NCBI GenBank assembly: GCA_017994125.1
Contig: JAGOLJ010000001.1
Coordinates: 1 to 55,683, forward strand
From: Candidatus Altimarinota bacterium
Lineage (GTDB): Bacteria; Patescibacteriota; Gracilibacteria; UBA1369
Reading direction: 5' to 3'
DNA: 55,683 bases
The notes beneath the pieces were generated by a model. It saw only the letters and a list, made by a program, of their open reading frames with translations, was not told where the DNA came from and ran no database searches. Made by a program: the position numbers and the translations under genes. The stretch's first letter is position 1; each line of letters starts with the position of its first letter. Below, piece by piece: positions 1 to 55,683 of the stretch.

Positions 1-318
1 GCGGAAAAAGAAAATACCAAAACCGGTCCGGCTCCAATGCACTCATTTAATGAAAATGAAAACAACTGGTTTGAACAGGGTAGGGAACTGGATCAAAAAA
101 ATCTGCGCGAAGAACAGGAAAATCAGGCCTTCGTAGCCGCCTATCCGGATTGGTTTCCAAATGAGCCCAAACCCGCAAAACCAAGTCTCCTTTCCAGGGC
201 AGCAGGCTATTTAAAGAATCTAATCAATCCGGCGCCAAAAACAGCAGAAGAAAAAGAACTGGCCGACTTAAAAAAGTCCGTTCCCATGAAAAGCTTCATC
301 AGGAACCTGTTTGGATAA
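1..318 (+). CDS. Hypothetical protein, C-terminal part
   Basis: The reading frame is open from base 1. An ATG lies at 37, but twelve in-frame codons precede it with no stop, so the gene most likely begins before the window. What remains is about 105 charged residues rich in Asn, Glu and Lys, with a Pro/Ala/Lys stretch in the middle and a short amphipathic end finishing in Leu-Phe-Gly. I see no membrane segment, no signal peptide and no motif I recognise. It ends 44 nt before the 3' end of a tRNA-Leu on the other strand. Function unknown. Confidence 0.6.
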   Translation, partial: AEKENTKTGPAPMHSFNENENNWFEQGRELDQKNLREEQENQAFVAAYPDWFPNEPKPAKPSLLSRAAGYLKNLINPAPKTAEEKELADLKKSVPMKSFIRNLFG

Positions 319-361
319 ACTTTTTGGAACCGTTGACCCAAATCAGCCTTTTCATGTCTCT

Positions 362-447
362 TGGTGGGCGAGAGAGGACTTGAACCTCCACTCCATCACT
401 GGAATGCGATTTTGAGTCGCACGCGTCTGCCATTTCGCCACTCGCCC
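362..447 (-). tRNA. tRNA-Leu (anticodon CAA)
   Basis: Read on the minus strand this is an 86-nt class II tRNA. A 7-bp acceptor stem (GGGCGAG with CTCGCCC) is followed by discriminator A and an encoded CCA at 362-364. The anticodon arm is TGCGA, loop CTCAAAA, TCGCA, which gives anticodon CAA and decodes UUG. A long variable arm and a GTTCAAG T-loop are present. The D-arm (GTGGCGAAATGGCAGACGC) is almost identical to that of the tRNA-Leu(GAG) at 45450-45535. Confidence 0.96.
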
Positions 448-532
448 CTGTTTAAAGTCAATTTAACCCCGTAAAAGCGCAATTATTTTAAAAGCACTTT
501 CAAATTAAAACAAGACAAAGTATTCTAATGCC

Positions 533-1882
533 ATGAGTATATTTTGCGATCAAACCATAGCTGAATTCATAGGCGGCCGCGGAGGCGACGGGGCTGTCGC
601 CTTTAGACGTGAGAAATACGTGTCCAAAGGCGGACCAAATGGTGGCGATGGAGGCAAAGGGGGCAGTATTATTCTTATTGCCGATGAAAACATTAACACC
701 CTGGCCGATATCAACACCCAGAAACTGTATAAGGCTGAAGACGGCGGCAAAGGCCAAAAAAACAATATGCACGGCAAAGACGGACAGGATCTGATTGTAA
801 AAGTCCCTGCCGGCACACTCGTCCTTGATCCCCAAAATAATCAGAAGATTTTTGATCTCAAGACACATAACCAGCAGTTTGTAATAGTAAACGGTGGCAA
901 GGGCGGTTTTGGCAATGCGCATTTTAAAAGCAGTACGCATCAGGCTCCCAACTTCGCCGAACTTGGCGAAGAAGGTGAAAAAAAATCTATTATGCTGGAA
1001 CTGCAGCTGGTTGCTGATGTAGGTATTATCGGCTTTCCTTCAGCAGGTAAATCCACACTTATCAGCAGAATTTCCAATTCCAAACCAAAGATTGCCGATT
1101 ACCCCTTCACTACCCTGATTCCCAATCTGGGCGTTGTTTACATGGGCAAATTTGATAAAAGCAATTCCCAGTCATTTGTCGTGGCTGACATTCCGGGACT
1201 TATTGAGGGAGCGCACCTTGGCAAAGGGCTTGGTCACGAGTTTCTCCGCCATATAAGCCGGACAGAAGTCCTTGTACATTTGATTGATCCAACCAGAAAC
1301 GACCCGACCGACTACCACATTATTAATCAGGAACTCGCAAATTACGATCAACGCTTGGCAGAAAAAGAACAGCTAACAGTCATTAGCAAAGTCGACGCCA
1401 TTCTCCCCGAAGACCTTGAAGACTTTAAGAAAAGACTGTTTAAACTTCATCCTTCACTCAAAAAAAACACCCTCGAAATATCATCAGTAACTGGCCACGG
1501 CATTAAAGAGCTTGTTTATGCCATGTTTCAAAAAGTGTCTGCCTTCAGGGCAAATAGACAGGAAGCCTTAATTAAGGATCTTGATCAGAGCAAAGGAAAA
1601 GAACAGAAAGTTTTCAGACCACATCTTGAAAATCTCAAGTTCCAGGTAGTATTCAAAAGAACCAAACTTGAAGCAGCTTCAGGAAAAGAACGTAAAATTT
1701 TTGATGTTACGGGCAAGAGGATTGAACAGGTGGTAAAGATGACTGATATATCCAATCCCGAAGGCCTGGAAAGGATTTATCATTTCCTGAATAAAATGGG
1801 CATAAAAAATGAGCTCAAAACACTTGGTGCAATTCCGGGCGATAAAATCAGGATTGCCGGTAAAACCTTTTTAATGCGCTAA
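533..1882 (+). CDS. obgE: Obg family GTPase (ribosome assembly)
   Basis: Essential GTPase that acts on the large ribosomal subunit and links ribosome maturation to stress signalling. The Gly-rich Obg fold fills residues 1-160. The G domain follows: P-loop GFPSAGKS at 167-174, DIPG at 219-222, and SKVD at 285-288 in place of the usual NKxD. The last ~90 residues form an OCT domain, the C-terminal domain found in a subset of Obg proteins. At 449 aa it is full length. The start MSIFCDQ fits the family. No Shine-Dalgarno sequence precedes it. pth starts 2 nt after its stop, so the two are probably co-transcribed. Confidence 0.96.
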   Translation: MSIFCDQTIAEFIGGRGGDGAVAFRREKYVSKGGPNGGDGGKGGSIILIADENINTLADINTQKLYKAEDGGKGQKNNMHGKDGQDLIVKVPAGTLVLDPQNNQKIFDLKTHNQQFVIVNGGKGGFGNAHFKSSTHQAPNFAELGEEGEKKSIMLELQLVADVGIIGFPSAGKSTLISRISNSKPKIADYPFTTLIPNLGVVYMGKFDKSNSQSFVVADIPGLIEGAHLGKGLGHEFLRHISRTEVLVHLIDPTRNDPTDYHIINQELANYDQRLAEKEQLTVISKVDAILPEDLEDFKKRLFKLHPSLKKNTLEISSVTGHGIKELVYAMFQKVSAFRANRQEALIKDLDQSKGKEQKVFRPHLENLKFQVVFKRTKLEAASGKERKIFDVTGKRIEQVVKMTDISNPEGLERIYHFLNKMGIKNELKTLGAIPGDKIRIAGKTFLMR

Positions 1883-1884
1883 GA

Positions 1885-2457
1885 ATGAAATTAATCGCAG
1901 GACTTGGTAACCCCGGAAATGAATACGCAGGCAGTAAACACAATGTGGGTTTCATGACCCTGGACCTTTTACAAACCAGTCTGGAGGCAGATCCTTTCAA
2001 AAAAGAAAAAAAATTTAACGCGGAAATCTCCTTCGCGGAAGTCGCGGATGAGAAAATTGTCCTTTGCAAGCCCCAGACATACATGAATCTTTCCGGCGAA
2101 GCCGTTTTGGCAGTTTCACACTTCTATAAAATATCACCCAGAGACATACTGGTAATTTATGATGATCTTGATGTAGCTCTCGGCAAAATCCGCATACGCA
2201 AATCCGGAGGCTCCGGCACCCATAATGGAATGAAATCAGTGGTAGCTGCCATAGGCGAAGGATTTCCCCGGATCAGGGTAGGGATAGAAACGCGTGAAGC
2301 TCTACAGATATCCAGACAGGATGCTGCTTCTTACGTCTTATCTCCATTTCAAAAGGCCGATACCTCACTGCTTAAATCAGCTCTTGATTCGGCATCTCAG
2401 GCCGCTTTGCTCATTCTTGAAGGAAAAATCGACCAGGCCATGAATAAGTTCAATTGA
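1885..2457 (+). CDS. pth: Peptidyl-tRNA hydrolase
   Basis: Releases tRNA from peptidyl-tRNAs that drop off the ribosome. The bacterial Pth signature is clear: GLGNPG at 6-11, the catalytic His19 in KHNVGF, the YDDLD segment and the SGGSGTHNGMKS loop. At 190 aa it has the usual length. It starts 2 nt after obgE with no ribosome-binding site visible, so it is probably translated by coupling. It ends in TGA, one of several proofs that UGA is a stop codon in this genome. Confidence 0.96.
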   Translation: MKLIAGLGNPGNEYAGSKHNVGFMTLDLLQTSLEADPFKKEKKFNAEISFAEVADEKIVLCKPQTYMNLSGEAVLAVSHFYKISPRDILVIYDDLDVALGKIRIRKSGGSGTHNGMKSVVAAIGEGFPRIRVGIETREALQISRQDAASYVLSPFQKADTSLLKSALDSASQAALLILEGKIDQAMNKFN

Positions 2458-2524
2458 AATTCAGGTTGATTTTTTTAGTGATTTAATTTAGTTTTACACC
2501 GCTTTAAATAATAATCCCTTTAAC

Positions 2525-2839
2525 ATGTTCGCCGTAGTAGAAATTGCAGGTAAACAATACAAAGTATCTCCAAACGAGAAAATTGAAGTTGATCATCTTA
2601 ACGAAGAAGCTGGTGCCAAACTGAAATTCAACACCGTTTTAATGGTGGCAGAATCAGATAAAGACGCTAAAATCGGCCAGCCATATGTCGAAGGAGCCGT
2701 TGTAGAAGCAAAAGTAATCGAAGACACCAAAGGTGAAAAAATCAGGGTTTTCAAGTTTATCGCCAAGAAACGCCACAGCAAAGCCCAAGGCCATCGCCAG
2801 CAATACACGGTTATTGAGATTACAGGAATTAGCGCTTAA
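2525..2839 (+). CDS. rplU: 50S ribosomal protein L21
   Basis: Large-subunit protein that binds 23S rRNA. The start MFAVVEIAGKQYKV and the end KRHSKAQGHRQQYTVIEITGI are diagnostic, and 104 aa is the normal size. The common bacterial order is rplU-rpmA-obgE; here rplU follows obgE-pth and no rpmA (L27) gene is next to it. The last 11 nt overlap the end of the convergent pseudouridine synthase gene. The AT-rich 67-nt leader has no clear promoter and no Shine-Dalgarno sequence. Confidence 0.96.
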   Translation: MFAVVEIAGKQYKVSPNEKIEVDHLNEEAGAKLKFNTVLMVAESDKDAKIGQPYVEGAVVEAKVIEDTKGEKIRVFKFIAKKRHSKAQGHRQQYTVIEITGISA

Positions 2840-3794
2840 ATTTACCGTTTATCTCACGCAGCTTTTTAATAACCAGTTCCAGATCCTCTGGCAAGTTTGA
2901 TTTTAAGTGAATATCCTCCCCTGATGAAGGCTGCCTGAATTCAACTTCAGCCGCATGAAGGAACTGCCGTTCCAGCCCGAATTCTTCCTTAAACAGTTTA
3001 TTGATTTTATCATTGCCATACAGCGGATCGCCAACAACAGGATATTTTATCGAGGCAAAATGCACTCTGATTTGATGAGTTCTTCCAGTTAAAATACGAA
3101 CCTTTACCAGAGTGAAATCACCAATATATTCCTGAACCTCATAGGCAGATATCGCATTCCTACCAGCCTGGAGCGATGTTACCGCCATTTTTTTACGATC
3201 ACTGGAAGATCTGCCAACTGGAGCTTCAATTACCCCTTTCAGTGGCTCAAGATGGCCAACCAGCAAAGCCATGTAATATTTCTGGACAGTTCTTCCGCTA
3301 AACTGCTCGGACAGGTTCAAATGCGCCTTATTATTTTTTGCAACAATTAAAAGTCCTGAAGTGTCTTTATCAAGCCTGTGAACTATACCCGGCCGGATCA
3401 CTCCATTGATCTGGCTAAGCTTACCACCAGCATGAAACAGTAACGCATTAACCAGACTGTCCTCAATATGCTTACCTCCAGTGCCCGCATGAACAACAAT
3501 GCCAGCTTGCTTATCGATAACCATCAAATCATCATCCTCGTAAACAGTTTTAAGCGGTATATTAACAGGCTTAACCTCAAGATCCTTTACGGGGGGAAAA
3601 GCTATATAAACCCTGTCATTTTCCTTAATCTTATACCCCGCTTTAGCAATCCGGTTATTAACACTAACCAGCCCATCCTGGATAACTAATTGAAAATACT
3701 GCCTTGAATACTCGGGGAAGTGTTGTATTAAAAATTTATCCAATCTAATGCCTTTATCGCTGACCGAAGCCGAAATAAGTTTACCTTGGTTCAT
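2829..3794 (-). CDS. RluA/RluD family 23S rRNA pseudouridine synthase
   Basis: Converts uridines in 23S rRNA to pseudouridine. An N-terminal S4 RNA-binding domain (about residues 15-70) precedes the catalytic domain. The motif HRLDKDTSG lies at 139-147, with Asp142 as the expected catalytic residue, followed by LLIVAKN. A later TGRTHQIRVH segment is also typical. At 321 aa it has the length of RluD/RluC-type enzymes. The target uridines (1911/1915/1917 for RluD) cannot be told from sequence, so I leave the symbol empty. It overlaps rplU tail to tail by 11 nt. Confidence 0.9.
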   Translation of the reverse strand: MNQGKLISASVSDKGIRLDKFLIQHFPEYSRQYFQLVIQDGLVSVNNRIAKAGYKIKENDRVYIAFPPVKDLEVKPVNIPLKTVYEDDDLMVIDKQAGIVVHAGTGGKHIEDSLVNALLFHAGGKLSQINGVIRPGIVHRLDKDTSGLLIVAKNNKAHLNLSEQFSGRTVQKYYMALLVGHLEPLKGVIEAPVGRSSSDRKKMAVTSLQAGRNAISAYEVQEYIGDFTLVKVRILTGRTHQIRVHFASIKYPVVGDPLYGNDKINKLFKEEFGLERQFLHAAEVEFRQPSSGEDIHLKSNLPEDLELVIKKLREINGKFKR

Positions 3795-3852
3795 ATTAAC
3801 TTAAAATCTACATTACCAACTTACGACGATACTTTATTGCATATAATTAAAT

Positions 3853-3881
3853 TTGTAAAACCAGTGCTATTATTTTAGAAT
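3853..3881 (+). promoter_or_regulatory. Putative sigma70-type promoter of tyrS
   Basis: TTGTAA (3853-3858), 17-nt spacer, TAGAAT (3876-3881). Predicted transcription start near 3888, about 30 nt before the tyrS ATG at 3919, with no Shine-Dalgarno motif in between. Confidence 0.45.
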
Positions 3882-3918
3882 AACTATGTAAATTTACCTA
3901 CTTAAAAACCATTCCTAA

Positions 3919-5145
3919 ATGCCGACTAAAACAGATAAACAGAAAATCTTTGATATCCTAAATCGGGGAACTGTAGAAGTGCTCGTTAAGGCTGAACTGG
4001 AAAAAAAGCTTCTTTCTGGTAAAAAATTAACCATTAAATTCGGCATTGATCCTTCCGGTAAAGATCTTCATATCGGCCATATGGTACCAATCCGCAAACT
4101 TAAAGAGTTTCAGGATTTGGGCCATAAAATTGTTCTGCTTTTCGGCAATTTCACAGGACAAATCGGCGACCCCACCGGCAAAGCCGAAGCGCGTAAAATC
4201 AAAACCCAGGAACAGCTGGAAGAAAACGCCAAACATTACCTTTCGCAGGTAAAAAGACTCCTGGACATAAGTAAAATTGAGGTTGTCTGGAATGCAGACT
4301 GGCTGGGCAGGTTAAACTTTGCTGACATCATCAACCTTGCCTCAAATTTCACCGTTGCCCAAATGATGGAACGCGACATGTTTCAGGACAGGCTTAAAAA
4401 AGATCTTCCTATCCATGTGCATGAGTTTATGTACCCTTTAATGCAGGGATATGATTCAGTAGCCCTTAAAGCCGATGTTGAACTGGGCGGCACAGATCAG
4501 ACTTTTAATTTACTGGCCGGCCGGACTCTACAAAAAGCTTACGGACAGACCCCTCAGGACATCGTGACAGTACCGATCCTGGAAGGAACTGATGGCAAAA
4601 TCAAAATGGGTAAGAGTGAAAACAATTACATAGGCGTTAACGAATCCGCTAACGAAATATTTGGTAAAGTCATGTCTATCCCGGACAATCTCATCCTTAA
4701 ATACTTTGAGCTCGCAACCGACCTGCCCAAAAATGAAATCGAATCCCATCAAAAAGCGATGGCTGAAGGTGAAAATCCCCGTAATGTCAAAATTAAACTG
4801 GCACGTCATATTGTTTCCATCTACCACGATTCCAAAGCCGCACAGGAGGCCGAACAGGAGTTTATTAACGTCTTCAGCAAAAAAGCCGTTCCCACCGAAC
4901 TTCTTGAGGAAAAAGCCATTGCGGAATCTGAAATAAACATTGTACAATTACTTGCCAATATTGCCGCAACCAGTTCCAATAACGAATCCCGTCGACTAAT
5001 TGAACAGGGGGGTGTAAAAATAGACAACCAAAAAGTCTCAGATCCGACTCAAATTATAAAAATCAACAAAGGAATTGTTTTAAACGTAGGGAAGAAGAAG
5101 TTTTATAAAATAACCTGTAAACGGATCGATGCTCAAGAACAATAG
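3919..5145 (+). CDS. tyrS: Tyrosyl-tRNA synthetase
   Basis: Charges tRNA-Tyr with tyrosine. Class I signatures: HIGH at 51-54 inside KFGIDPSGKDLHIGH, and KMGKS at 229-233. A C-terminal S4 RNA-binding domain follows (about 335-405, containing NNESRRLIEQGGVKID). The spacing and the KFGIDPSG start match the TyrRS type 2 subfamily. At 408 aa it is full length. The last 17 nt overlap the start of the PocR-PAS gene in another frame, which suggests translational coupling. Confidence 0.95.
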   Translation: MPTKTDKQKIFDILNRGTVEVLVKAELEKKLLSGKKLTIKFGIDPSGKDLHIGHMVPIRKLKEFQDLGHKIVLLFGNFTGQIGDPTGKAEARKIKTQEQLEENAKHYLSQVKRLLDISKIEVVWNADWLGRLNFADIINLASNFTVAQMMERDMFQDRLKKDLPIHVHEFMYPLMQGYDSVALKADVELGGTDQTFNLLAGRTLQKAYGQTPQDIVTVPILEGTDGKIKMGKSENNYIGVNESANEIFGKVMSIPDNLILKYFELATDLPKNEIESHQKAMAEGENPRNVKIKLARHIVSIYHDSKAAQEAEQEFINVFSKKAVPTELLEEKAIAESEINIVQLLANIAATSSNNESRRLIEQGGVKIDNQKVSDPTQIIKINKGIVLNVGKKKFYKITCKRIDAQEQ

Positions 5146-6226
5146 GATTCATGATTATCTTTCTGACCGTACCCTGGAGAAAATCCTGGAAAGTTTTATA
5201 CGTTCCACCGGCATTAACCTGATCATCCGTGATACCAAAGGAGAACAAATTTCAACCTTATCAAACAATAGCCGGCTATGGCTGGAAATAATGAAAAACG
5301 GGCCAATCCGTGAACAAGCCTTTAATTCACTTAAAGAGAATATGGATAGTTCAATCCGTAGCGGACATATCCAGATTTTCAGCCGTTACATGGACACCCT
5401 TACCTTCATTGTCCCTATTTACATTGAAGGAAGAATAACAGCCTTTTTTATTAGCGGACTAAGCAGACTGGGTAACCCCAAAATCGAAGACTGCATTAAA
5501 GAGGCTCAAAAACTCAATCTTGAGCTCGACGATTTTCTAGAGATGTATCTTGAACTGCCGCTCGTAACCAAAGAAAAGTTTGAAGCTTCCGCCAACTTGT
5601 TAAAAGTAATATCAACAACCGTAACCACTCTCACCCGGGAAGAAAGCCACATTAAATCAAAAATCAGCCAGATTACCTCAATTAATGACTTTCTGAAACA
5701 GGAAGTTAAAAACAGCTCCAGGGAATTAAAACTCAGCGAGACGCGGTATTACAATCTGTTTAATAATATTAACGACGGAGCATATATCGCTGATATCAAT
5801 GGCATTTTACTCGATATCAATCTCGCTGGCGCCCGCATGATGGGCTATGAGCCTCATGAACTTATCGGACGGAATTTCAAAGAAGTTTACGTTAACCCTA
5901 AGGACCGCGAAGAACAGGTAACAAAAGTGGTATTAAAAAATGGCTACCTTCAGAACTATCATCCTTTCGTACAGCTAAAAAACGGTGGGAAAAAATATTT
6001 TGAAACAAACGCCATAGCTATCCGCAATGAACACGGAGAAATCGTCGGAATTCAGGGAATCTTCAGGGACATAAGCCACCGGCCACACGTTCCTGAATCC
6101 GAACCAGTCAAAACTGCCACCAGAGCCCACCGGATTATCAAACAAAGAACCACATCAGATGTCACTAAAAGTTCCATTATCAAGCCTGATCAGCACAACC
6201 AAAAAGCACCTCAACCGGCTAAATGA
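5129..6226 (+). CDS. PocR-like and PAS sensor protein without an output domain
   Basis: Likely a cytoplasmic sensory protein. Residues about 12-165 resemble a PocR ligand-binding domain (PF10114), ending in the GRITAFFISG strand, but the Cys residues usual in that family are missing (only Cys122 is present). A predicted coiled coil (165-203) leads to a PAS domain at about 203-316, with YYNLFNNINDGAYIAD at its start and GIQGIFRDIS at its end. A 45-residue basic tail follows. No kinase, GGDEF, EAL or DNA-binding domain is present, so it must act through a partner. Its start overlaps tyrS by 17 nt and its 3' end overlaps recG by 68 nt. The ligand is unknown. Confidence 0.7.
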   Translation: MLKNNRIHDYLSDRTLEKILESFIRSTGINLIIRDTKGEQISTLSNNSRLWLEIMKNGPIREQAFNSLKENMDSSIRSGHIQIFSRYMDTLTFIVPIYIEGRITAFFISGLSRLGNPKIEDCIKEAQKLNLELDDFLEMYLELPLVTKEKFEASANLLKVISTTVTTLTREESHIKSKISQITSINDFLKQEVKNSSRELKLSETRYYNLFNNINDGAYIADINGILLDINLAGARMMGYEPHELIGRNFKEVYVNPKDREEQVTKVVLKNGYLQNYHPFVQLKNGGKKYFETNAIAIRNEHGEIVGIQGIFRDISHRPHVPESEPVKTATRAHRIIKQRTTSDVTKSSIIKPDQHNQKAPQPAK

Positions 6227-8198
6227 ACTTGGTGTTAAAACTGTTCAGGACCTGCTTTTATTTTTTCCACGGTCTTATGAAGACCGCAGTGAATATACAC
6301 CGATTTCCAATCTAAAAATCGGAGAAGTAAACAATATTAAAGGCAGGATAAGTTCAATTTTCCATAAAAGATCAAGGAGCGGCAAACTACTCACCAGAGC
6401 CATTATTTCTGACAGCACGGGATCAGTTGAAGCTATCTGGTTCAACCAGCCCTTCCTTCAGCGCATTCTTCAAAAGGGGGAACCCATCATCCTTTCAGGG
6501 AAAGCCAAGATAAGCATGGGGAAAGTATCCCTTCCGAGCCCCGTTTACGAAGAAAAGAAATCCGAACAGACGCACATCGGACGCATTGTCCCCGTCTACC
6601 ATCAGACCGAAGGTATCACCTCCAAATGGATCAGGGATAAAATTAAACCTCTTATTAATGAATGGGTTAAAGAATTTCATGAATACCTTCCCGCTACTAT
6701 AATAAAAAAATACGAACTTATTGGTTATTCCGATGCAATCAGGGAAGCTCATTTCCCCACCAGTGAAGAATCACTAAAAAAAGCTAAAAAACGCCTAAGC
6801 TTCGATGAGCTTTTTCTCCTCCAGCTTAAAGCCCTTCAAAAGAAATGGTACTGGCAAAACATCGGGTTCCATGAGCAGAAGTCCATTCCGTTACATCCTA
6901 CTACAATCAGTTTTATAAAATCTCTTCCATTCGAACTTACAACTGCCCAAAAAAAATCTCTCAAGGAAATACTGGATGACCTGAATAAAAAATTTCCAAT
7001 GTCCCGTCTTTTACAGGGAGACGTTGGATCAGGCAAAACTATTGTCGCTGCGACTGCCATCTTAAATACAATACTGGCAGACTATCAAACCGTCTTAATG
7101 GCTCCCACCGAGATATTGGCAGTCCAGCACTACCACAGCCTTTTTAAGCTATTCAAAGATTATGGCTTCAACATCCAGTTTCTTTCAGGAAGCACACCGG
7201 ATCAGCAGAAAAAAGAAATCATCAATCAAATTAAAAACGGTAATGTTGATCTGATCATCGGTACACATGCACTCATCCAGGAAAATGTGTCTTTCAAAAA
7301 CCTTGGACTTGCCGTCATTGATGAACAGCACCGTTTTGGCGTAAAACAACGGGATATTCTTAAATCAAACAACAGTCCGCACCTTTTAAGCCTTTCAGCT
7401 ACACCAATTCCACGCACTTTAGCGATGACCATCTATGGCGACCAGGACCTTTCCATCATCGATGAACTGCCCAAAGGACGTCAGCAAATCATCACACGCA
7501 TAGTCCCCGAAAATAAGCGTCAAGACGCCTATAACTGGATTCACGAACAGATCATGCAGGGGAGACAGGCCTTTATTATCTGTCCCTTAATAGATGAATC
7601 TGATCTTTTAGAGTTGAAATCAGCCATCTCCGAATATGAACATTTACAGCAGGATATCTTTCCGGATCTCAAAATAGGGCTTCTTCACGGCAAAATGAAG
7701 GCTACCGAAAAAGATGAAATAATGGAATTGTTCAAAAATAACAAACTGAATATTTTAGTATCGACATCAGTAATCGAAGTTGGAATCGATGTTCCTAATG
7801 CCAGCATTATGGTAATTGAAGGTGCCGAAAGATTCGGACTATCTCAACTTCACCAGTTTCGTGGCCGTGTCGGCAGGGGAGAGCACCAAAGTTATTGCTT
7901 CCTGTTTACCAAAAATATTAATGATGATTCCAAGCTTAGGCTTCAGGCTATGGCCCAATATAGCAGCGGGTTTAAATTGGCAGAAATTGACTTGAGTATT
8001 CGCGGCCCGGGTGAGATATTTGGAGTAAAGCAGAGTGGTATACCTGACCTAAAAATGGCTTCATTGACAGATTCGGAAACCATCAGTGTCGCCAGGGAAG
8101 CTGCCCAGCAAATTATCAACGAAGATCCCGAACTAAAAAGCCATCCGGAACTTAACTCAAAACTGGGCGAACTATCTGAAATATACATCAAAGATTAA
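6159..8198 (+). CDS. recG: ATP-dependent DNA helicase RecG
   Basis: Branch-migration helicase that remodels stalled replication forks and Holliday junctions. The N-terminal wedge/OB region (about 1-150) is followed by the helicase domain: Walker A GDVGSGKT at 287-294, DEQH at 388-391, and the SATPIPRTL and QFRGRVGRG motifs. At 679 aa it is full length. The start at 6159 is supported because VPLSSL and VKTVQDLLLFFPRSYEDR match the normal RecG N-terminus, so the 68-nt out-of-frame overlap with the previous gene is probably real rather than a mis-called start. Confidence 0.96.
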   Translation: MSLKVPLSSLISTTKKHLNRLNELGVKTVQDLLLFFPRSYEDRSEYTPISNLKIGEVNNIKGRISSIFHKRSRSGKLLTRAIISDSTGSVEAIWFNQPFLQRILQKGEPIILSGKAKISMGKVSLPSPVYEEKKSEQTHIGRIVPVYHQTEGITSKWIRDKIKPLINEWVKEFHEYLPATIIKKYELIGYSDAIREAHFPTSEESLKKAKKRLSFDELFLLQLKALQKKWYWQNIGFHEQKSIPLHPTTISFIKSLPFELTTAQKKSLKEILDDLNKKFPMSRLLQGDVGSGKTIVAATAILNTILADYQTVLMAPTEILAVQHYHSLFKLFKDYGFNIQFLSGSTPDQQKKEIINQIKNGNVDLIIGTHALIQENVSFKNLGLAVIDEQHRFGVKQRDILKSNNSPHLLSLSATPIPRTLAMTIYGDQDLSIIDELPKGRQQIITRIVPENKRQDAYNWIHEQIMQGRQAFIICPLIDESDLLELKSAISEYEHLQQDIFPDLKIGLLHGKMKATEKDEIMELFKNNKLNILVSTSVIEVGIDVPNASIMVIEGAERFGLSQLHQFRGRVGRGEHQSYCFLFTKNINDDSKLRLQAMAQYSSGFKLAEIDLSIRGPGEIFGVKQSGIPDLKMASLTDSETISVAREAAQQIINEDPELKSHPELNSKLGELSEIYIKD

Positions 8199-8208
8199 TT
8201 AAAACATT

Positions 8209-10563
8209 ATGCCCCTTAAGAAAACAAAGCTTGCCCTAATCTGCGGCGGCCCTTCTGCAGAAAGGGGCATTTCCCTCAACTCCGCCCGTTCCCTCTACGA
8301 CAATCTTGATAAAGATAAATATGAAATAAGCATTGTCTACTTTAACCCAAAACTTGAGCCCTTCGCTTTAGATAAATCACAGCTTTATTCCAACACCCCA
8401 CTTGATTTTGACTATAAACTAAAAAACTCCAGACTTAAATTAAACAAAAACCAGCTTAAACAAGCCTTGTCCAAAGTTGACGTGGTTTTCCCGGCCGTCC
8501 ACGGATTATACGGAGAAGATGGACAATTACAGCAATTACTGGAAAGCTTTAAGGTTAATTACGTAGGGTCCGGCCCAGAGGCCTGCCGGAATACCAGTGA
8601 TAAAGCCCTTTGCCAACAGATTCTGCAGAGATGCGGCTTTAACACAATCCCTAACTGGATCTACAGGAAAGGGGATCCCGTCCCCGATCTTCCTCATGGC
8701 GAATACGTAATAAAACCACTGCATGGAGGCTCCAGCATTGGCGTACATTACTTCAGCTCAACCGAAGAACTTAAAGAAAAAATCAAACACGTCTTCGTCC
8801 ATGAACCGGAAACCATCATTGAACCATTATGCATAGGCCAAGAGTTCACCATCATCGTACTTGAAAATGCCAGCCACGAACCTGTTGGACTGTTTCCCAC
8901 CGAAATTGAATTCAGTCAGGACAGGTTCTTTGATTATCGCAAAAAATATCTTGCCAGTACTGACACCCGTTACCACACTCCGGCACGATATGACAATGAA
9001 ACCATCAGCCTTATCCGGTCTGAGGCAGAAAGAGCCTTTAAATGCCTTGGTTTACGTGACTTTGCCCGTATCGACGGGTGGATTTTACCTGATGGAAAAA
9101 TCTGGTTCAGCGATGTTAACGCCATCAGCGGCATGGAGCAGAACAGTTTCCTGTTCCAGCAGGCATCAATTCTTGGATTAAGCCACGGCCAATTACTTGA
9201 TTATATTATCAATAAAAAGATTTATCCCGAGGCTCCCCATTCCAGAAGCAGGGAACTCATCCCGGTCATTTTTGGAGGCAACACAGCCGAAAGGCAGATT
9301 TCCGTCATGAGTGGAACCAATATCTGGATCAAACTCCGCAGTTCCCAGAAATACAAACCCGTCCCACTTATCCTCACCAGAAACTGGAAAATCTATCAGA
9401 TCCCACAATTCCTTTGTCTACATCATACCGTTGAAGAAATAGAAGAAAAGATTACCCAGCTATTAAAGCAGGGCTATCTGGAAAACCTTAAAAACGACCT
9501 TAAGAACCTATACCGCAAACTCGACATTAATCCCGCTGATTGCCAGGAAAAATTATTCAAGCCGCTCAAATTAACCTTAAGCCAGATAGCCAGGAAATAT
9601 AAATTTTTATTTTTAGGTTTACATGGTGGACATGGCGAAGATGGCACAATCCAGCAAAAACTCGATCACCTTAAATTACCCTATAACGGCCCCGGCCCCG
9701 CCAGCTCAAAAATATGCATGGATAAGTATCTTACCGGCAAACTTATCGAACAGGCAAAAATCCCGGGCGTAACAACCGCAAAGAAACTGCTCTTAAAAAT
9801 AAGCCCTGATTCCCAGAGTCTCTGGCAAAAAATACAGGACTCCGGATTAAAATCACCACTTATTTTAAAGCCACGCGGTGATGGCTGTTCAGCAGGGGTA
9901 ATAAGAATCAACAACTTTGACCACTTCGAAAAAACACTTGAATACTTTAATAGCGACCACACTTTCATCCCGGAAAAAGCAGTCCATAATTTCCATGGGA
10001 AAATCGAACTTCCCCATAAAAAAATTAAGGAAATCATGGTTGAAGAATACATAGTAACTGACAAAGTAAACCTGGATAACCTCATCATTGAATGGAAACC
10101 AGTTACCGACATTATAGAAGTCACCGTCGGCATGATTGGACCAAAGAACAATTTAAAGATATTCAATCCAAGCCAGACCATTGCAAGCCTGGAAATACTT
10201 AGTCTTGAAGAGAAATTCATGGGAGGCACAGGGATCAACCTTACCCCGCCACCGTCACGTTATGTAGACAGCGACGCAGTCGCAAAGGCAAAGCGGAATA
10301 TTAAGAAAGTTGCCAACCTTCTTGACATAGAGGGTTATAGTCGCATTGATACATTTTTAAATAGAAAGACAGGGGACTTGATCATAATTGAAGCCAACAC
10401 CTTGCCGGGGCTAACTCCATCAACAGTGATTTATCACCAGGCATTATCTGAAAAAAAATCAATGGACCCGTTAAAATTTATAGAAAAGATCATTGAAGTC
10501 GGCAAAAACAGATTCCATAGGAAAATCTCAAAAAGAATTAATAAAAAGAGTAAAAAGAAGTAA
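8209..10563 (+). CDS. Tandem (double) D-alanine--D-alanine ligase-like protein
   Basis: Two complete Ddl-type ATP-grasp modules in one 784-aa chain, where the family norm is 300-370 aa. Module 1 (about 1-340): ICGGPSAERGIS, HGLYGEDG at 98-105, KPLHGGSSIGV at 169-179, ARIDG at 286-290, DVNAISGM at 302-309 (the usual E-x-N is D-x-N). Module 2 (about 349-770): VIFGGNTAERQIS, HGGHGEDG at 472-479, KPRGDGCSAGV at 554-564, SRIDTF at 711-716, EANTLPGLTPST at 728-739. Module 2 also has extra segments (about 400-465 and 590-680). Both modules keep ATP and metal ligands, so both may be active. The expected product is D-Ala-D-Ala for peptidoglycan; a second amino or hydroxy acid substrate is possible. 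The tail is Lys/Arg-rich. It starts 10 nt after recG. Confidence 0.88.
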   Translation: MPLKKTKLALICGGPSAERGISLNSARSLYDNLDKDKYEISIVYFNPKLEPFALDKSQLYSNTPLDFDYKLKNSRLKLNKNQLKQALSKVDVVFPAVHGLYGEDGQLQQLLESFKVNYVGSGPEACRNTSDKALCQQILQRCGFNTIPNWIYRKGDPVPDLPHGEYVIKPLHGGSSIGVHYFSSTEELKEKIKHVFVHEPETIIEPLCIGQEFTIIVLENASHEPVGLFPTEIEFSQDRFFDYRKKYLASTDTRYHTPARYDNETISLIRSEAERAFKCLGLRDFARIDGWILPDGKIWFSDVNAISGMEQNSFLFQQASILGLSHGQLLDYIINKKIYPEAPHSRSRELIPVIFGGNTAERQISVMSGTNIWIKLRSSQKYKPVPLILTRNWKIYQIPQFLCLHHTVEEIEEKITQLLKQGYLENLKNDLKNLYRKLDINPADCQEKLFKPLKLTLSQIARKYKFLFLGLHGGHGEDGTIQQKLDHLKLPYNGPGPASSKICMDKYLTGKLIEQAKIPGVTTAKKLLLKISPDSQSLWQKIQDSGLKSPLILKPRGDGCSAGVIRINNFDHFEKTLEYFNSDHTFIPEKAVHNFHGKIELPHKKIKEIMVEEYIVTDKVNLDNLIIEWKPVTDIIEVTVGMIGPKNNLKIFNPSQTIASLEILSLEEKFMGGTGINLTPPPSRYVDSDAVAKAKRNIKKVANLLDIEGYSRIDTFLNRKTGDLIIIEANTLPGLTPSTVIYHQALSEKKSMDPLKFIEKIIEVGKNRFHRKISKRINKKSKKK

Positions 10564-10784
10564 AAATTTTTCATAGGATTTAACTTAAACGATAGTTTAA
10601 TCGTTAAAAGGATAAAAGCCTCTAAAAACGCAAATTTTAAAGTGGGGGAATTGGGCATATATAAGCGGAAAATAAACAATCAGAGCTCGCCAAGGCCAAC
10701 TTTGCAGCATATTTTGCATAAGAAACATTGTGCAAAATGAAATCTGAGTCAAAAAAACAATAAAACGACATCGGCCTCCACCTT

Positions 10785-12428
10785 TTACATCTTCCCTTCT
10801 ATAACTTTGGATACGGTTGTTGCTCTAATAACATCCTGCTTATCCTTATTCTTTTTCAAAAACGCAAATAATGCACCCGACTTTGATGGATCACCAAGAT
10901 ACGCACTCATTTTTTGAATACGCTCCTCCATAAAATTATATCCTTGCGCTGTATCCTCATTTATAAGCACAATAAACAGATTTCTCATCATCAGATAATC
11001 CTCTGCCTGCATAACCTGCGTCCTTAACCTCAATAAATTATCCGCCATTTCCACCATCACTTTATCCGTAATCGCAGCATTGATATTGGGTGGAATCCTG
11101 ATGCCCGAAGACCCCAACTGGTCATTAAGAAGCCCTTTATTGAGAATGTAGTCCAGCGATAATCTCCTTATTAAGTCAACCATGTCATCAGGCTTACATA
11201 AAACCCATTTCTTATTAAATTCATCAAAAACTCTATACGAAGAAATACCTCCATTAATATCTCTGATGATTCTTACTTTAGGATGAAAATCCTGGGTAAA
11301 AGTATCCATAACAGGAACATCTAACGTCCCGTCACCTCTCACGCTATATCCGCTATAAGAAGAATAAGTGTCAAAGCTGCTCCCCAAACCAGTTCCTGAA
11401 GATGACTGAGTAGGAGGCAGATTACCAGGCTGAGTGCTCCCCTGCCTTGTCTGGCTTTCTTTAATCCTGTTTTCAGTTTCTTTATTAGCCTGATTCATCA
11501 TTTCCTGCCACTCGGCATCGCTCTTACCCGAAAATGCGACCATTTTACCAACGCTTTGATCAAGCTTTATCTGATTTACATAAAGCTCTTCGCTTAACGT
11601 CAATAAATCCTCAAATAATAAATTTATAGCATCTATATTTTTTGTAACATCGACTCCCTTTCCTGAAAACAAAGCCAAAAAAGCCTTTTTAAACTTTTCC
11701 TTACCGCCATATTTTTTTTCAAAATCATCGGCAGTTAAAGAGTTATATTCAACCAGGGCTTTTTCATGCTTTTGTGTAAATGACAGGATATTTTTAGCTA
11801 CTTCATCCCTCACCGCCAGCTTTTCAAGATTTTTACCGTTATCTTCATCGATTTCAAAAATCTGGTTCAGGGTATTCTCACTTGAAACAGAAACCGAAGC
11901 TTCATAATTCTGCCTCATTAGTTTTAAGCTTTCATCCCTCACATACGTTATAAACTCCTTATTCTGCCTTAACTGCTCAAGCGACGGCTTTGGCACAGCT
12001 ATATCTTTATAATTCTTATTCAAAAACTCCTCATAACAGGAATCGAGCAATGCCGAAAAAACATCCTTGGAAAAAATTTGATTAAGTGATGCTTCATAAA
12101 ACTCTTTTTCAATATTCCTGCTCCCCTCAGTAGTGGTGTTTCTTTCTCTGATCTCATCTTTTATTGATTTCTTAAGCAAATCCCTAAAGAAATTTTCCGA
12201 ATTTGAATCCAGGTTTAAACTGAAATTAATAATCGTCTCTCTTCTTATTGTCTCTCCTACTCTGCTTTTTCTTTCCACCAGATGCCTTTGAACGGCATCT
12301 CTGTTCCTGCTTTCGTATTTTTCCTGAGTCCTTCTATCCAACCTTAAACGTTCAGATACGATTCGTGTATCCAATCTTAGAAGATTCGACTCAGGAGATC
12401 CTCCTCCCTCACCAGGTGCAAGCCCCAT
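10785..12428 (-). CDS. Hypothetical 547-aa protein
   Basis: I do not recognise this protein. It has a Gly/Arg-rich start (GLAPGEGGGSPESN), then about 300 charged, mainly helical residues. A low-complexity linker rich in Gln, Ser, Thr, Gly and Tyr (about 325-370) leads to a more globular C-terminal part (about 375-547), which begins near HPKVRIIRDINGG. There is no signal peptide and no membrane segment, so it is probably cytoplasmic. A good promoter lies just upstream and neither neighbour runs into it, so it looks like a single-gene transcript. The 221-nt gap beyond its 3' end, towards the convergent ddl gene, holds only weak inverted repeats. Confidence 0.75.
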   Translation of the reverse strand: MGLAPGEGGGSPESNLLRLDTRIVSERLRLDRRTQEKYESRNRDAVQRHLVERKSRVGETIRRETIINFSLNLDSNSENFFRDLLKKSIKDEIRERNTTTEGSRNIEKEFYEASLNQIFSKDVFSALLDSCYEEFLNKNYKDIAVPKPSLEQLRQNKEFITYVRDESLKLMRQNYEASVSVSSENTLNQIFEIDEDNGKNLEKLAVRDEVAKNILSFTQKHEKALVEYNSLTADDFEKKYGGKEKFKKAFLALFSGKGVDVTKNIDAINLLFEDLLTLSEELYVNQIKLDQSVGKMVAFSGKSDAEWQEMMNQANKETENRIKESQTRQGSTQPGNLPPTQSSSGTGLGSSFDTYSSYSGYSVRGDGTLDVPVMDTFTQDFHPKVRIIRDINGGISSYRVFDEFNKKWVLCKPDDMVDLIRRLSLDYILNKGLLNDQLGSSGIRIPPNINAAITDKVMVEMADNLLRLRTQVMQAEDYLMMRNLFIVLINEDTAQGYNFMEERIQKMSAYLGDPSKSGALFAFLKKNKDKQDVIRATTVSKVIEGKM

Positions 12429-12450
12429 AATAATTTACTTAAATCATTAC

Positions 12451-12478
12451 ATTATAGCACAAAAAAGCCATTTTTCAA
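12451..12478 (-). promoter_or_regulatory. Putative promoter of the 547-aa protein gene
   Basis: On the minus strand: TTGAAA (12478-12473), 16-nt spacer, TATAAT (12456-12451). The ATG lies 22 nt after the -10 box, so the leader would be about 15 nt and has no Shine-Dalgarno sequence. Confidence 0.6.
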
Positions 12479-12506
12479 AAAGGGCACGGTATCATCCCAA
12501 GGTAAA

Positions 12507-14093
12507 TTACAGGGGCTTAACCATATAGGTCCCCTCCAGCTGGTAACCAAGCTTACGATAATATTCCCTCACTCCAATCCCGCTTATTACCGCAATCCTG
12601 CTAAATCCATGTTTTTTGCTTATTTCTTCAGCTTTTTGGATCATCCTTCTTCCCAAGCCTATATGCTGTGAATCATTATTCCCCTTTTCTCCAACCTTAA
12701 CCTGCTCACCATAAGTATGAACTTCACGGATAATAGCGGCTCCATCCAGCTCCTTTATAAAATGTTTTCGCCCTTCCTGACTATATGAACTAAATCTCAA
12801 TCTTAAAAGAGAACAAAGCTTATCCCTCTTACTGTCCTCATAACTGATAAAAAACTCTTTCCCCCTGGATGCATCATATTCCGTTATCTTAAGGCTTAAA
12901 TCATCAATCACCACCTTCTCATCCTGAATTTCACGGCAACGTATACATCGACATTTCAAGCCATCCTGCTCCATTTTTTGATGAATTACCTGGCGGATAT
13001 TGGAAATCTTGCTTCCAGCCAGTATTGAACCTGCCGGAATATCCCTGTAAAGACGGGCAATCCTCACATATTCCGGAACCATTAACTTTATTTTTATAAG
13101 CAGATCAATCAGCTCCTCATCAGTGTAAGGGCGGTATTTCCCTTCTTTATAAAGCTTCTCCAGTTGCGACCAGGGAACAACCATGCATGGATAAATTTTT
13201 AACCAATCCGGCCGGTAATCCGGATTCTCAAAAAGTTTTTTAAAATCGTTCAAATCTTTTTCAATGTTACTTCCATAAAGATTCGGCATTACATGACAAT
13301 TTATTTTAAACCCGGCATCCTTAAGCAGCCTTATTGCAGTAGCGGTTTCTGCCGTCCCGTGTCCACGGTTATTTAGCGCAAGAATCTCATCATCAAGGCT
13401 CTGCACACCCAACTCCACTTTAGTAGCCCCAAGTAACCTAAATCGCTTCACCTCTTTTTCCGTAACATAATCCGGGCGAGTTTCCACCGAAAGGCCGATG
13501 CACCTGTGTTTAGCTGTTTCATTTTCTTTCTGTGCCCCAGGCAAAGTCCCATCCCCCATCTTATCCTCATTAAGGGCATTAAAAAGGCCTTTCACAAAAC
13601 TTGTCTGATATCTGGCGGGATAATAGGAAAAAGTGCCCCCGGAAATAATAATTTCAATTTTGTCCGTATTGTGGCCGGCTTTCTCCAAACTCATCAGTCT
13701 GTTACGCACCTGCCTGTAGCCGCTAAAATCGCTAAGAATAGCCCTCATCACGGCGGGCTCATTGGAAAGATAGCTTTTTGGCATCCCTGGTTCACCCGGA
13801 CAGTAGATACATCCGCCGGGACAGGCATAAGCCTTTGTTATTACGGTTATTGAAGCAATTCCCGACTTTGACCGAACCCCGCGTTTTCGTAGTAAATTCC
13901 AGAATTTTTTATCTAAAGACAATACCTCTTTCTCCATTAAAGACCTATATGCCTCTAAAAGCTCTACATTGGAAAACAGGGGCCGCTTAAACTTAAGCGC
14001 ATATTTGCTCTTAAGTGTATGGATTTGCTCTACATCGGAAACTTTTTTATCTAAAGCCTCCAGGATAAACTCTTCGGCCGGTGTGTTTGCCAT
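12507..14093 (-). CDS. elp3: Elp3-like radical SAM/GNAT tRNA U34 modification enzyme
   Basis: Catalytic Elongator-type enzyme. In the family it transfers a carboxymethyl group, derived from acetyl-CoA, to C5 of wobble uridine (cm5U34). A radical-SAM domain fills about residues 75-390, with the Fe-S cysteines at 91, 95 and 98 (CPGGCIYC), i.e. CX3CX2C. A KCRCIRCRE segment at about 378-386 is the family's second Cys cluster. A GNAT acetyltransferase domain follows (about 395-528), ending GIGVREYYRKLGYQLEG as in Elp3. At 528 aa it is full length. It is divergent from a Trm9-like methyltransferase gene 46 nt away, which suggests a shared pathway. Confidence 0.92.
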   Translation of the reverse strand: MANTPAEEFILEALDKKVSDVEQIHTLKSKYALKFKRPLFSNVELLEAYRSLMEKEVLSLDKKFWNLLRKRGVRSKSGIASITVITKAYACPGGCIYCPGEPGMPKSYLSNEPAVMRAILSDFSGYRQVRNRLMSLEKAGHNTDKIEIIISGGTFSYYPARYQTSFVKGLFNALNEDKMGDGTLPGAQKENETAKHRCIGLSVETRPDYVTEKEVKRFRLLGATKVELGVQSLDDEILALNNRGHGTAETATAIRLLKDAGFKINCHVMPNLYGSNIEKDLNDFKKLFENPDYRPDWLKIYPCMVVPWSQLEKLYKEGKYRPYTDEELIDLLIKIKLMVPEYVRIARLYRDIPAGSILAGSKISNIRQVIHQKMEQDGLKCRCIRCREIQDEKVVIDDLSLKITEYDASRGKEFFISYEDSKRDKLCSLLRLRFSSYSQEGRKHFIKELDGAAIIREVHTYGEQVKVGEKGNNDSQHIGLGRRMIQKAEEISKKHGFSRIAVISGIGVREYYRKLGYQLEGTYMVKPL

Positions 14094-14139
14094 TTATAAT
14101 TACTAGTTATACACTTTGCAGGCCAGATTATATTAGAGA

Positions 14140-14883
14140 ATGAAAGAAAAGACAGCCCAAAAACTACTTTTAAAGGTCAAATCGGACTATGAACTCATAG
14201 CAGAAGATTTTGACCGTACCCGCGATAAAATCAAAGACGGATTTACCGTATTCGATAAATACCTTAAACCAGGTAAACAGCTTAACCATAAGCTAACCAT
14301 TGCCGATATAGGATGCGGAAATGGCAGATTGTTAAAGCACCTCTCAAGCCTTAATCCGAAGCCCGATTACCAATATATCGGGATAGATACAAGTAAAAAA
14401 CTTATCGAAATCGCCAGAGGAAAATACCAGAACTTGCCTAACACCAGGTTCATCCAGGGTGATATGCTGGCTATCCCCCTCCCCGACTCATCTTTGGATC
14501 TCATTTTTAATATCAGGGCCTTTCATCATATCCCCTCAAAAAAACTTCAATTAAAAGCCCTGTCGGAAGCCATTCGTACCCTTAAAAATGGTGGTCGCAT
14601 TATTATTACCGTCTGGAATTTATGGCAATGGCGCACAAAACACCTCATTATTAAAAGTTTCCTCAACTTCATTCTCTCATTTGGACAATATGCCCCCAAT
14701 GACACCTTCATCAAATGGGGCCGAAAGACTCAAAGGTATTATCATGGTTTCACCCCGTCCGAACTTAAAAAGCTGATTCATAAATCCGGACTTGTTCTGG
14801 AAGAGATGTTCGGACTGGCCAAAGACACCAAAACCCCTATACTAAAAGGGCATGACATTGTAATCATAGCCAGGAAACCATGA
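14140..14883 (+). CDS. Trm9/ALKBH8-like SAM methyltransferase (putative tRNA cm5U34 methylase)
   Basis: Class I SAM methyltransferase with motif I ADIGCGNGRLL at 55-65 and GIDTSKKLIEIA at 81-92. Beyond the generic fold it resembles the Trm9 family: an N-terminal YELIAEDFDRTR (cf. the family's YDxIAxxFsxTR), FHHIPSKKLQLKAL, the VWNLWQW stretch at 158-164, and DTFIKWGRKTQRYYHGF at 188-204. In eukaryotes Trm9 methylates cm5U34 to mcm5U34 with Trm112. The divergent neighbour is elp3, the cm5U34 maker, so the same role is inferred here. No Trm112 gene is visible. A generic methyltransferase cannot be excluded. It overlaps the next gene by ATGA. Confidence 0.72.
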   Translation: MKEKTAQKLLLKVKSDYELIAEDFDRTRDKIKDGFTVFDKYLKPGKQLNHKLTIADIGCGNGRLLKHLSSLNPKPDYQYIGIDTSKKLIEIARGKYQNLPNTRFIQGDMLAIPLPDSSLDLIFNIRAFHHIPSKKLQLKALSEAIRTLKNGGRIIITVWNLWQWRTKHLIIKSFLNFILSFGQYAPNDTFIKWGRKTQRYYHGFTPSELKKLIHKSGLVLEEMFGLAKDTKTPILKGHDIVIIARKP

Positions 14884-15704
14884 ACACATACCCTATCCTT
14901 GGCATCCCCTTTTCATCAATGGATGAAATGCAGGTTTTGGACCTTATTCTTGATAAAATTGAATTACCAGATCAACAACTATTCATTGCGACTCCTAACC
15001 CAGAGATGATCCTTGAATCCATTAAGGATAAAGATTTTAAAAAGCTCCTTCAAAATACCAGCTTCAACATTCCGGATGGAATAGGGATTTTATGGGCTGC
15101 GACCTATCTCAATGCCAGCGCCAATGCCAAATCACATCTGATCAAATTTTTCATTTTTCTTAAGACACTGTTCTACATCCCGCTGGCACCAAAGAAAATT
15201 CGAAAAATGCTTCCCAAAAGAGTAACGGGAACAGACATGATGCAAATCATTTGCAGCAGAATTCCAACAACACATAGTGTTTTCCTGCTTGGAGCTGCTG
15301 AAGGAGTAGCAAAAACCGCGGGCGCCAAAATCAATCAAAGATATGGAACAAATATTGCCGGATCCCACGCCGGCTCGCCCGCCCCCGATCAGGAAAATCG
15401 CCTTCGCGACCTAATCAACCACTCGGGCGCCGACATCCTTTTTGTGGCTTACGGCTCGCCCGCCCAGGAATTCTGGATTAAACGCAACCTCCCAAAACTC
15501 CATAACATTAAACTGGCCATGGGGATTGGAGGAGCTTTCGATTTCATTGCCGGCACTAAAAAACGGGCCCCCGCCATTCTCCGAAAAACCGGACTTGAAT
15601 GGTTCTTCAGGCTCATCATCCAGCCATCCCGCTTCGTAAGGATTTTTAACGCTACGGTTAAATTCCCTTTAACCGTCTTCCTTTCATCAATCCAGAAAAA
15701 ATAA
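14880..15704 (+). CDS. WecG/TagA/CpsF family glycosyltransferase (GT26)
   Basis: Adds a sugar such as N-acetylmannosamine to a lipid-linked carrier at the inner face of the membrane during cell-wall polymer synthesis. Family features: TPNPEMI near residue 39, IPDGIGILWA near 64-73, the VTGTDMM segment, and the conserved GSPAQEFWI with AMGIGGAFDFIAG further on. It ends with a hydrophobic and basic tail typical of membrane-associated GT26 enzymes. At 274 aa it is normal to slightly long. Its ATG overlaps the methyltransferase stop by 4 nt, so the two are coupled although their roles look unrelated. The exact sugar is not predictable. Confidence 0.88.
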   Translation: MNTYPILGIPFSSMDEMQVLDLILDKIELPDQQLFIATPNPEMILESIKDKDFKKLLQNTSFNIPDGIGILWAATYLNASANAKSHLIKFFIFLKTLFYIPLAPKKIRKMLPKRVTGTDMMQIICSRIPTTHSVFLLGAAEGVAKTAGAKINQRYGTNIAGSHAGSPAPDQENRLRDLINHSGADILFVAYGSPAQEFWIKRNLPKLHNIKLAMGIGGAFDFIAGTKKRAPAILRKTGLEWFFRLIIQPSRFVRIFNATVKFPLTVFLSSIQKK

Positions 15705-15711
15705 ACTTAAA

Positions 15712-16077
15712 TTATTTCCTGCGTCCGACTCCTTTTTTCCTGGGCCTGGTTTCTTCTTCCTGCTCAACAATATTCCCCAGTTCTTCACCTTTTCTTTGAA
15801 TCATATCGATTACCGGTCTGATTTTCTCCATCAGAAACTGTATTACGGAAACAGGTTTTACCACGTATTCGGCTATCTGCTCGGTTACATCTGTTACTTT
15901 GTCAGTAATCTTTGCAACATTTTCATTAACCTTTTCCACAATATCAGTAACTGTATGGGTGGTCCTTGAAACATCCCTCAAAATCTTGATGAGATAGGCA
16001 ATAGCTATACATAAAAACAGAATCAAAACCGCAAAACCTACTCCCAAAGACCAATAAAGAAAAGTTAATGCATCCAT
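15712..16077 (-). CDS. Small membrane protein with helical tail, DUF948-like
   Basis: One N-terminal membrane helix (about residues 8-32), then a long amphipathic helix with TDIVEKVNENV and ITDKVTDVTEQI heptad-like repeats, and a basic end (RPRKKGVGRRK). This layout resembles the DUF948 family of membrane-anchored helical proteins of unknown role. It lies 28 nt downstream of gatB and is probably the last gene of that operon. The convergent TagA gene ends 7 nt away. Confidence 0.6.
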   Translation of the reverse strand: MDALTFLYWSLGVGFAVLILFLCIAIAYLIKILRDVSRTTHTVTDIVEKVNENVAKITDKVTDVTEQIAEYVVKPVSVIQFLMEKIRPVIDMIQRKGEELGNIVEQEEETRPRKKGVGRRK

Positions 16078-16105
16078 TTTTAATTTTTATTAAAGATTAA
16101 TTATT

Positions 16106-17545
16106 TTATTTTAAAAGCTCCATTAATATTTCATTCACCATTTTAGCATTTGCCTGTCCTTTTGTCTGCTTCATTACCTGTCCAACTAAAAATCCCAAAG
16201 CATTACTCTTGCCACTCTTATAATCGACAACAGATTTTTCGTTTTCAGAAACAGTCTTCTTACAAATTTCCCTTATAGCCGAATCGTCATTCATCACTGT
16301 TAAACCTTTAAGCGCAACAACATCGGCAGCGGATTTCCCGCTGTTATACATTTCTTCAAAGACCTCTGCCTTAGCCAAATTCATGGAAACATCTCCTTTA
16401 TTCACCATAGATATCAAATCAGCCATGCTTTCGGGAGACACTTTTACATCCTTTATTCCCAAACCATCTTTTTTCATATGGCTCAACAAAATCGTGGTCA
16501 CAAAAGTAGCTGCCTTCTTTGGATCATTACACCTGGCAACAACTATCTCAAAATACTTGGCCATTTCGAAGTCAGCGCTTATAAGCTCAGCTTCAGCCTG
16601 GGAAACGGCATAATCTTTTTGATACCTTGCACACTTTTCAGCTGGCATTTCGGGTATTTCCTTCTTTAAAGTTTCAATAAAATCCTTACCTATTTTTAAC
16701 GGCGGCAAATCCGGTTCCGGGAAATAACGATAATCATCAGCCCCCTCCTTGTCTCTCAAAAAATACGTCTTCTGGTGATCATCACTCCAACCAACCGTAA
16801 CATCATTTTCAAGCTTATTTCCGCCTTCCCATAAATAAACCTGCCTCTCAATTTCATAGTCTATCGCAGCTTCCAAAGAACGGAATGAATTCAGGTTTTT
16901 TATTTCCGCCCTGTGATAAAGTTTGCCGTCACCCTTCGGACGGATGGAAACACTGGCATCAAAACGCATCATCCCCTTTTCCATATCCGCCTCCGAAGAT
17001 CCGCTATAACGTAAAATAGTCTGCAATTCTTTCGCATATAAAACCGCATCCTTTGCCGAGCGCAGGTCCGGCTCGCTTACAATTTCCATTAACGGAATAC
17101 CGGAACGGTTATAATCACAAAGCGTTCCTCCTTCAATATGCATTAATTTCCCCGCATCATCTTCCAGGTGCAAACGGGTAATATTAATCTTTTTCTTATC
17201 GGCATCCGGTCCTATTTCAAGCCACCCTTTTTCCGCAACGGGCTGGTCATATTGGGAAATCTGGTATCCTTTCGGTAAATCCGGATAAAAGTAATTTTTT
17301 CTATCAAACTTGCTGACTTCCGGCACATTACAACGCAATGCCAAAGCAGCCTTTAGCCCTTTATTCAGGGCATCCACATTAATCACAGGCAACTGTCCCG
17401 GAAAACCCATACAGATCGGACAGGTATTTATATTGGGATCTTTACCAAAAGAATCGCTGCTGCATGAGCAGAACATTTTTGTTTTTGTTGATATCTGTGC
17501 ATGGACTTCAAGTCCTATTACAGCTTCAAAATCAGAAGTAGGCAT
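16106..17545 (-). CDS. gatB: Aspartyl/glutamyl-tRNA amidotransferase subunit B
   Basis: tRNA-binding and kinase subunit of GatCAB, which turns Glu-tRNA-Gln and/or Asp-tRNA-Asn into the correct amidated tRNAs. The N-terminus EAVIGLEVHAQISTKTKMFC is diagnostic. Zn-site cysteines follow (CSCSSD and NTCPICMGFPGQLP), then DFNRSGIPLMEIVSEPD-like and FPEPDLPPL segments. The C-terminal YqeY-like domain ends in GQVMKQTKGQANAKMVNEIL. At 479 aa it is full length. gatA and gatC are not in this window, so the complex is encoded at separate loci. Confidence 0.96.
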   Translation of the reverse strand: MPTSDFEAVIGLEVHAQISTKTKMFCSCSSDSFGKDPNINTCPICMGFPGQLPVINVDALNKGLKAALALRCNVPEVSKFDRKNYFYPDLPKGYQISQYDQPVAEKGWLEIGPDADKKKINITRLHLEDDAGKLMHIEGGTLCDYNRSGIPLMEIVSEPDLRSAKDAVLYAKELQTILRYSGSSEADMEKGMMRFDASVSIRPKGDGKLYHRAEIKNLNSFRSLEAAIDYEIERQVYLWEGGNKLENDVTVGWSDDHQKTYFLRDKEGADDYRYFPEPDLPPLKIGKDFIETLKKEIPEMPAEKCARYQKDYAVSQAEAELISADFEMAKYFEIVVARCNDPKKAATFVTTILLSHMKKDGLGIKDVKVSPESMADLISMVNKGDVSMNLAKAEVFEEMYNSGKSAADVVALKGLTVMNDDSAIREICKKTVSENEKSVVDYKSGKSNALGFLVGQVMKQTKGQANAKMVNEILMELLK

Positions 17546-17580
17546 AAGATGGAAAGGAAAATTCTCTTCGCTATTTTAGC

Positions 17581-18165
17581 CTATTTTTCCAGTGAAGGCC
17601 AAATTTTCTTTAATTTTCCCAGAAGATCCCTTTTATTCCCGGCATTACTGATTACAAAATCAACTTTTTCCGGTTTCTTCTGCAATTTTAAAACTTTTTC
17701 CAAGACCCCGGCATCATATTTCCTTTCTTTATTAATTCGCTTCATCAATACCTCTTTAGGACAATCAACCCATATAATCTTATCTACAACATCGCGCAAA
17801 AAACCTTTTTCAAAATAAACGGCCTCCAATGCCACGACACCTGATTTGATCATCAAAACTTTTCTCTTTATCTCCTGTACTACCATCGGGTGAATTAAGT
17901 TATTTAAAATTCTCAGCTTGTTTTTATCCGAAAAAACTTCTCTAGCCAATTTTTTCCTGTTTAAATCGCCATTTTTTAAAAGATACTCAACTCCGAAAAA
18001 ACTTTTTATTTTCTCATAACCGGCATTCTCCCTCATATATAGAAAATCAACAATGTCATCAGCATTTATAAAATAGCCACCACTCTTCTCTATAAATTTC
18101 CCCAGGGTACTTTTCCCCGATCCAATAAAACCAGCGATTCCGATTATTAGAAGTTTTTTCATCAT
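17581..18165 (-). CDS. coaE: Dephospho-CoA kinase
   Basis: Last step of coenzyme A synthesis: phosphorylates the 3'-OH of dephospho-CoA. The P-loop GFIGSGKS lies at 12-19. INADDIVD matches the family's D-x-D acceptor site, followed by LNRKKLAREVFSDKNKLRILNNLIHPMV, the CoaE signature. At 194 aa it is of family length. Its start overlaps the previous gene by 4 nt (ATGA). An AGGA within that gene lies at a suitable distance and could serve as a weak ribosome-binding site. Confidence 0.9.
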   Translation of the reverse strand: MMKKLLIIGIAGFIGSGKSTLGKFIEKSGGYFINADDIVDFLYMRENAGYEKIKSFFGVEYLLKNGDLNRKKLAREVFSDKNKLRILNNLIHPMVVQEIKRKVLMIKSGVVALEAVYFEKGFLRDVVDKIIWVDCPKEVLMKRINKERKYDAGVLEKVLKLQKKPEKVDFVISNAGNKRDLLGKLKKIWPSLEK

Positions 18166-18563
18166 CCTAACAGTCCAAGATCTTTGAACGCCATTTTAAA
18201 AGCCTGTCTGGCACGGACAAAATCACCTCTTCCACACTTAAAATCAAGTTCATGCGCAATCCTGTTTCTCAATTTATGAGCAAACCAGACCTCATCAATT
18301 TTACTAAATACACCTTTTCTCTTCTTTAAAATATCTCCCATTGTTTCGTTACCAAAACGTTTTTTTAAATAAACATGTAATAATTTATCCATTTCTAAAA
18401 CCATCTCCTTCTCCGCCATGGTCTCAATCTGCCCGTATTTATTCATGAAATATTTTCTCTCAACTTCACTGAACCCTTTTCTTTTTCTTAAAATTATCCA
18501 TATCAAAATAACTATATCAAAAACCACAAAAGCCAACACTAAAGCCCATATTAAATCTGACAT
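18162..18563 (-). CDS. Small single-pass membrane protein
   Basis: 133 aa with one N-terminal membrane helix (about residues 3-25, rich in Ile/Val/Trp) followed by a basic stop-transfer (RKRKG) and a soluble helical domain. Two basic/acidic segments near FMNKYGQIETMAEKEMVLEMDKLL and LRNRIAHELDFKCGRGDF are visible; the second loosely recalls HEPN-type R-x4-6-H motifs (RNRIAHE). I cannot assign a family or function. It is translationally coupled to coaE by ATGA and follows the PH-domain gene by 8 nt. Confidence 0.6.
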   Translation of the reverse strand: MSDLIWALVLAFVVFDIVILIWIILRKRKGFSEVERKYFMNKYGQIETMAEKEMVLEMDKLLHVYLKKRFGNETMGDILKKRKGVFSKIDEVWFAHKLRNRIAHELDFKCGRGDFVRARQAFKMAFKDLGLLG

Positions 18564-18571
18564 CCCTTTAA

Positions 18572-19165
18572 TTAATTATTAGAAATATTATCATTCCCGC
18601 TATTCGCCACATGGTGCTTTATCAGATTCGCCAATATCTCTTTCAACGCATTAGCATCAGTCATATTCTGGTTAGTAAAAACCTTTTCCTGATGAGTCAT
18701 AATAGCCCTTTCAATTTTTGACGGAGACATCGCATCTTTCAAGATTATCGGGGCCCTTCCACTGTTACTTTTAACCGCAACATTTCCAAAATCAAATACA
18801 GTCCTCATAAACCCGTTTATTTCACAGGAAACACCTTCAATCATGCTGTATTCAAGTCTCATTGAACTCCGCTTAAAAAAGCCCGCCCAACTCACATCAA
18901 CAATACTCACATTAGTGAGCAAAATGGCATCATGATACCAGGTTGAAACATAATAAAACAGCCGCACCATACTTATAAACAGCCATAACACAAAAAATAA
19001 AATAAAATTCGGAAAAAGGACATACAGGAAAATCGGCAACGCATAGCCAAAAAACACTAAAGAAAGCAGACCCGGCACCATCACCATGGGATGTTTATGG
19101 AAAACCCTTAAAATTACTTCTTCCGGTTCAAGATATTGCGCAAATGCATAACTTGCTAATTTCAT
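18572..19165 (-). CDS. PH-domain (bPH/YdbS-like) membrane protein
   Basis: An N-terminal YLEPEEVILRVFHKHPMVM segment is followed by two membrane helices (about 33-80) and a bacterial PH-like domain (about 80-165) with YHDAILLTNVSIVDVSW and the RLEYSMIEGVSCEINGFMRTVFDFGNVAV core. This arrangement is typical of DUF304/bPH2 membrane proteins. Their biochemical role is poorly known; some are thought to respond to membrane state. It is the first gene of a five-gene operon that includes coaE and gatB, and is divergent from signal peptidase I. Confidence 0.7.
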   Translation of the reverse strand: MKLASYAFAQYLEPEEVILRVFHKHPMVMVPGLLSLVFFGYALPIFLYVLFPNFILFFVLWLFISMVRLFYYVSTWYHDAILLTNVSIVDVSWAGFFKRSSMRLEYSMIEGVSCEINGFMRTVFDFGNVAVKSNSGRAPIILKDAMSPSKIERAIMTHQEKVFTNQNMTDANALKEILANLIKHHVANSGNDNISNN

Positions 19166-19213
19166 ACTCCCAAAATAGTTTACACAGAACGATGGTACTA
19201 TATTGAGTTTCCC

Positions 19214-19242
19214 TTGTAAATAGACGTAAAAAAGGGTAAATT
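19214..19242 (+). promoter_or_regulatory. Putative promoter of lepB
   Basis: TTGTAA (19214-19219), 17-nt spacer, TAAATT (19237-19242). The start codon at 19265 lies 22 nt after the -10 box. Imperfect complementarity (CCCTT with AAGGG) overlaps the spacer. Confidence 0.35.
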
Positions 19243-19264
19243 TCTCCTGCTTTTTTCATGAAAA

Positions 19265-20077
19265 ATGGAAATTATTGAAACTCAAAATCAGCAGGGCGAA
19301 AGCCAACACTCCCAAAACGTTAAAATCGGCACTCCTAACAAAAGACGCTGGGGAAAATGGATCGCCCTTAAACTTTTAAAATTTTTTGCTAAAGATGATC
19401 TGAATCTTTCGGAAAATGATAAAATCCCGGCGACTTTTTGGCTGGATATTATTTTAAACATAGTCATCATTGTTGCCCTCGTCCTCTTCATAAGGGCCTT
19501 TGTTATCTCTCCTTTCCAGGTTTACGGCCCCTCAATGTGCGACACTCTAAATAACATTGATAACACCTGCATTAAAGGATACGGAGAGTACATCATTATC
19601 AATAAATTCGGCTATCAGAACCTTCTTGGTTGGCAAATCGGCTCCCCCCAGCGTGGAGATATTATTGTTTTCCATCCGCCCAAAAAAGATAACGAGTTCT
19701 TCATAAAAAGGATTATTGGTTTGCCAGGTGAAACAGTTAAACTTCAAAATGGTGAAGTCTACATATACAATAGCGACTACCCCGAGGGTTTCAAACTTCA
19801 GGAAGGCTACCTGAACGCCCAAAACGCAGGGAACACCCATCCTTACACCTCCAGCCTTACAACCTTTGAAGTCCCCTCCGGCCACTATTTTGTAATGGGA
19901 GATAACCGCCTCTTCAGTTCCGATTCCAGACACTGCTTCAAAGAAGGCGCTGGCGACAACCAGTGTGGCGTAGACCCCCTGGCCCCCTTCTTGCCACGTG
20001 AAAACATCGAAGGAAAAGCCTGGATAGTCCTCTGGCCACTCCAGAAAATAGCTATTTTAGCTGGAGCTAAATACTAA
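19265..20077 (+). CDS. lepB: Signal peptidase I
   Basis: Membrane serine protease that removes signal peptides from secreted proteins. A soluble N-terminal tail (about 1-57) leads to one membrane helix (about 60-80). The catalytic Ser90 sits in YGPSM and Lys148 in FFIKRIIGLPGE. The GHYFVMGDNR box and a SSDSRH motif follow. At 270 aa it is typical of single-spanning SPases. An insertion rich in Asn, Cys and Gly lies between the Ser motif and the RGDIIVF strand. Transcribed divergently from the PH-domain operon. Confidence 0.94.
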   Translation: MEIIETQNQQGESQHSQNVKIGTPNKRRWGKWIALKLLKFFAKDDLNLSENDKIPATFWLDIILNIVIIVALVLFIRAFVISPFQVYGPSMCDTLNNIDNTCIKGYGEYIIINKFGYQNLLGWQIGSPQRGDIIVFHPPKKDNEFFIKRIIGLPGETVKLQNGEVYIYNSDYPEGFKLQEGYLNAQNAGNTHPYTSSLTTFEVPSGHYFVMGDNRLFSSDSRHCFKEGAGDNQCGVDPLAPFLPRENIEGKAWIVLWPLQKIAILAGAKY

Positions 20078-20169
20078 CCCCCATCCATAATTGATTTTGT
20101 GTAATTAAACTACACCTGCAGGATTAGAAATACAGGTAACTATTTTAATAAATAACATTAATTTAAACC

Positions 20170-20196
20170 TTGACAAGGAGCCGTTTCTTTTATAAT
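20170..20196 (+). promoter_or_regulatory. Strong promoter of the lipoprotein gene
   Basis: Perfect TTGACA (20170-20175) and perfect TATAAT (20191-20196), with a 15-nt spacer that is shorter than the optimum of 17. Predicted start near 20203, giving a leader of about 40 nt without a Shine-Dalgarno sequence. Confidence 0.65.
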
Positions 20197-20243
20197 ATCC
20201 TCTCCAATTTATAAATAAATTACCACTTTAAACCACATAACAT

Positions 20244-21131
20244 ATGGAAAACCAAGAATTAAGCCTTTCTGAGAAGGTAAAAAGCCCAGAAAGAAAATTC
20301 GATTCAAGCCTCTCTGTAGGCAGATTGGCAACACTTGCTGCAATTGTTACAGCATTATCATCCTGCGGACCAAGGACAGTTGTCTCTAACGGTTCCGACG
20401 CTGCTTCGGACTCTAATTCAGCCGAAACTGCAGCTGACAGCGGAACTCCTGTAACTCAGGGTAGCGAAAAAAATTCAAAACCATGGAGCGAATACAATAA
20501 AGAGCAAATGGAGCATTGTAGTTCAATCCCTGGAAAAAATAATCAGGTTGGAAGCATTTACCCATTTGGACTGGTTACAGGATCACGCTATACAGCCGTA
20601 GACCTGTGTAACCCTTCCGGCGCCGTTGAGGTTCCAGTAGCCAAAGTTGCAAAAGAAAAGGATGGATTCAACCACCTTTACATTTCTACACCAAACGGTG
20701 GAGATAACATGTGTTATGACCTTAAAGATGGCACCAAATCCCAAGACCCATCTATTAAGAACAGAACCATTGCCGACTCAAACTTCCAGTCCGATAAATT
20801 GGCTTATCGCTCAACTTACGGCGGAGAAGTACATGTTGATGGTGATAAAGCCTACTGGGTTGATGGTCGCTTAACCCCCTGCCCAGACAGCGCTCCTGAA
20901 GCCAATAAAAATCCTGGAAAAACTCCACGATCATTTAACACAGGCTCCGACAAAAACGCCGACAGAGCTGAAAAAGCTGCCGACAGAGCCGAAGCCGCTG
21001 AAAAGCAAGCTTCACGCTTTGCCGAAGAAGCAAAACGCAACGCCGCTTTGGCCAATGACGCCCGCGAAGCCGCTGAAAAAGCCATCCAGAGAAACTATGC
21101 CAACACCATTCCGGATGCTGGCACAAGATAA
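20244..21131 (+). CDS. Putative lipoprotein with Ala-rich helical C-terminus
   Basis: 295 aa with a lipobox-like ALSSC ending at Cys41. The hydrophobic core is preceded by an unusually long hydrophilic stretch of about 26 residues. After Cys41 comes a Ser/Asp/Ala-rich linker (42-80), then a globular part (about 85-215) with Cys residues in EHCSS, DLCNPSG, DNMCYD and LTPCPD that could form disulfides. The last ~60 residues are an Ala/Glu/Arg-rich helix with repeats such as ADRAEKAADRAEAAEKQ, resembling trimeric or Lpp-like coiled coils. It has its own strong promoter and terminator, so it is a single, probably well-expressed gene. Family not recognised. Confidence 0.75.
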   Translation: MENQELSLSEKVKSPERKFDSSLSVGRLATLAAIVTALSSCGPRTVVSNGSDAASDSNSAETAADSGTPVTQGSEKNSKPWSEYNKEQMEHCSSIPGKNNQVGSIYPFGLVTGSRYTAVDLCNPSGAVEVPVAKVAKEKDGFNHLYISTPNGGDNMCYDLKDGTKSQDPSIKNRTIADSNFQSDKLAYRSTYGGEVHVDGDKAYWVDGRLTPCPDSAPEANKNPGKTPRSFNTGSDKNADRAEKAADRAEAAEKQASRFAEEAKRNAALANDAREAAEKAIQRNYANTIPDAGTR

Positions 21132-21166
21132 TCGGAAAGTTTAAGCGAAAAACTTGAAATAAGACC

Positions 21167-21196
21167 TTAAAAGCCCCGTAAACCCGGGGCTTTTAA
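21167..21196 (+). terminator. Rho-independent terminator (bidirectional)
   Basis: A perfect 12-bp stem, TTAAAAGCCCCG (21167-21178) with CGGGGCTTTTAA (21185-21196), and a 6-nt loop. A-tract and T-tract on either side let it serve both the lipoprotein gene (+) and the convergent membrane protein gene ending at 21221 (-). Confidence 0.9.
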
Positions 21197-21220
21197 TATG
21201 TTTTGATCTCAAAAAAGACA

Positions 21221-21598
21221 TTAAGCACCTTGTCTAGCCAAAAAATACAACTCTACCAGCGTCACCGACCCTATAAAAAGTAACCCCAGCCACCACGTTA
21301 AAATTCCCAGTAATTGGAAAGTTAGGCAGCCAAGGGCAATCACGCTCAAAAGAACTGCCTGACGCAGTGAAACATTTATATGATCATAATAAACCTCATT
21401 TCTATTAAACCAAAGCCTCAAATAATACCCGGTCAGCGTAAAAGTGGAAGTAAGCGCAAAGAACAGGCTTATGTAAAAAAGCCCTAAAGCTAACCCCGTT
21501 GATTCTTTGGGATCCAGCTTAAACAGCACCACAAGCCACGCCATCCAGCTAACCACCCCCGCCGAAGCTATAACCGCCAAATATTTATTATGGGACAT
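21221..21598 (-). CDS. Small four-helix membrane protein
   Basis: 125 aa with four hydrophobic segments (about 7-27, 37-60, 80-100, 102-120) and a short polar loop (LWFNRNEVYYDHINVS) in the middle. No motif that I recognise. It is the last gene of a likely operon with the 321-aa membrane protein (19 nt gap) and nrnA, and it ends at the bidirectional terminator. Confidence 0.6.
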   Translation of the reverse strand: MSHNKYLAVIASAGVVSWMAWLVVLFKLDPKESTGLALGLFYISLFFALTSTFTLTGYYLRLWFNRNEVYYDHINVSLRQAVLLSVIALGCLTFQLLGILTWWLGLLFIGSVTLVELYFLARQGA

Positions 21599-21617
21599 AT
21601 TCCTTTAAAATTCTCTT

Positions 21618-22583
21618 TTAATAATATCGTTGATTCTTTTTCAAAAACAACTGAACGATTATCAGCAAAGCTCCAAATCCAATGAATATCAGTGCCAATT
21701 TCTGCGCTTCAGCACTAAAAAATCCGACTATTGTATTCATAAAGATTAAAGCATCTGCATTTTGTTCTTTCAGTTCAAGCTGCGTCAGCACTAACTTAGG
21801 CAGACCTTCCAGGCCAAAACTTAAAATGTACCCAATCAACCCTGCTGCAAAAAATGCAATTCCTTCATAAAGCATAATCAAACTAAAGGGCCTGTAAACA
21901 AGCAAAGCTATTACACCAAGAATTACAAGCAAAAGACCATACAGCCAATTTTTCAGCATTCCAACACTCCTTATTATGTCTCCGGGTGTAATATTTGTAC
22001 CACTTTTGGCAGAATTAAGATCAAACTGCATCTGTTCCGGAATAGTAGAATAGATCGACTTTTCAAACTGTTCAGTAAAAGGTTTTGAAATTATCTGATA
22101 ATCAGTATTGGACAGAATGCACGTTGGTAAGCCATTTAAATCCTGCGCCGGAGACTCCCCTTCTTTACACTCCTTGATATTCTGGAAAATATTAAAAGCC
22201 AGATTATTCGCTAATGTCAGCAGGCTCTCCCTGAATATTTTAAGGGAAATCACCAGTGGTTCTCCGGGACTTTGCTTGACTTTCTCAACCTCTTTCCCCA
22301 AATCTCCCAACATCTTTTTAAATATATCCTTTGAAAAGACATTCGAAATCTCTCTTTTTAAATCACTTTCCGTAAAATTCTTGCTGATAAACTCATCGCT
22401 CCGGTAGATCATTTTAGCTGACTGATCGATCACGAATTCATATCCGCTCTCACTCAGGTTGTCAGTATAAAAAGCTGCCTTCAAAAAGGTGTTATTAAAG
22501 GCAAAAAACGTAAACGTAACCACCGAAAACAATACAAAAACCAAAACCAGAAACGCAGCCAAACTCCTTCTGAAAATCTCCAT
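21618..22583 (-). CDS. Membrane protein with large extracytoplasmic domain
   Basis: 321 aa. One N-terminal membrane helix (about 8-30), then an extracytoplasmic region of about 180 residues with helical character and two Cys (KECKEGE and PTCILS). The C-terminal third holds three membrane helices (about 212-232, 238-258, 285-310) and a basic end (KKNQRYY). I do not recognise the family. The layout recalls membrane proteins with an external helical sensor or binding domain. It lies 40 nt downstream of nrnA. Confidence 0.6.
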   Translation of the reverse strand: MEIFRRSLAAFLVLVFVLFSVVTFTFFAFNNTFLKAAFYTDNLSESGYEFVIDQSAKMIYRSDEFISKNFTESDLKREISNVFSKDIFKKMLGDLGKEVEKVKQSPGEPLVISLKIFRESLLTLANNLAFNIFQNIKECKEGESPAQDLNGLPTCILSNTDYQIISKPFTEQFEKSIYSTIPEQMQFDLNSAKSGTNITPGDIIRSVGMLKNWLYGLLLVILGVIALLVYRPFSLIMLYEGIAFFAAGLIGYILSFGLEGLPKLVLTQLELKEQNADALIFMNTIVGFFSAEAQKLALIFIGFGALLIIVQLFLKKNQRYY

Positions 22584-22623
22584 AATTATAATTTAGGGCC
22601 GCCTTATTATATACAATCCTAAA

Positions 22624-23637
22624 TTACTTTAAAAGCTTTACAGACTCCAGGTTATTGGCGAAATTTATTTCCTTCTCATCTTTAACCGGCACGATCTTCC
22701 AATGTACCTCTTTCTGAAGTCTTCCCGTCATAGTAAAGCCCGCGGCTTTTTTATGTCCTCCTCCGCCAAACTGGGCAGCCAAAGCCGCCAAATCGACATC
22801 ATCACGCCTCGTCCTGAATGATCCTTTTATATAACCATTTTTATCCTCATTTAAAAGACAAGTATATTTTGACCCCGGCACCGAATTTAGAAAATCCACA
22901 ATTCCCGAAACCTCATCCGGCTGTGCATCACATTCCTCAAAATCTTTCCAGGTAATAACGGAAACAGTAACACCTTCTTCATTCATTCTGGCATTTTCCA
23001 GTACCCTTCCCCATAATTTCAGGGTTGAAATCGGTGAAGACCTGAATAGATTTTTGGATACTGATGAAAATTTTCCACCACATTCCAACAGTTTACCGGC
23101 AATTTCAAAGGTTTCTATAGAAGTATTGGAATGCATAAAGCTTCCTGTATCATTGTAAATTCCGGTCAATAAAGCTGTAGCAATAGCTGGAGAAACAGGC
23201 ATCCCCCACGATCTGAACATCCGATAAAGAATTACGGTGGCCGAAGCAGCTCCTTCATCAACAATATTGCATGTTCCAAAATTATCGTTTGAAGCGTGAT
23301 GGTCGATATTAATAACAGGAACTTCCCCGCTAAAAATCCCCGGATAGATCTCATGATACTTGGTCATATAAGAAGCGCCCGCATCAAGGACAAAAATCAA
23401 ATCGAACTGCTTATAATCAAAAGTCTTTACCGTTTTATTAATCCCGGGTAAAAACATAAAACGTTCCGGAATATCATCAACACAGGCCATTTCGGCCTCT
23501 TTTCCAAGATGTTTTAAAGCCAGCACCATTGCCAGGGCTGCCCCTAAAGTATCTCCATCCGGCCTTTTGTGGGATATGCAGAGGACTTTATTGGCTTTTT
23601 CCACCATCCTGCCTGCTTGTAAGTATCTGTCTTCCAT
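22624..23637 (-). CDS. nrnA: DHH-family phosphoesterase (NrnA-like nanoRNase/pAp phosphatase)
   Basis: In this family the enzyme degrades oligoribonucleotides of 2-5 nt to mononucleotides and/or dephosphorylates 3'-phosphoadenosine 5'-phosphate; some members cleave linear c-di-nucleotide products. The DHH domain carries HKRPDGD at 23-29, DAGAS near 85, and the signature NIDHH with DHH at 112-114. The DHHA1 domain carries GGGGHKKAAGF near residue 300. At 337 aa it is full length and there is no membrane or PAS domain, which separates it from GdpP. It starts the small operon that continues with two membrane proteins, and is divergent from fmt. Confidence 0.88.
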   Translation of the reverse strand: MEDRYLQAGRMVEKANKVLCISHKRPDGDTLGAALAMVLALKHLGKEAEMACVDDIPERFMFLPGINKTVKTFDYKQFDLIFVLDAGASYMTKYHEIYPGIFSGEVPVINIDHHASNDNFGTCNIVDEGAASATVILYRMFRSWGMPVSPAIATALLTGIYNDTGSFMHSNTSIETFEIAGKLLECGGKFSSVSKNLFRSSPISTLKLWGRVLENARMNEEGVTVSVITWKDFEECDAQPDEVSGIVDFLNSVPGSKYTCLLNEDKNGYIKGSFRTRRDDVDLAALAAQFGGGGHKKAAGFTMTGRLQKEVHWKIVPVKDEKEINFANNLESVKLLK

Positions 23638-23688
23638 CGTTTATTAGTTGCCTTTTAAGACGGGAAGTTTAATCAATAAAAAAGGTTT

Positions 23689-23716
23689 TTGCAAGTTTAA
23701 ATAGATCATTTAAAAT
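23689..23716 (+). promoter_or_regulatory. Putative promoter of fmt
   Basis: TTGCAA (23689-23694), 16-nt spacer, TAAAAT (23711-23716). The ATG at 23737 lies 20 nt after the -10 box, implying a leader of only about 14 nt. Confidence 0.5.
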
Positions 23717-23736
23717 AGAGCCAATTAACAACCAAT

Positions 23737-24765
23737 ATGACTTTAAAACCAATCACTGTTGTCTTCATGGGAACGCCCGATTTTGCAGTCCCTCCGCTGA
23801 AATCACTACTATCCGATCCCGGATTTAAAATACTGGCAGTCGTCACCCAGCCTGATAAACCCTCCGGACGTAAAATGCTCCTTACCAAACCTCCCGTTAA
23901 AATCACGGCCGAAGAGGCAGGAATACCTGTTTTACAGCCATTAAAGGTCAAAAACAACCCTGAATTTCTTGAAACCTTCCGGAACCTCAATCCCGACATT
24001 GCCGTCACTGCAGCATATGGCCATATTTTGCCGTCCGAACTCCTAAATATCCCCAAATTCGGCTTTATTAACATCCACGCTTCCCTGCTTCCCGCTTACA
24101 GAGGAGCCTCCCCTATTGAAGAGGCCCTGTTAAAGGGTGACAGCAAAACCGGCATCACTTATATCCAGATGAATGAAAAAATGGATGAAGGCGACATTAT
24201 TAGCATCCATACGCTACCCATTTCTGATACCGACACGAGCATCGAACTTACTGATAAACTAAGCCTGTTGGCCGCAAAAACCATTGCCGGCGTCTTAACA
24301 GCATTAATAAACGGTGAACTTCAACCCAAAGCGCAGGAACACCAGAAGGCCACTTACTGTTCCAAAATCGATAAAAAAGACGGGCTCATCACTCCCCTTC
24401 AGCAGACATCAGAACAGATCTTAAACATGATTCGCGCGTTTACCCCTTGGCCAAGTGCTTATCTAAGCTTTAAAGGCAAAAATATCAAAATCCTTGGCGC
24501 CGAAAAAACAACTCCTCCGCCAAACACTGAACCTTCCCGATTACCAAAAGTGGGAGGAAGTCCGTTGGCAGATCTGGACAACCCATTTTTAACCAGGGAT
24601 GGAAATCTGTACCTTAAGACATCGAATGGCTTAATTAAAATCAATAAACTTCAGCTCGAAGGGAAATCAACGATGCTTGCTCAGGATTTCTTAAGAGGCC
24701 ATGCAAACTTCTTCAACACATCGGAACAAAGTGAAATTAGCAGGAACAAAAGCACAAATCCCTGA
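23737..24765 (+). CDS. fmt: Methionyl-tRNA formyltransferase
   Basis: Formylates initiator Met-tRNA using 10-formyl-THF. The N-terminal fold begins VVFMGTPDFAVPPLKSLL. The formyl-transfer site is INIHASLLPAYRGASPI, with Asn112 and His114, and Asp150 lies in NEKMDEGD. The C-terminal OB-like domain has FTPWPSAYLSF. At 342 aa it is slightly long because of a Pro-rich insertion near 255-275. Its last 85 nt overlap the end of the convergent O-antigen-ligase-like gene. The need for 10-formyl-THF ties in with glyA and the cyclo-ligase at 45.7-47.4 kb. Confidence 0.94.
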   Translation: MTLKPITVVFMGTPDFAVPPLKSLLSDPGFKILAVVTQPDKPSGRKMLLTKPPVKITAEEAGIPVLQPLKVKNNPEFLETFRNLNPDIAVTAAYGHILPSELLNIPKFGFINIHASLLPAYRGASPIEEALLKGDSKTGITYIQMNEKMDEGDIISIHTLPISDTDTSIELTDKLSLLAAKTIAGVLTALINGELQPKAQEHQKATYCSKIDKKDGLITPLQQTSEQILNMIRAFTPWPSAYLSFKGKNIKILGAEKTTPPPNTEPSRLPKVGGSPLADLDNPFLTRDGNLYLKTSNGLIKINKLQLEGKSTMLAQDFLRGHANFFNTSEQSEISRNKSTNP

Positions 24766-26051
24766 TAACTTGTAAAAAAGTAATGATCAAACAGGCCTTC
24801 AAAAACAAATCCACACAAAAGAGCAATCATCAGATAGGTAAAAAACTTATCATTCGAATTACCCCTGATATGCTTCAACAGATAAACCATCCTAAAAAAT
24901 ATATAGGCAAATAGCAGCACAACCAGCGATCCTCCAACTATGCCCGCCTCATTAAAAATCAGCATAAAAACATTATGAACCGGTTGCATCAGCCACGGGA
25001 AAATTTTAACTGATGAATAATGCTGCATCATCACGGTAAAATTACCCATTCCAACTCCCCACGGCTGATCCATCAGCATATTTTTACTTATCTGCAGATA
25101 CTGCACCCGTTCCGATATCGAATCACTGTCATGTAAAAACAAAACCCTCTGCCACAAAAGATCCTTAACATCAAACAGGACTACAAAGAAAATCAGCACA
25201 CATAATATATACAAAAAATACCTGTAGTAATTCTTTTCTTCGCTTAAAGCAATAAATATAATCAGAGCTACCCCAAAAGCCAGAAAAGATGTCCTTGAAA
25301 AAGTCATCAAAAAGCCTGGAACCAAAATAAAAACGCTTAAGGCAAACCAGATAATTTTTTTTCTAAAAACATATAGTGATGTCATTAAAGCCATAAATAT
25401 TCCTGCCGCCAGAATATTAGGATGTAAAAAAGTTCCGTAAGACCTGACTATTTTGTTTCCATTAAAATCTATCTTGGCAACTCCGGGTATATTTTCTCCT
25501 ATGTGAGGCTCTCCAAGCATATATAACCCTACCGAATGCTGCAGGTAATATTGAGCGACCGCCAGCACAGACTGAAACACCATGCTCCCAATAAGCAGTT
25601 TTAAAATCTGCTCACGTGACAGGACTTCATTACTAACCATCAAAAAAAGTAAAAGCATTTCCAGCATTCTGAAAATCTGTAATATCGAAAACCGCGTCCC
25701 GCTAAAAAAAAGGCAATTTAAAAGTGCAATCAAAATTATTGAATTTATCAGCAAAAATATGATTTGATCACCGTAATCTAGCGACAAATCTATCTCCTTG
25801 TTCAAGTAAGCCAATCCCCAGAAGATCAAAGCTAGCAGCAGCAACAGGTCCGCAAAATAGATAAAGAAAGTATCATACACGTTCATATTTCCCGTTAAGA
25901 ACACCGAATCGCCAAATAGGACAGTCCTGATCTGAAATGGGAAAACTAAAATGAACATCCCCAAAAAGATGCGTGCCAAACCAAGGAAAGTAACTGCACC
26001 GAAAACCTTGCCCAAGTCCTTTTCCATCATTAGGTTAAGAAATTTTTTCAT
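24681..26051 (-). CDS. O-antigen ligase/polymerase-like membrane protein
   Basis: 456 aa with about ten to twelve predicted membrane helices and a large periplasmic loop (about 305-345) containing LQISKNMLMDQPWGVGMGNF and HNVFMLIFNEAGIVG. That loop pattern, with GxGxGxF and a following His near HN, is typical of the Wzy/WaaL-like O-antigen ligase family (PF04932), which polymerises or transfers lipid-linked glycans outside the membrane. The substrate cannot be told. It starts 2 nt after the binding-protein gene and belongs to the GT2-SBP-Wzy operon. The 85-nt overlap with fmt is tail to tail. Confidence 0.8.
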   Translation of the reverse strand: MKKFLNLMMEKDLGKVFGAVTFLGLARIFLGMFILVFPFQIRTVLFGDSVFLTGNMNVYDTFFIYFADLLLLLALIFWGLAYLNKEIDLSLDYGDQIIFLLINSIILIALLNCLFFSGTRFSILQIFRMLEMLLLFLMVSNEVLSREQILKLLIGSMVFQSVLAVAQYYLQHSVGLYMLGEPHIGENIPGVAKIDFNGNKIVRSYGTFLHPNILAAGIFMALMTSLYVFRKKIIWFALSVFILVPGFLMTFSRTSFLAFGVALIIFIALSEEKNYYRYFLYILCVLIFFVVLFDVKDLLWQRVLFLHDSDSISERVQYLQISKNMLMDQPWGVGMGNFTVMMQHYSSVKIFPWLMQPVHNVFMLIFNEAGIVGGSLVVLLFAYIFFRMVYLLKHIRGNSNDKFFTYLMIALLCGFVFEGLFDHYFFTSYQGFVLLFLLISLCSDVLKKFAWPLKKS

Positions 26052-26053
26052 CC

Positions 26054-27529
26054 TTATTTCTTTTGCTGCGTAGTCGCAGAAGTTTTTTGTGCGCTCGAAG
26101 ATTTACTGCTGGCTGCTGCCGCAATCATGCCTTCAGGAGGAAGCAGGGCGGAAATCGAATCCTCGGCACTCTTGATAGCCTCTGCCGGTGAAATTGTTGC
26201 CAACACTGATGTTATCGCCTTATTAAATATCGACTTATAAGACTCCGCGTCATAAATAGGCAAACTCTCCGCATAGCCTATCTGTTCCGCAAACACGCCA
26301 TAAATAGGATCCTTAACCTGGTCATTGATCATATCCCTGCGGCTGGTAGGCTTATGTGTTTTATCCGAATAATACTGGATATTCTGCTTTGAACTAATGA
26401 AATTAACAAAATTCCAGGCTTCATTAGCGTGCTGGGATGTTCTCGACACCGTTTCCGCGTAATAATTCGCGTACGCCACTCTCTTTTCAGTGGAAGTTGC
26501 AGGATCAATAACCTGGGGCACCACCGAAACCTTCACATATTTGGGATCAATTGTATTTACCCCTTTCTGCTGCAGATCCTTAATCTCGGCCAGAATCTGC
26601 TCATACAGATAAGAATATCCGAAAATCATGGTTACCTTACCACGCGCAAACGTTTCAATTTCCATCACCGGAGATTTGGCGCTGGCCAGATACTCATTCC
26701 ACGAATAGTTTTTATTAGATGGAAGAGCAAAACTTGTATAAAGATTCAGCGCTTCAGTAGCAGGATTGATATTGGTCCCGGTGGCCGCCGAAGACTGCTG
26801 CTGGGCAAATACCGCTGCCGAAACATTATCATTATAAAATTTTGCCTTATACTGGAGCATCAGCATATACAGTATATCTGTTGCCCTCAGAATATTATCC
26901 CCCCGCCCCATCGCTATTCCGGCCACCTCAAATCTTTCAAAACTGTTATCTGATTTTGTTAATTTATAAACGTCCTCCTTCAGTTCCTCCCACGTTGCAG
27001 CAGGCTTCCCCCTTGAAGGGATCTTATCGTCAAAAGCGGCCTTGTTATAATAAAGTCCAAGTGTATCCACCGAAAGCGGGATTCCGAAAATCCTGGTTTT
27101 TCCATCACGGGCATCAGTCAAAACCAGATCATTTTTTGCAACACTTACAAAGGTATCTTCAAATTGCTTTACAGTCATCATGCTCTCCGGCATTGGAGAA
27201 AGCTTCTTCTGATGCCTTAAAAACCAATAATTAGGAGCAGCAAAAACATCTGGGCCTTCTCCTTCCGCCATTTCATTTATAATCAGGTCTTCGTATTCTT
27301 TTGGATCATTGAATTTTCTGTAAACAATCGTCACTCCCGGATTTTTTGACTCGTACTGCTGGATTAATGGCCTGAAAATCTCTTCATTATCAAAAAGATT
27401 ATAAAAAACAATCTGGATCTTTTCTGTCTTGCTGGTTGTTTGTGTCTGCTCTTTGGCAATACATCCACCTAAAACAGATACCAGCACAATGCCTAAAAAT
27501 ATTTTTGATATTATTCTTTTTGTCTTCAT
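26054..27529 (-). CDS. Extracellular solute-binding lipoprotein (sugar ABC type, SBP_bac_1)
   Basis: A signal peptide with lipobox VLGGC (Cys23) anchors it to the membrane. The mature protein has the family 1 solute-binding fold: IQIVFYNLFDNEEIFRPLIQ at the start, GEGPDVFAAPNYW, IPLSVDTLGLYYNKAAFDD, and AWNFVNFISSKQNIQYYSD near the end. A Ser/Ala/Gln-rich tail closes it. At 491 aa it is of normal length. In other genomes such proteins bind sugars or glycans for ABC importers. No permease or ATPase gene is nearby; it sits between a GT2 gene (4-nt ATGA overlap) and a Wzy-like gene, so a role in glycan handling at the surface is possible. Confidence 0.85.
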   Translation of the reverse strand: MKTKRIISKIFLGIVLVSVLGGCIAKEQTQTTSKTEKIQIVFYNLFDNEEIFRPLIQQYESKNPGVTIVYRKFNDPKEYEDLIINEMAEGEGPDVFAAPNYWFLRHQKKLSPMPESMMTVKQFEDTFVSVAKNDLVLTDARDGKTRIFGIPLSVDTLGLYYNKAAFDDKIPSRGKPAATWEELKEDVYKLTKSDNSFERFEVAGIAMGRGDNILRATDILYMLMLQYKAKFYNDNVSAAVFAQQQSSAATGTNINPATEALNLYTSFALPSNKNYSWNEYLASAKSPVMEIETFARGKVTMIFGYSYLYEQILAEIKDLQQKGVNTIDPKYVKVSVVPQVIDPATSTEKRVAYANYYAETVSRTSQHANEAWNFVNFISSKQNIQYYSDKTHKPTSRRDMINDQVKDPIYGVFAEQIGYAESLPIYDAESYKSIFNKAITSVLATISPAEAIKSAEDSISALLPPEGMIAAAASSKSSSAQKTSATTQQKK

Positions 27530-28467
27530 ATATTTTTTAATAAATAATTTTTTCCTTCTTTAACCCCTTCAAGAAAATATTTTTTAGATAGTGCGTAAAA
27601 ATATAAACTCACAAATTTCCCCTGCGACAAAGCTCTTAATAACTTCAATGCATAAATTATAACCGGGCTTGATATTACCATAAATGCTAACTTTTTTGCC
27701 ACACCGGGAATCTTCTTCAATTCGGGATATTTCTTGTTAATAATCCACGCGGAAGCCCCTACCTGAAACATGCGTCTTTTTAAGCTCTCTTCAGTCATCG
27801 CATGATCATGGTACCCTACAGCGTTTTTATTATAGTAAAGGATCATCCCAGCCTCTTTTTGCAGCCTGTAACCAAGCTCAATATCCTCCCATCCATAACC
27901 GGAGAATTCAGGATCAAAGGCATTCCCAAGTAATAAATTTCTCTTTAAGGAAATATTGGATGTGTAAAAAAAATTAAAATCAGCAACCTCTTTGCCTTCA
28001 AGTTTTTCATAGGCAAACTGATGTCCGCCAAATTTGCCCAACACCGAAGACCCGTCAGTAAGCCATTTCATAAATGGAGTTAAAGTCAGTTTCGGATGCC
28101 AATCCGTATATCCCAAAACCGCTTCATTTTCCCCGGGATGGCGAAGATGAAAACGAAGATGTTCAGTTAAAAAATTTTTCTTTACTATGATGTCATCACC
28201 AATCAAAACCACAATATCTCCTTTTGCATGTTTTAAAGCCAGATTACGGGCTACCCCCTGCCCCCCATGTTGCTGTTTTAAAAAGCTGACATTACTTTCA
28301 GTCTTCATTACTTCCCTTACAAGCTGTTCCGTATCATCCGTACTGCCATCATCAACAACAATAACTTCATAATCCACCTTAGGCATATCCTGATTCAAAA
28401 TAACCTCAAGGCAATCCTTCAGGATCTTACAGCGATTATAGGTTGGGATGATTACACTTAAAAGCAT
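27526..28467 (-). CDS. Family 2 glycosyltransferase
   Basis: GT-A fold enzyme: LLSVIIPTYNRCKILKDCL at the start, VVDDGSTDDTEQLV near 38-50, GDIVVLIGDDI (the metal-binding DxD-like site) near 85, and GYGWEDIELGYRL (the acceptor-binding ED motif) near 190. A hydrophobic stretch at about 258-280 could associate with the membrane. At 313 aa it is typical. It probably adds a sugar to a glycan precursor for the downstream Wzy-like protein. Its start codon lies inside the 3' arm of a strong hairpin (28463-28500). Its stop overlaps the SBP start by 4 nt. Confidence 0.9.
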   Translation of the reverse strand: MLLSVIIPTYNRCKILKDCLEVILNQDMPKVDYEVIVVDDGSTDDTEQLVREVMKTESNVSFLKQQHGGQGVARNLALKHAKGDIVVLIGDDIIVKKNFLTEHLRFHLRHPGENEAVLGYTDWHPKLTLTPFMKWLTDGSSVLGKFGGHQFAYEKLEGKEVADFNFFYTSNISLKRNLLLGNAFDPEFSGYGWEDIELGYRLQKEAGMILYYNKNAVGYHDHAMTEESLKRRMFQVGASAWIINKKYPELKKIPGVAKKLAFMVISSPVIIYALKLLRALSQGKFVSLYFYALSKKYFLEGVKEGKNYLLKNI

Positions 28468-28500
28468 ACGGCCTTCAGTTTACCCGAAGAGCCGTATGCT
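28463..28500 (-). promoter_or_regulatory. Strong hairpin (terminator or attenuator) enclosing the GT2 start codon
   Basis: On the minus strand a perfect 10-bp stem, AGCATACGGC (28500-28491) with GCCGTATGCT (28472-28463), is extended by CTTC/GAAG after one bulged base, leaving a loop of about 9 nt. The 3' arm contains the GT2 ATG (28467-28465) and runs directly into TTT, so it looks like a rho-independent terminator for ssb whose descending arm also carries the next gene's start. It could instead restrict GT2 translation. Confidence 0.6.
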
Positions 28501-28517
28501 GTAAAACCTTCTTAACA

Positions 28518-28895
28518 CTATGCCGGTACCTCAATCAGGTTAACCTGCTCCCCATCTCTATCCTTTTTGAAGCTGATAAAATTAACTAGATCGGCAACAA
28601 TCTCCGTAATTGCCTTATTGTTACCATCTTTATCCAGATATTCCCGGTTACTTATCCTCCCCTCTAGGTAAATCGGGGCGCCTTTTTTAAGATTTTTACC
28701 GACTATTTCTCCAAGCTTGCTCCAGGCGATTACCCTATGAAAATCAGTCATCTCATGCCTTTCTCCACTGGAATCACGCCAATCCCTGTTCGTGGCCAAC
28801 TTGAACTTTGCCAACACACTACCGTTTTTTACCGCCTTCACCTCGGGATCGGTAGCCATGTGTCCCATCAGGACAACTTTGTTTACACTCCTCAT
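28518..28895 (-). CDS. ssb: Single-stranded DNA-binding protein
   Basis: OB-fold protein that coats single-stranded DNA during replication and repair. The start RSVNKVVLMGHMATDPEVK, the ATNRDW strand, HRVIAWSKLGEIVGKNLKKG and IYLEGRISNREYLDKDG are the SSB core. At 125 aa it stops just after the OB fold and lacks the Gly-rich linker and the acidic DDDIPF-type tip that most bacterial SSBs use to recruit partners. A main SSB with a tail may exist elsewhere. The sequence AGGAG occurs just inside the gene, not upstream of the ATG. Confidence 0.92.
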   Translation of the reverse strand: MRSVNKVVLMGHMATDPEVKAVKNGSVLAKFKLATNRDWRDSSGERHEMTDFHRVIAWSKLGEIVGKNLKKGAPIYLEGRISNREYLDKDGNNKAITEIVADLVNFISFKKDRDGEQVNLIEVPA

Positions 28896-28980
28896 ATAAA
28901 TTGGATTAAGAAATATGTACCCCGAAATTAGCCTACAAACATTAACTTTCCCTAAAAATCTTCTAAAAAAACATCCAAAA

Positions 28981-29008
28981 TTGACATCACTGGATAAAAC
29001 GCCATAAT
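28981..29008 (+). promoter_or_regulatory. Promoter of ribE-ribH
   Basis: Perfect TTGACA (28981-28986), 16-nt spacer, CATAAT (29003-29008). The start codon at 29033 leaves a leader of about 18 nt, too short for an FMN riboswitch. Confidence 0.6.
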
Positions 29009-29032
29009 GACGCCGAAAATAATTAAAAACAC

Positions 29033-29665
29033 ATGTTTACCGGTTTGGTATCCAACATCGGAAAAATCAGTACAATAACAGGTAGCGATGACAATAAAAG
29101 TTTTGTCATAAACCATGACGGGTCCCTGAAAACTAAAATCAGTGATTCGGTAAGCGTGGATGGCGCCTGCATGACCATCACAAAAAAAAGCCTCAAGAGC
29201 TTCACCGTTGTTGCCATGCCCGAAACCCTCAACAGAACACTATTTGGTACCTATAAAAAGGCTTCATCTGTTAATCTGGAGCTCCCCCTGAAAATCAGCG
29301 ACCGGCTTGGAGGACATTTTGTAACTGGACACGTTGATTTTATGGCTAAAATCATCAATATCGACTCACTAAAAGGCTCAAAAACCCTCCATATAGAATT
29401 TCCACTTTCTTTCTGTAAATATTTTGCCTTTAAAGGATCTGTCTGCGTAAACGGAGTTTCACTCACTATCAGCAAACTTGAAAGCAGACATTTCGAAGTT
29501 TCACTTATTCCATACACACTAAAAAACACCAATCTTGGACTTTTAAAAAAAGATGATTACGTTAACATCGAAGTTGATCTTATCAGCCGCTACCTGGACT
29601 CTCTGCTTAAAGACAAGGCCAAAGAATCTACTTACCAGTTCCTGCAGGAACGTGGTTTTATTTAA
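29033..29665 (+). CDS. ribE: Riboflavin synthase alpha subunit
   Basis: Converts two 6,7-dimethyl-8-ribityllumazine molecules into riboflavin and a pyrimidine. The start MFTGLVSNIGKI is the family signature. Two lumazine-binding repeats are visible (about 1-95 and 96-195): the first with GACMTI and GGHFVTGHVD, the second with VNGVSLTI and TNLGLLKKDDYVNIEVDLISRYL. At 210 aa it is full length. It lies 12 nt before ribH. The early pathway genes ribA/B and ribD are not in this window, so either they lie elsewhere or the cell takes up an intermediate. Confidence 0.95.
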   Translation: MFTGLVSNIGKISTITGSDDNKSFVINHDGSLKTKISDSVSVDGACMTITKKSLKSFTVVAMPETLNRTLFGTYKKASSVNLELPLKISDRLGGHFVTGHVDFMAKIINIDSLKGSKTLHIEFPLSFCKYFAFKGSVCVNGVSLTISKLESRHFEVSLIPYTLKNTNLGLLKKDDYVNIEVDLISRYLDSLLKDKAKESTYQFLQERGFI

Positions 29666-29677
29666 TCCACTACAATA

Positions 29678-30175
29678 ATGAAATTAACATCTGCCGCAAA
29701 AAAACGAACCCTGCCCAATTGCTCAAAATTCAGGTTTGCCATTATTTTCTCTGAATTTAATGACATCATAGGTAATAAACTTTTAGAAAACACTGTTCAA
29801 ACCTTAAATAACCTTGGAGCCACCGCCAGCAATATCGATATTATTAGGGTTCCTGGCTCCCTTGAAATTCCCATGGCAGCTAAATACGTAAGCCTTCAGA
29901 AAAAACATGATGCCATCATCACCCTGGGAATAGTAATAAAGGGTGATACGCCTCATTTTGACCTCGTCATCAACGAATCCAACAGAGGACTGATGGACTT
30001 AAACTGATCACAGAATATCCCGGTAATTTTCGGCATTCTCACCGCCTACACACCCGAACAGGCCAAAATCAGGGCTGAACAAAAAGGCCTTAATAAAGGC
30101 AAGGAATTCGCTGAAGCAGCAGTCATAATGGCTGACCTTAGAAAAAAGTTGGCTAAAAAGAAAATCGCCAGGTAG
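29678..30175 (+). pseudogene. ribH: 6,7-dimethyl-8-ribityllumazine synthase with internal UGA
   Basis: Lumazine synthase makes the substrate of riboflavin synthase. Residues 1-109 match the family (FAIIFSEFNDIIGNKLLENT, VPGSLEIPMAAKY, TLGIVIKGDTPHFD, ESNRGLMDLN). A TGA at 30005-30007 then interrupts the frame. The same frame continues to a TAG at 30173-30175 with IPVIFGILTAYTPEQAKIRA and the expected C-terminal helix. Ignoring the TGA gives 165 aa, the normal length with no gap. The interrupted codon falls at a variable position (Gln or Asn in E. coli and B. subtilis). It may be a nonsense mutation, readthrough, or a base error; stopping at TGA removes part of the active site and the C-terminal helices. 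Confidence 0.85.
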
Positions 30176-30182
30176 CCAGCGC

Positions 30183-30210
30183 AAAATAAAAGGAATCAAT
30201 CTTTTATCTT
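30183..30210. terminator. AT-rich hairpin between ribH and thrC
   Basis: AAAATAAAAG (30183-30192) pairs with CTTTTATCTT (30201-30210), one mismatch, 8-nt loop. It lies between the convergent genes and overlaps the thrC stop. GC-poor, so only a weak terminator candidate. Confidence 0.25.
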
Positions 30211-31444
30211 AAAGTACAAAAGTGTTTGCTGATTTTCTCATAGTCTTTTTCAAAAACCGGAGGCTCTGGCAAACTTTCGATTACAGTAACAGGATCCTTT
30301 AAACCACTGCCGGAAGCTATACAAACGACCTCATCATCCTGCTTAACAATTCCGGACTTAACCAACCCTTCCAGGCAGGCTACCGATAAAGCTGCCGAAG
30401 GCTCCACAAATAAAGCCTCTTTGGACGCCAATACTCTTTCCCACTCCAGGGCATCTTTATCAACCACCGTTACAACACTACCGCCAGAATCATAAACCGC
30501 TTCCAGTGCCAATTTTCCATCCGTTGGATCAGCCACCGCCACTGCCGAACAAAGCGTCGAAGTTTTTTCCACTCAATATAGCTCTTCTTACCTATCTTAA
30601 ACGCCTCCGCCAAAGGCGACGCCCCTTCCGCCTGCACAGCTACCATCTTGGGCAATGACTTAATAAAACCTAACTGATAAAACTCTTTAAAACCTTTCCA
30701 TATAGCCGCCAGATTGGTTCCTGCGCCAGTAGGACATACCACCACCGACGGCACCTTGTATTCAAACTGTTCGCAAAGCTCATAAGCAAGTGATTTCTGA
30801 CCCTCACGCCTGAACACGTAATCGCCGGCCAGATACATTTTATGGTCTTCAGAAAGTCTTCTTGCAAACCTCACACAATCACTATACTCCCCCTTAACTT
30901 TTATAACCTCCGCGCCATAACTGATTATTTGGGCCAGTTTTCCAACCGGAGTCTGCGCCGGTATCAGTACATAACATTTTATTCCTGATTTTGCGGCGTA
31001 TGCCGCACACGACGCAGCCATATTACCGGAAGAAGCTACAACGATCGCCTCTTCCCCAAGCTGCCGGGCCTTCGCAATTTCAACCAACGAGCCGCGATCC
31101 TTAAACACTCCTGTAGGATTCACCCCTTCATTCTTAACAAAAACATTATCTATTCCTAGTTCCTTATTAATCCGCTCCATCTTAATCAAAGGGGTGGAGC
31201 CTTCTCCAAGGCTGGAAACCTTTACTGAACCCCCAAGTGGATAAAAATCCAGGTACTTTAAAGCGTTAATAGCTCTCACCTTAAAATTCCCACTCTGAAT
31301 CCTCTCTTTCAAAAAATCAAAATCCATCTCAACTTCTAAAACCCCGCCGCACCTTTTACATAAAGTACAGGTAATCGTCTCGTCAGTTTCTAACCCACAA
31401 TCATGACACCTCAACTGATATTTCTTTGCGGTTGATTCTGTCAT
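30204..31444 (-). pseudogene. thrC: Threonine synthase with a frameshift at an A6 run
   Basis: PLP enzyme that turns O-phosphohomoserine into threonine. Codons 1-294 give a clear ThrC: N-terminal Cys pairs (CHDCG, CTLCKRCGG), the PLP lysine Lys115 in GVFKDRGSL, ASSGNMAASCAAYA, and CPTGAGTNLAAIWKGF. The frame is then lost at a run of six A on the coding strand (plus-strand T6, 30563-30568). The rest of the protein (TSTLCSAVAVADPTDGKLA to CIASGSGLKDP) continues one frame over to 30204. Adding one A restores a single 413-aa protein. A true indel, a homopolymer sequencing error, or a -1 slip are all possible. It follows ridA by 11 nt. Confidence 0.88.
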
Positions 31445-31455
31445 TCAAAAAAAAG

Positions 31456-31827
31456 TTACACAGTAGCAATACAATCTATTTCAATCAGCGCGTTTCTTGG
31501 CAAATTACTAACTTCTACCGTCGATCTGGCCGGTTTTATATCTTTAAAAAAATCCTCATAAACTCTATTCATCTCCCCAAAATCAGCCATGCTCTTAAGA
31601 TACACCGTCGTCTTAACAACCTTGCCAATCGAAGACCCTGCTTTTTCAAGAATTCCAGTAAGATTTTTTAAAACCTGCGCTGTTTGCACACTTATCTCAT
31701 TTCCCACAATGCTACCATCTACCTTAAGCCCTATTTGCCCCGAACAAAAAACCATTCCATCAATTTTAATAGCCTGGCTGTAAGGACCAATAGCCGCCGG
31801 TGCCAAACTTGTTTTTATAACTTCCAT
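31456..31827 (-). CDS. ridA: RidA family 2-iminobutanoate/2-iminopropanoate deaminase
   Basis: Hydrolyses reactive enamine/imine intermediates made by PLP enzymes such as threonine dehydratase, protecting other PLP enzymes. IGPYSQAIKIDGMVFCSGQIG, the NRVYEDFF helix, and ARSTVEVSNLPRNALIEIDCIA (containing the substrate-binding Arg) are the family core. At 123 aa it has normal length and forms trimers in known members. It is placed 11 nt upstream of thrC, a fitting neighbour, and 11 nt downstream of the coupling ATPase gene. Confidence 0.94.
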   Translation of the reverse strand: MEVIKTSLAPAAIGPYSQAIKIDGMVFCSGQIGLKVDGSIVGNEISVQTAQVLKNLTGILEKAGSSIGKVVKTTVYLKSMADFGEMNRVYEDFFKDIKPARSTVEVSNLPRNALIEIDCIATV

Positions 31828-31838
31828 TTTATCAAATG

Positions 31839-34385
31839 TTAGCTATTTGCTTCGTTTTCAATTCTGGCCCCTTCACTCCACCTTCTGATCTTGTCTTCCA
31901 CCACCGCACGCGAAGTTGAATACCTTTCCCGTGCCATCTTAATGATCTTCTCGCGACGGCCTTCCTCAACCGACAATTTGGGCGGGGGCATAGTTTCCAT
32001 GGAAAAAGTCTTTGAAGGCATACCATCAATCAGTAACCTTGAATAAGCTGTATATTTACTCAATGAAACAAGATCAGTCGCAGTCACTTCCTCCCCATAC
32101 TGCTTATAAAGATAATCAGCATCATCAAATCCTACCTGAAAAGAAACAATCGTACCCACATTACCAAAAACGGCATCCCTTACCTCTTCCGGCATTTGCG
32201 CAATATACTGGTTCGCCATTGTTAAATTAAGCTTATACTTTCTTGCCTCTGAAAGGATTGTAGCAAATGAATCCGTCGCAAAATTTTGGAATTCATCAAC
32301 ATACAGATAAAAATCTACGCGATCTTTTTCCGGAACATTTGCCCTGCTCATAGCATCCAGCTGGAATTTGGTAATAATCATTGCACCAAGCAGCGATGAA
32401 TTATCTTCACCGATCTTACCTTTTGATAAGTTCACAATCACAATTTTCTTGTGATCCATGGCAAAGCGCAGGTCTATGGCACTGTTGGGCTGACCAAGGA
32501 TATTCCTGATAATAGGCGAAGACAAAAACTGTCCCACTTTATTTAAAATTGGTGAAATTGCCTCTATCCTATTTTTAGGATCCATCTTCTCAAATTCATT
32601 TATCCAGAAACTTTTCACTATCGGATCCGAAATTTTCCTCACCACCTTCGACCGGAAATCCTTATCCTGAAGGATCCTGGGAATGCCAAGCATTGTCGTA
32701 TCCGGATATTCCAAAAGCGACAGGATTGTATTTCTTAAAATATGTTCAAGCCTTGGTCCCCAACTATCCGCATAAATTTTCTTAAAGATTCCAACAAGCC
32801 CCGAACAGACAATGCTATTCAATGAAGAATCGATATTTTCCAGCATATTGAAAGCTACTGGAAAATCCCTGTCAGAAGGATCAAAAATAACAACGTCATT
32901 GGTACGGTGTGAGGGCACAAAGTTAAGGACATCTTCAGCCAGATCTCCATGAGGATCAACAATCGCAACGCCTTTCCCCGCCTGAATATCCGAATATATC
33001 ATATTTTCAAGCAGCGTAGATTTACCCATACCAGTTTTACCTATGATATAGATATGTCTTCTTCGGTCAGTCGCCTTGATACCAAAAGGCACAAAACTCG
33101 ATCTGAAATTGGTTCTACCTATAGCCGTTAAATCTTCACCGCTAGCCCCCTCAACAATCGGCAGATCACCTGGTGGTTCCAACTTCTTTGATCTGACCCA
33201 TAAAATATTGGGAGTTGTTACCGTTATACTCGGCATATGATAAAGCGACGCCAACTCCTCCACATTCAGAACAAACGGTTTTTCCATCCGCCGTTTTCTA
33301 TAAAGCTCTACAGCTTTTTTACCCCTTACCGACTCTTTAACGCTAAAACCGTTTAAATGAGGAATGTTAAATTGCTTAAACGACCCTGCAATTTCCCTCA
33401 ACTTGATAACTGCAGTTTCGCTGTTAACCCCCTTGGGAATATAGACAATACGAATCGTTGTTTCATATAACAATTTCCCCACCTTATCCATTGCAGCCAT
33501 CAAACTTGTTTCCTTATCATGCGACTTCGCAATCTGCGTTTCAACCGTATCCGAAGCGCTTTCCGAAGCAAAAGTAATAGCTTTTGATCCCGCCTTTAGC
33601 CCCTGAATAAAAAACAGCCAGTATATAGGAAAAAAAATGGTCCTTGTAATTCTGTTTCTGTTGCAGAAAGCGTTTGCATAGATCTTTTGCAGACTGGCGA
33701 TATTCATATAAATACCTTTGCTCAAAATTCTTATGCACTTTATAAACGTTAATCTCCACTTATCCTCCAAAGGCCTTACTACAAACTGTATCCAGGCCTG
33801 ATCGGATGGATTGTCAAACTTCGAAATCGTTGATGTCACAGCTGCCAACGAATCCATTGCCACCTTCGCCTTCTTATCTTCAAACTGTGGATACCTCTTA
33901 ATTGGGAAAATATCCGGATCAGTCAGCTTAAGCTCAAGCGAAACGGCATTCCCCGCCAATTCGGCACCCGTTTTTAAAAACTCCATTGCGTAATCTTCAA
34001 CCTCGGCGATTTCAACATTGGGATATTGAGCATAGATTTGTCCTTCTACCAGGCTTCTTAATCTGGAAGGGAAATAAGCGTAAAACCTGATATTCTTATC
34101 CACATGGGCAATTTCAAAACTTACCCTGTCCTGGGATCGTCCCTTTAATCTTTCCCAGAAATTAATTTTACGGGCAATCCCGTGGATAGTCGAAAACACC
34201 TGCTCCATAACCAAAGGTCCCGTTTCATTTTCCTTGGAAACCCTTATCAACAGCATTGTATACTTTTGCCTCTCATCCTTCTTACTGGCTTTTTTTCTTA
34301 AATGCAGTTCCAGCAGCACCAGCAAAACTACAATTGCCGCAATTGCTCCCAAACTTACCCCAATTATCATTAAAATATCTTTCAT
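31839..34385 (-). CDS. Type IV secretion/conjugation coupling-type ATPase (TraG/VirD4-like)
   Basis: Membrane-anchored AAA-type motor. One N-terminal membrane helix (about 8-28) precedes a region of about 400 residues typical of patescibacterial homologues. The motor follows: Walker A GKTGMGKST at 450-458, AIVDPHGDLAEDVLNFVP, Walker B YLYVDEFQNF near 690-700, and the MANQYIAQMPEEVRDAVFGNVGT arginine-finger region. It would drive DNA or protein transfer, or assembly of a type IV pilus. An upstream TTG at 34388 is possible, but the ATG at 34385 is preferred. The prgI and traC-like genes of the same type of system lie 18 kb away (52.7-53.9 kb). Confidence 0.85.
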   Translation of the reverse strand: MKDILMIIGVSLGAIAAIVVLLVLLELHLRKKASKKDERQKYTMLLIRVSKENETGPLVMEQVFSTIHGIARKINFWERLKGRSQDRVSFEIAHVDKNIRFYAYFPSRLRSLVEGQIYAQYPNVEIAEVEDYAMEFLKTGAELAGNAVSLELKLTDPDIFPIKRYPQFEDKKAKVAMDSLAAVTSTISKFDNPSDQAWIQFVVRPLEDKWRLTFIKCIRILSKGIYMNIASLQKIYANAFCNRNRITRTIFFPIYWLFFIQGLKAGSKAITFASESASDTVETQIAKSHDKETSLMAAMDKVGKLLYETTIRIVYIPKGVNSETAVIKLREIAGSFKQFNIPHLNGFSVKESVRGKKAVELYRKRRMEKPFVLNVEELASLYHMPSITVTTPNILWVRSKKLEPPGDLPIVEGASGEDLTAIGRTNFRSSFVPFGIKATDRRRHIYIIGKTGMGKSTLLENMIYSDIQAGKGVAIVDPHGDLAEDVLNFVPSHRTNDVVIFDPSDRDFPVAFNMLENIDSSLNSIVCSGLVGIFKKIYADSWGPRLEHILRNTILSLLEYPDTTMLGIPRILQDKDFRSKVVRKISDPIVKSFWINEFEKMDPKNRIEAISPILNKVGQFLSSPIIRNILGQPNSAIDLRFAMDHKKIVIVNLSKGKIGEDNSSLLGAMIITKFQLDAMSRANVPEKDRVDFYLYVDEFQNFATDSFATILSEARKYKLNLTMANQYIAQMPEEVRDAVFGNVGTIVSFQVGFDDADYLYKQYGEEVTATDLVSLSKYTAYSRLLIDGMPSKTFSMETMPPPKLSVEEGRREKIIKMARERYSTSRAVVEDKIRRWSEGARIENEANS

Positions 34386-34415
34386 CAAGCGGGATTATAC
34401 CCAATAAAAAACATC

Positions 34416-34844
34416 TTATAAAGGTTTCATTTGCGCCAAATATCCCTCTAAAATTACTACAGCCGCCAGTTCGTCATCATCAACCGCTTCGCCACTTTTC
34501 CCGGGGATTTCATTCAGCAGTTTTTGGGCATTAAAAGTACTGTAAGATTCATCAAAAAAATGAACCGGCACTTTTAAAAAATCTGCTAACTTTTCTCCAA
34601 TTCCTCTCAACTTTAGCGACTTTTCAGTGTCCTGGCTGGCATTCCCCATGGGCAACCCAAAAACGATATCTGTAATATTCTCTTTTACACAAAGCTCGCC
34701 AATCAAAACAAAAAGCTTTTCCAGACTTCCATAATTTTTTATGATCCCCTTCCCAAAAACTACGCCATCCCTCAAATCACAGGCCGCCAGCCCGACTTTC
34801 ATATATCCAAAATCTATAGCTAATAATTTCCTGTTACTTTTCAC
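34416..34844 (-). CDS. ruvX: RuvX/YqgF family RNase H-fold nuclease
   Basis: Putative Holliday-junction resolvase; in E. coli YqgF takes part in 16S rRNA 5'-end maturation. KLLAIDFGYMKVGLA holds the first catalytic Asp, VFGLPMGN and VHFFDESYSTFNAQKLL (second acidic pair) follow, and DDDELAAVVILEGYL is the C-terminal motif. The frame extends to a TTG at 34856, but the GTG at 34844 places the first strand at the usual distance from the start, giving 142 aa. With that start it overlaps rplI by 11 nt. Confidence 0.9.
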   Translation of the reverse strand: MKSNRKLLAIDFGYMKVGLAACDLRDGVVFGKGIIKNYGSLEKLFVLIGELCVKENITDIVFGLPMGNASQDTEKSLKLRGIGEKLADFLKVPVHFFDESYSTFNAQKLLNEIPGKSGEAVDDDELAAVVILEGYLAQMKPL

Positions 34845-35280
34845 TTTCAACTTCAAGATGGACCTTACAACTGACGTTTTCAGCCAGCTTCAGAGTGACT
34901 TCAAACTTCCCAAGCTTTTTAATTGAAGAAGGGAAAATAACATTTTCCTTAGCCAGTTTGATGTTATCGTGCTTCAAAACATCATCGATCAGATCTTTCT
35001 CTGTGATTGTGGCATAAAGCTTTTCATCATGCGATTTCCTTTTCATCTTATAGGTCTTCCCTTCAAGCTTCCTGCTGATATCCCTGGCTTCCGCCATCAA
35101 CCTTTCCTTTTCAACCACCATCTTTTTTCTTAATTCCTCCACCTCTTTGATCTTTTCCGGAGTAGCCAAAATCGCCACCTTCTTAGGCAAAAGAAAATTC
35201 TGAAAATACCCATCCTTAACATTCTTTACTTCCCCTTTATAAGCCACACCCTTTACATTTTGCAAAAAGAGTACCTGCAT
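34834..35280 (-). CDS. rplI: 50S ribosomal protein L9
   Basis: Large-subunit protein at the L1 stalk base. MQVLFLQNVKGVAYKGEVKNVKDGYFQNFLLPKKVAI is the N-terminal domain signature; a long connecting helix and the C-terminal domain (KLGKFEVTLKLAENVSCKVHLEV) follow. At 148 aa it is full length. Several patescibacterial lineages have lost L9, so its presence helps exclude those. The leader contains a perfect AAAGGAGG (minus strand, 35340-35333) about 53 nt before the ATG, too far to act as its ribosome-binding site. Confidence 0.96.
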   Translation of the reverse strand: MQVLFLQNVKGVAYKGEVKNVKDGYFQNFLLPKKVAILATPEKIKEVEELRKKMVVEKERLMAEARDISRKLEGKTYKMKRKSHDEKLYATITEKDLIDDVLKHDNIKLAKENVIFPSSIKKLGKFEVTLKLAENVSCKVHLEVESEK

Positions 35281-35358
35281 AAGTTTATTTGATAAAGAAT
35301 ACTTTTTCTAACGGCTAACAGCCTATATCAAACCTCCTTTAATGTAAAGTTAAGCCCG

Positions 35359-37038
35359 TTAATTACAATCAATACACCAGTTTTGGATTGAAAAATACCT
35401 GTCCGCGATAAAAGCCAGGTTTTCAAGCTTAAACCCACTGACTTTTCCGTCTGAAGCAAAATTATACAATGGTCTATATAAAAAGATTGCAGGGACATAA
35501 TTGGCAATTTCTTTCGCCAGCTGATTCAGATAGGTTTCCTTTTCTTTCTGGTCAAATATTCCTCTAATTTTCTCAATCAAAGCATCAGCGGCAAAACTCT
35601 TAAAATTAGAAAGATTTAGCCCGTTTTCATTTGCCTGACTGGAATGCCAATAGGAAAAAGTGTCAAAATTATAGCCAAGACTTTCTCCATACAAAATCAT
35701 GTCATAATCCCGCGCAGCAAGCTTCTGTTCAAAATCTCCTGACGCGACACTTACAACATCAACTTTTATTCCCACCGCCTTCCACGCATCTACCAGAAAA
35801 CCTATTACTTTCTCACTATCCTGCTCCAAGCTCGAACCTTTTTCATAAGTCCTCACAAGCATCTTTAGCGTAAATATATTTCCCTTTGAATCCTTTCGGT
35901 AAGGATCTGTTGGTTTATCCAGCTTGTAACCGCTATCAAACAAAGCTCCCTTTGCCTCTTCAATATTAGGCTTATAAATCCAATCCGTCTGTTTAAGATC
36001 CAACAACGGGGTATCAATCGGATCCTTATCTTCCAGTGTCGAAAGTAGCTTTGTCTTGTCTATAGCTTTCTGCAAAGCCAAACGGATCTTGCTCTTCTGC
36101 AGCATCGGAGAAGACATATTCAAAAAAACCGCTGTGTACTGGGGCAACTGATACTTCTGTATCTTAAATCTGCTATCAGCTTTTATTTCATTCAAAATTT
36201 CCCTGGGAACTTTTGCAATTATGTCCAAAGCCGATTTTTCCTTAAGCAAAGCCTGATTATTGGGGTAAACATAATATCTGATATTCTTAATTTTAGGCAA
36301 ATCGCCATAATATTTATCAAACCTTTTTAAAATCACGCGTTGCCTTCCGTCTGGCATAGTATCCAGCTCCCCATCTACTTTATAAGGCCCCGATCCTATT
36401 GGTCTGATATTAAAATTATCATAAGGCAAATCCGCAACTGCTATTTTTTCCAGAATATGCTTCGGCAAAATTCCCACATTGAAATTCGTTATAAAAAAAG
36501 AATTAGGGGACTTAATCACAAAATCAATTGTACTCTGATCAACTTTTGTAATTTTAACCCCCAGGAAGTTAGCCTTTAAGATCGGGTTCTGAAAATCATC
36601 ATTCTGAATTACGTCATGAAAAGTAAAATAGACATCATCAGAGGTAACCTTTTCTCCATCGTGCCAATAAAGATTATCACGTAACTTAAAACGGTAAGTC
36701 TTTTTGTCCTCAAGGATAGTAAGATCCGCCATGTCATTTTTAACAACCTTCAATACCGGATCATATCTGGTCAAACCGGAAAAAACCAGCGAACTCAAAT
36801 CCCTGTCTACATCCGAAAAATCGGAATAAACAGGATTAATTATCGCAGGTTTTTCGCTTACGGACGCCTCTGTAAAATACGCCTTGTCATCAAGGAAAGC
36901 CGTTGGATCCTTAAAAACTTCCACTATGCCCTGAACCGCAAACACCAGGACAAAAAGAATAACAACGATACTAAAAACCTTTTCTTCAATACTATAAGCC
37001 TTTAGGACCCGTTTAAAGACGTTCCAGAACTTGGCCAT
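35359..37038 (-). CDS. Membrane-anchored oligopeptide-type solute-binding protein (SBP_bac_5) 1
   Basis: 559 aa. An uncleaved-looking N-terminal membrane helix (about 20-40) takes the place of a lipobox. The mature part has the family 5 fold: DLSSLVFSGLTRYDP, LRDNLYWHDGEKVTSDDVYFTF, NIRPIGSGPYKVD, TAVFLNMSSPMLQKSKIRLALQKAIDK and ARDYDMILYGESLGYN. In other bacteria such proteins feed peptides to Opp/Dpp importers. No permease or ATPase gene is nearby. It lies between secG and rplI. A paralogue of the same layout is at 48990-50603. Confidence 0.85.
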   Translation of the reverse strand: MAKFWNVFKRVLKAYSIEEKVFSIVVILFVLVFAVQGIVEVFKDPTAFLDDKAYFTEASVSEKPAIINPVYSDFSDVDRDLSSLVFSGLTRYDPVLKVVKNDMADLTILEDKKTYRFKLRDNLYWHDGEKVTSDDVYFTFHDVIQNDDFQNPILKANFLGVKITKVDQSTIDFVIKSPNSFFITNFNVGILPKHILEKIAVADLPYDNFNIRPIGSGPYKVDGELDTMPDGRQRVILKRFDKYYGDLPKIKNIRYYVYPNNQALLKEKSALDIIAKVPREILNEIKADSRFKIQKYQLPQYTAVFLNMSSPMLQKSKIRLALQKAIDKTKLLSTLEDKDPIDTPLLDLKQTDWIYKPNIEEAKGALFDSGYKLDKPTDPYRKDSKGNIFTLKMLVRTYEKGSSLEQDSEKVIGFLVDAWKAVGIKVDVVSVASGDFEQKLAARDYDMILYGESLGYNFDTFSYWHSSQANENGLNLSNFKSFAADALIEKIRGIFDQKEKETYLNQLAKEIANYVPAIFLYRPLYNFASDGKVSGFKLENLAFIADRYFSIQNWCIDCN

Positions 37039-37050
37039 TAGTTAAAAAAA

Positions 37051-37269
37051 TTATTTTACGAACAACGAAGCCAATGATAACAACACAAACAAAACCGCTA
37101 GAACAATTGTTGCTACAAAGACAATCTTTTCAGCTCCCCTTTTGCTTGTTGCAATAGGAGCTCCACCCCCAAACGTAGAAGAAAGGCCACTGCTCCTGTT
37201 TTGTACCATAATTGCGACTATCAGTAACACTGATACAACCATTTCAATCACTTTTAGGATCGTATGCAT
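37051..37269 (-). CDS. secG: Preprotein translocase subunit SecG
   Basis: Small subunit of the SecYEG channel. Two membrane helices (about 4-22 and 50-70) flank the conserved cytoplasmic loop: VQNRSSGLSSTFGGG, then a basic KRGAEK segment. At 72 aa it has typical size. It lies 6 nt from the holin-like gene and 12 nt from the solute-binding protein gene, in a long minus-strand run starting at ileS. Confidence 0.93.
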   Translation of the reverse strand: MHTILKVIEMVVSVLLIVAIMVQNRSSGLSSTFGGGAPIATSKRGAEKIVFVATIVLAVLFVLLSLASLFVK

Positions 37270-37275
37270 AGTTTG

Positions 37276-37647
37276 CTATTTATTCTTAATAAATATATGG
37301 ATTATCCAGTTAACGATTCCGAAAACAAGGGCCGCTACCAAATATGTAAATACCCCCTTAACATTCATCGTTACCTCGGAAACATGTATAACATTTACGA
37401 TTTTCACGGTCAACCAAAAAATAATCGCATTAATAACAAAAGAAAAAAGTCCGATCGTCATAATCATCAATGGAAATGAAAGCAGCTTCATCAAGGGTTT
37501 GATGAACGTATTCAAGACACCAATTATCAACCCTGCTATAACAAAAAACTTTACTCCACCCGTATATTCCACTTCCGGCATAAAGTAAGTAACCGCATAA
37601 AGCGCCAGGGCATTAATAATGATTCCAATAACAATCTTTTTTAACAT
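37276..37647 (-). CDS. Phage holin family 4-like membrane protein
   Basis: 123 aa with four membrane helices. The pattern IIGIIINALALYAVTYFMPEVEYTGG, LIIGVLNTFIKPLMKLLSFPLMIMTIGLFSFVINAIIFWL matches the PF04020 family (annotated as phage holin superfamily IV, but widespread on chromosomes and not phage-linked). Function unknown. It lies 37 nt after ileS; that gap holds a perfect 7-bp AT hairpin (37655-37661 with 37669-37675) of unclear meaning. Confidence 0.8.
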   Translation of the reverse strand: MLKKIVIGIIINALALYAVTYFMPEVEYTGGVKFFVIAGLIIGVLNTFIKPLMKLLSFPLMIMTIGLFSFVINAIIFWLTVKIVNVIHVSEVTMNVKGVFTYLVAALVFGIVNWIIHIFIKNK

Positions 37648-37684
37648 AAGATGGTTTATATAACTGCCATATAAATTACCTTCC

Positions 37685-40600
37685 TTATCGCCTTACGGCA
37701 ACCTTTACTTTTGTTCCTTCCAGATCAAATATTTTTTCCTTATCCCATTCAAACTGTCCATGATCCTGCAATTCAATGGCCAGCGTTTCCTTCAGAATAT
37801 AATCGGCATGAACAGTCACAGCCTTTCTAATTGCATCCTGGGTCTCAATAAATATGTAAATCCTGTCATCTACATTGTATCCAGCTTCCTTTCTCAAATC
37901 CTGCAGCATCCTTATGATATCCCTTGCGATTCCTTCATCCTTCAGGTCGTCAGTAATAACTGTATCCAGGATCACTGATAAACCATCTGCACTGGCAACA
38001 TCGTACCCCTCTTTGCCTGCATACCCCACTTCCACCTCATCATTGCTTAAAATCACATCACCAATCTTAACAGAGCCATCCTCTTTTATTTCAAACTCTC
38101 CAGTCTTGGCCAACCTGATTATTTCCTGAACTTTCGCCCCATACTTTGGTCCTATTACTTTTGCGTTTGGAGTGACGACCCGTTTAACATACTCTCCTAC
38201 GTCCTTCAGGATATCCAACCCTTTTACGTTCAATTCTTCACAAATCACATCCTGGCTTGCCATCACGTCAACACTTGAATTGGCAGGCAAACCTATTTGA
38301 ACCAGGGCCAATGGCTGCCTTACTTTAATATTAGCCTTGTCCCTAACAGCATGACCTAATGTTACAATCTGCCTTATAAGTCTGTTTTCATCATTCAAAT
38401 CCTGCTTTATATACTCTTCCCTCACCTTGGGCCAGTCCACAAGATGTACAGATTCTTCTCCTTTTAAGTTAGTATAAATCTCATCAGCCAGATAGGGCAT
38501 AAAAGGCGCCAATAGCTTGGATAACTCAACCAGCACCATATACAGAGTCTGGTAAGCGTCGTTTTTGTCATTATCATTTTCTGATTTCCAGAAGCGGCGG
38601 CGGCTCCTTCGGATATACCAGTTGGAAAGATTGTCGACAAAGTCAATGATCGGTCTGGATGCTTTCATAAGATTGTATTCTTCCAGTTCCGCTGTAACTG
38701 TCCCAATTAACTGATTCAGCTCGGAAAGTATCCACTGATCCAGTTTGTGTGAAGGCATAAATCCTTTGGTCGACTTGGCTGGTTTCCACTGGTCAATATT
38801 GGCATAAGTAACAAAAAAACTATAGGTATTCCAGAGTGTCAGCGTAAATTTCTTAACCAGCTCCTCCACATGCTTTTCAGAAAACTTAACATCATCAGCC
38901 AAAGCCGCTGGACTGGTAAACAGGAACATTCTGGTTGTATCTACGCCTTTCGATTCAAACAAAGCGTTTGGATCAGGGAAATTTTTCTTGCGCTTTGAAA
39001 GTTTCTCACCGTCCGCAGCCAGAATTACACCATTTACAATCACATTCTTAAAGGCCGGCTTATCAAACAATATATTGGACAATACATGCAACGTATAAAA
39101 CCAGCCACGAGTCTGATCCAGACCTTCTCCAATAAAGTTTGCCGGGAAATTATCCTCAAATTCCTGCTTATTTTCATAAGGATAATGAAGCTGCGCATAT
39201 GGCATCGAACCGCTTTCAAACCAGCAATCCAGCACATCAGGAATCCTCCTCATCACTTTTCCATTTGCCCCTTTATAAGTAATTTCATCAATATAGGGAC
39301 GATGCAAATCCAGCTCACCATTGCGCATTGGCAATTTGCCACCCGTTTTTTCCTTAAGCTCTTCAATAGATTCTATACATTCCATATTACCATCCTCATC
39401 CTGCCAGATCGGTATTGGACATCCCCAGTACCTGTTTCTGGAAATTGCCCAGTCACGGGCTCCTTCAAGCCACCTGCCAAAACGACCCTCCTTAATATGT
39501 TCAGGCTGCCAGTGTATTTTTTTGTTATTCTTCAAAAGACGCGGCTTTAAATCCGTGACTTTTACAAACAATGAACGTGTCGAATAATTTAGAAGCGGCG
39601 TATCACATCTCCAGCAGTGAGGATAACTATGCCTGATATTCTCTTGCTTAAAACAAAGCCCTCTGACCGTCAGATCATCCACAATGTTTCTATCCTGTCC
39701 TTTTACAAACTTACCTTCAAATCCTTTAACTTCAGGCTTGAAAGTACCATCCATTGAAACATGTTGAATCAGGGGAAGTTTGTATCTTTGGGCAACAGCA
39801 TAATCTTCCTCACCAAACATGGGGGCAATATGTACTATACCCGTCCCTTCTTCCGTAGAAACGTAGCTATCCAGAACAATCTGGTATCCACCCTTTTCCT
39901 TTAAATCAGGATAAAAATCAAACAGCGGAACATATTTTTTACCTTCCATTTTTTTTGCCGAAACTTCCTCAAGAACATTATAATTTAACCCCCCAAACAC
40001 TGCTTCAACTCTGTCTTTAGCCACAATATAAACTTCTTCCTTCCCATCTTCATATTTCACCCCGACTTTCACATACTTAATCTTAGGACCCATGCAAAGA
40101 GCAATATTCCCCGGCAAAGTCCATGGAGTTGTAGTCCAGGCCAAGACAAAAGTATCTTCCCCGTCCAGCTTGAACTTACAGGTCACCGAAAGGTCAGTAA
40201 CATCTTTATATCCCTGGCTGACTTCAAAATTGGATAACGGAGTTTCACAACGTGGACATATATGCATACTTTTATACCCCTGATAAATCATTCCCTTTTT
40301 CCAGATTTGGCTAAAGACCCACCATATCGATTCCATGTAGTTGTTATCCAAAGTTGCATAACTATGCTCAAAATCGACCCATCTCGCCAGCCTCTTCAGC
40401 AACACCTCCCACTCTTTCGTATATCTAAACACACTTTCCCGGCACCTACGGTTAAACTCTTCCACCCCCATTTCTTCAATCTGTTTTTTACCGCTTATTC
40501 CAAGCTCTTTTTCAATTTCATATTCCACAGGAAGCCCATGACAATCCCAACCGTTTACACGAGGCACATAAAAACCCTTCATTGTAAAATACCTTGTTAT

Positions 40601-40801
40601 CGCATCCTTAATTGAATTAGCCAGGATATGTCCGTAGTGCGGAAGTCCGTTGGCAAAGGGAGGACCATCAAAAAATACATACTTCTTTTTACCTTCCCTG
40701 TTTTTTACAGATTTTTCAAAAATCCTGTTATCTTCCCAGTATTTCAAAATTTCATTTTCCATTTTCGGAAACGACTGCCTGGGATCAACGGCCTTAAACA
40801 T
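37685..40801 (-). CDS. ileS: Isoleucyl-tRNA synthetase (long, eukaryote-like type)
   Basis: Charges tRNA-Ile and edits valine. Class I motifs: HYGH at 55-58 in PPFANGLPHYGH, and KLSKR in DGEKLSKRKKNFPDP near residue 600. The editing domain CP1 (about 190-400) contains SYVSTEEGTGIVHIAPMFGEEDY. A CPRC pair at 182-185 is also present. The long C-terminus and total of 1038 aa place it with the type of IleRS shared by eukaryotes and some bacteria, which is often less sensitive to mupirocin; that last point is family knowledge, not shown here. No T-box is possible in its 69-nt upstream gap. Confidence 0.95.
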   Translation of the reverse strand: MFKAVDPRQSFPKMENEILKYWEDNRIFEKSVKNREGKKKYVFFDGPPFANGLPHYGHILANSIKDAITRYFTMKGFYVPRVNGWDCHGLPVEYEIEKELGISGKKQIEEMGVEEFNRRCRESVFRYTKEWEVLLKRLARWVDFEHSYATLDNNYMESIWWVFSQIWKKGMIYQGYKSMHICPRCETPLSNFEVSQGYKDVTDLSVTCKFKLDGEDTFVLAWTTTPWTLPGNIALCMGPKIKYVKVGVKYEDGKEEVYIVAKDRVEAVFGGLNYNVLEEVSAKKMEGKKYVPLFDFYPDLKEKGGYQIVLDSYVSTEEGTGIVHIAPMFGEEDYAVAQRYKLPLIQHVSMDGTFKPEVKGFEGKFVKGQDRNIVDDLTVRGLCFKQENIRHSYPHCWRCDTPLLNYSTRSLFVKVTDLKPRLLKNNKKIHWQPEHIKEGRFGRWLEGARDWAISRNRYWGCPIPIWQDEDGNMECIESIEELKEKTGGKLPMRNGELDLHRPYIDEITYKGANGKVMRRIPDVLDCWFESGSMPYAQLHYPYENKQEFEDNFPANFIGEGLDQTRGWFYTLHVLSNILFDKPAFKNVIVNGVILAADGEKLSKRKKNFPDPNALFESKGVDTTRMFLFTSPAALADDVKFSEKHVEELVKKFTLTLWNTYSFFVTYANIDQWKPAKSTKGFMPSHKLDQWILSELNQLIGTVTAELEEYNLMKASRPIIDFVDNLSNWYIRRSRRRFWKSENDNDKNDAYQTLYMVLVELSKLLAPFMPYLADEIYTNLKGEESVHLVDWPKVREEYIKQDLNDENRLIRQIVTLGHAVRDKANIKVRQPLALVQIGLPANSSVDVMASQDVICEELNVKGLDILKDVGEYVKRVVTPNAKVIGPKYGAKVQEIIRLAKTGEFEIKEDGSVKIGDVILSNDEVEVGYAGKEGYDVASADGLSVILDTVITDDLKDEGIARDIIRMLQDLRKEAGYNVDDRIYIFIETQDAIRKAVTVHADYILKETLAIELQDHGQFEWDKEKIFDLEGTKVKVAVRR

Positions 40802-40870
40802 ATCAATAAATTAAAAATAATAATATTTCTGCCCTATTTTACCAAAAAACCGCCTACAATAAAGTAAAAA

Positions 40871-42064
40871 CTATACTGTCGGCGGGATTTCTGTGGAAAG
40901 TTTAGCGCGACTTACCAGTCTCCGCTCTATTAAAACCATAATAAACGTCATCAACATGATCGCCGCCGCTAAAATCCAGGGCGCATGAATATTGATTTCA
41001 AATAAAAAGCCGCCAATCAGTGGCATTATAATCGAAGCCAGTGACATCAACCCTTGTGTTAACCCGATAACTTCCCCCTTTTTATTTTCTTCAGCCATAC
41101 CGACAATCTGGCTGTTTGTAACAACCCGCAGCACAGAATGGGAAAAGGCAAAAAGGATCAAAAACGTTATAAAAACCCATAAGATACCAATCGAAAAACC
41201 AATAAAACTAACTACCATCACCGCCATCGAAGCTAGCTCCAAAAACGGCTCTGCAAAGCGCTTTAACCAAACTCTTCTCAACAAAAAACCCTGATTAATC
41301 AGTACGATAACACCAACAAGCGTCATCAAATAACCGGCCACCGTCTCATTAAATCCAAATTGCCGGTTTATAAAAAGCGTAAACACTGACTGTTGGACTG
41401 TGATAGCCATCGAGAACATCAACCAGGCAATTAAAAAGACTCTCAACCTGGCATTTTTCATGCCGTTAACAATTGGTTTCAACGGATTATATGAAACTTT
41501 CCTGCTATGATCCTTGTTCAAATTTGTCTCCGGCAGAACAAAATATGCTGCTATGGTATTGAAAAGAGCCAAAATCCCGGCAACCAGAAAAGGAACCGTA
41601 ATTCCAAAGTGGCTTAAAACACCACCAATAGCGGGGCCCATAATAAAACCAATTCCAAAAGCCATTCCAATAAGCCCAAGATTCTCCGTCCGTTCTTTTG
41701 GCGTTTTGGAAAGATCAACCAGATAGCTTTGAGCAGTGGATATATTCCCGCCAGTAATACCATCCAGAATCCTTCCTATAAACAATAAAATCATATTGTT
41801 GGCCAGGGCAAAGATAAACCATCCAATTGCCGTTCCAAATAAACTTATAATCAAAACAGGCCTTCTTCCATATTTATCAGATAAAGCTCCCAAAACAGGT
41901 GAAGCAATAAACTGGAATAAGGAATAAACAGAAAAAAATGCAGCAATAAGGAATGGTGATGCTCCAAACTTTTCCACATATAAAGGCATAATCGGGACAA
42001 CCAGTCCCAACCCAAGTACATCAATTAAAACCGTCAAAAATATGACAATCTTCTGTTTTGGCAT
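40871..42064 (-). CDS. MFS transporter, TetA-like
   Basis: 397 aa with twelve predicted membrane helices. The start VFLTVLIDVLGLGLVVPIMPLY and the loop 2-3 motif GALSDKYGRRPVL are typical of the drug:H+ antiporter group close to TetA-type proteins, with a second related GxxxDrxgrR-like loop in the C-half replaced by LRRVWLKRFAEP. Substrate unknown; resistance cannot be claimed from sequence alone. It follows dcd by 8 nt. Confidence 0.85.
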   Translation of the reverse strand: MPKQKIVIFLTVLIDVLGLGLVVPIMPLYVEKFGASPFLIAAFFSVYSLFQFIASPVLGALSDKYGRRPVLIISLFGTAIGWFIFALANNMILLFIGRILDGITGGNISTAQSYLVDLSKTPKERTENLGLIGMAFGIGFIMGPAIGGVLSHFGITVPFLVAGILALFNTIAAYFVLPETNLNKDHSRKVSYNPLKPIVNGMKNARLRVFLIAWLMFSMAITVQQSVFTLFINRQFGFNETVAGYLMTLVGVIVLINQGFLLRRVWLKRFAEPFLELASMAVMVVSFIGFSIGILWVFITFLILFAFSHSVLRVVTNSQIVGMAEENKKGEVIGLTQGLMSLASIIMPLIGGFLFEINIHAPWILAAAIMLMTFIMVLIERRLVSRAKLSTEIPPTV

Positions 42065-42072
42065 TAATTATT

Positions 42073-42657
42073 CTATTTTAAGAATTCTGGATCCTTGGAA
42101 ATTCTGCTCTCTTCCGGAAACACCTGCCCCTGATATTTGGCATGTTTCTTCTTATGATAAGGCACTTCGGCAGCAGAAGACATCTGTTCAAAAGCCAGCT
42201 GACAAATCCTCATACCTGGATAAAGCGCTACTGGCATCCGGTTAATATTGGTAATCTCCAGAGTTATTGTACCCTCAAAGCCCGCATCAACAAACCCCGC
42301 AGTCGAATGAACTATAATCCCCAATCTCCCCAAAGAGCTTCTCCCCTCAACCCTGGCCACAAGATCATCAGCAAGCTTGATTTTCTCCATTGTAACCCCC
42401 AAAACAAACTCACCGGGCTGAACAACAAACGGCCTTCCCTCCTCTACCTCTACCAGCCTCGCAATATCTTTAAAACTTTCAGCATTGGATGGATCCAAAA
42501 CTGCAAACTGGGAATGGTTATAAATCTTGAAATATTTACCCAGCCTTAAATCCATTGAAGATGGGCCGATGTTTTCAAGATTAACTCCATCCTCAGCGCT
42601 AACCACAATATCTCCCCTGTTAATCCTCTCTTTTATGTCTCGATCTGATAAAATCAT
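42073..42657 (-). CDS. dcd: dCTP deaminase
   Basis: Deaminates dCTP to dUTP (or in bifunctional members onward to dUMP) for thymidylate synthesis. ARVEGRSSLGRLGIIVHSTAGFVDAGFEGTITLEITN is the trimer core carrying the catalytic Glu. Residues PSSMDLRLG near the start are also conserved. An ATG exists at 42672, but the family starts MxLSDRDI, so the in-frame ATG at 42657 (MILSDRDIKERI) is chosen, giving 194 aa. The gene begins 20 nt downstream of the tRNA-Val 3' end. Confidence 0.93.
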   Translation of the reverse strand: MILSDRDIKERINRGDIVVSAEDGVNLENIGPSSMDLRLGKYFKIYNHSQFAVLDPSNAESFKDIARLVEVEEGRPFVVQPGEFVLGVTMEKIKLADDLVARVEGRSSLGRLGIIVHSTAGFVDAGFEGTITLEITNINRMPVALYPGMRICQLAFEQMSSAAEVPYHKKKHAKYQGQVFPEESRISKDPEFLK

Positions 42658-42677
42658 AATTATGGGAGTCAATAAAA

Positions 42678-42754
42678 TGGTGGACGTTGAGGGATTCGAA
42701 CCCCCGACCTTCTCGGTGTAAACGAGACGCTCTAACCAACTGAGCTAAACGTCC
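42678..42754 (-). tRNA. tRNA-Val (anticodon UAC)
   Basis: 77-nt cloverleaf on the minus strand. Acceptor GGACGTT pairs with AACGTCC, followed by discriminator A and encoded CCA (42680-42678). The D-arm has TAGCTCAGTTGGTTAGAGC, the anticodon loop is TTTACAC with anticodon TAC, and the T-loop is GTTCGAATC. It immediately precedes dcd and is probably co-transcribed with it. Confidence 0.96.
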
Positions 42755-42805
42755 ATATTCCAAAGCGGAGAAAAACTATCACAGCTTTATGGCACTTTCA
42801 AGATT

Positions 42806-44071
42806 TTATGCACCAAAATTAAATACCGTCATTAACAAGAGCATCATTGACATCAAAACCAGAAACACCACTGATACCCATGAAACCACATTAAGCCAGA
42901 AAGAGTTTTTAAATGATCCCATTAACTTCTCATTATTCAGCAATTTCAGAATTGCCACAAAAAGCATTGGTAAAACAAAAGTATTTAACATTTGGGATCC
43001 AACTATAATCGTAACCAGTGGAAGCCCCGGAATTAAAATTGCCACCGCTGACGAAAAGACCCCGATTGCAAAGATCCTGTAAAATGACGGAGATTCTTTT
43101 TTAAGATCTACTCTTCCTTCCCAGCCAAAAGCTTCTGTAATCATATAGGAAGAGGTCATTGCTACCACCGCCAGACCAAGAAGAGATGCATTGAGTAACC
43201 CCCATGCAAAAAGATGTTTCGCAAAAGCTCCTGCAAAAGGTTCCAGCGCCATCGCCGCCTGCCCAGCATCCTGTATGTTGATGTGGGCAACATACAGCGT
43301 ACTGGAAGTCGCGACCACAATGAAAAATGCCACAATAATCGTCCACAAAGATCCCGCAAAAATATCGAACCTTGAATACCTCAGATGCTCAGCTGCCACG
43401 CCCTTATCCACATAATAAGATTGCACAAAAAACTGTCCCCAGGCAGTCACAGTTGTACCAATCATAGCCACAGCTGTATAAAAGAATCCGGTTGACCATT
43501 CAATCTGTGGCGATGCCAAACCCTTTAATGCACCACCCCAATCAGGCTTAGCCATTATTCCAGCAATTACGTAGGAAAAAAACAAAATAGATGAGGTTAA
43601 AAAGACCTTTTGGACAATCTTAAAAGATCCAAGCCTCACAATCAGCCATATCAACACGGCCGCGATTGGCACAGCAAGAAAACGCGGGACTCCATAAATA
43701 TCCGCAACTGATGCAATACCGGCAAAATCAGCCACAATATTCGCCCAATTAGCCAAAAATGTTACCAAAACCACAAAAGTCGTTACTTTCAAACTAAAAT
43801 TCTCCCTCATTAATGCCGCCAGTCCTCTTCCCGTAACTAACCCCAGTCTAGCTCCCATTTCCTGCGTTATCCCCAAAATAAAAGCTATTATAAACAGGAT
43901 CCACAGCATCTTAAAACCAAATCCGGATCCCACCACAGAATACGTGGTTATTCCACCGGCATCGTTATCAGCTGTTCCGGTTATTATTCCGGGACCAATA
44001 ATCCCGAGAATTAACAATAACTTCAGCTTTAACGCGTGCCAACTACTTACTTTTTTTTCAACTGCTTCCAT
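42806..44071 (-). CDS. Nramp-related divalent metal transporter
   Basis: 421 aa with about eleven membrane helices. The first helix has LGIIGPGIITGTADNDAGGITTYSV, where classical Nramp proteins have the metal-binding DPGN; here it is DNDAGG. In the sixth-helix region the usual MPH is replaced by a MTSSYMITEAFG-type sequence. Such proteins belong to the Nramp-related clade, some of which carry Mg2+ rather than Mn2+/Fe2+. It starts 5 nt after a gene for a PRC/MgtE-N/CBS protein, which supports a link with Mg2+. Transport of Mg2+ is inference. Confidence 0.8.
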   Translation of the reverse strand: MEAVEKKVSSWHALKLKLLLILGIIGPGIITGTADNDAGGITTYSVVGSGFGFKMLWILFIIAFILGITQEMGARLGLVTGRGLAALMRENFSLKVTTFVVLVTFLANWANIVADFAGIASVADIYGVPRFLAVPIAAVLIWLIVRLGSFKIVQKVFLTSSILFFSYVIAGIMAKPDWGGALKGLASPQIEWSTGFFYTAVAMIGTTVTAWGQFFVQSYYVDKGVAAEHLRYSRFDIFAGSLWTIIVAFFIVVATSSTLYVAHINIQDAGQAAMALEPFAGAFAKHLFAWGLLNASLLGLAVVAMTSSYMITEAFGWEGRVDLKKESPSFYRIFAIGVFSSAVAILIPGLPLVTIIVGSQMLNTFVLPMLFVAILKLLNNEKLMGSFKNSFWLNVVSWVSVVFLVLMSMMLLLMTVFNFGA

Positions 44072-44076
44072 AAAGC

Positions 44077-45282
44077 TTAAGCATGAGGTACTAACAAGCG
44101 CATCACATCATCAATCGTCACTATCCCCTTCATCCTTCCCTGTTTATCCACCACAGCTACTGACAACAAATTATATCTGGTCAAAATCACCGCAAGTTCT
44201 TCATAATCGGTAGTCGGCTTAACTGTGACAAAAACCTTTGACATAACATCTTCCACTTTCAGATGCTTGTCCGCCAGCAGCAAAGTCCTTATGGATACTA
44301 TTCCTTTCAGAAATTTCTTATCGTTAATTACAAACACATGATAAATCGATTTATATTCTTCTGATTTTTTCCTTATCTCTTCAATCGCATCATTAATCCT
44401 GGAGTCAGGGTGAACATTCATAAAATCAGCAGTCATCAAGCCTCCAGCCACATCACTTCTATATTTTGCCAGTTTATTAATAACCTTTGCTTTTCTTTCT
44501 CCAAGCCGCCTAAACACCTGTAATCTTTTATGTTCACTCAAATCCTGCAAAACATCGGCAGCTTCATCAGTTGGCAACTCCTCCATGATTCTTGCCAGAT
44601 TTTTGGGATTAATCTTTTCAAGAAGCGTATCCTTGTACTTAGGCTCCATCTCAGCGATAACAGCTGCAGCCTTTTCATCTCTTAAAGACTGAACTACTTT
44701 AGTACTTTGATGCAAAGTCAAATTCTCAATCAGGTTTGCAATATCGGCAGGATGCAACTTTTCAAGTTTCTTAAAAGGCTTATTTAACTTTATGCTACCG
44801 ACTCTTCCCTGAATAAAATTAACGCTATGCCAATCAATAACCCTGGTCTGCATTAACTTTATTAACGGTAAAAAGGCCAGTCCCAGTCTTCTAACCAGCG
44901 CCTTGTTACTGACATCTATTCCAACCAGATTAAAAAACTCGCCAACCTTCGCCAGCTGCAAGTCATTCACCCGGACAACCCTGATTCCCTCAACATCAAA
45001 AATTTGCTCATCCATCACATCCCTGTTTAAAAACAGGTGTTCCGGATTTTCGTCCCAGGCAGTATAACAGTCAAACCGGTTCAGGGTAATTCCAGATGGC
45101 CCCATCGTTTCGATGGTTTCATAAGGAATAAAATTCAACTCCTTTCCGTTTTTAAAAACCACCCCTATTACATACGGATATTTTTTTTCACCGGTGGCAG
45201 CAACAACATCTTTCACTTTTCCAACAATTTCCTGTTTACTGTCAACGATTTTAGTCCCTATTAGCTGGCTTAAATAAACCAT
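44077..45282 (-). CDS. PRC-barrel, MgtE N-terminal and CBS domain protein
   Basis: 401 aa, soluble. A PRC-barrel domain at about 3-75 (LSQLIGTKIVDSKQEIVGKVKDVV) is followed by a second PRC-like segment to about 165. An MgtE intracellular N domain at about 170-275 has LHPADIANLIENL, KNLARIMEELPTDEAADVLQDL and GGLMTADFM. A CBS pair fills about 285-401. In MgtE channels these N and CBS domains sense cytoplasmic Mg2+ and gate the pore; here the MgtE membrane domain is absent and the next gene (5 nt away) is an Nramp-related transporter. It probably regulates that transporter. Confidence 0.85.
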   Translation of the reverse strand: MVYLSQLIGTKIVDSKQEIVGKVKDVVAATGEKKYPYVIGVVFKNGKELNFIPYETIETMGPSGITLNRFDCYTAWDENPEHLFLNRDVMDEQIFDVEGIRVVRVNDLQLAKVGEFFNLVGIDVSNKALVRRLGLAFLPLIKLMQTRVIDWHSVNFIQGRVGSIKLNKPFKKLEKLHPADIANLIENLTLHQSTKVVQSLRDEKAAAVIAEMEPKYKDTLLEKINPKNLARIMEELPTDEAADVLQDLSEHKRLQVFRRLGERKAKVINKLAKYRSDVAGGLMTADFMNVHPDSRINDAIEEIRKKSEEYKSIYHVFVINDKKFLKGIVSIRTLLLADKHLKVEDVMSKVFVTVKPTTDYEELAVILTRYNLLSVAVVDKQGRMKGIVTIDDVMRLLVPHA

Positions 45283-45309
45283 AAAGGGCGAAGTGATTGG
45301 GTCGGAAAA

Positions 45310-45338
45310 AATCTATCAAAAACAAAACACTTAGGCAA
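45310..45338 (-). promoter_or_regulatory. Putative promoter of the PRC/MgtE-N/CBS-transporter operon
   Basis: Minus strand: TTGCCT (45338-45333), 17-nt spacer, TAGATT (45315-45310). The start codon at 45282 lies 27 nt after the -10 box. Confidence 0.4.
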
Positions 45339-45378
45339 GGCAATAATTAGCGCAAATTCATCATTTTCCATATCTACG

Positions 45379-45392
45379 GTATAGATCTATAC
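45379..45392. promoter_or_regulatory. Perfect 14-bp palindrome between divergent promoters
   Basis: GTATAGATCTATAC is its own reverse complement. It lies 8 nt upstream of the -35 box of the tRNA-Leu promoter and about 40 nt upstream of the promoter of the divergent operon. Possible operator for a dimeric repressor; no regulator is known. Confidence 0.3.
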
Positions 45393-45400
45393 ATAATGAC

Positions 45401-45429
45401 TTGAAAAAAAACTTTTCTTTACTTAAAAT
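45401..45429 (+). promoter_or_regulatory. Promoter of tRNA-Leu(GAG)
   Basis: TTGAAA (45401-45406), 17-nt spacer, TAAAAT (45424-45429). Predicted start near 45436, 14 nt before the tRNA. The folate genes downstream may also be read from it. Confidence 0.6.
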
Positions 45430-45449
45430 TCGACTGCTTTTCAGCGTAA

Positions 45450-45535
45450 GCGCGGGTGGCGAAATGGCAGACGCACTACCTTGAGGTGGTAGCGCCCGTA
45501 AGGGTATGGAGGTTCAAGTCCTCTCCCGCGCACCA
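45450..45535 (+). tRNA. tRNA-Leu (anticodon GAG)
   Basis: 86-nt class II tRNA. Acceptor GCGCGGG pairs with CCCGCGC, then discriminator A and encoded CCA (45533-45535). The anticodon arm is CTACC, loop TTGAGGT, GGTAG, giving anticodon GAG (reads CUC and CUU). The variable arm is GCGCCCGTAAGGGTAT-like and the T-loop is GTTCAAG. Confidence 0.96.
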
Positions 45536-45675
45536 ATTCCACATCTCAAACCTTTCCAACTTTCACAACAACATCAAAGACAGAGCTCAGGCTTAAAAAA
45601 TTCCAGGAACGGTTAAAACAAAAACCGTCGTTTTACCAAAGAAAAAACGAAGCCATCCTCCGACGCATAAAAAGT

Positions 45676-46152
45676 TTGAATGAATTTAAAAGTGCCCGGA
45701 ATATCATGGTTTATTATCCCATCCATAATGAAGTAAATCTCATTGACCTTATTAAGGAATCTGCAGACAAACGTTTCATTTTTCCGAAAGTGCTCAAACA
45801 AAACAAGCTTTCCCTCTTTTATGTTAAAGACATAAAACACCTTACTCCAGGAAAATTCTGCATCCCGGAACCAACTACAATCTGCTGTAGAGCCAAGTCA
45901 GCAGAAATCGATCTTATTCTCGTTCCAGGCATAGTTTTTGATCAGTCCGGCCACCGCATTGGCTTTGGCAAAGGATATTATGACAGACTGTTAAAAGATG
46001 TTACCTGCCCTAAAATTGGAGTTGCTTATGACTTTCAGATAGTAAAAAATATCCCCAGTGAAAAACACGACATCCCTATGGATATCATTGTCACCAATAA
46101 AAGCATTTTATCAGTACCAACCAAATTACCCATTAAACCAACCTCCAAATGA
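45676..46152 (+). CDS. 5-formyltetrahydrofolate cyclo-ligase, start unclear
   Basis: Converts 5-formyl-THF to 5,10-methenyl-THF using ATP (MTHFS/YgfA family). The body is clear: LILVPGIVFDQSGHRIGFGKGYYDRLL, then KIGVAYDFQIV and EKHDIPMDIIVTNK. The only ordinary start codon in frame is TTG at 45676, which gives 158 aa. However, the open frame upstream encodes the family's N-terminal helix (KTELRLKKFQERLKQ, codons from about 45577) with its conserved K-x-x-L-R, yet contains no ATG, GTG, TTG or CTG back to a stop at 45499 inside the tRNA. It overlaps glyA by ATGA. Confidence 0.85.
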   Translation: MNEFKSARNIMVYYPIHNEVNLIDLIKESADKRFIFPKVLKQNKLSLFYVKDIKHLTPGKFCIPEPTTICCRAKSAEIDLILVPGIVFDQSGHRIGFGKGYYDRLLKDVTCPKIGVAYDFQIVKNIPSEKHDIPMDIIVTNKSILSVPTKLPIKPTSK

Positions 46153-47393
46153 AAATGAAACATCTAAAACTGTACGATCCAGACATTTTTAAAGCCATCC
46201 GCAAAGAAGAAAAAAGGCAGATCAACGGACTAGAACTTATCCCATCCGAAAACTACGTTTCCGCTGCCGTACTCGAAGCCCTCGGATCGGCCTTAACCAA
46301 CAAGTATTCTGAAGGATACGTGGGTAAAAGATATTACGGGGGATGTGAAAATATTGATATAGTTGAACAATTAGCCATCGATCGTCTGAAACAGCTTTTT
46401 GGCGCAGAACACGCCAACGTGCAACCGCTCTCCGGCGCCCCAGCCAACATCGCCGCTTATTTCGCCATACTCCAGCCGGGAGACACCATTTTGGGGATGG
46501 ATCTTTCACACGGAGGGCACTTAACCCACGGACATCCGGTTACTCACATGTCCAAGATCTTTAACTTTGTCAGGTACAAAACCGATGGCAGCGGCAAAAT
46601 CGACCTGCATAACCTTGAAGCAATGGCCATCGAGCACAAACCCAAACTAATTCTGGTTGGCTATAGTGCCTACAGCCGCGAAATAGACTATCAAGCCATC
46701 AAACAGATCGCTGACAAAGTCGGCGCACTAACCATGGCCGATGTAGCACATATCGCCGGCCTGATTGCCGCTGGCGAAATGAATAATCCCGTCCCAATTT
46801 TCGATATCGTCACCTCCACCACCCATAAAACCCTCCGCGGCCCCAGAGGAGGTATTATCATGTGCAAGGAAGGTCTTGCCAAACAAATCGACAAAAGCGT
46901 TTTCCCGGGTTTTCAGGGTGGCCCTCATGAAAATAATATTGCCGCCAAAGCCGTCGCCTTCAAAGAAGCACTCGAACCATCCTTTAAAGATTATGCCCGC
47001 CAAATCAAGAAAAATGCCAAAGTTTTTGAGAAAGAACTTTCAAACTATGGATTCAAACTAATGTTTGGAGGAACTGACAATCACCTCCTCCTGATCGATG
47101 TAACTCCCAAAGGACTCTCTGGGAAAGAGGCCCAGATCGCCCTGGATAAGGCCGGAATAACCTGCAATAAGAACATGATCCCTGATGATCCACGAAGCCC
47201 AATGGACCCAAGTGGCATTAGAATTGGAACACCAGCCATTACCACACGCGGCATGGCCGAAGAACAAATGGTACAAATTTCATCATGGATCAATGAAGCA
47301 ATTGAACATTATAAAGACAGCAAAGTCCTTAGAAGAATAAAGGCTGATGTAAAAAGCATGTGCAAGAACTTCCCTGTTCCGGGCATAAACTGA
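46149..47393 (+). CDS. glyA: Serine hydroxymethyltransferase
   Basis: PLP enzyme that interconverts serine and glycine while loading a one-carbon unit on THF. GLELIPSENYVSAAVLEALGS, SGAPANIAAYFA, MADVAHIAGLIAAG and the PLP-binding VTSTTHKTLRGPRGG (Lys227) are diagnostic. At 414 aa it is full length. It ends in TGA. It is coupled by a 4-nt overlap to the cyclo-ligase gene, so the two form a folate one-carbon pair that also feeds fmt. Confidence 0.96.
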   Translation: MKMKHLKLYDPDIFKAIRKEEKRQINGLELIPSENYVSAAVLEALGSALTNKYSEGYVGKRYYGGCENIDIVEQLAIDRLKQLFGAEHANVQPLSGAPANIAAYFAILQPGDTILGMDLSHGGHLTHGHPVTHMSKIFNFVRYKTDGSGKIDLHNLEAMAIEHKPKLILVGYSAYSREIDYQAIKQIADKVGALTMADVAHIAGLIAAGEMNNPVPIFDIVTSTTHKTLRGPRGGIIMCKEGLAKQIDKSVFPGFQGGPHENNIAAKAVAFKEALEPSFKDYARQIKKNAKVFEKELSNYGFKLMFGGTDNHLLLIDVTPKGLSGKEAQIALDKAGITCNKNMIPDDPRSPMDPSGIRIGTPAITTRGMAEEQMVQISSWINEAIEHYKDSKVLRRIKADVKSMCKNFPVPGIN

Positions 47394-47415
47394 AAACAGC
47401 TGGCACTGCAAGGAG

Positions 47416-48993
47416 CTACTTTTTCTTTAAAACCATAATAGTAATATCGTCCATTTGTTTGTATCCGGCTGCGTATTCCTTTACGTCAGCCAAAAGAGCA
47501 TTCCTGATTGAAAATGCCGTAGGCAAATCGCTATATTCATTCACTGCCCGCTTTAATCTTCCCATTCCGTACATTTCCTTCTCATTCTTCCAGCATTCCG
47601 GGATTCCATCACTATAAGCCACTAAGACATCATCTTTTTCCATCGGCACATCATTTTCCCTCAGGGTATTGGCAATATTTGGGAACATGCCAAGTGCCAA
47701 ACCTCCCGATGGTAACATTGTCACTTTTTTATCAGCTGCATGATAAAGCAGCATCTGTTCATGGCCTGCGCTTACATATTTGAGTTTATTCTCCATCGCA
47801 TTCCAGTGAATCATTACCAGCGTCATGAACATGTTAGATGTCGTTTTATCTTTTAATATTTTGTTAACAGAAATCAAAATATCCTTAATGTTAGCTTGTC
47901 CCGCAAAATTATAGATTAAAGCATTAGCAATCGACACAACGATACCAGAAGGCACCCCATGTCCCGTTACGTCTCCAAGATACATCAACATATTATTGGG
48001 ATCCGTTTTAATAAAGTCATAACAGTCTCCCCCAATTTCTTCAGCTGGCAACAGACCCGCGGCAATATCCATTCCACCTACCTGTGGAATAATCTTCGGC
48101 AAGAGCTCTTTCTGAATCTTGGCTGCCAATTCCAATTCCTTTGCTACACGTTCCTTATAAACCAGAGCCTTAGTGCTTATCTCCAATTCCTTAGCCATAC
48201 TGTTAAAAGCATTTGCCAAGGTCTCGATTTCATCATCAGTTTTGATCTCCACCCTGTGTTTGAAATCTCCTTTGGCAATAACTCCCGCTCCCAGCGTTAA
48301 CTCCTTAAGAGGTTTTGTAATGTTACTTGCATAAACATAGGCCAGAAGCACAGCTATAGCGACACTGAATATTGCCAGCAGCACACTTCTCATCGCCGAC
48401 TGGGTTATTCTGTCCTGCAGATTGACATAGGACAGCGCATAAACAACGTAGTGTTCATTATCAGCGGGCTGCACCAGGTATGCAATCTTTTCATCCGGCG
48501 CTATAGGAGCAATTGTTTTTTCATTTAAATCCGTATATCTCATCACTCCATTATCATCTTTTTTCAAATAAACAACCCTGCCCGAATCAAGCGTATAAAC
48601 GGAAGGATTTTTTGATTTTAGCTGTTCCAGCAAAACGCTATTTTGAACCTTTCTGACCGGTCCGGAATATTGCTTTTCTGATTCAGTTTTTGAATCATAC
48701 AAAATATCACCGCCGTAACTTACAATTTGAATTCCGCTTAAATCCTGGAACTTGGCAAAAGTATCTTTAATATTTCTGTTAAAGTTAACAAAGCTGTTTT
48801 GCGTTAAGTAAAGAGTATAATCACTTACAACATTCAACGAGGTCAATTCGGCAAACGACCTTGCATTGGTAAAAATATCCTGAGTAAGTTCTTTGCTCTT
48901 TTCATTGATTAAAAGATAAGTCGAAAGTGTAAACAGCACCACTATCAGCAGGCTGATCGTCATCACCAATTTTATTTTTAATGATTTCATCAT
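47416..48993 (-). CDS. Membrane sensor phosphatase: external domain, HAMP, SpoIIE-type PP2C
   Basis: 525 aa. TM1 (about 8-28), an extracytoplasmic sensor region (about 30-200), TM2 (about 203-222), a HAMP domain (about 223-275), a short coiled linker (KERVAKELELAAKIQKELLP) and a PP2C/SpoIIE phosphatase (about 300-525). Metal-binding acidic residues sit in EEIGGDCYDF, YLGDVTGHGVPSG, VAYSDGIPE and DDITIMVLKKK. RsbU/RsbP-type enzymes dephosphorylate anti-anti-sigma STAS proteins, but no STAS or kinase gene is nearby. Its ATG overlaps the stop of an OppA-like gene by 4 nt, so the binding protein may be its external partner. Confidence 0.88.
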   Translation of the reverse strand: MMKSLKIKLVMTISLLIVVLFTLSTYLLINEKSKELTQDIFTNARSFAELTSLNVVSDYTLYLTQNSFVNFNRNIKDTFAKFQDLSGIQIVSYGGDILYDSKTESEKQYSGPVRKVQNSVLLEQLKSKNPSVYTLDSGRVVYLKKDDNGVMRYTDLNEKTIAPIAPDEKIAYLVQPADNEHYVVYALSYVNLQDRITQSAMRSVLLAIFSVAIAVLLAYVYASNITKPLKELTLGAGVIAKGDFKHRVEIKTDDEIETLANAFNSMAKELEISTKALVYKERVAKELELAAKIQKELLPKIIPQVGGMDIAAGLLPAEEIGGDCYDFIKTDPNNMLMYLGDVTGHGVPSGIVVSIANALIYNFAGQANIKDILISVNKILKDKTTSNMFMTLVMIHWNAMENKLKYVSAGHEQMLLYHAADKKVTMLPSGGLALGMFPNIANTLRENDVPMEKDDVLVAYSDGIPECWKNEKEMYGMGRLKRAVNEYSDLPTAFSIRNALLADVKEYAAGYKQMDDITIMVLKKK

Positions 48994-50603
48994 TCTATTT
49001 CGTCACCATGTAAATAGCCGTCAATCCTCGGCTCAAATTTTATACTTTTCCGATAAGCAAAAATCGTATCTGATTCATATAACGGGACTGCCATAATATC
49101 TTCTTCGGCAATAATCCTCATAGCCTCCTGCAAATCTTTCTGCCGACTCTTTACATCAAAATTCTGTCTGCTTTTTTCAATCAGCTTATCAACCTTAACA
49201 TTCGAATAATTACCTCCATTAAACAAGCCATACCCCTTACTCAAAGCTCTGGTATGGGCAATTGAATCCAAAAAATCGCCAGCATCTCCCAAATCAGATT
49301 TCCAGCCAAGATAATACAGTTCTGAATTTCCCGACTGTATTTTTTCCTGCAATTTATCATTCTTCAATGGATTCAATTCAACATTAATACCTAATTCACT
49401 TAACTGCTGCTGCACATATTGCCCCACAGCCTCCATACTTTCCGGATAATCAAAAACCACAGTCTTTACATCAAAAGAGGTCAAATCGATGGAACTCTTA
49501 ACCAGTTCTTTGGCCTCCTCCATATCATAATCCAATCTCTTTATTGCAGGATTATAGCCAAAAACACCATTACTTACGAACTGATTCACCGGCCTGGCAA
49601 ATCCATAAGTTAAATCCACAAAAAACTGCGGATCAAGAGCCCTATAAACCGCTTCCCTGGCATTTTTATCACTAAAAATCGGATTATTAACATTAAACAC
49701 AATAAAGCTAACTTCAAGGCTTGGTATCGCCTTAATTTCAATATCTGGATTCTGTATTGGAACAACCCCTTCACTACTCGCATACTTGCTATCAGAAGTT
49801 ACAGCTGCAAGCGGAGGAAGGTCCGTTAAAATCTGTAACTCATTTTTTTCCAAAGCATCCAAACGCTCTTCCCTATCCTTAATGTAATTTAAGATAATCT
49901 GGCTATGAAATCCTCTACCCACATCCCAATACTCTTCAAACCTCCTTAAAATCAATTTTTTATCATCACTTACCACATAACTGTAAGGGCCCGTACCAAC
50001 AGGTTTACTAAAATCTGATAGCTTTTCCGGATAAATATAAGTTAAAGCTAATTTATTTAACAGCAATGGATCAGGGATTCTTGTTGTTATCCTAATCCGA
50101 TTCTTATCCACAATCTTTAAATCCTTAATCGTACCCAGTAAATCTTTCAATTGGGATTTCTGGTCATCTCTTGCCCGCAAAATCGAATTAACAACATCCC
50201 GGGGCGTTAAAAGTGATCCATCATGGAATTTAACATCAGGCCTTAAAATAAACTCCCATTTATTGGCATTAATCAGCCCCCAGGAAATAGCCAATCCTGG
50301 CACAATTTTCAAATCCCGATCGGTTAACACCAACCCTTCATAAATATCAATTAAATAATTCCGCGTAACAGGGTCAAATCTTACAGGATCAAGACTTTCC
50401 GGCTTATAGGCAAACCCCAACGAAATAGGTGTAGCTGTAGCATGAAGCTGATTGTATCTATCTTCCCCACCCGTTGTGCTGTTAATCACAAACGCAATCT
50501 GATCGCCAAAAAACAAATATATCCCAATCACAAAAATCACAGATATATAAACTCCGAACAGTACTTTCTTAAGAGCCTTTTTGTTAATCAGTGGCAACTT
50601 CAA
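48990..50603 (-). CDS. Membrane-anchored oligopeptide-type solute-binding protein (SBP_bac_5) 2
   Basis: 537 aa with an N-terminal membrane helix (about 10-30) and no lipobox. The family 5 fold is clear: SLGFAYKPESLDPVRFDPVTRNYLIDIYEGLV, LRPDVKFHDGSLLTPRDVVNSI, SKPVGTGPYSYV, SFIVFNVNNPIFSDKNAREAVYRALD. The start codon is TTG (50603-50601); no ATG fits. An AT-rich perfect 8-bp inverted repeat (50603-50610 with 50616-50623) covers it. It is coupled by ATGA to a SpoIIE-type sensor phosphatase, and no transporter genes are near, so sensing rather than import is plausible. Confidence 0.85.
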   Translation of the reverse strand: MKLPLINKKALKKVLFGVYISVIFVIGIYLFFGDQIAFVINSTTGGEDRYNQLHATATPISLGFAYKPESLDPVRFDPVTRNYLIDIYEGLVLTDRDLKIVPGLAISWGLINANKWEFILRPDVKFHDGSLLTPRDVVNSILRARDDQKSQLKDLLGTIKDLKIVDKNRIRITTRIPDPLLLNKLALTYIYPEKLSDFSKPVGTGPYSYVVSDDKKLILRRFEEYWDVGRGFHSQIILNYIKDREERLDALEKNELQILTDLPPLAAVTSDSKYASSEGVVPIQNPDIEIKAIPSLEVSFIVFNVNNPIFSDKNAREAVYRALDPQFFVDLTYGFARPVNQFVSNGVFGYNPAIKRLDYDMEEAKELVKSSIDLTSFDVKTVVFDYPESMEAVGQYVQQQLSELGINVELNPLKNDKLQEKIQSGNSELYYLGWKSDLGDAGDFLDSIAHTRALSKGYGLFNGGNYSNVKVDKLIEKSRQNFDVKSRQKDLQEAMRIIAEEDIMAVPLYESDTIFAYRKSIKFEPRIDGYLHGDEIE

Positions 50604-50629
50604 ATTATTTCTTTTAAATAATTCTCAAT

Positions 50630-50658
50630 ATAATACCACAAATCAGCTCTTTTTTGAA
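50630..50658 (-). promoter_or_regulatory. Putative promoter of the SBP-phosphatase pair
   Basis: Minus strand: TTCAAA (50658-50653), 17-nt spacer, TATTAT (50635-50630). The TTG start at 50603 lies 26 nt after the -10 box. The -35 box is weak. Confidence 0.35.
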
Positions 50659-50735
50659 GATCCAATACAGCAAAACACTACCCCTGCCAAAAGTTTTACC
50701 AGTCCACTTGACTGAAGGGAAATAATATTGCGCAA

Positions 50736-52550
50736 CTACCTCTTAAGGATGGCCATAAAAGCTTCCTGTGGTAAATCGATCTTTCCTACCTTTTTCATGC
50801 GTTTTTTCCCCTCTTTTTGCTTCTTTAAAAGCTTGTCCTTTCGAGTACGATCACCACCATATAGCTTAGCCGTCACATCCTTTCTTAAAGCGCTTAAACT
50901 CTCCCTGGCAATTACTTTACTCCCAATAGCAGCCTGAATCACAATCTCAAACTGCGATCTTGGAATAAGCTCCTTCAATTTTTTAGTTAAAGCTGATCCA
51001 ATATAATAAGCCTCATCTTTGTGAACAATCGAAGAAAGGGCATCCACTTTAGTTCCAGCAACCAGTATATCCAGTTTTACCAGATTCCCCTCACGATATT
51101 CCAGATACTCATAATTCATGGACGCGTAACCTGAACTTAAACTCTTCAGATTATCAAAATAATCCAACACTATTGAAGCCAACGGGACCTCGTACTTTAA
51201 AAGCACTCTGTTTTCATCAATATACTGCATGCTCTTATTCAAGCCTCTCTTATCCAGTGTCATCTTCATAATCGCCCCCACATATTCCTTTGGAGTGACA
51301 ACTTCAACATCTACCCACGGCTCCTTAATCGCCAAAATTGATGCAGGATCAGGCAAATCTGATGGATTTGCAATAAACTCCTCTTCTCCGGTTTTCTTCA
51401 CGGCAACATATGATACCGAAGGAGCGGTAACGATCAGGTTCAGGCTATATTCTCTTTCAAGCCTTTCCTGCACAATATCCAGATGCAAAAGACCTAAAAA
51501 GCCACATCTGAAGCCATGCCCCAATGCCCCTGACTGCTCAGGCTCAAAAGAAAGAGCTGAATCGCTCAACTGTAAACGCTGCAAAGCATCTCTTAAAAGT
51601 GGGAAATCATCACCATCTACACAAAAAATACTGGCAAACACATAAGGTTTTACTTCTTTATAACCGGCTAAAGGAACGGCCTCATTAACATCAAAACCTT
51701 TCGTTCCCGGTTTCCAGATAGTGTCACCGACACGCGCTTCAGCTACATTTTTCAAACCAGACACCACATAACCAACCCCCCCTGTCTCAAGAATATCGGC
51801 TGTTACAAATTTGGGCTTAAAATAACCAACCTCCAAAACCTCCAACTCCCTTTTATTATGCAAAAGATAGATCTTATCGCCACGTTTTAAACTCCCACTC
51901 ACCACTCTGACATAAGACACAACTCCGCGGTAAGAATCATAAACCGAATCAAAAATAAGAGCTTTTGTTTCACTTCCCTCTTCTTCTTTCTTCGGCGGCG
52001 GCATTCTTTCAATAACCGCTTCAAGCACTTTTTCCACATTGGTACCTTCCTTAGCCGAAATGGCAATGATTTCTTCCTTTGGAATTCCCAAAACATTTTC
52101 AATATCCTTTGCACAGGTTTCCACATCAGCCGAGGGTAGATCAATCTTGTTTAAAACAGGAACCAACACCAGATCACTGTTAATCGCCATATAACAGTTT
52201 GCCAGCGTTTGAGCCTCTATCCCCTGCGTAGCATCCACTATCAGGATTGCCCCTTCACAGGCTTCCAGACTTCTGGAAACCTCATAGGTAAAATCAGCAT
52301 GCCCCGGAGTATCAATCAGATTCAGGATATACTTCTGCCCCTTGTAAGTATAATTCATACGAACCGGCTGGAGTTTAATGGTAATCCCTCTCTCCTGCTC
52401 AAGATCCATCATATCCAGCATCTGCCCATGCTTCATTTCCCTTTTAGACACCGTATCGGTTATTTCCAGAAAACGGTCAGCTAATGTAGACTTTCCATGA
52501 TCAATATGGGCAATAATGCAAAAATTTCTGATAAATTTAACTTCATTCAT
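50736..52550 (-). CDS. lepA: Elongation factor 4 (LepA)
   Basis: Ribosome-associated GTPase of the EF-G family. FCIIAHIDHGKSTLADRFLE is the P-loop, DLEQERGITIKLQ switch I, DTPGHADF G3, and NKIDLP G4. Domains II, III and V follow, with the LepA-specific C-terminal domain ending GKIDLPQEAFMAILKR. At 604 aa it is full length. The 131-nt gap beyond its 3' end contains only the promoter of the next minus-strand gene. Confidence 0.97.
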   Translation of the reverse strand: MNEVKFIRNFCIIAHIDHGKSTLADRFLEITDTVSKREMKHGQMLDMMDLEQERGITIKLQPVRMNYTYKGQKYILNLIDTPGHADFTYEVSRSLEACEGAILIVDATQGIEAQTLANCYMAINSDLVLVPVLNKIDLPSADVETCAKDIENVLGIPKEEIIAISAKEGTNVEKVLEAVIERMPPPKKEEEGSETKALIFDSVYDSYRGVVSYVRVVSGSLKRGDKIYLLHNKRELEVLEVGYFKPKFVTADILETGGVGYVVSGLKNVAEARVGDTIWKPGTKGFDVNEAVPLAGYKEVKPYVFASIFCVDGDDFPLLRDALQRLQLSDSALSFEPEQSGALGHGFRCGFLGLLHLDIVQERLEREYSLNLIVTAPSVSYVAVKKTGEEEFIANPSDLPDPASILAIKEPWVDVEVVTPKEYVGAIMKMTLDKRGLNKSMQYIDENRVLLKYEVPLASIVLDYFDNLKSLSSGYASMNYEYLEYREGNLVKLDILVAGTKVDALSSIVHKDEAYYIGSALTKKLKELIPRSQFEIVIQAAIGSKVIARESLSALRKDVTAKLYGGDRTRKDKLLKKQKEGKKRMKKVGKIDLPQEAFMAILKR

Positions 52551-52608
52551 TCTAAAAAAAACATTTTCTTAAAAATCCATTCTTTTCAGGCGCAGATACT
52601 ATCAAATA

Positions 52609-52637
52609 TTGAATTTAAAGGCAATTTTTGTTATAAT
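52609..52637 (+). promoter_or_regulatory. Promoter of prgI-traC-like pair
   Basis: TTGAAT (52609-52614), 17-nt spacer, perfect TATAAT (52632-52637). The ATG at 52665 leaves a leader of about 20 nt with no Shine-Dalgarno sequence. Confidence 0.65.
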
Positions 52638-52664
52638 ACAAAGATTAAAAGCAACCCAAACCGC

Positions 52665-53099
52665 ATGCAATTCAAAGTCCCACAAAATGTACAAAGAGCA
52701 GATCAGATCGTTGGGCCGTTAACCCTGCGCCAGCTGATCATTTGCGGCATCGGCGGAATCATAGCTTACGGACTTTACGTTTCTTTGGCTAAATATTACA
52801 TCTGGATTACCTGGCTTCCACCAGTTGCCATTATCTCGGTAATAACCATAGCCTTTGCCTTTGTCCGCCCAATCGATCTGAATTTCGAAAAATGGATACT
52901 TCTTTGGCTGGAATTTTTTCTACTTCCACGCAAAAGAACTTGGCTGCAGGCCTCCGCTGAATTCCTCCCATCCGCTTATGGAGCAGAAAAAGCCAAGTCC
53001 ACAACCGTAATTAAAGCTGAACAAAAAGCAGCCGAAGTAGAGGACAAACACAAAAGACTCGAAGAACTTACCAAAATTTTAAATACAAAGCCGAAATAA
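52665..53099 (+). CDS. PrgI family type IV secretion membrane protein
   Basis: 144 aa. The start at 52665 (MQFKVPQNVQRADQIVGPLTLRQL) is chosen because it is the family's N-terminus and lies just after a strong promoter; the frame is open further upstream to 52497, but that stretch has no family similarity. Two membrane helices (about 24-42 and 48-66), then RPIDLNFEKWILLWLEFFLLPRKRTW, typical of PrgI (PF12666), and a charged C-terminal helix. It corresponds to the VirB3-like component of type IV systems. It is followed 11 nt later by a TraC-like gene. Confidence 0.85.
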   Translation: MQFKVPQNVQRADQIVGPLTLRQLIICGIGGIIAYGLYVSLAKYYIWITWLPPVAIISVITIAFAFVRPIDLNFEKWILLWLEFFLLPRKRTWLQASAEFLPSAYGAEKAKSTTVIKAEQKAAEVEDKHKRLEELTKILNTKPK

Positions 53100-53110
53100 C
53101 AATAAAAACT

Positions 53111-53860
53111 ATGGCAGACACATCACAGACAACTGATTCCGTCAGGCAGGCTCAGACCAAACAATCACCTGCAATCAGCACACAAACCTACCTTAAAATA
53201 TCAGAAATCAGAGACGATACTCTTGTCCTTAAAAACGGTGGACTCAGGGCCATCCTCAAAGTTTCCAGTATAAATTTCAACCTGAAATCCGAAGACGAGC
53301 AAAACGCCATCATCTATTCATATCAAGGATTCCTTAACACCATCGAATTCCCCCTTCAAATCGTTGTCCGGTCCAAAAAGCTGGATATCGACGAATACCT
53401 GGATAAGCTAAAAAAATTAGGAGAAAAACAGACCAATCCTCTTTTACAAAGACAGACCTTCGAATATGTTGAGTATATAGGAAAACTTGTCGAATATGCT
53501 GATATTATGGAAAAAGAGTTCTACGTAGTTGTTCCATACGACCCCTATAGATCCGAAAAACTAAACTTCATGCAAAAATTCTTCCAAAACATGACTCCAC
53601 GCGACAGCTATGAAAACATCAAACGCCGGCATGATGAATTCGACGCACTAAAAAAAGGGCTGAACCAGCGTGTTAATACTGTCAAAATAGGACTTGAAAA
53701 TAGCGGACTTAAAGCCGAACAGCTTACAACCCGTGAACTAATTGAACTTTTCTACAACATCTATAACCCCACCGCTTCCAGGTATCAAAAAGCAAAAAAC
53801 GTCGACGAAACCAACGTCACTACTGACGAAGAAAAAATATCTTCACAAAGCGACGTTTAA
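53111..53860 (+). CDS. TraC/VirB4 N-terminal-domain-like protein
   Basis: 249 aa, soluble. QTYLKISEIRDDTLVLKNGGLRAILKVSSINFNLKSEDEQNAIIYSYQGFLNTIEFPLQIVV resembles the N-terminal domain of TraC/VirB4 ATPases, which in patescibacterial genomes is often a separate protein between PrgI and the VirB4 motor. No Walker motif is present. Here the gene after it is not a VirB4 ATPase, so the locus is incomplete in this window. It ends with a Thr/Asp/Glu-rich tail and a weak terminator lies 40 nt downstream. Confidence 0.75.
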   Translation: MADTSQTTDSVRQAQTKQSPAISTQTYLKISEIRDDTLVLKNGGLRAILKVSSINFNLKSEDEQNAIIYSYQGFLNTIEFPLQIVVRSKKLDIDEYLDKLKKLGEKQTNPLLQRQTFEYVEYIGKLVEYADIMEKEFYVVVPYDPYRSEKLNFMQKFFQNMTPRDSYENIKRRHDEFDALKKGLNQRVNTVKIGLENSGLKAEQLTTRELIELFYNIYNPTASRYQKAKNVDETNVTTDEEKISSQSDV

Positions 53861-53900
53861 CCTTCAAATAGCGATATTCAACCCTTATATGACACAATAA

Positions 53901-53935
53901 TGGCTTAGGGAAACCCCATCTAGCCAAAGATTTTT
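53901..53935 (+). terminator. Possible terminator after the traC-like gene
   Basis: TGGCT (53901-53905) pairs with AGCCA (53922-53926), inner GGG/CCC, small internal loop, followed by AAGATTTTT. Imperfect stem, so moderate to low confidence. Confidence 0.35.
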
Positions 53936-53988
53936 ATCTGCCAGGAATCATCAAATTCAAAAACTCCTTTTAAATAAGCCAACGACCC

Positions 53989-54016
53989 TTGACTTCTTTT
54001 AAATTTTAATTAAAAT
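53989..54016 (+). promoter_or_regulatory. Putative promoter of the GGDEF-like protein gene
   Basis: TTGACT (53989-53994), 16-nt spacer, TAAAAT (54011-54016). The ATG at 54057 is 40 nt after the -10 box. Confidence 0.5.
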
Positions 54017-54056
54017 ACTCTACACTTTTTTAATTATTACAAGCGTACATATAGAA

Positions 54057-55683
54057 ATGGAACAGGAAAACCAGACAATTGGAGCCGGGCGGCGAAGTGT
54101 ATTGCCACCCATGGAGAAAAAGAGAATGGCTTTTGACAGAACTCTTCACTTTTTACATATCTACAGCTCGGACATTTTTTCCAAATCAGAAAGCGGGGAA
54201 TATGAAGTCCCTTCAGATCATGTAAAAGAAATAATCCAGGCAGATATCGCTGAACTAAAAAAGCAGGATCCACTTATAAATCTGCTCCTTTTACTAAAAA
54301 GCGAATCATTTCGCCAGGAAGAAGAACTTAAAGTTGGCTCTTACATGCTTGTCCATCCAACCATAAAACAATTAAATGGCATCTATCTGGGGCCGGAACA
54401 AACTGACCAGTTTGTAAGCGAACTAAACCAGGAAATAGCTAAAATCCTCACTGCAAACAATGCTGTTATCCTCAACATTAACTACCGCGGAGGATGCTTT
54501 CTGCTTAAAAACGGATTCACCAATCCGGGGCTGGAACAACAGATCTTTGAGATGAAAATCCGGCAAATCCAGCGTAATGCTGACCAGATTCTCTTATCCC
54601 ATATTGAAAGACGCCTAAGCAAGTTAAAGCAGAAATATGCTACTGAACAAATCGATAAAATCAAAGAAAATATCGACTTTCTGGAAGACCTAAGAGACCA
54701 AATTTCTGCTGAAAGAACCGGAGTAAAAATCGCCATCGGCTTTGATAATTGCCCACGTGACAGTAAAGAAGCCTTCTGGGGAATCAGAAATGCTGAATGT
54801 GCAGCCAATAAATGCGCTAACGACTTAAAACGGGCAAATGGAAATTCTGAAAAAATCGCCATAAACCATTACGATGACGTAGAAATAATTTTTCAGATTA
54901 TTAGAGCCTCCCAGGAAATTGCCAACCAGATAGTGGATGAAAAGGGCGAAATCAAGGCAGATTGGCAAAAATACTTCTCCGTAGACCCCCAAACTGGATA
55001 CATACGGATGCAAAGTGAAATGATTAATATCTACCGTAACCTCAACGCCTATCTAATCAGCAGAAAATTTCTCGATTTAAGTGGAGAAGAAAGGCGTGAT
55101 TTTGAACAAAAAATTAAAATTTTTGAAAAATATTATCTCACTATCAACATCGTCGACGTCTTAAAAAATTTCCGGGCAGCTCGGTTTGAGCACTATTCAG
55201 AACAGATCAATAATGACGTTAACCTCATCCAGGAAGCCGAAAAAGCCATTACAGACACTGAATTCGACCAGGAACGCCTCCGCCAAATCTGTGCTACTTT
55301 ATCATCCAGACTAGAACTTTCCATAAAAGATGAAGGTGATGGCATCATTGGAACTAACCGGGCCATAATCGGAGCCATCATCAGGGAACAGGGACCAAAA
55401 CTACTGCTTTCTTCAGACATTATAGGTTTTGGAGGATTAAACCAGCAGTCCTATGAAAGATCCGCTCAGCAACTTATCGATCTGCTTGGAATTAGCTCCG
55501 ATGAATGGCAGGAATGCAATGGCAATGACCAAAAACTCAAAAAACTTATCAGCAGAAAGATGGAAACCGTAAGAACAAGCCCACAATTTAAAAACACCTT
55601 ACTTTCAATTGGAGACCATGGAACCAAAAAAATCAGAAAAAGCCAAAAAGTTCTTCATGCAGCACTTGGTGGAAAAACTTACA
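54057..55683 (+). CDS. Large protein with degenerate GGDEF-like domain, truncated by window end
   Basis: Frame open from the ATG at 54057 to the last base (542 codons). No membrane segment. Residues about 93-265 look like a diverged GGDEF domain: IKQLNGIYLGPEQTDQFVSELNQEI recalls the FKxINDxYGHxxGDxxL stretch, INYRGGCFLL takes the place of RxGGDEFxxL (RGGCF at 144-148), and VKIAIGF plus ECAANKCANDLKRANGN recall the end of the domain. A helical insertion (about 165-222) separates the halves. The acidic metal ligands are missing, so cyclase activity is not expected. Residues 270-542 are helical and unrecognised. It has its own promoter. The GGDEF relationship is inference from pattern only. Confidence 0.65.
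   Translation, partial: MEQENQTIGAGRRSVLPPMEKKRMAFDRTLHFLHIYSSDIFSKSESGEYEVPSDHVKEIIQADIAELKKQDPLINLLLLLKSESFRQEEELKVGSYMLVHPTIKQLNGIYLGPEQTDQFVSELNQEIAKILTANNAVILNINYRGGCFLLKNGFTNPGLEQQIFEMKIRQIQRNADQILLSHIERRLSKLKQKYATEQIDKIKENIDFLEDLRDQISAERTGVKIAIGFDNCPRDSKEAFWGIRNAECAANKCANDLKRANGNSEKIAINHYDDVEIIFQIIRASQEIANQIVDEKGEIKADWQKYFSVDPQTGYIRMQSEMINIYRNLNAYLISRKFLDLSGEERRDFEQKIKIFEKYYLTINIVDVLKNFRAARFEHYSEQINNDVNLIQEAEKAITDTEFDQERLRQICATLSSRLELSIKDEGDGIIGTNRAIIGAIIREQGPKLLLSSDIIGFGGLNQQSYERSAQQLIDLLGISSDEWQECNGNDQKLKKLISRKMETVRTSPQFKNTLLSIGDHGTKKIRKSQKVLHAALGGKTY

Follow-up and report, generated by a model that had tools for sequence, protein, structure and literature searches.

Does a divergent pair of genes in a patescibacterial genome, one resembling Elp3 and the other Trm9, form a route by which a bacterium modifies wobble uridine 34 (U34) of its tRNAs? 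The pair lies in a window of 55,683 nucleotides (the whole stretch of DNA that was analysed) on contig C16 of a draft genome of 1.14 Mb (127 contigs, 90% complete); among named lineages its nearest relatives are Candidatus Peregrinibacteria and Peribacteria (Patescibacteria). The features under discussion are as follows.

12507..14093, minus strand: elp3, a radical SAM and GNAT (KAT) enzyme of 528 aa, the predicted maker of cm5U at tRNA U34
14094..14139, no strand: divergent intergenic spacer, 46 bp between start codons (from the ORF coordinates)
14140..14883, plus strand: Trm9-like class I SAM methyltransferase of 247 aa, whose predicted reaction is the methyl esterification of cm5U34 to mcm5U34
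14880..15704, plus strand: WecG/TagA/CpsF glycosyltransferase (PF03808, E 7e-49)

The ORF positions bear out the coordinates, the 46-bp separation and the divergent orientation given in a first-pass annotation of this DNA. Any promoters within the spacer must be shared or overlapping, and a promoter scan returned a single weak sigma-70-like match (plus strand, 14087-14115), which was not above chance. For comparison we used 89 whole genomes from the same taxonomic order as the host, a sample of 145 Patescibacteria with completeness of at least 80%, and 80 methyltransferase loci from a genome collection, drawn from Peregrinibacteria, Peribacteria, Gracilibacteria and many Parcubacteria lineages (Nealson-, Portnoy-, Staskawicz-, Uhr-, Magasanik-, Kuenen-, Campbell- and Wildermuthbacteria). 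An argument from decoding capacity was dropped, because the draft assembly yields too incomplete a set of tRNAs.

Judged by its sequence, the gene at 12507-14093 (minus strand) is a full-length Elp3 with radical SAM and GNAT domains, as the first-pass annotation had it. The protein matches TIGR01211 over residues 13-527, scoring 580.8 bits where the cut-off is 350, and in the PDB it finds the archaeal structures 6ia8/6iaz at E ~1e-127 and yeast Elp3 at 9e-104, the alignment with solved archaeal and eukaryotic Elp3 spanning the radical SAM, linker and GNAT domains. Its Fe-S cysteines are C91, C95 and C98, giving a CX3CX2C motif that had been described as a compact variant. The spacing is indeed as described, but it is no peculiarity of this protein, being the same in 110/110 patescibacterial Elp3s that cover the site in the alignment; that of the archaeal MinElp3, CX4CX2C, is one residue longer. 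CX3CX2C is the usual spacing among radical-SAM proteins. In Elp3 of Methanocaldococcus infernus, E207, K302 and Y304 position acetate, and mutation shows that they are needed (PMC13315578); the corresponding E204, K299 and Y301 are unchanged in 111/111 related Elp3s and in MinElp3. Cysteines 381, 383 and 386 make up the Zn site of the linker. We predict that the enzyme forms cm5U34 in tRNA.

The linkage of elp3 to the methyltransferase gene is far above chance. Both genes occur in 76 of the 89 genomes of the order, and in 71 of these 76 they are divergent on one contig, while the other five are draft assemblies with the two genes on separate contigs. The gap between the divergent pairs ranges from 41 to 2041 bp and is at most 251 bp in 62 of the 71. 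In a 77th genome, G087, Elp3 adjoins a methyltransferase match that is weaker (52 bits). In 67 of the 80 loci Elp3 is a divergent neighbour, and in no locus is it a codirectional one. Several of the remaining loci run into the end of a contig, and in seven the upstream sequence extends for at least 3 kb without Elp3. The association with elp3 that the first-pass annotation had drawn from a single locus thus extends to the relatives surveyed. Across the phylum sample, Elp3 was found in 57/145 genomes and the methyltransferase in 39/145, and every one of the 39 methyltransferase genomes was Elp3-positive (hypergeometric p about 9e-22), with 34 of them carrying the divergent pair on one contig. 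A two-gene system of this sort had been called unusual in bacteria, which holds for its kind but not for its frequency, as it is standard across a large part of one phylum. The dependence runs in one direction: 18 of the 57 Elp3-positive Patescibacteria have no methyltransferase at the cut-off used, so the methyltransferase is not needed wherever Elp3 occurs, and in those 18 genomes the modification may stop at cm5U or at some other derivative. We also observed a subclade (L080, L088, L089, L095, L101, L103 and L133; 100/99 in a 110-row tree) that has the methyltransferase without Elp3 in the fetched stretch.

MnmE and MnmG, which the first-pass annotation had named as the normal bacterial enzymes for U34, proved to be missing from the relatives' genomes: the MnmE N-terminal domain was found in 0/89 genomes of the order, and MnmG above its cut-off likewise in 0/89, the expected control genomes being positive in both searches. 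MnmE was present in four of the 145 genomes of the phylum sample, none of which was Elp3-positive. MnmA, the bacterial U34 2-thiolase, scored above cut-off in 81/89 genomes of the order, the host genome included. Trm112 (PF03966) was detected in 1/89 genomes of the order, with controls positive, and this sole match (L062, G017:C114) falls in a 315-aa methyltransferase ORF and is a Trm112-methyltransferase fusion. Eukaryotic Trm9 requires Trm112 as a partner. Because Trm112 was searched for and is missing, we call the protein Trm9-like and not Trm9. The suggestion of a Trm9 pathway in a bacterium therefore stands with respect to a Trm9-like enzyme but not with respect to its partner, and points to a Trm112-less relative in place of a transplanted Trm9. 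As a separate observation, about 84 of the 145 Patescibacteria have neither of MnmE and Elp3, and U34 modification there, if any, is unexplained.

Generic Pfam/NCBIfam scans were rejected as a guide to the substrate of the methyltransferase, as they returned only 'class I methyltransferase' and many sub-threshold matches. The protein falls below the curated cut-offs for UbiE (52.3 bits vs 216) and BioC (44.7 vs 185), and it does not group with quinone, lipid or BioC methylases, the nearest solved relative by profile being Trm9. A single-sequence search of the PDB put Trm9 only sixth, with a modest E of 2.6e-8, and for this reason a family profile was needed. Built from 43 relatives within the order and searched against all PDB chains, the profile found Trm9 of Yarrowia lipolytica (5cm2) as its top chain, with 95.7 bits, E 2.7e-26 and 199/226 profile positions aligned. 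The runner-up, at 69.8 bits, was 26 bits lower and matched in the SAM core only; most of the non-Trm9 matches were confined to the SAM-binding half, whereas Trm9 aligned nearly end to end. In the reverse direction, a search of the 89 genomes with Yarrowia Trm9 gave the family gene as best match in 75 of the 77 genomes with any match, the two exceptions (G014 and G021) having no family member at cut-off. We also compared 44 columns that are at least 80% conserved in the family and were picked without regard to Trm9. Trm9 agrees with 30 of the 39 that it aligns to, whereas E. coli CmoM, CmoA, CmoB, UbiE and BioC and a second methyltransferase of the host genome agree with 13-23 of 41-43. Tested in these ways, the methyltransferase at 14140-14883 (plus strand) appears on its sequence to be related specifically to Trm9 beyond the SAM core, as had been proposed from its motifs.

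Those motifs (FHHIP, VWNLWQW and YYHGF) are present, and within the family H130, W159, R199 and F204 are nearly invariant among 103 relatives; further conserved positions are R28, H129, W193 and Y201. In yeast Trm9 (ScTrm9), the substitutions R29A, H115A, R241A, Y243A and N271A lead to loss of tRNA affinity and activity, the residues binding and orienting cm5U34-tRNA (PMC5372719). With the correspondence from ScTrm9 to Yarrowia Trm9 set by residue spacings (R-H 86, R-Y 2, Y-N 28), the counterparts of these five are R28, H129, R199, Y201 and position 239. Their conservation in the family (n=103) is R28 103/103, H129 95/103, R199 101/103, Y201 84/103 and N239 95/103, Y201 being missing in about 18/103. 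The protein of the window thus keeps four of the five Trm9 active-site residues; its position 239 is D, in place of the N of the family and of Trm9. An AlphaFold2 model (pLDDT 94.1) contains a strand pair, 188-193/197-202, that bears W193 and R199-Y201. The active site of Trm9 is covered by a two-stranded lid (PMC5372719), and the modelled strand pair is in keeping with such a lid, a likeness drawn by description. The N-terminal Y17/I20/F24 element of the family differs from Trm9.

On the reading that we favour, the two enzymes would carry out successive steps on the same base. Elp3 would use its 4Fe-4S cluster and SAM to generate a 5'-deoxyadenosyl radical, and would couple an acetyl-derived unit, taken from acetyl-CoA, to C5 of U34, forming cm5U. 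The methyltransferase would then grip the same anticodon loop via R28, H129, R199 and Y201 and transfer the methyl group of SAM to the cm5U carboxylate, giving mcm5U in the manner of Trm9/ALKBH8 but without Trm112. Together with MnmA, the tRNAs for Lys, Glu and Gln may finish as mcm5s2U, and the pair would stand in for the absent cmnm5U pathway of MnmE/MnmG. Gene identities, linkage, co-occurrence, the absence of MnmE, MnmG and Trm112 and the conservation of active-site residues are established computationally; from them we infer the substrates, products, tRNA targets and Trm112 independence, and consider it likely that elp3 and the methyltransferase gene are a Trm112-free bacterial module for U34 hypermodification, from cm5U34 to mcm5U34. 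We read the module in this way because the methyltransferase depends on Elp3, the adjacency is kept, the Trm9 residues are present and MnmE and MnmG are not.

The alternative that survives best, though we regard it as unlikely, is that the methyltransferase follows Elp3 on U34 but yields a different xcm5U, for example by methylating a further-processed derivative of cm5U. The Elp3 pathways of archaea and bacteria are poorly mapped, ncm5U occurs in Thermoplasma (PMC5372719), and the Y17/I20/F24 element, the missing Trm112 and D239 all set the protein apart from Trm9. However, the residues with which Trm9 binds cm5U34 for carboxyl-methyl transfer are kept, which makes cm5U the simplest substrate.

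The downstream neighbour raises the prospect that the methyltransferase works with the WecG/TagA/CpsF glycosyltransferase in the synthesis of an envelope glycan, its adjacency to elp3 being incidental. The first 4 bp of the WecG-family gene are also the last 4 bp of the methyltransferase gene, suggesting co-transcription, and WecG lies within the fetched stretch in 36 of the 80 related loci. Yet Elp3 lies within that stretch in 67 of the 80 loci, it occurs without WecG in 40 of them against nine with WecG and without Elp3 (in the fetched stretch), Elp3 accompanies the methyltransferase in 39/39 cases across the phylum, and the lid and active-site residues are Trm9-like. We find a glycan role very improbable; the WecG-type gene is probably co-transcribed with the methyltransferase, and we do not think it part of the tRNA pathway.

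Equally improbable, in our view, is a tRNA methyltransferase of another type, such as a METTL6/Trm140-type enzyme for m3C32 or a CmoM-type enzyme acting on cmo5U34, linked to elp3 by chance. A fold search placed a Methanosarcina protein of unknown function first, Trm9 second and METTL6 structures at ranks 3, 4 and 8. We set this search aside as a discriminator, as Trm9, METTL6 and further class I enzymes were not told apart by it; in the profile search, where Trm9 led, no METTL6 chain was among the best 60. CmoM of E. coli (mcmo5U34) is a known bacterial wobble carboxyl methyltransferase and, like the predicted enzyme, a class I protein that esterifies the carboxyl group of U34. Unlike it, CmoM is without the Trm9 signature residues (HH, VW and RYY), agrees with 19 of 43 aligned conserved columns as against 30/39 for Trm9, and resembles the family only in the SAM fold. 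In the 110-row tree CmoM groups with UbiE, a placement to which a long-branch warning applies, and Trm9 itself sits in a polytomy owing to long branches, support in smaller trees being weak to moderate. One of these, with UbiE, BioC, CmoM, CmoA, CmoB and the second host methyltransferase, puts the family on the Trm9 side at 85/89.5, which is not decisive, and a second tree does not reject a common clade with Trm9 (p-AU 0.698), the Trm9 branch being long.

That the linkage is old synteny, kept because the lineage rearranges slowly and with no functional meaning, is scarcely credible, since although Peregrinibacteria also keep GatB and WecG in part as neighbours, the divergent elp3 link persists in Parcubacteria-type lineages after loss of these neighbours, and synteny alone leaves unexplained that the presence of the methyltransferase depends on that of Elp3.

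How, then, does the predicted cm5U34-to-mcm5U34 module compare with known systems? With eukaryotic Elongator (Elp3) and Trm9-Trm112/ALKBH8 it shares the core E, K, Y and Cys residues of Elp3 and, in the methyltransferase, the active-site R, H, R and Y, the HH, VWxLxQ and RYYH motifs and the best PDB profile match. Unlike the eukaryotic pathway, it is without Trm112 and its genes are adjacent and divergent; its Elp3 has CX3CX2C and the Zn-site linker cysteines, which are typical of bacterial and archaeal Elp3 and missing from eukaryotic Elp3 (PMC6367351).

Archaea likewise pair Elp3 with a Trm9 homologue: Sulfolobus solfataricus has the two in a cluster, and for Haloferax, with HVO_2888, HVO_0574 or HVO_1032 as Elp3 and Trm9-like genes, mcm5(s2)U is predicted (PMC2584109; PMC5372719). 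A haloarchaeal (Natronorubrum) methyltransferase agrees with 33 of the 44 columns conserved in the family, and its N-terminus has the element Y..I...F..TR...W. The methyltransferase on a plasmid of Natronorubrum bangense (L179:3518-4228), annotated no further than 'class I SAM-dependent', has a near-whole Trm9 signature (TR..W, HHLP, SVW, RFYHIY) and groups with yeast Trm9 at 99/95 in a tree. In contrast to the host of our pair, which is a bacterium, archaea possess Trm112 (controls positive). Archaeal U34 thiolation is thought to be the work of Tuc1/Ncs6-type enzymes (PMC2584109), whereas the U34 thiolase in the patescibacterial order is the bacterial MnmA.

The bacterial MnmE-MnmG (-MnmC/-MnmM) system, which makes cmnm5U/mnm5U34, has the same target base, shares MnmA and probably has the same decoding role, but both of its enzymes are missing from the patescibacterial order, and enzymes and chemistry are unrelated. 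A stand-alone bacterial Elp3 is also found in Dehalococcoides mccartyi, where it was termed 'a rare example of bacterial Elp3s' (PMC6367351); unlike it, the patescibacterial Elp3 is not rare and is standard in its lineages (57/145).

The authors of a 2017 review did not find bacterial genes resembling the methyltransferases that partner Trm112 (PMC5372719). Within the literature searched we found no report of a two-gene bacterial mcm5U pathway and no papers tying Elp3 to Patescibacteria or CPR. The Elp3/Trm9 route is already known elsewhere, and we therefore rate as new here its putative occurrence in bacteria, Trm112-free and instead of MnmE/MnmG. Taking the phylum as a whole, we lean towards the view that much of Patescibacteria decodes NNA/NNG codons via Elp3 and a Trm112-independent, Trm9-like mcm5(s2)U34, a two-gene pathway that would replace MnmE/MnmG outright. 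MnmE/MnmG is usually regarded as the bacterial U34 system, and if this view is right, one of the largest radiations of bacteria employs the other one, reduced to two neighbouring genes and free of Trm112. It would also offer enzymology a minimal Trm9, bearing on what Trm112 contributes, make a clear prediction for tRNA mass spectrometry in Patescibacteria, and pose the evolutionary question of archaeal transfer versus an ancient shared trait.

Three further genes of the window deserve mention. GatB (16106-17545, minus strand) lies within the fetched stretch of 22 of the 80 related loci. Downstream of elp3, a 547-aa ORF (10785-12428, minus strand) has no Pfam/NCBIfam match and no relative in the 80 loci. 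Beyond it, a 784-aa ORF (8209-10563, plus strand) contains two tandem D-Ala-D-Ala ligase units, with the N- and C-terminal Pfam domains present twice each, an unusual fusion.
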